From positions 1 to 28,113 of the forward strand of contig CAMLNA010000047.1 of NCBI GenBank assembly GCA_946481025.1: a stretch of 28,113 nt of DNA, written 5' to 3'. Positions 1 to 28,113 of the stretch are shown in pieces (the stretch's first letter is position 1; the number at the start of each line of letters is the position of its first letter). This stretch comes from an uncultured Rivibacter sp. (GTDB taxonomy: Bacteria > Pseudomonadota > Gammaproteobacteria > Burkholderiales > Burkholderiaceae). The translations under genes and the position numbers were made by a program. The notes under the pieces are model-generated. The model did no database searches and was not told the DNA's origin. It saw only the letters and a list, made by a program, of their open reading frames with translations.

Positions 1-11
1 CATGCCGAAGC

Positions 12-36
12 CCGCCGGTGATCCCTAAGCCGGCGG
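12..36. other. Inverted repeat upstream of intI
   Basis: The arms CCGCCGG (12-18) and CCGGCGG (30-36) are perfect complements with an 11-base loop. No T run follows, so an intrinsic terminator is only one reading. It could be the end of a gene lying left of the window or part of the integron recombination region. No GTTRRRY core site is visible between it and intI, so I do not call it attI or attC. Confidence 0.35.
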
Positions 37-82
37 CCCCTCTCAGCCGTGAAAGGCGATGAATGCTGGCCTTGCGCAATCA

Positions 83-102
83 TACTGGATGCAAATACAG
101 TG
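83..102 (+). promoter_or_regulatory. LexA-like SOS box in front of intI-dinB
   Basis: The core CTGGATGCAAATACAG (85-100) has the exact CTGN-N8-ACAG spacing of the proteobacterial LexA operator. With two flanking bases on each side it matches 15 of 20 positions of the extended consensus; the main defect is G instead of T in the left half-site. It ends 7 bases before the preferred intI start at 108, where a repressor would block transcription. A possible -35 TTGCGC (72-77) lies upstream, but no good -10 stands out. LexA control is known for other integron integrases and for dinB; that this site works is inference. Confidence 0.65.
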
Positions 103-107
103 TCGGA

Positions 108-1157
108 ATGACGCCTAGGTCGCCCTCTTCGCCGCCACGTCCGCCTCGACTGCTGGATGAAGTCCGCCGGCGCATTCGCGCATTGCACTACAGCATACGA
201 ACCGAGGAATCCTATATTCATTGGGTGAGGACCTTTGTTCGATTTCACGGTCTTCGTCATCCTCGCACCATGGGTGCCGCGGAAGTCGCATCGTTTCTCG
301 ACTACCTGGCCAACGAGCGCGGCGTCGCTGTCGCGACGCATCAGCAGGCGCTTGCCGCGCTGCTGTTTCTCTACAGGCAGGTGCTCGACCTCGAGTTGCC
401 CGGCCTGGGCGAGATTGCCCGGCCGCAGCGCAAGCGAAGGCTGCCAGTCGTACTCGATCACGGCGAGGTGATGCGGTTGTTCGAGCAGCTCCCTGTCGAG
501 CACTTGTTGACGGCTCAGCTGCTATACGGCACCGGGATGCGCATCCTCGAAGCGCTGCGCTTGCGCGTAAAGGACATCGACTTTGCGCATCGCACGATCG
601 TCGTTCGGGAAGGCAAGGGCGGCAAGGACCGCGCGCTGATGCTTCCCGACACCTTGGTTGCGCCACTGCGAGCGCAGCTTGTGCGCGCGCATGCGCTCTG
701 GGAGGCAGACCGCAGCGCTCAGCGCGCCGGCGTGTGGATGCCTGACGCTCTGGCACGCAAGTACCCGCGCGCCTCGCAATCGTGGGCCTGGCACTGGGTG
801 TTTCCCCACACACGGCTGAGTGTCGACCCGCGCACAGGCGCCGAGCGCCGTCACCACGCAACAGAACAAGCGCTTCAGAGGGCGTTCAAGCGCTCCCTGC
901 AGTCCTGCGGGATCGTCAAACCAGCCACGCCTCACACGCTGCGCCACAGCTTCGCCACGCACCTTCTGCAGTCCGGCTACGACATCCGCACGGTGCAAGA
1001 CCTCCTGGGCCATGCCGACGTGAGCACCACCATGATCTACACGCATGTGCTCAAGGTGGGCGGTTCGGGCGTGCGCAGCCCGCTAGACGCCCTGATGCTC
1101 GAGCCGCACGCCGCAGCCCTGAGCCCGCCCCACGCAAGATGCAGCGCCGCCGCCTGA
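108..1157 (+). CDS. intI: Integron integrase (IntI-type tyrosine recombinase)
   Basis: Site-specific tyrosine recombinase that would insert and excise gene cassettes at attI/attC sites. With the ATG at 108 the protein has 349 residues. The catalytic set is complete: R145, K170/K173, H276, R279, H302 and nucleophile Y311, each within about one residue of the class 1 integrase positions (R146, H277, R280, H303, Y312). The IntI-specific insert that distinguishes integron integrases from XerC/D is at about 214-233 ([20 protein letters not shown]). The N-terminal SAM-like domain covers about 15-105. An upstream in-frame ATG at 63 has a better ribosome binding site (GAAAGG, 51-56) but adds 15 residues unlike other IntI proteins and would place the LexA-like box inside the gene; the start is therefore not settled. 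The 3' end overlaps dinB by 19 bases. No cassette array is in view. Confidence 0.93.
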
Positions 1158-2410
1158 TCGCCCACCTCGACATGGACGCGTTCTACGCGTCCGTGGAGCT
1201 GCTGCGCTATCCGGAGCTGCAGAACCAGCCCGTCGTCATCGGTGGCGGGCGCCGGCACCAGCCTGAAATGCTGGCGGACGGCACGCGGCGCTTCGCGCGC
1301 CTGCGCGACTACACCGGCCGCGGCGTCGTCACCACCGCCACCTATGCCGCGCGCGACTTCGGCGTGCACTCCGGCATGGGGCTCATGAAGGCCGCCCTGC
1401 GCGCGCCCGACGCGGTGCTGCTGCCCACCGACTTCGACGCCTACCGCCACCACTCGCGCCTGTTCAAGGCAGCCGTCGCCGAAGTCGCCCCCGTCATCGA
1501 AGACCGCGGCATCGACGAGATCTACATCGACCTCACCGACGTGCCGGGCGCACAAGACACCGTGGGCCACGACCCGCTCGGAGGCGCGCGTGCCGTGGCC
1601 CAGGAAATCAAGAACAGCGTGCGTCGCGCCACCGGGCTCACCTGTTCCATCGGCATCACACCCAACAAGCTGTTGTCCAAGATCGCTTCCGAGCTCGACA
1701 AGCCCGACGGCCTCACCGTCCTGGCCGCCGACGAGGTGCCCACGCGCATCTGGCCGTTGCCGGTGCGCCGCATCAACGGCATCGGCCCCAAGGCGGGAGC
1801 GCGGCTGCAGCAGCTGGGCATTGCCACCGTCGGCGAGCTGGCGCGGTGCGAGCCCGCCTGGCTGGTCGAGCACTTCGGCAGCAGCTACGGCATCTGGCTG
1901 CACCGCGCCGCCCGTGGCATCGACGAGCGGCCGGTGGTCACGCACAGCGAGCCGGTGTCGATGAGCCACGAAACCACTTTCGAACGCGACCTGCATGCGG
2001 TGCGCGACCGCGCCGTGCTGTCGACCATCTTCACGCAGCTATGCCAGCACCTGGCCGAAGACCTGCAGCGCAAGGGCTACGTGGGCCGCACCGTCGGCAT
2101 CAAGCTGCGGTACGACGACTTCAAGACCGTGACCCGCGACCACACCCTGCAGGCGTGGACCAGCGACTTCGCCACCATTCGCCGTGCGGCAGGCGAGTGC
2201 CTCAAGCGTGTGCCGCTCGAAAAGCGCCTGCGCCTGCTCGGCGTGCGCATGGGCTCGCTGTTGAAAACCGCTGACGCCGCCGCTGCGCTCGAAGCGGCGG
2301 AGCGGGCCAGGCGCAAAAAGAACAAACGTACCTCGCCGGCCACTCCCGACGACAACACGCTGCGCGCCGAAGAACCGCAGGCACCCTACACGCCCGGCCT
2401 GTTCATCTGA
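1139..2410 (+). CDS. dinB: DNA polymerase IV (Y-family, error-prone)
   Basis: Translesion DNA polymerase of 423 residues. The catalytic motif [12 protein letters not shown] supplies D11 and the [12 protein letters not shown] motif supplies D126/E127. A helix-hairpin-helix segment ([19 protein letters not shown]) and the little-finger domain follow. It is longer than the E. coli enzyme because of an insertion at about residues 38-60 and a basic, proline-rich tail from about 380 that ends in TPGLFI, possibly a sliding-clamp contact. Its ATG lies inside the last codons of intI in another frame (19-base overlap), so the two genes are probably co-transcribed and translationally coupled under the LexA-like site at 83-102. 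DinB is a classic SOS gene; its pairing with an integron integrase is the notable point. It ends 16 bases from the convergent gene at 2427. Confidence 0.95.
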
Positions 2411-2426
2411 GGCCTCTGCACCGAGG

Positions 2427-2783
2427 CTATGGGCGCCGGCCGAGGCCGCGCCACCAGCCGCCCGACATCACGAAGCGCGGAAAGGTCACGAACTGCTCGA
2501 CCACGAAGCGCGAGAAGAAGTCGCCCGCCCCCAGAAAGGGCTCGGGCGCCTCGGGCTCGGTCTTGTGGCCCACCGCCTGCGCCACAAAGGCCCCCAGCAA
2601 GCCGCCCAGGCCCAGCAGCCACATCGACGCGCCGCCCGCACCAAGCGCTGCAGCCGCCAGCGCGGCCACGCCGCCCCAGAACAGCGGCACCGTCGCGATG
2701 TGCAGCCACAGGTTGAGGCGGCTGCGGTGCTTGTTGCCGTAGTCGGCGTATTGCCAGCGGAGCAGGTCTTTGCGGATCGTCAT
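2427..2783 (-). CDS. Small membrane protein, Mpo1/DUF962-like
   Basis: A 118-residue protein with two hydrophobic segments at about 25-47 and 52-70. The pattern YADYGNKHRSRLNLWLH followed by AQAVGHKTEPEAPEPF recalls the conserved histidines of the DUF962/Mpo1 family, whose yeast member is an Fe-dependent dioxygenase of 2-hydroxy fatty acids. Similarity is judged by eye and activity is not shown. The C-terminal part (FFSRFVVEQFVTFPRFVMSGGWW) is strongly aromatic. It is divergent from the TetR gene at 2869, with an 85-base intergenic region carrying overlapping promoters and inverted repeats, so the TetR protein probably controls it. It could instead be an unrelated small membrane family. Confidence 0.7.
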   Translation of the reverse strand: MTIRKDLLRWQYADYGNKHRSRLNLWLHIATVPLFWGGVAALAAAALGAGGASMWLLGLGGLLGAFVAQAVGHKTEPEAPEPFLGAGDFFSRFVVEQFVTFPRFVMSGGWWRGLGRRP

Positions 2784-2812
2784 GGCCGTGCTTCTCGAAG
2801 TGGGACTTGAAA

Positions 2813-2859
2813 CTTGACAGCAGCCAATCTAGGCGCTTATCTTTCCACTGTCAAGATAA
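2813..2859. promoter_or_regulatory. Divergent overlapping promoters with operator-like inverted repeats
   Basis: Plus-strand promoter: TTGACA (2814-2819), 18-base spacer, TATCTT (2838-2843), facing the TetR gene. Minus-strand promoter: TTGACA (2854-2849), 17-base spacer, TAGATT (2831-2826), facing the Mpo1-like gene. The two occupy nearly the same DNA. Two perfect inverted repeats lie on top: CTTGACAG/CTGTCAAG (2813-2820, 2848-2855) and TTATCTT/AAGATAA (2837-2843, 2853-2859, 9-base spacer). The second covers the plus -10 and the minus -35 and is a good candidate TetR operator. Confidence 0.6.
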
Positions 2860-2868
2860 CTCGCGCGC

Positions 2869-3495
2869 ATGTCTCGCACCGTCGACAAGGCCGCCTCCAG
2901 GCCCTACCACCACGGCGACCTTGCCGAAGCCCTGCTGCAGGCCACCGCAGACCTGCTGGCCGAGGCAGGGCCCGAACGCTTCAGCCTGCGCGAGTGCGCA
3001 CGACGCGCTGGCGTGTCGCATGCCGCCCCGGCCCACCACTTCGGCGACACGCGCGGGCTGCTCACGGCCTTTGCGGCCAGAGGTTTCGAAGCCCTGGCCC
3101 AGCGCCTGCGAAAGGCGGCCGGCGTCGCCGCCGACCCGGTTGCACGCCTGCAGGCACAAGGCGAAGCCTATGTGGCCTTCGCGCTCGAGCACCCTGCCCG
3201 CTATCAGCTCATGTTCCGCAGCAGCCAGACCGACATGGAGATGCCGCTGCTGAGCGACGCAGCCCAGGCGGCCTGGGCCGAGCTGGCCAATGCCGTTGCA
3301 GCCGCACGCGGTACTGAACCGCCGCGCGACAGCAGCGACCCGCATGCCGCACTCGCCTGGGCCTCGGTGCACGGCCTTGCGCTCCTGCTGATCGACGGCC
3401 GCATGGCGCCGGCCCGCGCGCGGCCTCAGGCATGGCGCCGCATGACCCGAGACACGCTGGCGGCCTTGGCCCCTGCCTGGCGACCACCGGTTTGA
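2869..3495 (+). CDS. TetR/AcrR-family transcriptional regulator
   Basis: A 208-residue regulator. The N-terminal helix-turn-helix lies at about 12-58, with the recognition-helix region FSLRECARRAGVSHAAPAHHFGDTRGLL typical of TetR proteins. The C-terminal ligand domain (about 80-205) has the pattern of the TetR_C_33/WHG group (HPARYQLMFR near residue 108). No strong ribosome binding site precedes the ATG. The gene is divergent from the Mpo1-like membrane protein and shares with it a 47-base block of overlapping promoters and inverted repeats, which suggests autorepression plus control of that neighbour. The ligand is unknown; a fatty-acid-like compound would suit the neighbour but is only a guess. 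Confidence 0.9.
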   Translation: MSRTVDKAASRPYHHGDLAEALLQATADLLAEAGPERFSLRECARRAGVSHAAPAHHFGDTRGLLTAFAARGFEALAQRLRKAAGVAADPVARLQAQGEAYVAFALEHPARYQLMFRSSQTDMEMPLLSDAAQAAWAELANAVAAARGTEPPRDSSDPHAALAWASVHGLALLLIDGRMAPARARPQAWRRMTRDTLAALAPAWRPPV

Positions 3496-3514
3496 GGGGT
3501 GGCGCGGTCTCGCA

Positions 3515-3531
3515 CTGGCACGAAACCCGCT
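3515..3531 (+). promoter_or_regulatory. Possible sigma-54 (-24/-12) promoter
   Basis: CTGGCACGAAACCCGCT has a full TGGCACG -24 element and a GC doublet at the correct 10-base spacing from the GG, but CC replaces the usual TT of the -12 element. If used, transcription would start near 3541, after the 5' arm of the outermost stem described at 3533-3615, so the two readings conflict. Confidence 0.25.
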
Positions 3532-3532
3532 T

Positions 3533-3615
3533 GTAAGGCTGCGCCGACCTTCGCGTCCGCCCCATCCGTGCGAAAGGCAACGGATGCAGGCCCGGGTCGG
3601 TTGCAGGAGCCTTAC
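3533..3615 (+). ncRNA. Nested-stem leader ahead of the 42-residue membrane protein
   Basis: Three perfect nested pairings lie in 83 bases: GTAAGGCT (3533-3540) with AGCCTTAC (3608-3615); CCGACC (3544-3549) with GGTCGG (3595-3600); and CATCCGT (3563-3569) with ACGGATG (3580-3586), the last capped by a C-GAAA-G tetraloop (3571-3576). The outer stem covers the end of the ribosome binding site AGGAG (3605-3609) and all bases up to the start codon at 3616. This is the architecture of a translation-controlling RNA. It matches none of the riboswitch consensus patterns I know. Confidence 0.5.
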
Positions 3616-3744
3616 ATGACTGACAAGCAACGTCACCAACCGCGCGCCCGCCGCGTCCCCGCCGCATCGCTGCCCAACTGGGTCATCGTGCTCATGGCCG
3701 CCAGCGTCGCTCTGGCCGCCGCACTGGCGCGCCAGTTCGGCTGA
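3616..3744 (+). CDS. Small single-pass membrane protein (42 aa), unknown function
   Basis: Start ATG at 3616 with a strong AGGAG (3605-3609) six bases upstream, which argues for a real gene despite its size. The product has a basic, soluble N-terminus (about 1-17, rich in R/K/H/Q) followed by one hydrophobic helix (about LPNWVIVLMAASVALAAALA, 19-38) ending in RQFG. The positive-inside rule would place the N-terminus in the cytoplasm. It sits 120 bases after the TetR gene. The leader can fold so that the ribosome binding site is partly hidden. I do not recognise the family. Confidence 0.7.
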   Translation: MTDKQRHQPRARRVPAASLPNWVIVLMAASVALAAALARQFG

Positions 3745-3756
3745 CACGCCACGGCT

Positions 3757-3771
3757 CGCCCAACAAGGGCG
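3757..3771. terminator. Weak hairpin after the small membrane protein gene
   Basis: CGCCC (3757-3761) pairs with GGGCG (3767-3771) around an AACAA loop, 12 bases after the stop codon and before the convergent DUF1127 gene. The stem is short and has no T run, so this is only a possible bidirectional terminator. Confidence 0.3.
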
Positions 3772-3810
3772 GCCAGCCTGCGCCCGACGTGGCCGTGCTG
3801 GTGCGCCCGC

Positions 3811-3996
3811 TCATCGCCCCGACGTTGAAGGCTGCGCGGCCGCCCCTCTGCTGAGGCCTGCGGTCCCTCGCAGCAGGAACGGGATCTCGCCGCGACCGAT
3901 GCCCAGGTCGCAAAGCTCCCGCTCGGTCATCACGCACAGCAGCTCGCGGTCCCGCCCGCGACGCAGCCAGTTCAGCAACAGGTCGATCATCTTCAT
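3811..3996 (-). CDS. DUF1127-domain small protein
   Basis: A 61-residue protein with the DUF1127 signature in LLLNWLRRGRDRELLCVMTERELCDLGIGRGEIPFLL: an N-terminal amphipathic helix, then the turn-helix ending in a D-[IL]-G-[IL]-x-R pattern. Family members in other bacteria have been linked to small-RNA or regulatory functions, but many are uncharacterised. The start at 3996 is chosen because GGAGG (4006-4002 on the minus strand) sits 5 bases upstream; an earlier in-frame ATG at 4077 would add 27 residues unlike the family. It is divergent from the LysR gene at 4089, with 92 bases between starts that contain an AGAAG/CTTCT repeat, so LysR control is plausible. Confidence 0.85.
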   Translation of the reverse strand: MKMIDLLLNWLRRGRDRELLCVMTERELCDLGIGRGEIPFLLRGTAGLSRGAAAQPSTSGR

Positions 3997-4049
3997 CAGG
4001 GCCTCCGAGGTTGCGCATGCCCGCATCGTGCGCCGCGGCGTACCATCTG

Positions 4050-4065
4050 AGAAGTTGCATCTTCT
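4050..4065. promoter_or_regulatory. Candidate LysR operator
   Basis: AGAAG (4050-4054) and CTTCT (4061-4065) form an inverted repeat with a 6-base spacer, 23 bases before the LysR start and in the shared region with the divergent DUF1127 gene. The size fits the T-N11-A class of LysR sites. Support is positional only. Confidence 0.35.
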
Positions 4066-4088
4066 GAACCATTCCATCAGGAAGCCTG

Positions 4089-4985
4089 ATGAGATCGCTG
4101 AACCTCGACCAGCTGCGCACCCTGGTGGCCATCGCCGACCTCGGCTCGTTCTCGAACGCCGCCAGAGCGCTGCACCTGTCGCAGCCGACGGTGAGCCTGC
4201 ACGTCAGCGAACTGGAGTCGCGGCTGGGCGCACGGCTGCTCGACCGCACCGACCGCCGTGTCAGGCCCACGGCCGCCGGCGCCGCACTGGTGGAGCGCGC
4301 CCGCACGCTCCTGCACGACGCGCAAGAGGCCGTCGAGCTGGTGAGGCGCCATGCGGAGGGACTGGTGGGCCGCGTGCGCCTGGGCGCCTCCACCGTCGTT
4401 GTCACCCACCTGCTGCCGGCGGCGCTCGACTGGCTGTCGCAGCACCACCCCGGAATCGACGTCGAACTCGGCATCACCGGCACGCTGCAGGCAGCCCAGC
4501 GGTTGCGCGAAGGGAGCCTGGACATCGGCATCGTGTCGCTGCCGCTTGCCTCCGAGGTGGGGCTGGAGATCCGCCCCTGGCGCAGCGACCCGATGGCCGC
4601 CTACCTGCCGCCGCGCTGGGAAGTCCCCGCCACCGTCACGCCGCAATGGCTGGCCCAGCGCCCGCTGGTGCTCAACGACAGCAGCACCAACATGTCACGC
4701 CTCACCGCTGCATGGTTCGCCAAGGCCGGCCACGCGCCCAAGGCCCGCATCGAACTGAACTACGACGAGATCATCAAGAAGCTCGTGATGGCGGGCTACG
4801 GTGCCTCGGTCCTGCCCCTGGAGCCCACTGCCGATGCCGCCCAGCTGCAGGCGCAAGTGCAGATCCGCCCGCTGAGGCCGCCCCTGCGGCGCCGCCTGGG
4901 CGTGGCCCTTCGCCGCAGCGCCGTGGCACGCGAACCGGCACTCGACATCGTGCTCGGCGTGCTGGACGGCCTGCGCCAGCGTTGA
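4089..4985 (+). CDS. LysR-family transcriptional regulator
   Basis: A 298-residue LysR-type regulator. The winged helix-turn-helix occupies about 3-62 (LNLDQLRTLVAIADLGSFSNAARALHLSQPTVSLHVSELE), followed by a linker helix and a periplasmic-binding-protein-like effector domain from about 90 (VGRVRLGAS...). AGGAAG (4079-4084) serves as ribosome binding site. The gene is divergent from the DUF1127 gene and lies upstream, on the same strand, of a second LysR gene 35 bases past its stop. The effector domain is typical in length; no effector can be named. Confidence 0.93.
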   Translation: MRSLNLDQLRTLVAIADLGSFSNAARALHLSQPTVSLHVSELESRLGARLLDRTDRRVRPTAAGAALVERARTLLHDAQEAVELVRRHAEGLVGRVRLGASTVVVTHLLPAALDWLSQHHPGIDVELGITGTLQAAQRLREGSLDIGIVSLPLASEVGLEIRPWRSDPMAAYLPPRWEVPATVTPQWLAQRPLVLNDSSTNMSRLTAAWFAKAGHAPKARIELNYDEIIKKLVMAGYGASVLPLEPTADAAQLQAQVQIRPLRPPLRRRLGVALRRSAVAREPALDIVLGVLDGLRQR

Positions 4986-5020
4986 GTCGCGCCAGCGGCA
5001 GCGCTGCTAGAGTGCCCTGC

Positions 5021-5983
5021 ATGAGTTCCCCGCTGCCGCCTGCCGACCTGCGCCTGCCCTCGATCGACGGACTGCGCGCCTTCGAAGCCGCCGCCCGGCT
5101 CGGCAGCTTCGAGCGAGCTGCCGAGGAGCTGCATGTGAGTGCCAGCGCCGTGGGCAAACGCCTGGCCACGCTCGAAGAGCTGCTGGGCACGCCGTTGCTC
5201 GTGCGCAGCGGCAAGGCCCTTGCGCTCACCACCGAAGGCAAGGAGTACCTGGCCTCGGTGAGCGCCGCGCTCGGCCTGCTGGCGCAGGTGCCACTGCACC
5301 GGCGTGCGGTGCAGCGGCAGCAGCGGCTGCGCATCACCACGCCTCCCACGTTCGCCCGTCAGGTGCTCGTGCCTCAGTTGGCAGGATTCACTCAGGCACA
5401 CCCCCACGTGGAGCTCGAGGTCGTGCTGAGCATCCCCTTCCTCAGCGCCGCCTCGGGTGCGGAGACCGACATCGAGGTGCGCAATGGCGACGCGTCCGCG
5501 GACGGCGGCACGGTGCTCATGCACGACGTGGTGCTGCCGGTGGCCGCGCCGTCGCTCCTCAGCCGGCTGCCGCCCATGCGCAGCCCTGCCGACCTGGAGC
5601 ACGCTCCCCTGCTGCGCACGCCGCTCGAACCGTGGGTGCGGTGGTTCCAGGCGGCCGGGCTGGCATGGCCGGAGCCGTCGCGCGGCCCCAAGCTGGTGGA
5701 CCTGGGACTCACCCTCGAGTCCGCCGTCAGCGGCCAGGGCGTGGCGCTGGCCCGGCCCAGCCTGGCGCGCGACTGGCTGTTGAGCGGGGCGCTGGTGCCG
5801 CTGTTCGAGCCCGCCCGGCGTGTCCTGGCCACCCCGGTCAACCTGTATTTCCTGATGCCCTTCTCGCCCGAGGGCGCCGCGGCCGAGTTCGCCGCCTGGC
5901 TGCAGCAGGCCTGCAGCAGCGTGGCGCAGGCCGGGCTGGCGGCCGTTTCCGGTGCCACCGGAGAAAAATTCCGCGACGGGTGA
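5021..5983 (+). CDS. LysR-family regulator, GcvA-like
   Basis: A 320-residue regulator whose N-terminus (LPSIDGLRAFEAAARLGSFERAAEELHVSASAVGKRLATLEELLG) has the GcvA-type helix-turn-helix. The effector domain begins near residue 100 (QRLRITTPPTFARQVLVPQLAGF). GcvA in E. coli activates glycine cleavage; in Burkholderiales this subgroup is large and controls many different pathways, so the name indicates family only. The ATG at 5021 has only a weak ribosome binding site, 35 bases after the previous LysR gene. The next gene on the strand is the L-lactate dehydrogenase gene, 174 bases away, a plausible target. The two regulators belong to different LysR subgroups and do not look like a recent duplication. 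Confidence 0.9.
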   Translation: MSSPLPPADLRLPSIDGLRAFEAAARLGSFERAAEELHVSASAVGKRLATLEELLGTPLLVRSGKALALTTEGKEYLASVSAALGLLAQVPLHRRAVQRQQRLRITTPPTFARQVLVPQLAGFTQAHPHVELEVVLSIPFLSAASGAETDIEVRNGDASADGGTVLMHDVVLPVAAPSLLSRLPPMRSPADLEHAPLLRTPLEPWVRWFQAAGLAWPEPSRGPKLVDLGLTLESAVSGQGVALARPSLARDWLLSGALVPLFEPARRVLATPVNLYFLMPFSPEGAAAEFAAWLQQACSSVAQAGLAAVSGATGEKFRDG

Positions 5984-6086
5984 GGCAGCTTGCGCGAGCA
6001 TCGGCGCCACACCCGAAAGGCAAGAGCGAGACGAGACACCCCACATGAGACATCCAGTGTCAACCTGTATTTCGCGGGCCGAGCGC

Positions 6087-6148
6087 CGGGCCGCTCCCAA
6101 GCCGGCCCGCATCCCCATGGGGGATCGGCCGGCGTACTCGCCGGCCGA
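6087..6148 (+). promoter_or_regulatory. Consecutive inverted repeats in the lldD leader
   Basis: Three adjacent repeats precede the lactate dehydrogenase gene: CGGGCCG/CGGCCCG (6087-6093, 6103-6109); CCCCATGGGG (6113-6122); and a ten-base-pair stem TCGGCCGGCG/CGCCGGCCGA (6125-6134, 6139-6148) with a TACT loop. The last stem includes the first two bases of the ribosome binding site GAGGGG (6147-6152). The element could end LysR-gene transcription, bind a regulator, or limit translation of lldD. Confidence 0.5.
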
Positions 6149-6157
6149 GGGGCAGTC

Positions 6158-7312
6158 ATGAGCGTCATCACCAACATAGAAGACCTGCGCGTGCTGGCGA
6201 AGAAGCGCGTGCCGCGCATGTTCTACGACTACGCCGACAGCGGCTCCTGGACCGAAAGCACCTACCGGGCGAACGAAAGCGACTTCCGCAAGATCCTGCT
6301 GCGCCAGAAGGTGGCCTGCAACATGGAGGGCCGCACCACGCAGACCACGCTCGCCGGCCAGGCCGCATCGATGCCGGTGGCCATCGCCCCCACGGGCCTC
6401 ACCGGCATGCAGCACGCCGACGGCGAGATCCTCGCCGCCCGTGCCGCCGAGAAGTTCGGCATTCCCTTCACGCTGTCGACCATGAGCATCTGCTCGATCG
6501 AGGACGTGGCCGCGCACACCCAGGCGCCGTTCTGGTTCCAGCTCTACGTGATGCGTGACCGCGACTTCATCCTGCGACTGATCGACCGTGCCAAGGCCGC
6601 GCGCTGCTCGGCACTGATGCTCACGCTCGACCTGCAGATCCTCGGCCAGCGCCACAAGGACCTGAAGAACGGCCTCTCGGCGCCACCCAAGCCGACGCTG
6701 GTCAACATCCTCGACCTGATGACCAAGCCGCGATGGTGCCTGGGCATGCTGGGCACCCGGCGCCGCAGCTTCGGCAACATCGTCGGCCATGCGCAGGGCG
6801 TAGGCGACCTCTCCTCGCTCAGCTCATGGACGGCCGAGCAGTTCGATCCGCGCCTGTCGTGGGCCGACGTCGAATGGATCAAGAAGCGCTGGGGCGGCAA
6901 GCTGATCCTCAAGGGCATCATGGACGTCGAAGACGCCCGCCTGGCCGCCGACAGCGGCGCCGACGCGCTGATCGTGTCCAACCACGGCGGCCGGCAGCTC
7001 GACGGCGCCCCTTCTTCGATAGCCGCGCTGCCGCCCATCGTCGAAGCGGTGGGCAACCGCATCGAGGTGTGGATGGACGGCGGCATCCGCTCCGGCCAGG
7101 ACGTGCTCAAGGCCGTGGCACTGGGCGCGCGCGGCACGCTCATCGGCCGCAGCTTCCTCTACGGGCTGGGTGCCATGGGCGAAGCCGGCGTCACCAGGTG
7201 CCTGGAGATCATCCAGAAGGAGCTCGACCTCACGATGGCCTTCTGCGGTCACACCGACATCCGCAAGGTCGACAGGAGCATTCTGCTGCCGGGCACCTAC
7301 CCGACCGCCTGA
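6158..7312 (+). CDS. lldD: FMN-dependent L-lactate dehydrogenase / alpha-hydroxy-acid oxidase family
   Basis: A 384-residue flavoprotein of the alpha-hydroxy-acid oxidoreductase family, which oxidises L-lactate to pyruvate and passes electrons to the respiratory chain from the inner face of the membrane. The TIM barrel runs from about 5 to 375. The active-site block LIVSNHGGRQLDG places the catalytic base at H276 and the substrate-binding arginine at R279; K252 in LILKGIMD contacts FMN. The N-terminal RVPRMFYDYADSGSWTESTY motif is typical. GAGGGG (6147-6152) precedes the ATG by 5 bases, at the foot of a ten-base-pair hairpin. The upstream GcvA-like LysR gene is a likely regulator. Other 2-hydroxy acids (glycolate, mandelate) are possible substrates, but the sequence looks most like LldD. 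The stop codon is 2 bases from the convergent DUF1304 stop. Confidence 0.93.
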   Translation: MSVITNIEDLRVLAKKRVPRMFYDYADSGSWTESTYRANESDFRKILLRQKVACNMEGRTTQTTLAGQAASMPVAIAPTGLTGMQHADGEILAARAAEKFGIPFTLSTMSICSIEDVAAHTQAPFWFQLYVMRDRDFILRLIDRAKAARCSALMLTLDLQILGQRHKDLKNGLSAPPKPTLVNILDLMTKPRWCLGMLGTRRRSFGNIVGHAQGVGDLSSLSSWTAEQFDPRLSWADVEWIKKRWGGKLILKGIMDVEDARLAADSGADALIVSNHGGRQLDGAPSSIAALPPIVEAVGNRIEVWMDGGIRSGQDVLKAVALGARGTLIGRSFLYGLGAMGEAGVTRCLEIIQKELDLTMAFCGHTDIRKVDRSILLPGTYPTA

Positions 7313-7314
7313 GC

Positions 7315-7320
<6 letters not shown>
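7307..7320. repeat. 14-bp palindrome that encodes both convergent stop codons
   Basis: GCCTGAGCTCAGGC is a perfect palindrome. Its TGA at 7310-7312 ends the lactate dehydrogenase on the plus strand, and the complementary TGA at 7317-7315 ends the DUF1304 gene on the minus strand. It is too compact to be a normal hairpin terminator. Confidence 0.8.
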
Positions 7321-7674
<354 letters not shown>

Positions 7675-7705
7675 TGCAGAACCCCTCTGGCCGCAGCCTT
7701 TTTGA

Positions 7706-7721
7706 GAAACATTGATGTTTC
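7706..7721. promoter_or_regulatory. Perfect 16-bp palindrome, candidate TetR operator
   Basis: GAAACATTGATGTTTC is fully palindromic apart from its TG centre (GAAACAT / ATGTTTC). It lies between the DUF1304 start (7674) and the TetR start (7749), the only intergenic region of that divergent pair, as expected for a site bound by the TetR dimer. A possible promoter for the TetR gene overlaps it: TTGATG (7712-7717), 16 bases, TATCGT (7734-7739). Confidence 0.7.
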
Positions 7722-7748
7722 CTTCCGGTATGCTATCGTTTTTCGAAC

Positions 7749-8438
7749 ATGCCGGCAACGAAAACCCACCGCTCCCCCGCGCCGCTGCCGAAGCTGCCTC
7801 GCGGCGGGCGCCACCCGCTCACTCAGGAAGCGGTCGCCTCCTCGCAGCGCACCCGCATGCTGGGCGCCGTGGCGCAAGCCGTGGCGCAGAAGGGCTACGC
7901 CGCGGCCACGGTGGCCGACGTCATCGCCATCGCCGGCGTATCGCGCCGCACCTTCTACGAGCAGTTTCCCAATATCGAAGACTGCTTCATGGCCGCCTAC
8001 GTGGAAGGCATGCAGAGCCTGCTCGGCGCCATTCGCGAGGCCATGCGCAACGTGCCCGAAGACGACTGGCGGGCGCGCACCCGCGTGGCGATCGAAGCCT
8101 ACCTGCAGGCGCTGGCCAGCCGGCCCGACGCGGCCTGGGCCTTCTCGATCGAGGCGCTGGGGGCCGGGCGCCAGGGGCTGGACCAGCGCGCCTGGGTCCT
8201 GTCGCAGTGGGTGGCGCAATGGCGCGCGCTGTGGGCGCTGCGCCAGCGCAGCGAGCCGGAGCTGGCGCCCATCGCCGACGAGCCGCTGCTCGGGCTCACC
8301 GGCGGGCTGGAAGAGATGGTGCGCGAATGCCTGCGCCGGCGCGGCGCCCGGCACCTTGCACAGCTGGCGCCCGCGGCCACCGATCTCGCCCTGGCGGTGC
8401 TCGAGGGCCACAGCCGGCGCGCCGGGAAGCAGCCTTGA
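7749..8438 (+). CDS. TetR/AcrR-family transcriptional regulator
   Basis: A 229-residue regulator. A basic, proline-rich N-terminal arm (about 1-35) precedes the TetR DNA-binding domain (about 36-82), whose helix-turn-helix reads ATVADVIAIAGVSRRTFYEQFPNIEDCF. The C-terminal domain is alpha-helical and rich in Trp/Ala/Leu. The operator candidate 7706-7721 lies 28 bases upstream, between this gene and the divergent DUF1304 gene. The 74-base gap has little room for a leader, and the ATG at 7749 has no clear ribosome binding site; it may be translated from a very short leader. Confidence 0.9.
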   Translation: MPATKTHRSPAPLPKLPRGGRHPLTQEAVASSQRTRMLGAVAQAVAQKGYAAATVADVIAIAGVSRRTFYEQFPNIEDCFMAAYVEGMQSLLGAIREAMRNVPEDDWRARTRVAIEAYLQALASRPDAAWAFSIEALGAGRQGLDQRAWVLSQWVAQWRALWALRQRSEPELAPIADEPLLGLTGGLEEMVRECLRRRGARHLAQLAPAATDLALAVLEGHSRRAGKQP

Positions 8439-8556
8439 CTTCCGTCAACGCAGAAAACGGCCGCTTACCCGTTCCGGGGGGTGCATTTCACTGACGCCAA
8501 ACTTACACTTCGCATCAGGGTTGCCAGAGGCAGCCTACGGGTGGCAGGAGAGCGTC

Positions 8557-8826
8557 ATGACCCTCAACCAGCTTCGCGATCTCAAGCGTTGGCACGTGTC
8601 GCACCGGCGCGACCATCCGCTCGAATACCAGGTCTTCGACGTCGTGCTGACGCTGTGGCTGCTGGGCTGGGTGGGAGCGGTCCCGGCGCTTCTGCTGCAG
8701 CAGGCCGCCCTGCTGCCTCTGTGCCTGCTGGGCTCGCTGGCCCCGGAGGTCTACCGCTGGCTGCGGGTGCGGCTGCACCGCAGCGCCCGCCTGCGGTGCG
8801 ACTGGCTGGGCGCCCTGTCCGCCTGA
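8557..8826 (+). CDS. Small membrane protein (89 aa), unknown function
   Basis: ATG at 8557 with AGGAG (8546-8550) six bases upstream. The N-terminal 28 residues are charged and histidine-rich (LRDLKRWHVSHRRDHPLEYQ). Two hydrophobic stretches follow, about 29-46 (VVLTLWLLGWVGAVPALL) and 48-61 (QQAALLPLCLLGSL), then an arginine-rich tail (RWLRVRLHRSARLRC). The two-helix hairpin with basic ends on both sides suggests an inner-membrane protein with both termini in the cytoplasm. It is separated from the TetR gene by 118 bases in which I see nothing firm. It stops just before a strong hairpin. I do not recognise a family. Confidence 0.7.
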   Translation: MTLNQLRDLKRWHVSHRRDHPLEYQVFDVVLTLWLLGWVGAVPALLLQQAALLPLCLLGSLAPEVYRWLRVRLHRSARLRCDWLGALSA

Positions 8827-8830
8827 GATC

Positions 8831-8850
8831 CGCCCGCCTTCAGGCGGGCG
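8831..8850. terminator. Bidirectional hairpin between convergent genes
   Basis: CGCCCGCC and GGCGGGCG form a perfect eight-base-pair GC stem with a TTCA loop. It sits between the stop of the 89-residue gene (8826) and the stop of the minus-strand ZIP gene (8851). No T run is present on either side, which is common for GC-rich Burkholderiales terminators. Confidence 0.65.
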
Positions 8851-9636
8851 TCAATGGCCGTGCCCCCCCGTGGCCACCAGCGTGATGGCCAGCAACCCGG
8901 CCGCGAGCCAGGCGATCTGCACCGCGGTTTCCTTGAACGACAGGCGTCGCTGCAACTGCGGGATGAGGTCGGCCACGGCCACGTAGATGAAGCTGCTGGC
9001 CGCGATCACCAGCAGGTAGGGGAAAAGCGACTCCCATGGACCCACGATGAAGTAGCCCAGCACGCCGCCCAGCACCCCGGCCAGGCCCGAAAGCGCGTTC
9101 CATGCGAGCGCCTTGGCGCGCGTGAAGCCGGCGTTGACCAGCACGATGTAGTCGCCCACCTCCTGCGGAATCTCGTGCGCGATCACGGCCACCGCGGTCG
9201 CGACGCCCAGCCGCACGTCGGTGAGGAAGGCGGCGGCGATGATCACGCCGTCGCAGAAGTTGTGGATGCTGTCGCCCAGCAGCACGCTCCATCCGCCGCG
9301 GCCGGCCTGCTCGGCATCGAAGCCATGGTGATGGTGGTGGTGCGGATCGTCGCCTTCGTGGTGGTGGCTGTGGCGGTAGAGCTCGGCCTTCTCCAGGAGG
9401 AAGAAGAACAGCAGGCCCGCCAGCAGCGTGACGAACAGCGCATGCGTGTCCGCCCTGCCTCCCTCGAACGCCTCGGGGAGCACGTTGAGAAGCGCCGTGC
9501 CCAGCAGCACGCCGGCCGACAGGCTGACCAGGTGCTGTACCAGCTTGCTGAGCACGGTGACCGTGAGGCTCGCCGCGATCACGACTGAAAGCACGCCGCC
9601 GGCAAACGTGGCCAGCACGATGTAGAGCAGGGTCAT
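8851..9636 (-). CDS. ZIP-family divalent metal transporter
   Basis: A 261-residue inner-membrane transporter of the ZIP family, which moves zinc or related divalent metals into the cytoplasm. About eight hydrophobic helices are visible. The metal path is marked by HNFCDG (H125, N126, D129) in helix 4 and HEIPQE (H154, E155, E159) in helix 5, the conserved ZIP binuclear-site residues. Between helices 3 and 4 there is a histidine-rich loop (about 89-104, 10 His), expected to collect metal or sense cytoplasmic metal. The gene is divergent from ppx with 140 bases between the starts; I looked for a Zur-type operator there and found none convincing. Zinc is the best guess for substrate; iron or manganese are possible. 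Confidence 0.93.
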   Translation of the reverse strand: MTLLYIVLATFAGGVLSVVIAASLTVTVLSKLVQHLVSLSAGVLLGTALLNVLPEAFEGGRADTHALFVTLLAGLLFFFLLEKAELYRHSHHHEGDDPHHHHHHGFDAEQAGRGGWSVLLGDSIHNFCDGVIIAAAFLTDVRLGVATAVAVIAHEIPQEVGDYIVLVNAGFTRAKALAWNALSGLAGVLGGVLGYFIVGPWESLFPYLLVIAASSFIYVAVADLIPQLQRRLSFKETAVQIAWLAAGLLAITLVATGGHGH

Positions 9637-9776
9637 CGAAAGAGTCCCGGGCCAAAGAAAAAACCGCGCCTCTGTTGGTTCCTAGGGGCACGGCTGCTGC
9701 AACGTCGATGTTATCAACCGTGTCAAGCGCAAGCGCCGCCCGCGGTTTCGACATCAAATGCACCGACAATCCGCGC

Positions 9777-11327
9777 ATGGAATTCACGGTCGATCCCCTG
9801 CGCGCCGCAGCCTCCCTCGAAGCCCCCTCGCGCTGGCCCGGCCTGCTGGCCGCCATCGACATGGGCTCCAACAGCTTCCGCCTCGAGATCGCCGAGCTGC
9901 CCCGCGGTGGCCGCTACAAGCGCATCGACTACCTCAAGGAAACCGTGCGCCTGGGCGGCGGGCTCGACGAAAACGGCTTGCTCACCCCCGAGGCCGTGCG
10001 TCGCGGGCTCGCCTGCCTGGACCGTTTCGCGCACCGCCTGAAAGGATTCGCCCCGCATCAGGTGCGCGCCGTGGCCACCCAGACGCTGCGCGAGGCGAAG
10101 AACCGCGACGCCTTCCTGCTGCAGGCGCGCACCGTGCTCGGCTACCCGATCGAAGTGATCTCCGGTCGCGAGGAAGCCCGCCTCATCTATGCCGGGGTGG
10201 CGCGGCTGCAGCCCTCGGACAAGCCCCGGCTCGTGGTGGACATCGGCGGGCGATCCACCGAGATGATCCTCGGCCAGGGCCGGCATCCGACCCGCGCCGA
10301 GTCGTTCCAGGTCGGCAGCGTGAGCCTGTCGCTCAAGTACTTCGGCGACGGCCGCTTCACCGAGGCCGCCTTCCGGTCCGCGCAAGTGGCGGCCGGCGCC
10401 GAGCTCGAAGAAGCGCTCGAACTGTTCGCCCGCGAACATTGGACCGAAGCGCTGGGTTCGTCCGGCACCGTGGGGGCAGTGTCACAGCTGCTGGTGACCA
10501 ACGGCATCAGCAAGGACGGCAGCATCACGCCCGACGGATTGCGCTGGTGCATGGAGCAGTGCCTTGCCGCGGGCCACCAGGACGACATCCTGCTGCCCGG
10601 CTTGAAGCCCGAGCGGCGCGCGGTGCTCGGGGGCGGCCTTTCCATCCTGTACACGCTGGCGGTCCACTTCGGCATCGATCGCCTGCTGCCCACGCGCGGC
10701 GCCCTGCGGCAAGGCGTGATCTTCGACCTGGACGAACGGCTCGACGCAGCCCGCAGCGCGCGCCACAAGGACATGCGCGACGCGTCGGTGCGGGAGCTGC
10801 AGCGCCGTTTCGGGGTCGACGAGACCCAGGCCCAACGCGTGCAGGCGCTCGCGCTTCAGCTGTATGCCGACGCCTGGCCAGACGCCGATCTGGAATCGGT
10901 GCGCGAGCTGGGCTGGTCTGCGGCGCTGCATGAGATCGGCATGATGGTGTCGCACCATGACCACCACCGCCACAGCGCCTACCTGCTTGCGCATGTGGAC
11001 GCACCGGGCTTTTCGCAGAGCCAGCAGCGCCGCCTGGGCGAGCTGGTCCTGGGCCAGCGCGGCGGCCTGCGCAAGCTGGAGGCGGCGTTCACCCAGGAAG
11101 CCATGGTCTGGCAAGTGATGTGCCTGCGGCTGGCCAGCATCCTGTGCCATGCACGCAGCGAAGTGCCGAACGGCGTGGCACGCCTCGATCGCACCGGCCG
11201 CAGTGCGCTGCTGCGGCTGCAGGCGTCCTGGGCCGAGGCTCATCCGCGCACCTTGCACCTGCTCACCGAGGAAGTGGACACCTGGAGCCGCAGCGGCGCG
11301 TTGCGGCTGGCGCTGCAGGCGCGCTGA
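9777..11327 (+). CDS. ppx: Exopolyphosphatase (Ppx/GppA family)
   Basis: A 516-residue enzyme that removes terminal phosphate from polyphosphate. The ASKHA ATPase-type fold shows its first phosphate loop at AAIDMGSNSFRLEI (D28-S33), the catalytic region near EVISGREEARLIYAGV, and the second loop VVDIGGRSTEMILG. The C-terminal part (from about 330) carries an HD-like helical domain with HEIGMMVSHHDHHRHSAYLL, as in long Ppx proteins. The ATG at 9777 is preferred because the family motif then starts at a normal distance; upstream in-frame codons from 9675 are unlikely to be translated. It is opposite in strand to ppk (12502-14568) and about 1.2 kb away, a common Burkholderiales arrangement. GppA (pppGpp hydrolysis) is the alternative activity. 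Confidence 0.94.
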   Translation: MEFTVDPLRAAASLEAPSRWPGLLAAIDMGSNSFRLEIAELPRGGRYKRIDYLKETVRLGGGLDENGLLTPEAVRRGLACLDRFAHRLKGFAPHQVRAVATQTLREAKNRDAFLLQARTVLGYPIEVISGREEARLIYAGVARLQPSDKPRLVVDIGGRSTEMILGQGRHPTRAESFQVGSVSLSLKYFGDGRFTEAAFRSAQVAAGAELEEALELFAREHWTEALGSSGTVGAVSQLLVTNGISKDGSITPDGLRWCMEQCLAAGHQDDILLPGLKPERRAVLGGGLSILYTLAVHFGIDRLLPTRGALRQGVIFDLDERLDAARSARHKDMRDASVRELQRRFGVDETQAQRVQALALQLYADAWPDADLESVRELGWSAALHEIGMMVSHHDHHRHSAYLLAHVDAPGFSQSQQRRLGELVLGQRGGLRKLEAAFTQEAMVWQVMCLRLASILCHARSEVPNGVARLDRTGRSALLRLQASWAEAHPRTLHLLTEEVDTWSRSGALRLALQAR

Positions 11328-11399
11328 GCGCTGTAGGCAGATGCCGACGGCGGCGCGGGCATTGCGCCTGTAGCGGCGCTTTGAAGCGCGCGCGAATCT

Positions 11400-11430
11400 T
11401 GTGTGGCAGCGAATGCTGCCCAACCCCACA
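11400..11430 (+). other. Hairpin before the hemerythrin gene ribosome binding site
   Basis: GGCAGC (11405-11410) pairs with GCTGCC (11415-11420) around a GAAT loop, with possible outer pairs TGTG (11400-11403) and CACA (11427-11430). It ends at the AGGAG (11430-11434) of the next gene. It may influence translation or be incidental. Confidence 0.35.
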
Positions 11431-11440
11431 GGAGTCGCAC

Positions 11441-12007
11441 ATGGCCCAGAGCAAGAACCCCGCGTCGCAGGACGCCATCGCCCTGCTGAAGGCCGACCAC
11501 GCGCAGGTCGACAAGCTGTTCAAGCAGTACGACAAGCTGGCTGAAGAAGGCAGCGCCGAAGAGAAGAGCGCGCTGGCCCAGCAGATCTGCACCGAACTCA
11601 CGGTGCACACCCAGATCGAGGAAGAGATCTTCTACACCGCCGCGCGCGAAGCGATGGACGAGCAGGACCTGCTCGACGAAGCCGAGGTGGAACATGCGAG
11701 CGCCAAGGAGCTCATCGCGCAGATCTCCGGCATGCAGCCCGACGAGCCGCTGTTCGACGCCAAGGTGAAGGTGCTCGGCGAATACGTCCGGCACCACGTG
11801 AAGGAAGAGCAGGACGAGCTGTTCCCGAAGGTGAAGAAGACCGACCTCGATCTCGACGCCCTGGGCGAACAGCTGGCCGAGCGGAAGCAGCAGCTGATGG
11901 GCGAGTACGGCGAGATGCTGGAAGGCGACCCCGGTCTGGCCTCACGGCAGCAGAAGGGGGCGGGCAGCAGCACGGCCCGGCGCGCACCCTCGCAATCGCG
12001 TCACTGA
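11441..12007 (+). CDS. Hemerythrin-domain (HHE) protein
   Basis: A 188-residue protein with a four-helix HHE domain at about 10-130. Candidate di-iron ligands are H20 (LLKADHAQ), H56 and E60 (TVHTQIEEEIFY), H85 (EVEHASAKEL) and H118/H119 with E122-E126 (YVRHHVKEEQDELFP). Such proteins bind oxygen, store iron or help repair iron-sulfur clusters in other bacteria; which applies here is unknown. The acidic C-terminal half is followed by a basic, Ser/Gln-rich tail (about 165-188). AGGAG (11430-11434) gives a firm start. It lies 113 bases after ppx on the same strand and is convergent with sixA 16 bases away. Confidence 0.92.
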   Translation: MAQSKNPASQDAIALLKADHAQVDKLFKQYDKLAEEGSAEEKSALAQQICTELTVHTQIEEEIFYTAAREAMDEQDLLDEAEVEHASAKELIAQISGMQPDEPLFDAKVKVLGEYVRHHVKEEQDELFPKVKKTDLDLDALGEQLAERKQQLMGEYGEMLEGDPGLASRQQKGAGSSTARRAPSQSRH

Positions 12008-12018
12008 GCGGTGGCGGT

Positions 12019-12041
12019 GGGCCCTACAGCAGGTCGGGCCC
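12019..12041. terminator. Weak hairpin at the hemerythrin/sixA convergence
   Basis: Two GGGCCC blocks (12019-12024 and 12036-12041) can pair with an 11-base loop. The hairpin overlaps the sixA stop codon. It has no T run and is weakly supported. Confidence 0.3.
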
Positions 12042-12485
12042 CTGCACCGCCTGCAACACGACCTGCGGCGCGTCGCCGCGCATGCGGTGACGCAGCCACC
12101 AGACCGCGCTTTTCTTGATGGGCCAATAGATCTCGCTGCCCGTCATCACCCGGCCCGCGGCCAGGCCGAGGGTCGGCTGGTGGCCCACCACCAGCACCGG
12201 CTCGGTGGCGTCGGGCCAGCGGGCGGCCTTCAACAGCGCCTCGACGCCGCCATCGGGCGCCAGCGTGGCCACGGTCTTGAAGGGCCGCTCCAACGCCTGC
12301 GCGGTCTGCTGCGCGCGCAGCGCCGGGCTCACCAGGATGCGGGTCGATTCGGCGAGCCGCTGGTTCAGCCACTCGGCCATGCGCTGCGCCTGGCGCTCGC
12401 CCTTGGTGGTGAGCGCGCGATCGAGGTCGCTCTGCCCTTCGCGGATCACGTGGGCTTCTGCATGGCGCCACAGGATCAGATCCAC
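12024..12485 (-). CDS. sixA: Phosphohistidine phosphatase, SixA family
   Basis: A 153-residue histidine phosphatase. The catalytic RHA motif is at R7-H8, a second conserved arginine at R57 (SPALRAQQT) and the second histidine at H102 (VVGHQP). SixA in E. coli removes phosphate from histidine of signalling and phosphotransfer proteins. The start codon is GTG (12485-12483) with AAGGAG (12498-12493) seven bases upstream. The ribosome binding site lies directly after the ppk stop codon, and the 16-base gap makes this the last gene of the plcP-GT-ppk-sixA unit. Its presence next to ppk is common in this order and suggests a role in polyphosphate or phosphate signalling, which is inference. Confidence 0.9.
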   Translation of the reverse strand: MDLILWRHAEAHVIREGQSDLDRALTTKGERQAQRMAEWLNQRLAESTRILVSPALRAQQTAQALERPFKTVATLAPDGGVEALLKAARWPDATEPVLVVGHQPTLGLAAGRVMTGSEIYWPIKKSAVWWLRHRMRGDAPQVVLQAVQGPDLL

Positions 12486-12501
12486 GAGCGGGCTCCTTCC
12501 T

Positions 12502-14568
12502 TCAGCCGCTGAAGCGCACCATCAGCGCGTGCTGGGCGCTCACCCCTTGAGTGCCTACGCGCAGGTAGCTGCCGTCGGACTGCTGCAGCCAGGCGTCGCG
12601 CCCATCGTGCAGGTAGGGTACGAGGCACTCGTCGATGACGCGTTGCCGCAGGGCAGCATCGCGTACCGGCCATGCAATCTCGATGCGCCGGAACATGTTG
12701 CGGCTCATCCAGTCGGCGCTCGAGAGGTACAGCGCCTCATCGTCCTCGCCGGTTCCCCACCGGAAGTACATGATGCGCGAATGCTCGAGGAAGCGGCCGA
12801 TCACCGACCGCACGCGGACCCGTTCCGTGAGGCCCTTCACCGAAGGCGGCAGCATGCAGGCGCCGCGCACGATGAGGTCCACATCGGCGCCCGCCTGGGC
12901 CGCCGCCACCAGCGCCTTGATGAGCACCTCGTCGGTGAGCGCATTGAGCTTGGCGACGATGCGCGCTGGCTTGCCGGCCCGGGCTGCCTGCTCCACCCGT
13001 TCGATGAAGGCGCACATCTGGCGGTGCAGGCTGAACGGCGCCAACAGCAGCTGCCGCGGTGCACGGTGCTTGGTGAGGCTTGCCAGCTGCTGGAACACCG
13101 TGTCGGCGTCGGCCGTGAGCTCGGCGTCGGCGCTCAGGTAGCCCACGTCGGTGTAGAACAGCGCGGTCTTGGGGTTGTAGTTGCCGGTGGACAAATGCAC
13201 GTACCGTCGCAGGCGCCCTTCTTCGCGTCGCGTGATGAGCAGCAGCTTGGCATGCGTCTTCAGCCCGACGATGCCGTACACCACCTGGGCGCCCACCGCT
13301 TCCAGCCGCTCGGCCCAGTTGATGTTGGCCTCTTCGTCGAAGCGCGCCTTGAGTTCCACCACGGCCATCACCTCCTTGCCGCGGCGGGCGGCCTCGAGCA
13401 GGAGGTCCATCAGCACGGACTCGCTGCCGGTTCGGTAGATGGTCTGCTTGATGGCCAGCACCTCCGGGTCGGCCACCGCCTCGCGCAGCAGCTGGACCAC
13501 GGGGTCGAAGCTCTCGAACGGATGGTGCAGCAGCACGTCGCCGCGGCGCAGCCGCTCGAACATCGACATGCCCTCGCGCGGGAGGCTCTGCGGCCATGCC
13601 GGCTCGTACGGCGTGAAACGCAGCTGCGGCGCCTCGGCCTGGTCGATCAACTGGTTCAGCCGCACCAGGTTGACCGGCCCGTTGACGCGGTACAAGGCGG
13701 CCTGCGGCAGACCGAACTGCTGCAGCAGGAACTCGCTCAGCTCGCTCGGGCAGGTGTTCACCACTTCCAGGCGGATGGCCTGGCCGAAGTGCCGGGTCGA
13801 CAGAGAAGAGCGCAGCGCCTGGCGCAGGTTGGTCACGTCCTCCTCGTCGACGTCGAGGTCGGAGTCACGCGTGACGCGGAACTGCGAGAACGCCTCGACG
13901 CTGCGCCCCGGGAACAGCTCGTCGAGGTGGGCGCGGATCACGCTGGACAGCAGCACGAAGGCCTGCGCGCCCGGTGCCACCAGCTTCTCGGGCAGGCGGA
14001 TGACCCGCGGCAACACCCGCGGCACCTTGACGATGGCGATGGAGTTGTCGCGGCCGAAGGCGTCTCGACCGCCCAGCTTGGCGATGAAGTTCAGCGACTT
14101 GTTGGCCACGAGCGGGAACGGATGAGCAGGATCCAGCCCCAGCGGCACCAGCAATGGCCGTACCTGTTTCTGGAAGAACTGGTCGACCCAGCGGCGCTGC
14201 GCCTCGTCGCGCTCGGCATGGTTCAGGATGCAGATGCCTTCGCGCTTGAGCGCCGGCATCACTTCGTCGTTGAAGGTGGCGTACTGGTCGTCGATGAGCT
14301 GGTGCGCCTCGGCGGCCACTTCGGCCAGCTCGCGGGAGGTGATGGCCGACGTGGGCAGCCGGGAGGCTTCCAGGTAGTCGGCAAAACGCACCTCGAAGAA
14401 CTCGTCGAGGTTCGACGACACGATGCAGATGTAGCGCAGCCGCTCCAGCAGTGGCACGTCTTCGCGCCTGGCCTGCGCCAGCACCCGGCGGTTGAATTCC
14501 AGGATCGCTCGCTCGCGATTGAGCAAGGTCAGGCCGGCCACGGCCGGGGCTTTCACTTCAGCGTCCAT
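12502..14568 (-). CDS. ppk: Polyphosphate kinase 1
   Basis: A 688-residue enzyme that makes polyphosphate reversibly from ATP. The N-terminal domain (about 17-120) begins with LLNRERAILEFNRRVLAQA. The phosphorylated histidine is H439 (GLKTHAKLLLITRREE), equivalent to E. coli H435; the second catalytic histidine is H596 (GRFLEHSRIMYF), equivalent to H592. Conserved segments DVLLHHPFESF and STGNYNPKTALFYTDVGYL are present. The ATG at 14568 follows the glycosyltransferase stop by only 9 bases and has no evident ribosome binding site, so translational coupling is likely. sixA follows after 16 bases. Membership in a unit with lipid-remodelling genes implies phosphate-dependent control; a Pho-box-like site is found before the first gene of the unit. 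Confidence 0.97.
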   Translation of the reverse strand: MDAEVKAPAVAGLTLLNRERAILEFNRRVLAQARREDVPLLERLRYICIVSSNLDEFFEVRFADYLEASRLPTSAITSRELAEVAAEAHQLIDDQYATFNDEVMPALKREGICILNHAERDEAQRRWVDQFFQKQVRPLLVPLGLDPAHPFPLVANKSLNFIAKLGGRDAFGRDNSIAIVKVPRVLPRVIRLPEKLVAPGAQAFVLLSSVIRAHLDELFPGRSVEAFSQFRVTRDSDLDVDEEDVTNLRQALRSSLSTRHFGQAIRLEVVNTCPSELSEFLLQQFGLPQAALYRVNGPVNLVRLNQLIDQAEAPQLRFTPYEPAWPQSLPREGMSMFERLRRGDVLLHHPFESFDPVVQLLREAVADPEVLAIKQTIYRTGSESVLMDLLLEAARRGKEVMAVVELKARFDEEANINWAERLEAVGAQVVYGIVGLKTHAKLLLITRREEGRLRRYVHLSTGNYNPKTALFYTDVGYLSADAELTADADTVFQQLASLTKHRAPRQLLLAPFSLHRQMCAFIERVEQAARAGKPARIVAKLNALTDEVLIKALVAAAQAGADVDLIVRGACMLPPSVKGLTERVRVRSVIGRFLEHSRIMYFRWGTGEDDEALYLSSADWMSRNMFRRIEIAWPVRDAALRQRVIDECLVPYLHDGRDAWLQQSDGSYLRVGTQGVSAQHALMVRFSG

Positions 14569-14577
14569 GAATTCAGT

Positions 14578-15627
14578 TTATGACGCTTCGGCGACAGAAT
14601 CGTGACAAGGCTCCGGTGCCCGGAGTTGCCGCCGGGTTGGCACCAGATAACCCAGGAACTCCTCACAAACGCTGTCCCAGTCGAACGTGAGTGCCCTGGC
14701 CCGCGCCCGCTCGCGCGCAATCTTCAGCGCCTTCAGCGAGGCCGACGCGAGGTCATGGTCGAGCACGCCTGCATCGCTCGCCCCCACCACGTCGAGCGGG
14801 CCGTCGACCGGAAATGCAGCCACGGGGGTGCCGCAGGCCATGGCTTCCAGCATGACGAGGCCGAAAGTCTCGGAATGGCTGGGGAAGGTGAAGACGTCGG
14901 CGGCGCTGTAGATGAACGGCAGCTCCGCGCGCGGCACGACGCCTCGCCACATCACCTGCGGGAATTTGCGCTGCAGCTCGGCCAGCAGCGGACCGACCCC
15001 GTACACCACTTTCGTGCCCGGCAGGTCCAGCTTCAGGAAGGCCTCTAGGTTCTTTTCGTAGGACACGCGCCCCACGTACAGGAACACCGGCCGCGGCAGG
15101 CCGAGGTCCGCACCGGGCACCGGCTGGAACAGGCTCAGGTCCACTCCGTGGGACCAGGCCCGCAGCCGCGAGAAGCGCTGCGCCTCCAGCTGACGGAGCA
15201 TGCCGTGCGTCGGCACCATCACACCCGACGACTTCGCATGGAAACGCCGGAACCATGCGTACCCCCACGACTCCGGAATGTGCAGCGCCTTCGACAGGAT
15301 GTACGGGAAGCGGGTGTGGAACGCGGTCGTGAAAGCCAGCCCCTGCTTCAGGCAGAAGCCGCGCGCCGCGCCGCCCAGCGGGCCTTCGGTGGCGATGTGG
15401 ATCGCATCGGGCGCAAAGGCGGCCAGGCGACGGGCGACTTCACGCCCGGGCCGCCAGGCCAGCTCGATCTCCCGGTAACCGGGGCAGGGGAAGCGGCGGA
15501 AGCCGGACGGCTCGATCACCTCCACCACGTGACCACGTTGCTCCAGGCCGCCGACCAGCTCGACCAGGGTGGTCACGACACCGTTGACCTGCGGCCTCCA
15601 GGCGTCGGTGACCAGCGCGATCTTCAT
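14578..15627 (-). CDS. GT4-type glycosyltransferase, diacylglycerol glycosyltransferase (Agt/SqdX-like)
   Basis: A 349-residue GT-B glycosyltransferase. The N-terminus MKIALVTDAWRPQVNGVVTTL is typical of the SqdX/Agt/mannosyltransferase group, and the C-terminal domain holds the donor-binding motif HSETFGLVMLEAMACGTPVAAF. Enzymes of this group add a sugar to diacylglycerol. Its ATG overlaps the stop codon of the PlcP-like gene in an ATGA (15627-15624), the same gene order described for phosphate-starvation lipid remodelling in alphaproteobacteria, where PlcP makes diacylglycerol and Agt glycosylates it. This context is the main argument for a lipid acceptor; the sugar cannot be read from sequence. 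A lipopolysaccharide or phosphatidylinositol-mannoside type acceptor is the alternative. Confidence 0.85.
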   Translation of the reverse strand: MKIALVTDAWRPQVNGVVTTLVELVGGLEQRGHVVEVIEPSGFRRFPCPGYREIELAWRPGREVARRLAAFAPDAIHIATEGPLGGAARGFCLKQGLAFTTAFHTRFPYILSKALHIPESWGYAWFRRFHAKSSGVMVPTHGMLRQLEAQRFSRLRAWSHGVDLSLFQPVPGADLGLPRPVFLYVGRVSYEKNLEAFLKLDLPGTKVVYGVGPLLAELQRKFPQVMWRGVVPRAELPFIYSAADVFTFPSHSETFGLVMLEAMACGTPVAAFPVDGPLDVVGASDAGVLDHDLASASLKALKIARERARARALTFDWDSVCEEFLGYLVPTRRQLRAPEPCHDSVAEAS

Positions 15628-16577
15628 CGGGAATGCTCCGCCATGGCCGCCAGGCGTTGCGGCGCCAGCTCCTCCTCGAGGCCGGCCTTGCGCCGCCGTG
15701 CGGCAGAGGCCCGGTCGCTCCAGTCGAGGATCTCCAGCCGGCCGTCGTGGTGTTCCACCAACGCGGTGAGGCTTTCGACCCAATCGCCGTCGTTGGCGTA
15801 CAGCACCCCGTCGATGTCCCGCAGTTCGGCATGGTGGATGTGGCCGCACACCACGCCCTGGACGCCGCGCTTGCGCGCCTCGCGCGCCACCGCCATCTCG
15901 AAGTCGCCGATGAAGCTCACGGCACGCTTGACCTTGAGCTTGAGGTACTTCGACAACGACCAGTACGGCAGCCCGATGCGGGCGCGCAGCGAGTTGAAGT
16001 GACGGTTGAGCTTGAGCGTGAACTCGTACAGCGAGTCGCCCACGTAGGCGAGCCACTTGGCGCACTGGATCACGCCGTCGAACAGGTCACCGTGCGTGAT
16101 CCACAGCTTGCGGCCGTCGGCCGTCTCATGGATCCAGTCCTCCGCCACCTCGATGCCGCCGAAGTTGTGGTCGAGGTACTTGCGAGCGAACTCGTCGTGG
16201 TTGCCCGGGATGAACACCACCCGCGTGCCCTTGCGGGCCTTGCGCAGGAGCTTCTGCACCACGTCGTTGTGAGCCTGCGGCCAGTACCAGCTGCGGCGCA
16301 GCTGCCAGCCGTCGATGATGTCGCCCACCAGGAAGAGATGCTCGCTCTCGACGCGCTTCAGGAAGTCGAGCAGCGCGTGAGCCTGGCAGCCCGGCGTGCC
16401 CAGGTGCACGTCGGAGATCCACACGCTGCGATAGCGCTGGCCTGCGGGCTCGGGCTTGTCGTCGGACGCCGCCTCGTCTGTGGCCGGCCAGGCCACCCCG
16501 GGAGCTTGCAGAGCCGCCGCGCCGTTGCCGGCCCAGCCGCTCCATGCCCTCTTCACGATCGAAGGTGTCCATCGCAT
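15624..16577 (-). CDS. plcP: Metallophosphoesterase, PlcP-like phospholipase C (annotated elsewhere as LpxH-like)
   Basis: A 317-residue calcineurin-type phosphoesterase. Metal ligands are visible in order: D56 and H58 (ISDVHLG), D86 (LVGDIIDG), N126-H127 (IPGNHDEF), H162 (THGDLFDG), H246 and H248 (CGHIHHAE). Segments SWYWPQAHNDVVQKLLRKARKG and ANDGDWVESLTALVEHHDG resemble PlcP, which hydrolyses phosphatidylethanolamine and related lipids to diacylglycerol in phosphate-starved rhizobia. Automatic pipelines often call this family UDP-2,3-diacylglucosamine diphosphatase; true LpxH is about 240 residues and would not normally sit with a glycosyltransferase and ppk. The first 45 residues are a variable Ala/Pro-rich extension, so the true start may be later. 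First gene of a four-gene minus-strand unit, 112 bases after polA, with a Pho-box-like site at 16624-16641. Confidence 0.82.
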   Translation of the reverse strand: MRWTPSIVKRAWSGWAGNGAAALQAPGVAWPATDEAASDDKPEPAGQRYRSVWISDVHLGTPGCQAHALLDFLKRVESEHLFLVGDIIDGWQLRRSWYWPQAHNDVVQKLLRKARKGTRVVFIPGNHDEFARKYLDHNFGGIEVAEDWIHETADGRKLWITHGDLFDGVIQCAKWLAYVGDSLYEFTLKLNRHFNSLRARIGLPYWSLSKYLKLKVKRAVSFIGDFEMAVAREARKRGVQGVVCGHIHHAELRDIDGVLYANDGDWVESLTALVEHHDGRLEILDWSDRASAARRRKAGLEEELAPQRLAAMAEHSR

Positions 16578-16603
16578 GGACCCGTATCGTTGCGCCGCAG
16601 CAT

Positions 16604-16617
16604 GACGCTGCAGCGTC
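16604..16617. repeat. 14-bp perfect palindrome upstream of plcP
   Basis: GACGCTGCAGCGTC is its own reverse complement. It lies between the Pho-box-like site and the plcP start, 27 bases before the ATG, where a repressor or activator site or a hairpin in the leader would be expected. Its binding partner is unknown. Confidence 0.5.
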
Positions 16618-16623
16618 CGGCGG

Positions 16624-16641
16624 ATGAAGCTTTGGTGACAT
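16624..16641 (-). promoter_or_regulatory. Pho-box-like site before plcP-GT-ppk-sixA
   Basis: Read on the minus strand: ATGTCACCAAAGCTTCAT, 12 of 18 matches to the E. coli Pho box CTGTCATAWAWCTGTCAY. The first half-site (TGTCA) is good and the second (TTCAT) is weaker, with the correct 11-base repeat. It lies 47 bases upstream of the plcP ATG. PhoB control of this unit is inferred from the site together with gene content. Confidence 0.45.
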
Positions 16642-16689
16642 GGGCGGCCGAACGTGCGCCGTCACGTCGGGTGGAGGATCACTCCGCGA

Positions 16690-19485
16690 TCAATGCGCCT
16701 CGTCCCAGTTCGGGCCGAATCCGATCTCGGCCACCAGCGGCACCTTCAGCTGCGCCACTGAGGCCATCACCCTGGGCACCTCGGTCCTGATCCAGTCGAT
16801 CTCGGCCTGCGGCACCTCGAACACCAGTTCGTCGTGCACCTGCATCACGATCAGGGCCTGCTTTCCGGCGGCGTCGAGTGCCTCCTGCACCGCGATCATG
16901 GCGAGCTTGATGAGGTCCGCGGCCGTGCCCTGCATGGGCGCGTTGATGGCCTGCCGCTCGGCGCCGCTGCGACGCGGGCCGTTGGGGCTGTTGATCTCGG
17001 GCAGATAGATGCGGCGGCCGAACAGCGTTTCGACGTAGCCCTTTTCCTTGGCCGCCAGGCGTGTTTCGTCCATGTAGCGCTTCACCCCGGCGAAGCGCGC
17101 GAAGTAGCGCTCGATGTAGTCGCGCGCCGCCTTGGTCTCGATGCCCAGGCTCGAGGCCAGTCCGAACGCGCCCATGCCGTAGATCAGGCCGAAGTTGATG
17201 GTCTTGGCGTAGCGCCGCTGCTCCGCGCTGACCTCGTCGGGCGGCGTGCCGAACACTTCGCTCGCGGTGGCGCGGTGCACGTCCATGCCCTCGCCGAAGG
17301 CACGCAGCAGGCCCGGATCCTCGGAGATGTGCGCCATGATGCGCAGCTCGATCTGCGAGTAGTCGGCCGACGCGATCACGCAGCCCGGCGGCGCAATGAA
17401 GGCCTCGCGAACGCGCCGCCCTTCCGGCGTGCGGATCGGGATGTTCTGCAGGTTGGGGTCGTTGCTCGAGAGGCGCCCCGTCACCGCCACCGCCTGGCCG
17501 TAGCTGGTGTGCACACGCCCCGTACCGGGGTTCACCATCAGCGGCAGCTTGTCCGTGTAGGTGCCCTTGAGCTTCGACAGGCTGCGGTGTTCGAGGATCT
17601 TGGCCGGCAGCGGGAAGTCCGCCGCGAGCTTCTCGAGCACCTCTTCATCGGTGGACGGCGTACCGCTCGCGGTCTTCTTGACCACCGGCAGCTGCAGCTT
17701 GCCGAACAGGATCTCGCCGATCTGCTTCGGGCTGCCCAGGTTGAAGGGCTGGCCCGCCAGCTCGTGCGCCTCGCGCTCGAGCGCCATCATCCGCTGCGCC
17801 AGCTCCTGGCTCTGCCGCTGCAGCAGCGCGGCATCGATCAGCACGCCGTTGCGTTCGATGCGCAGCAAGCGCTCGGAGATCGGCATCTCGATCTGCTCGT
17901 ACACGTGGCGCAGGCCCGGCTCGGCCTCCAGCTGGGGCCAGAGGGCGCGGTGCACGTCCAGCGTCATGTCGCTGTCTTCGCCCGAATATTGGGTGGCGCA
18001 CTCCACCGTCACCTGTGCGAACGGGATCTGGTTGACGCCCTTGCCGCACACCTCTTCATAGCTCAGGCCGCTGCGGCCCACGTGCCGTTGCGCCAGGCTC
18101 TCGAGGCCGTGCGGCTTGTGGGCCTCCAGCACGTAGCTCTGCAGCATGGTGTCGTGCCTGTAGCCTCGGACCGTGATGCCGTGGTTGGCGAACACATGCG
18201 CGTCGTACTTGATGTGCTGACCCACCTTGTGGCGCGCGGCGTCTTCGAGCCAGGGCTTGAGCTGGGCCAGCACGTCGTCGAGCGGCAGCTGCGCCGGCGC
18301 ATCGGGGTAGCTGTGCGCGAGCGGGATGTAGCACCCGGTACCGGTCTGCGTGCTGAACGAAAGCCCCACGATGCGGGCACGCATCGGGTCGAGCGAATCG
18401 GTCTCGGTGTCCAGCGCCACCAGCTCCGCCGCCTGCAGCTTGGCGAGCCAGGCATCGAACGCTTCCTGCGTGAGCACCGTGTCGTAGTGCTTGTTCGCGA
18501 TCGCCGGCGGCACGTGGGTGGGCGCATCGTCGAAGAGCGACTCCTGGGCCGGACGGTTCGGCGCCGGCGCTGCGGCCGCCGAGGCCTGCGGGGAAGCGCC
18601 TCCCAGCGCATCCTCCATCTCCTTCTTCCAGGTGCGAAAGCCGTACTGCGCGTAGAAGTCCAGCAGCGCCGGACGGTCGGCCTCCCGCCAACCCAGGTCG
18701 TCGAGCTTGGGAAAACCCGGGATGTGCTCGGCCATGTCGCAGTCGGACTTGATGGTCACCAGCTTGCGCGCAGTGGGCAGCCAGTCGAGCGCGCGGCGCA
18801 GGTTCTCGCCGACTGCACCCTTCACGCCGGCGGCCGCGGCCATCACGCCCTCGAGCGAGCCGTGTTCGGCGAGCAGCTTCACTGCCGTCTTGGGACCGAC
18901 CTTGTCGACCCCCGGCACGTTGTCGACCGCATCGCCCACCAGCGTGAGGTAGTCGACGATGCGCTCGGGCGGGACGCCGAACTTCTCGTTCACGCCGTTG
19001 ATGTCGAGCGACTCGTTGCTCATCGTGTTGATGAGCACCACCCGCTCGTTCACCAGCTGCGCCATGTCCTTGTCGCCGGTGGAGATGATGACGCGCTGCC
19101 CGCCGGCCGAGGCCAGGCACGCCAGCGTGCCGATCACGTCGTCCGCCTCGATGCCCGGCACCTCGAGCACCGGCCAACCGAGCAGGCGCACCACCTTGTG
19201 GATCGGCTCGATCTGCTGCGCCAGCGCCTCGGGCATGGGCGCCCGATTCGCCTTGTACTCGGGATACCACTCGTCGCGGAAGGTCTTGCCCTTGGCGTCG
19301 AACACGCAGGCCGCATGCTGGGCCGGAAACTGCTCGCGCAACTTGCGCAGCATGTTGATGATTCCGTAGATGGCGCCGGTGGGCTCGTTGGCCGCGTTGC
19401 GCAGGTCGGGCATCGCGTGGAAGGCCCGGTACAGGTAGCTGGAACCATCCACCAGCAGTAGGGTCGATTCAGCAGGGGTATTCAT
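16690..19485 (-). CDS. polA: DNA polymerase I
   Basis: A 931-residue repair and Okazaki-processing polymerase. The 5'-3' exonuclease domain occupies about 1-300 (LLLVDGSSYLYRAFHAM, then the VDYLTLVGDAVDNVPGVDKVGPKTA helix-hairpin-helix). The 3'-5' exonuclease domain (about 330-520) has VALDTETDSLDPMRARIVG with the DxE pair at about 359-361, so proofreading is probably active. In the polymerase domain, motif A (ASADYSQIELRIMAHIS) is at about 706, motif B (RRYAKTINFGLIYGMGAFG) at about 757-775 and motif C (MQVHDELVFEVP) at about 882. Length and domains are normal. The start is 7 bases from a CACAAT -10-like element, so the mRNA may be leaderless. Divergent from the DUF2782 gene. Confidence 0.97.
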   Translation of the reverse strand: MNTPAESTLLLVDGSSYLYRAFHAMPDLRNAANEPTGAIYGIINMLRKLREQFPAQHAACVFDAKGKTFRDEWYPEYKANRAPMPEALAQQIEPIHKVVRLLGWPVLEVPGIEADDVIGTLACLASAGGQRVIISTGDKDMAQLVNERVVLINTMSNESLDINGVNEKFGVPPERIVDYLTLVGDAVDNVPGVDKVGPKTAVKLLAEHGSLEGVMAAAAGVKGAVGENLRRALDWLPTARKLVTIKSDCDMAEHIPGFPKLDDLGWREADRPALLDFYAQYGFRTWKKEMEDALGGASPQASAAAAPAPNRPAQESLFDDAPTHVPPAIANKHYDTVLTQEAFDAWLAKLQAAELVALDTETDSLDPMRARIVGLSFSTQTGTGCYIPLAHSYPDAPAQLPLDDVLAQLKPWLEDAARHKVGQHIKYDAHVFANHGITVRGYRHDTMLQSYVLEAHKPHGLESLAQRHVGRSGLSYEEVCGKGVNQIPFAQVTVECATQYSGEDSDMTLDVHRALWPQLEAEPGLRHVYEQIEMPISERLLRIERNGVLIDAALLQRQSQELAQRMMALEREAHELAGQPFNLGSPKQIGEILFGKLQLPVVKKTASGTPSTDEEVLEKLAADFPLPAKILEHRSLSKLKGTYTDKLPLMVNPGTGRVHTSYGQAVAVTGRLSSNDPNLQNIPIRTPEGRRVREAFIAPPGCVIASADYSQIELRIMAHISEDPGLLRAFGEGMDVHRATASEVFGTPPDEVSAEQRRYAKTINFGLIYGMGAFGLASSLGIETKAARDYIERYFARFAGVKRYMDETRLAAKEKGYVETLFGRRIYLPEINSPNGPRRSGAERQAINAPMQGTAADLIKLAMIAVQEALDAAGKQALIVMQVHDELVFEVPQAEIDWIRTEVPRVMASVAQLKVPLVAEIGFGPNWDEAH

Positions 19486-19492
19486 CCGCCGG

Positions 19493-19528
19493 ATTGTGCC
19501 CGGCGGGGTGCAAGCCCGCGCCTACAAT
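19493..19528. promoter_or_regulatory. Back-to-back -10 elements for polA and the DUF2782 gene
   Basis: TACAAT (19523-19528) ends 6 bases before the DUF2782 ATG, and CACAAT on the minus strand (19498-19493) ends 7 bases before the polA ATG. They form a GATTGT/ACAATC inverted repeat. If both are real -10 elements, each transcript would begin at or beside its start codon. No good -35 is visible for either. Confidence 0.4.
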
Positions 19529-19534
19529 CGTTCC

Positions 19535-19864
19535 ATGAGCCCACGCACTTTCGCCCTTCAGATCGGCGGCCTGGCTTTGGCCGGGGCTGCGGCGCTGCTG
19601 CCTGCCCAGGCCCAGCAGCCTGCGGCAGCAAGCCCCACGACGCTGCCCAACGAGCCCGCCGTGCAACACAGCAAGATCGAGGACGAAGGCTCGCGGGTCG
19701 AGGAGCTCAAGATCCGCGGCGAGGTGCGGCGCATCACCGTCACGCCCAAGGTCGGCACCACGGTTCCCTACGAAGTGCTACCCGCCGAAGGCTCGCGCGA
19801 CCTGAGCCAGAGCGGCAGCCGCGGCGTGGCCGGCCAGCGCGTCTGGCACATCCTCACGTTCTAG
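19535..19864 (+). CDS. DUF2782-family exported small protein
   Basis: A 109-residue protein with an N-terminal signal peptide (about 1-27, hydrophobic IGGLALAGAAALLPAQAQ, cleavage near AQA-Q). The mature part carries the DUF2782 core, EELKIRGEVRRITVTPKVGTTVPYEVLP. The family is small, periplasmic or membrane-associated, of unknown function, and is regularly found between polA and thrB in beta- and gammaproteobacteria, which agrees with the position here. thrB starts 12 bases after the stop, suggesting one transcript. The -10-like TACAAT lies 6 bases before the ATG and no ribosome binding site is seen, so the message may be leaderless. Confidence 0.88.
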   Translation: MSPRTFALQIGGLALAGAAALLPAQAQQPAAASPTTLPNEPAVQHSKIEDEGSRVEELKIRGEVRRITVTPKVGTTVPYEVLPAEGSRDLSQSGSRGVAGQRVWHILTF

Positions 19865-19876
19865 GCCGCCGGCACC

Positions 19877-20839
19877 ATGGCGGTCTTTACCGAAGTCGGC
19901 TTCGACGAAGCCGCCGAGCTGATGACGAGCCTGCAACTCGGGCGCCTGCTCGAGTTCAAGGGCATCACCTCGGGCATCGAGAACACCAACTACTTCGCCA
20001 CCACCGAACGCGGCGCCTACGTGCTCACGCTGTTCGAGCGGCTCACCCACGAGCAGCTGCCGTTCTACCTGCACCTGATGAAACACCTGGCGCAGCGTGG
20101 CATCCCCGTGCCCGAGCCGCAGGCCGACGGCACGGGCGAGATCCTGCTCACGCTCAAGGGCAAGCCGGCCGCCGTGGTGGACAAGCTGCGCGGCGGCCAT
20201 CAGCTTGCGCCGGCCGTCGAGCATTGCGAGCAGGTGGGCGCCATGCTGGCGCGCATGCATGAGGCGGGCCGCGATTTCCCCCGCGAGCAGCCCAACCTGC
20301 GCAGCCTGGCGTGGTGGCAGGAAACGGTGCCCGTGGTCGTGCCCTATCTCGACGCGGCACAGCGGCAGCTCATCGAAGAGGAGCTCGCCTTCCAGCAGGC
20401 GTTGGCCGGCACGGCCGCCTACAAGGCGCTGCCCCGCGGTCCCATCCATGCAGACCTGTTCCGCGACAACGTGATGTTCGAAGGCCATGCGCTCACCGGC
20501 TTCTTCGACTTCTACTTCGCGGGCTGCGACACCTTCCTGTTCGACATCGCGGTGTGCCTGAACGACTGGTGCATCGACATCGACACCGGCCGCCTCGACG
20601 AAGAACGCGCCAATGCCTTCGTGGCTGCCTATGACGGCGAGCGCACTTTGAGTGGCGGCGAGCTGCGGCTGCTGCCGGCGCTGCTGCGCGCCGGTGCCCT
20701 GCGGTTCTGGATCTCGCGGCTGTGGGACTTCCACCTGCCGCGCGAAGCCTCGATGCTCAAGCCGCACGACCCCACGCACTTCGAGCGGGTGCTGCGCGAG
20801 CGCGTCAACACCCCGTGGCACTACCTGCGCACCGAATGA
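19877..20839 (+). CDS. thrB: Homoserine kinase (ThrB, APH-fold type)
   Basis: A 320-residue kinase that phosphorylates L-homoserine in threonine biosynthesis. It is of the aminoglycoside-phosphotransferase-like type found in beta- and many alphaproteobacteria, not the GHMP type of E. coli. The N-terminal motif [17 protein letters not shown] forms the nucleotide loop; the catalytic block [11 protein letters not shown] gives H191, D193 and N198; the metal-binding DFYFAGCD follows at 211-218. Length is normal. The stop codon overlaps the start of the next gene by ATGA (20836-20839), so coupling to the BPSS1780-family protein is expected. Confidence 0.95.
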
Positions 20840-21723
20840 AGCTCAAGCACGCGGGCTTTCGTGAAGGCGTGCTGTGGGTGCGCAGCGGCTTCCGGGTGTT
20901 CTTCCGCTACCCGCTGGCCTTCACGGGGCTCTACATGATGTGCACCTTCGCCGCCCTGCTGGCGGTGTCGGTGCTTCCGCTGGTGGGCGTCCTGGTCCTT
21001 CTCGCGGCCTTGCCCCTGCTCGGGCTGGGCTTCATGGTGGGCGCCGAGCGCGCGCTGCAGGGTCGCCCTCCGCTGCCCGACGTGTTCCTGGAGCCCCTGC
21101 GCGCCGACCGGGGGCACCGCGCGACCCTGCTCAAGTTCTGCGCACTGCATGCGGCGGCGATGGCGGCAGCGGCGTTCCTGGGCGCCTCCCTCGTCGACGC
21201 ATTCGACGGCGAACGTGTCGACCAGTGGCGAGAGGGGTTCATGCGCCAAGTGCAGGGTGCCTCCACCGGCGACGAAACCCCTCAGCCGGCCGGCCCCGCG
21301 GCGAGCGCTGCCGAGCCGCCGGCCCTGCCCCCGCCCATGCCTGCAAGCCTGCTGCTGCCCATCGGCTTGCTGGTGGTGCTGTCGCTGGCCTTCTGGCACG
21401 TGCCGGCGTTGATCCACTGGGGCCGTCTTCCACTGGCCAAGGCTCTCTTCTTCAGCGCCGTGGCCGCCTGGCGCAACTTCGGGGCGTTCGTGGGCTATGG
21501 GCTGGCCTGGGGCTTCATCTCGGCAAGCTTCAGCTTCCTCACGCAGGCCCTGTTCGGCCTGTTCGGCCAGCCGCAACTCGTGCCGCTGGCAGTCATGCCC
21601 GCAGCGCTGATGTTCTCCACCGTCTTCTACGCCTCGCTGTACTTCACCTTCATCGACAGTTTCAGCCCGCCTTCCGAGGCAGCCGAGGAGAGCCCCGATG
21701 AGCCAGCAGGCCCACCGACTTGA
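20836..21723 (+). CDS. BPSS1780-family membrane protein
   Basis: A 295-residue inner-membrane protein with an N-terminal basic helix ([18 protein letters not shown]) and about six hydrophobic segments: about 27-50, 52-68, 100-118, 174-192, 205-245 and 250-280. A long Pro/Ala-rich linker (about 148-175) joins two membrane halves. The family is widespread in Burkholderiales directly after thrB and has no established function. Its start codon overlaps the thrB stop; its own end overlaps the next gene by 26 bases, so all are likely one operon. Confidence 0.85.
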
Positions 21724-22447
21724 AGGACTGAGCGACCCGGAAGTGCTGTGGACGCGGCGGCGCGACGTCCTCGGCGCCGCCGCGGCGTTTGCCGCGGCGG
21801 GCGGCGTGGCGGCCGTGCAGGCCCAGGGCCTGTCCAACATCGTGCAGATCACCGGCGACGTGCTCGGCAACGGCCAGCGCCTGCGCCGCGAAGACAGCAT
21901 CCAGAGCGGCGATACGGTCGAGACGGGCCCCGGCGCGAGCCTGGTGTTCGTGATCGGCGCGGCGGCGTTCCACCTGCGGCAGAACACCCGCCTTCGCGTC
22001 GAGCGCGGCCGCTCTCTCAACTTCGTGTCGCTGCTGCGGCTGCTGACCGGCGGCGTGGTCTCGGCCTGGGGCCGCGGCGGCCAGCGGCTGGTGAGCACGC
22101 CCAGCCTCACCGCGGGCATACGCGGCACCGGCGTGTACACCGAGGTGCGGCCCGACGGCCGCAGCTACTTCTGCAACTGCTACGGCACCGTGGCGCTCGA
22201 AACACGCGGCGAAAGCGTGCTGTCGCAGGCCGACTACCACCAGGCCTTCTGGGGCGAGGTCGAGCCCAGGGGCGGCCGTCTCATCACGCCCGCGGCGGCC
22301 TTGAACCACACCGACGAGGAACTGGAATTCCTCGCGCGGCTGGTGGGGGAACGCGCACGCTGGGAGGTGCTCGGCCGCAAGGGTGTGAAGGACGGCCGAG
22401 GCTACATGGACGAGCGCCCGGCCGGCGCCCACCCCGCGGCGCGCTGA
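21698..22447 (+). CDS. FecR-domain exported protein with Tat-like signal
   Basis: A 249-residue protein. A twin-arginine-like motif (TRRRDVLGAAA, about 19-29) precedes a hydrophobic stretch ending in AVQAQG, so Tat export is likely. The FecR domain covers about 46-155: DSIQSGDTVETGPGASLVFVIG, then VVSAWGRGGQRLVSTPSLTAGIRGTGVYTEV. A CNC cysteine pair (about residues 160-162) follows in SYFCNCYGTVALETRG; it could bind a cofactor or form a disulfide. Classical FecR proteins sit in the inner membrane and regulate a sigma factor; no sigma factor or TonB receptor is near, so this is probably a stand-alone FecR-domain protein. GAGGAG (21685-21690) lies 7 bases before the ATG. Confidence 0.82.
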   Translation: MSQQAHRLEGLSDPEVLWTRRRDVLGAAAAFAAAGGVAAVQAQGLSNIVQITGDVLGNGQRLRREDSIQSGDTVETGPGASLVFVIGAAAFHLRQNTRLRVERGRSLNFVSLLRLLTGGVVSAWGRGGQRLVSTPSLTAGIRGTGVYTEVRPDGRSYFCNCYGTVALETRGESVLSQADYHQAFWGEVEPRGGRLITPAAALNHTDEELEFLARLVGERARWEVLGRKGVKDGRGYMDERPAGAHPAAR

Positions 22448-22457
22448 CGGCATGCCC

Positions 22458-22494
22458 GCCGGCCCGCCGGCCCCCCAAAGCAAAAAGGGCCGGC
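22458..22494. repeat. GCCGGCCC tandem repeat with complementary arm
   Basis: GCCGGCCC occurs twice in tandem (22458-22465 and 22466-22473) and its complement GGGCCGGC lies at 22487-22494. Either copy can form an eight-base-pair hairpin. On the minus strand the arm is followed by TTTTT inside the loop. It is probably part of the terminator region between the FecR gene and the convergent phoX. Confidence 0.5.
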
Positions 22495-22511
22495 AACCGC
22501 CAGCCCGCAGA

Positions 22512-22533
22512 AGGCAGGGCTGCACCCCTGCCT
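22512..22533. terminator. Hairpin between fecR-like and phoX genes
   Basis: AGGCAGGG (22512-22519) and CCCTGCCT (22526-22533) form a perfect eight-base-pair stem with a CTGCAC loop, between two convergent stop codons (22447 and 22563). No T run is adjacent. Function as a bidirectional terminator is inferred from position. Confidence 0.55.
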
Positions 22534-22562
22534 GACCACTCGTCGTTCTGGTTGTTGTTGTC

Positions 22563-24407
22563 TCAGGCCCCCACCGGCTTGCCGTCCGTGCGGCGCACGA
22601 CGATGGTCGAAGAACGCGGAGGCAGCGTGTTGCCCTGCACGTTCGACGGCCAGGTGCCCGTCGGGTGCTGGATGTTGATGAAGAAGGTCTTCAGGTCCGG
22701 CGTGTAGGTGAGCCCGGTGATCTCGCAGCCGTTCGGGCCCACCAGGAAGCGGGTCGACTGGCGCGTCTCGGCGTCCACGTAGTACATCGAGTTGTTGCCG
22801 AAGGTGTTGGTGATCGACGTGCCGGTGCCGGCGTCGGTCTGCACCCAGAGGCGGCCCTGGCTGTCGACGCGGATGCCGTCGGGGCTGGAGAAAGTGTCGC
22901 CCTTGATGTTGCCCCGCAGGTTGCTGGCCGTCAGGCGCGGGTCGCCGCCCAGCAGGAAGATCTCCCACTTGAAGGTGGTGGCGGTGGGCGTGTTGCCGTC
23001 TTCCGTCCAGCGGATGATGTGGCCGTGCGAGTTCGTCACGCGCGGGTTGGCCGTGTCGGTGACCTGCCGGCCGCCGTTGTTGGTGAGCGTCACGTAGATG
23101 CGCTTGTCCGGGCCGATGCTGATCCACTCCGGGCGATCCATCAGCGTGGCGCCGGCCACGCGGGCGGCCGCCTTGGTGTTGATGAGCACGTCGGCCTGGG
23201 TGTTGAAGTCGATCGTCACCGGGGTGGGCGGCGTCACGCTCTGCGTGTAGTTGCCCGGGTCCTGCGCGCCGGCCACGAGGCCGTTCTGGCCCTGCACCAG
23301 CGCGATCCACTGGCCGGTGCCGTCGGCGTTGAACTTGGCGGCGTACAGGGTTCCGGTGTCCAGCAGGTTGGCATTGGCGGCGCGGTCGGCCGGGTTGTAC
23401 TTGTTGCTCGGCACGAACTTGTAGATGCAGCCCGGCGTGCCGTCGTCGCCCATGTAGACGCCGATGTTGTTCTGCGCGTCGAGCAGGTAGGCGGTGTTCT
23501 CGTGGTCGAAGCGGCCCAGCGCGGTGCGCTTGGCCGGCACGCCCGTCAGGGTGCCGTACGGGTCGATCTCGATCACCCAGCCGTAGCCGATCTCGGCTTG
23601 CGTGGGGTCGATGTAGTTGTCGGTGCTTTCCTCGCAGGTGAGGTAGGTGCCCCAGGGCGTGCGGCCGCTCGAGCAGTTGTTGAGCATGCCCACCACGGTG
23701 GCGCCCACGGCAGCGGCCGCCGGGCCGGTGACGTTGTAGACGGTGTTGCCGGTGTAGCGCTTGTTGAAGGTGGAGTTGGCCTTCACCGCCCACTTGCCGC
23801 TGGCGTCGGCGGCCACTTCGATCACCGACACGCCCACCGCCGACAGCGCGATCTTCTTCTGCTCGGCCGTGGCCGTGGCTGCGTTGTAGGTGCCGCCGGT
23901 GAAGAGGATCTGGTAGTCGGGCAGCTCGTGGTTGATGGCCAGCAGCCCGCCCTTGTTCGGGTCCACGCCCTGCAGTTCGTAGAACTCCATGCCGTCGTGG
24001 TTGCCGCCGGCGATCTGCTCGGTACCGGCGGAGTCGAGGAAGGCACCGGTATAGGCGGTGGCACCCGCCACGACCGCATCGCCGGCGCTGAACAGCAGCT
24101 CGGCCGTGTAGCCCGGGGGGACCACGACGCTGTCGCCCGTCACTGCGGCCACACCGTCGAACTCGACCTTGTAGCTCACCGACGGAGCGGCCGGCGCATC
24201 GTCGTCGCCGCCGCCGCAGGCCGTCAATGCGGTCCCGCCGAACGCGGCTGCGAGCGAGGCGCCGAAGGTGCCCTTGAGCAGGCCGCGGCGCTGCATCCTG
24301 GCTTGCTGCAGCACGTCCTCGAACATCTGGCCGGGCACGTGGTCGACTTCGGTGCGGCCCTTGGCGGCGGCCGCCTCGGCACGAGCGCGGTCGGTGAGAT
24401 ACGACAT
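22563..24407 (-). CDS. phoX: PhoX-family alkaline phosphatase, Tat-exported
   Basis: A 614-residue PhoX (DUF839) phosphatase, a calcium/iron enzyme that releases phosphate from organic esters outside the cytoplasm. The Tat motif QRRGLLKG (Q39-K45) starts the signal, and its end LTAC (C64) followed by GGGDDD is a good lipobox, so the protein may be a Tat-exported lipoprotein. The family metal-binding block TCEEST lies at about 257-262 (C258, E259, E260), and DHENTAYLLD and RPEWISIGPDKRIYVTLT are further PhoX segments. Start chosen at 24407 because AAGGAG lies six bases upstream; an in-frame ATG at 24449 is less likely. A Pho-box-like site lies at 24475-24492. It is followed by convergent hairpins. 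Confidence 0.93.
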   Translation of the reverse strand: MSYLTDRARAEAAAAKGRTEVDHVPGQMFEDVLQQARMQRRGLLKGTFGASLAAAFGGTALTACGGGDDDAPAAPSVSYKVEFDGVAAVTGDSVVVPPGYTAELLFSAGDAVVAGATAYTGAFLDSAGTEQIAGGNHDGMEFYELQGVDPNKGGLLAINHELPDYQILFTGGTYNAATATAEQKKIALSAVGVSVIEVAADASGKWAVKANSTFNKRYTGNTVYNVTGPAAAAVGATVVGMLNNCSSGRTPWGTYLTCEESTDNYIDPTQAEIGYGWVIEIDPYGTLTGVPAKRTALGRFDHENTAYLLDAQNNIGVYMGDDGTPGCIYKFVPSNKYNPADRAANANLLDTGTLYAAKFNADGTGQWIALVQGQNGLVAGAQDPGNYTQSVTPPTPVTIDFNTQADVLINTKAAARVAGATLMDRPEWISIGPDKRIYVTLTNNGGRQVTDTANPRVTNSHGHIIRWTEDGNTPTATTFKWEIFLLGGDPRLTASNLRGNIKGDTFSSPDGIRVDSQGRLWVQTDAGTGTSITNTFGNNSMYYVDAETRQSTRFLVGPNGCEITGLTYTPDLKTFFINIQHPTGTWPSNVQGNTLPPRSSTIVVRRTDGKPVGA

Positions 24408-24474
24408 GAGGTACTCCTTGCGTGGGGTGTCGTTGTGAACGCCGCGCATGCTAGGAAGCGCCTGTTACGAACCC

Positions 24475-24492
24475 GTGTCGGTCCTGTGACAG
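24475..24492 (-). promoter_or_regulatory. Pho-box-like site before phoX
   Basis: Read on the minus strand: CTGTCACAGGACCGACAC, 13 of 18 matches to the Pho box consensus, with a perfect first hexamer CTGTCA and 11-base repeat spacing. It lies 67 bases upstream of the phoX ATG. A possible -10, TAACAG, begins 7 bases downstream, closer than the usual 10 bases, so the promoter geometry is not ideal. Confidence 0.6.
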
Positions 24493-24526
24493 TTCGACGC
24501 GGGAAGCGGCACGCAAGCCGCAGCAC

Positions 24527-26893
24527 TCAGTCGACGGGTGTCAGCTTGGCCACGCTGAGCGCCAGCCACTTCATACCGTGGCGGCCGAAATTCACCTGCG
24601 CGCGGGCATCGTCGCCGCTACCTTCGAGCGTCACGATGACGCCTTCGCCGAACTTGGTGTGGAACACGCCCTGCCCGGCGCGGAAGCCGGTGCCCGCACC
24701 GCGCGACGCGGCCATGGCAGGCGGCAGCGGTGGCTCGCTCGCCACCCGCCCCGCGCCGACGATGGAGCCCAGGCCACTGCCCCGATTCCAGGCCTGCTGG
24801 TAATCGCGAGCGAAGCCCGAACCGAAGCCCTGCACGCGCGGCGTGATCCACTTGAGCGCCGCTTCGGGCAGCTCGTCGAAGAAGCGGCTCTTGATGTTGT
24901 AGCGGGTCTGGCCGTGCAGCAGGCGTGTCTGGCTGAAGCTCATGTACAGGCGCTTGCGCGCGCGCGTGATGGCCACGTACATGAGGCGGCGCTCCTCTTC
25001 GAGGCCGTCGACGTCGGACAGCGAGTTCTCATGCGGGAACAGGCCTTCTTCCAGCCCGGTGATGAACACGTTGTCGAACTCCAGCCCCTTGGCCGAGTGG
25101 ATCGTCATCAGCTGGATCGCGTCCTGCCCGGCCTGGGCCTGGTTGTCGCCGGCCTCGAGCGCCGCATGGGTGAGAAAGGCTGCCAGCGGCGACATGATCT
25201 CGCCCGTTTCGGCGTCGGGCGTGGTGGCCGCAGCGGCCGGCGCGGGCGGCTCGCCGAGCGCGATGGCACCGGGGCCCTGTTCGTCCACCGGCAGCGCGAC
25301 CGCGTCCTTGCCGAAACCCTCCTGTGTCACGAAGGCTTCGGCCGCGGTCACCAGTTCGGCCAGGTTCTCCAGCCGCTCCTGGCCTTCCTTTTCGGTGCGG
25401 TAGAAGTCGGCCAGGCCCGAGGCCTGCACCGTGTGCTCGATGATGTCGCGCAGCGTGAGGCCATGGGTCGCCTGGCGCATCGCATCGACCAGCGCATTGA
25501 AGGCAGCAAGGTTGACGCCGCCCTTGCCGGTGACGGCGCCCACGCTCTGGTGCAGGCTGCGGCCGCTCGCACGTGCGGCGTCCTGCAGTTGCTCCAGCGT
25601 GCGCGCGCCGATGCCGCGCGCGGGAAAGTTGACCACCCGCAGGAAGCTGGTGTCGTCGTTCGGGTTCTCGATCAGGCGCAGGTAGGCGAGCGCATGCTTG
25701 ATCTCGGCCCGCTCGAAGAAGCGCAGGCCGCCGTACACGCGGTACGGCATGCCGGCGTTGAACAGCGCCGACTCGATGACCCGCGACTGCGCGTTGCTGC
25801 GGTAGAGCACCGCGATCTCGCTGCGTGCGGAGCCGTCTCGGATGAGCTGGCGCGCCTCTTCGAGGAACCACTGCGCCTCCGCGAAGTCGCTGGTCGATTC
25901 ATACACCCGCACCGGCTCGCCCGGCCCTGCCTCGGTGCGCAGGTTCTTGCCCAGGCGCCGGCTGTTGCGGCTGATGAGTTCGTTGGCGGCATCGAGGATG
26001 TTGCCGAAGCTGCGGTAGTTGCGCTCCAGCTTGATGACCTGCTCGACGCGGAACTCGCGCTCGAACAGCGACATGTTGCCCACCTGCGCTCCGCGGAAGG
26101 CATAGATGCTCTGGTCGTCGTCGCCCACCGCCATGACGCTGCTCTCGGCGCCGGCGAACATCTTGAGCCAGGCGTACTGCAGGCGGTTGGTGTCCTGGAA
26201 CTCGTCGACCAGGATGTGCCGGAAGCGCCGCTGGTAGTGCTCGCGCACCGCCTGGTTGTCGCGCATGAGCTCGTACACGCGCAGCATCAGCTCCGCGAAG
26301 TCGACCACGCCTTCGCGCCGGCACTGGTCTTCATAGGCCTGGTAGATCTGCACCAGCGTGCGGGTCTGGCCGTCGGTGACCTCGATGTCGCCCGGGCGCA
26401 GGCCGTCTTCCTTGCTGCCGGCGATGAACCACGTGACCTGCTTGGGCACGAAACGTTCTTCATCGAGGTTCATCGCCTTGATGACGCGCTTCACCGCGGA
26501 GAGCTGGTCCTGGCTGTCGAGGATCTGGAAGCCCTGCGGCAGGTTGGCCAGCTTCCAGTGCGCGCGCAGGAAGCGGTTGCACAACCCGTGGAAGGTGCCG
26601 ATCCACATGCCGCGCACGTTCACCGGCAGCATCGCGCCCAGGCGCGTGAGCATTTCCTTTGCAGCCTTGTTGGTGAAGGTCACCGCCAGCACGCCGCCCG
26701 GCGACACCTGCCCTGTCTGGAGGAGCCACGCGATGCGCGTGGTCAGCACCCGAGTCTTGCCGGAGCCCGCGCCCGCCAGCACGAGCGAGTTGCCGCGCGG
26801 CAGCGTCACCGCGGCGAGTTGTTCAGGGTTGAGGTTGGCCAGGAGGCCCGCGGGCACGGCGTGGCCGTCTTCGACAGAATGCTCGGAATGCAT
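24527..26893 (-). CDS. uvrD: DNA helicase II (UvrD, superfamily 1A)
   Basis: A 788-residue ATP-dependent 3'-5' helicase for nucleotide-excision and mismatch repair. Walker A GAGSGKT is at 41-47; motif Ia is in AVTFTNKAAKEM; Walker B VDEFQDTN is near 230; motif III is in GDDDQSIYAFRGA; motif V is in LMTIHSAKGLEFDNVFI and motif VI in YVAITRARKRLYMSF near 640. The C-terminal GVFHTKFGEGVIVTLEGSG segment is the Tudor-like domain that contacts RNA polymerase in E. coli UvrD. An Ala/Pro-rich insert near 545-565 (EPPAPAAAATTPDAETGE) is unusual. The start ATG is the right half of an ATGCAT. No LexA site is seen upstream. Confidence 0.96.
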   Translation of the reverse strand: MHSEHSVEDGHAVPAGLLANLNPEQLAAVTLPRGNSLVLAGAGSGKTRVLTTRIAWLLQTGQVSPGGVLAVTFTNKAAKEMLTRLGAMLPVNVRGMWIGTFHGLCNRFLRAHWKLANLPQGFQILDSQDQLSAVKRVIKAMNLDEERFVPKQVTWFIAGSKEDGLRPGDIEVTDGQTRTLVQIYQAYEDQCRREGVVDFAELMLRVYELMRDNQAVREHYQRRFRHILVDEFQDTNRLQYAWLKMFAGAESSVMAVGDDDQSIYAFRGAQVGNMSLFEREFRVEQVIKLERNYRSFGNILDAANELISRNSRRLGKNLRTEAGPGEPVRVYESTSDFAEAQWFLEEARQLIRDGSARSEIAVLYRSNAQSRVIESALFNAGMPYRVYGGLRFFERAEIKHALAYLRLIENPNDDTSFLRVVNFPARGIGARTLEQLQDAARASGRSLHQSVGAVTGKGGVNLAAFNALVDAMRQATHGLTLRDIIEHTVQASGLADFYRTEKEGQERLENLAELVTAAEAFVTQEGFGKDAVALPVDEQGPGAIALGEPPAPAAAATTPDAETGEIMSPLAAFLTHAALEAGDNQAQAGQDAIQLMTIHSAKGLEFDNVFITGLEEGLFPHENSLSDVDGLEEERRLMYVAITRARKRLYMSFSQTRLLHGQTRYNIKSRFFDELPEAALKWITPRVQGFGSGFARDYQQAWNRGSGLGSIVGAGRVASEPPLPPAMAASRGAGTGFRAGQGVFHTKFGEGVIVTLEGSGDDARAQVNFGRHGMKWLALSVAKLTPVD

Positions 26894-26914
26894 CCACGGA
26901 TTCTAGGAGTCGCC

Positions 26915-27562
26915 GTGTTCTCGACCTTGCGCCACGGCCTGTGGCTGCTGCCAATTGCTGCCGCCTGTGCCCAGGCCCAGCCGGCCCCCTGCCCGCCTGC
27001 CGCCACCCGGTTGCTGCAGCGCTTCATCCCGGCCGATTGCGAAAGCTGCTGGCAGGCCGCCGGCGAGGCGGCATTGCCGGCTCGCACCTGGGCGCTCGAC
27101 TGGGTCGTGCCGAGCCCGCAAGGCGATGCGGCGCCGCTGTCGCTGGCGGCATTGCCGGAGGCGGCCGAGCGTGCGCAACGCGCCGGTGCCCAGACGCAGC
27201 AGGACAAGACGGCACGTGCCCCGCGCCTGCAGGTGCAGGGCGGCCCGGCCTGGAACGGTTATTTCGGGCTGCAGCTGTCGGTGCGCGGTACGCCGGCGCC
27301 TGCCGGCAGCACCGGCTGGCTGGCGCTGGTGGAACAGATTCCCGCAGGTGACGAAGGCACGGCCATCGCCAGGCAACTCGTACGCTCGGTGGCCGGCCCG
27401 CTGCCGCTCGATGGGCTGTCGCCGCGCAGGCCGGTGCAGCACCTGCGGGCACTGCGGGTCGGCGAAGGCGCGCAACCGCAGCGCCTGGTCGGCATCGGCT
27501 GGGTCGAGGCGGCCGACGGGCGCGTGCTGGCGGTGGCGCAGGAAGCCTGCCCGAAACGCTGA
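26915..27562 (+). CDS. Secreted protein of unknown function with a CESC motif
   Basis: GTG start at 26915 with AGGAG (26905-26909) five bases upstream, giving a 215-residue product whose N-terminus (MFSTLRHGLWLLPIAAACAQAQ) is a clear signal peptide; cleavage near AQA-Q is likely, though the cysteine in AAAC allows a weak lipobox reading. An in-frame ATG at 26888 would add 9 residues and overlap the uvrD start; it is rejected. The mature protein carries FIPADCESCWQ near residue 40, a CxxC pair, then Ala/Arg-rich sequence and a region of hydrophobic beta-like segments (WLALVEQIP, RLVGIGWVEAADGRVLAVAQEACP). I do not recognise a family. The CxxC could suggest a thiol-active periplasmic protein, but the thioredoxin context is missing. 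Confidence 0.72.
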   Translation: MFSTLRHGLWLLPIAAACAQAQPAPCPPAATRLLQRFIPADCESCWQAAGEAALPARTWALDWVVPSPQGDAAPLSLAALPEAAERAQRAGAQTQQDKTARAPRLQVQGGPAWNGYFGLQLSVRGTPAPAGSTGWLALVEQIPAGDEGTAIARQLVRSVAGPLPLDGLSPRRPVQHLRALRVGEGAQPQRLVGIGWVEAADGRVLAVAQEACPKR

Positions 27563-27623
27563 GGCGCATCGAAGCGTGCGAACCTGCATGGGCTTTTCGC
27601 CGCGCCGAAAGAATCGACCCGCG

Positions 27624-27629
27624 TAGAAT
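27624..27629 (+). promoter_or_regulatory. Candidate -10 element of the guaC transcript
   Basis: TAGAAT matches five of six bases of the sigma-70 -10 consensus. Transcription would start near 27636, the first base of the first leader hairpin. No convincing -35 is found 16-18 bases upstream. Confidence 0.4.
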
Positions 27630-27635
27630 GCGCCA

Positions 27636-27728
27636 CCGGGCCCAAATTTTGTCTTCGGCCCGGCGCTTCGCGCCTTAACTTCGCCGAGAGCGAAGTTAGC
27701 CTGCGACGCAACGGCCTCCCGGTCGTTG
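27636..27728 (+). ncRNA. Structured 5' leader of guaC (four hairpin candidates)
   Basis: Hairpin 1: CCGGGCC/GGCCCGG (27636-27642, 27657-27663), 14-base loop. Hairpin 2: GGCGC-TTC-GCGCC (27662-27674), which shares two bases with hairpin 1, so the two compete. Hairpin 3: TAACTTCGC/GCGAAGTTA (27676-27684, 27690-27698) with a CGAGA loop. Hairpin 4: CAACGGCC-TCCC-GGTCGTTG (27709-27728), one G-U pair. They are followed by about 106 bases without obvious structure up to the ATG at 27835. No riboswitch consensus I know fits; hairpin 3 could also be a dispersed palindromic repeat. Confidence 0.5.
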
Positions 27729-27834
27729 TGGCCACACCCCTCCCGCCGAAGCAAGTCAAGCGCTCGCAGCCATTGGGCCGCGCACTGCCTCAACGCGCCG
27801 CCCGCCCATCTGCAACCGGAGCCTTGGAACTCAT

Positions 27835-28113
27835 ATGGAAATCTTCGACTACGACAACGTCCTGCTGCTGCCGCGCAAGTGCCGCGTCGAGAGCCGCAGC
27901 GAATGCGACACGTCGGTGCAATTCGGCGGCCGCAGCTTCAAGTTGCCGGTGGTGCCGGCCAACATGAAGACGGTGCTCGACGAGCCGATCAGCGAATGGC
28001 TGGCCGCCAACGGCTACTTCTACGTGATGCACCGCTTCGACCTCGACAACGTGGCCTACGCGAAGCGCATGCGCGAGCAGGGCCTGTTCGTCTCGATCAG
28101 CTCGGGCGTGAAG
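27835..28113 (+). CDS. guaC: GMP reductase, 5' part
   Basis: The first 93 codons of an IMPDH/GMP-reductase family protein, open to the window edge. The opening [21 protein letters not shown] with SECDTS and the run [34 protein letters not shown] match GMP reductase, which converts GMP to IMP with NADPH. IMP dehydrogenase would carry CBS domains and a different start, so GuaC is preferred. The active-site cysteine lies beyond the edge. The ATG at 27835 has only GGA at a normal distance as a ribosome binding site. The leader is long (about 200 bases from the candidate promoter) and structured, which suggests control by RNA folding; purine control would be sensible but is not shown. Confidence 0.9.

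What the first reader, a model, noticed from the sequence alone, without database searches (positions are those of the whole stretch)
83..2410. An integron integrase and error-prone polymerase IV in one LexA-boxed operon
intI and dinB overlap by 19 bases and a LexA-like box (core CTGGATGCAAATACAG, 15/20 over the extended site) lies just before intI. SOS induction would then raise cassette shuffling and translesion mutagenesis together from one promoter, tying two sources of variation in one transcript. LexA control of each gene alone is known; their tight fusion into a unit is the unusual part. I cannot check whether this pairing has been described elsewhere.
Basis: partly seen in the sequence, partly recalled or inferred. 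Interest (0 to 1): 0.8.

Follow-up and report, generated by a model that had tools for sequence, protein, structure and literature searches.

The report
Integron integrase fused to mutator polymerase
A gene-shuffling enzyme (integron integrase) and an error-prone DNA polymerase overlap behind one predicted DNA-damage switch, and a similar pairing seems to have arisen separately in another bacterial lineage, which would tie two sources of genetic variation to one stress signal if the two genes are expressed together.

Summary
intI (108-1157) and dinB (1139-2410) overlap by 19 bases, with one LexA-like box (83-102, 15/20) five bases before intI and no second one before the end of dinB. Both proteins pass curated family cut-offs. 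LexA control of intI is known, so the box alone is ordinary; the join to dinB is not. Among 201 loci scanned around or behind intI, a dinB directly behind intI appears in 4 genomes, all of one Caldimonas/Tepidimonas group whose integrase lies in another clade (AU p = 0.0003): the pairing arose at least twice. The closest relative held (G070, DinB 94-95% identical) has the orthologous dinB without intI, behind a LexA box whose flanks look homologous to window 57-112; homology resumes at the dinB start codon. IntI's last five residues and stop codon are written in dinB DNA. An attI-like element (22-28) suggests that the window starts inside the integron attachment region. I read it as an integron platform joined in front of dinB to form one SOS-controlled unit: a new variant of a known kind. 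LexA binding, co-transcription, and whether G070 lost intI or never had it are untested or unresolved.

The parts
22..28 (.). TCCCTAA, attI-like accessory element at -61 from the LexA box (identity as an attI element is inferred)
   Evidence: at least 6/7 of the motif within -66..-56 in 12 of 54 distinct boxed intI upstreams against 0.66 expected from shuffles; several of the 12 are near-identical class-1-like loci; position checked
57..112 (+). promoter region that aligns with the region before dinB in the relative G070
   Evidence: weaker without fixed register
83..102 (+). LexA-like box TACTGGATGCAAATACAGTG
   Evidence: 15/20, only such site in the window
108..1157 (+). intI, integron integrase, 349 aa from ATG 108
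   Evidence: NF011946 and TIGR02249 over cut-off; catalytic positions conserved in 5 of 5
1139..1157 (+). 19-base overlap of intI and dinB; IntI's last five residues and stop codon lie in dinB DNA
   Evidence: the same TGA is present in G070's dinB
1139..2410 (+). dinB, DNA polymerase IV, 423 aa
   Evidence: NF002677 over cut-off, Pfam IMS/IMS_C; G070 orthologue 94-95% identical

Best explanation
The window begins inside or next to the attI side of a chromosomal integron. The platform (attI region, LexA-boxed integrase promoter, intI) is joined directly to the start codon of the chromosomal dinB, so that intI has no stop codon of its own and ends on a TGA inside dinB. In normal growth LexA at 83-102 should silence both genes. 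On DNA damage or entry of single-stranded DNA, RecA-stimulated LexA cleavage should release one transcript that makes IntI (cassette capture and shuffling) and, by coupling at the overlap, Pol IV (translesion synthesis). Shown by sequence: two intact-looking genes, the overlap, the single box, the attI-like element, the junction, the orthologous dinB without intI in G070, and a second origin of the pairing elsewhere. Inferred: LexA binding, one transcript, translational coupling, SOS induction and the effect on variation.
For: Gene identity. One box for both genes that fits the pattern of G070's lexA and dinB sites. attI-like element at conserved spacing. G070: dinB orthologue, collinear downstream as far as fetched (window 7787), no intI in front, promoter flanks that look homologous. 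Independent pair: Caldimonas manganoxidans (L009) and G224 have one LexA box, then intI, then dinB about 40 bp later, with an attC upstream in L009 and an attC-like sequence read by eye in G224. The tree rejects one integrase clade for both pairs. LexA boxes before intI are common in the loci fetched: 83 of 90 distinct upstreams at 12/20 or better, many of them near-identical class-1-like loci, and 49 of 79 at 14/20 or better. PMC3108266 (abstract, section 5 and the first part of section 8 read) reports LexA sites in 624 of 1,103 integrase promoters.
Against: No binding or expression data. No attI core or cassette is visible, because the window ends too early, and the attC scan found none in the window. 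The same paper says that loss of LexA control is the norm in chromosomal integrons of soil and freshwater species. The pairing is rare: adjacent in 2 of 83 family genomes present in both printed lists, plus G001. In Tepidimonas ignava DinB similarity ends near residue 152 and is the only DinB match in that genome, so the pair is not always kept functional. The consensus scan finds no sigma-70-like site at the intI promoter. No clear ribosome-binding site precedes dinB (by eye).
Confidence: 0.7

Rival explanations
1. Chance neighbours: an integron happened to land in front of dinB. The overlap is a by-product of the join, dinB is expressed mainly from another, unseen promoter, and the pairing has no selected role.
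For: The pairing is rare: 4 genomes among 201 loci scanned, all of one group, and 2 of 83 in the family cross-check. dinB is cut in Tepidimonas. Many dinB genes of the family show no LexA box: 2 of 31 distinct upstreams have one of 14/20 or better.
Against: Two integrase clades carry the same order and direction with a single box in front; the join removes intI's own stop and any spacer in which a separate dinB promoter could lie.
Confidence: 0.3
2. Gain: dinB of this clade already had its own LexA promoter, still seen in G070, and the intI reading frame was inserted between that promoter and the dinB start codon, so the integrase uses dinB's switch.
For: Window 57-112 aligns with G070's boxed dinB promoter. 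Boxed dinB without intI exists elsewhere: 3 of 7 intI-free genomes in the genus of Caldimonas have a LexA-like box within 300 bp, one with the same 16-base core as G070.
Against: The window also has the attI-like element upstream of the box at the spacing seen in other integrons, so a pure insertion of the reading frame would need two exchanges. Boxed dinB is uncommon in the family.
Confidence: 0.35
3. Loss: the ancestor of the window's species and G070 already had attI, integrase promoter, intI and dinB in this order. G070 lost intI and the array and kept the integron promoter as the SOS switch of dinB.
For: Same promoter alignment; attI-like element in the window; LexA boxes are commoner before intI (49 of 79) than before dinB (2 of 31) at 14/20 or better.
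Against: G070 has no TCCCTAA within 200 bases upstream of its box and its leader shows no significant match to intI (273 of 1000 shuffles reach the score). No attC was found in the G070 stretch.
Confidence: 0.4

Closest known systems
LexA-controlled integron integrases (Cambray et al. 2011, PMC3108266)
   Same: E. coli-like LexA box just before intI; integrase of the same family
   Different: A word search of that paper's main text finds neither dinB nor polymerase; its sections that I read treat intI alone
LexA-controlled dinB / Pol IV (known in E. coli, recalled; boxed dinB seen here in G070 and some Caldimonas-genus genomes)
   Same: LexA box and Y-family polymerase
   Different: No integrase in front
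imuA-imuB-dnaE2 mutagenesis operons (recalled; a LexA-boxed imuA-like gene was read by eye in G070)
   Same: A LexA-boxed transcription unit with an error-prone polymerase
   Different: No site-specific recombinase
intI-dinB pair of Caldimonas manganoxidans, G224 and Tepidimonas (found here)
   Same: LexA box, intI, dinB in the same order and direction
   Different: About 40 bp gap instead of an overlap; integrase of another clade; dinB cut in Tepidimonas

Membership tests
Integron integrase (IntI) | Passes curated IntI models, including the integron-specific stretch before the catalytic C-terminus | tested here: met
   NF011946 484.7 and TIGR02249 464.5 bits, both over cut-off; aligned end to end with the IntI4 structure 2a3v
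Integron integrase (IntI) | Catalytic residues R, K, H, R, H, Y (roles recalled) | tested here: met
   R145, K170, H276, R279, H302, Y311 invariant in 5 of 5 aligned sequences
Complete integron | attI next to intI | tested here: inconclusive
   Accessory-like TCCCTAA at -61 present; the core site would lie left of base 1
Complete integron | attC-bearing cassettes | not testable with these tools
   None found in the window by a crude scan; the array side is outside it and no own genome is held
LexA-controlled intI | LexA box in the intI promoter | tested here: met
   83-102, 15/20
LexA-controlled intI | LexA binding and SOS induction | not testable with these tools
   Bench work needed
DNA polymerase IV (DinB) | IMS and IMS_C domains and a curated Pol IV model | tested here: met
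   PF00817 137.4, PF11799 85.3, NF002677 287.3 bits, over cut-off; other Pol IV models of the same library stay below their cut-offs
Operon (one transcript) | Same strand, overlap, no promoter or terminator between | tested here: inconclusive
   Strand and overlap met; one weak + strand terminator-like site at 347-361, within what shuffles give
Operon (one transcript) | RNA spanning the junction | not testable with these tools
   No RNA data

The most novel reading that the evidence does not exclude
Integron platforms have repeatedly been joined in front of the host's dinB, so that the integron promoter becomes the SOS switch of a mutator polymerase: a selected variation operon that couples cassette shuffling to translesion mutagenesis. 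Pol IV may even help to copy the single-stranded attC recombination intermediates. In G070 the integron would have gone while its SOS promoter stayed with dinB.
Probability: 0.25. Interest if true: 0.82.

Novelty: new variant of a known kind. Interest (0 to 1): 0.6.

Why it matters
Integrons and error-prone polymerases are two well-known SOS-linked sources of bacterial variation, normally encoded apart. One transcript for both, arisen at least twice with different integrases, would suggest that selection or a shared route of insertion can wire them together, and gives a simple genetic test of whether gene shuffling and point mutation are favoured together under stress. The dinB fragments in Tepidimonas and the intI-free promoter in G070 also suggest that integrons can carry off or leave behind pieces of host SOS control.

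Tried and rejected
Shared ancestry of the two pairs: rejected by the integrase tree (AU p = 0.0003 for the window with L009, L011 and L093; p = 0.0056 with P0002 and P0003 added).

Assembly chimera: unlikely, since a second public protein has the same tail.

Chance LexA site: rejected.

Homology of the window's upstream to that of the Rhizobacter integron L002: 4 of 2000 shuffles reach the score, but it was the best of 90 loci, so it is not used as proof.

Window-G070 promoter homology, results against: with the box masked 3 of 1000 shuffles reach the score, and in free placement the best unrelated loci reach the same score of 27. With the register fixed, G070 scores 28 and the next of 60 boxed upstreams 11; the best of 50000 shuffles reached 27. 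The L002-G070 comparison gave nothing (1381 of 2000 shuffles reach it), nor did G070's leader against intI (273 of 1000).

Searches of little use: plasmids (no record covers 80% of the query; class 1 intI at 66-67%, dinB-region matches on Caballeronia replicons at 70-71%), viral contigs, Rfam and tRNA. In one search a weak DinB-profile hit in L075 lies at the far end of the locus, about 9 kb from intI, and is not counted.

The attC scan is crude: by its rule two of five control loci (L069, L016) gave no hit, and it missed the attC-like sequence of G224 that I read by eye.

Literature: ten full-text searches listed no paper that I recognised as describing an intI-dinB pair; the library lacks most subscription journals. 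Seen: PMC3108266 abstract, word search, section 5 and part 1 of 2 of section 8; PMC8618304, PMC4790341 and PMC8946536 matched passages; all others search listings only.

Full report
OBSERVATION. The first 2.4 kb of the window hold intI (108-1157) and dinB (1139-2410) on the + strand, overlapping by 19 bases. IntI passes two integron-integrase models and DinB one Pol IV model over the curated cut-offs; Pfam domains agree. Six catalytic positions (roles recalled) are invariant in a five-sequence alignment. The best solved relatives are the integron integrase 2a3v and Pol IV chains. One LexA-like box lies at 83-102; it is the only CTG...CAG site of 13/20 or better in the 28 kb, and 2 of 300 shuffled windows held one of 15/20 or better.

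IS THE BOX A PLAUSIBLE SOS SITE? The closest genome held, G070 (DinB 94-95% identical), has a LexA over the curated cut-off. The pattern CTGNATNNNNATNCAG occurs there at 11 sites, against 0 for the reversed control. One, CTGGATAAAAATACAG, lies just upstream of lexA, another before dinB; by my own reading of translations an imuA-like gene and a UvrD-like helicase stand at others, and several sites have no clear SOS gene beside them. The window's core CTGGATGCAAATACAG fits the pattern. Boxes of 12/20 or better stand before 83 of 90 distinct intI upstreams, many near-identical class-1-like loci; at 14/20 or better, 49 of 79. PMC3108266 reports putative LexA sites in 624 of 1,103 integrase promoters, but also that loss of LexA control is the norm in chromosomal integrons of soil and freshwater species. 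The box alone is ordinary for an integrase.

THE JUNCTION. In G070 the orthologous dinB and the DNA behind it align with the window at 88-92% identity up to window 7787, where the fetched stretch ends, with some extra DNA in G070; no intI stands in front. The blastn alignment starts at the dinB start codon, 1139. IntI's codons TGC AGC GCC GCC GCC and the stop TGA lie in dinB DNA, and that TGA is also in G070's dinB, so intI ends on a stop it did not bring. P0001, from public metagenome data, has the same tail and differs at one residue of 295.

THE PROMOTER. Window 57-112 aligns with the region around G070's dinB box (score 43; 0 of 1000 shuffles, best 33). With the register fixed on the box, the flanks score 28, against 11 for the next of 60 boxed upstreams, and 0 of 50000 shuffles reach 28 (best 27). 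With the box masked and no fixed register the match is weaker: 3 of 1000 shuffles reach it, and unrelated loci score as high. I take the regions as homologous, with that reserve. The window also has TCCCTAA at -61 from the box. At least 6/7 of this motif stands within -66..-56 in 12 of 54 distinct boxed intI upstreams against 0.66 expected; several of the 12 are near-identical class-1-like loci with TCCATAA, and none of 8 boxed dinB upstreams has it. I read it as an accessory element of attI (inference). By the spacing in relatives the attI core should lie about 30 bases left of base 1, so the window may end where cassette arrays differ between cells (inference).

WHO ELSE HAS IT. Of 79 loci fetched by IntI similarity, 3 have dinB directly behind intI: Caldimonas manganoxidans, Tepidimonas ignava and a MAG labelled Hydrogenophaga whose genome falls in the genus of Tepidimonas. 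G224 is a fourth. Of 399 family genomes 191 have an IntI match and 366 a DinB match. Of 83 genomes present in both printed lists (150 places each, capped), 2 have the pair adjacent, G002 (which is C. manganoxidans) and G224; G001 (T. ignava) is a third, its DinB match being below the printed list. A DinB profile over 201 loci around or behind intI, duplicates included, found no further adjacent pair; these include 60 stretches behind intI and 28 new loci from an order-wide search in which 144 of 399 genomes had IntI, so only part of those was followed. In the genus of G002, 2 of 9 genomes have intI before dinB. In the genus of G001, 5 of 11 have a DinB match and three of these only a fragment ending near residue 152, one of them starting at a contig edge. 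The Caldimonas and Tepidimonas blocks are 93.7% identical over 1736 bases that end inside dinB, as if integron and dinB piece had moved together (inference).

TWO ORIGINS. In a careful tree of 32 integrases the window's IntI groups with two metagenome proteins (100/98), and the Caldimonas group lies in another clade. Forcing the paired integrases together is rejected (p = 0.0003; p = 0.0056 with the two metagenome proteins added). In L009, G224 and L011 too, the only LexA box in the stretch scanned lies before intI, none between intI and dinB. An attC with perfect core ends lies upstream in Caldimonas; an attC-like sequence is readable in G224 (by eye).

GAIN OR LOSS. Either the integron stood in front of dinB in the ancestor and G070 kept only its promoter, or intI entered behind dinB's own LexA promoter. 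For the first: the attI-like element, and boxed dinB being uncommon (2 of 31 distinct upstreams at 14/20 or better, G070 among the 31). For the second: a LexA-like box within 300 bp of dinB in 3 of 7 intI-free genomes in the genus of Caldimonas, one with the same 16-base core as G070, and no integron trace found in G070's leader or upstream. I leave it open.

MECHANISM. Best reading: LexA holds one promoter; SOS releases a message that makes the cassette integrase and, through the overlap, Pol IV. Parts and order are shown; binding, co-transcription, coupling and the effect on variation are inferred. A consensus scan finds no promoter-like + strand site within intI, but none at the intI promoter either.

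NOVELTY. Each half is known. Ten full-text searches listed no paper that I recognised as describing the pair; the library is open-access only. I class it as a new variant of a known kind.

CHANGE ON CHECKING. After holding the report against the calls I lowered confidence in the best explanation from 0.72 to 0.70, because the promoter scan and the passage on soil and freshwater integrons had been left out.

Noticed in passing
L011 about 1284-2294 (Tepidimonas ignava) and L010: DinB similarity behind intI stops near residue 152 and the frame reads on into unrelated sequence; it is the only DinB match in the T. ignava genome, and 6 of 11 genomes of the genus have no DinB match at E 1e-40.
   Followed up: partly
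L010 (MAG labelled Hydrogenophaga, G003): The genome falls in the genus of Tepidimonas ignava in the tool's grouping and its intI-dinB stretch is 99.5% identical to it over 2454 bases; the label looks wrong.
   Followed up: partly
G070 C153:37901-38881 and C137:60523-61071 (L145, L150): G070 has two further integron integrase matches away from dinB, both near contig ends, one cut by the contig end.
   Followed up: partly
window 12505-14568, 16693-19485, 24530-26893 (- strand): Polyphosphate kinase, DNA polymerase I and a UvrD helicase lie in the same 28 kb; conservation of this neighbourhood was not tested.
   Followed up: no
   Followed up: partly
intI upstreams about 61 bases before the LexA box: TCCCTAA or TCCATAA at fixed spacing from the LexA box in 12 of 54 distinct intI upstreams; it might help to recognise attI in chromosomal integrons.
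   Followed up: partly
window 2814-2854: Promoter-like sites on both strands between the divergent gene at 2427-2783 (-) and the TetR-family regulator at 2869-3495 (+).
   Followed up: no
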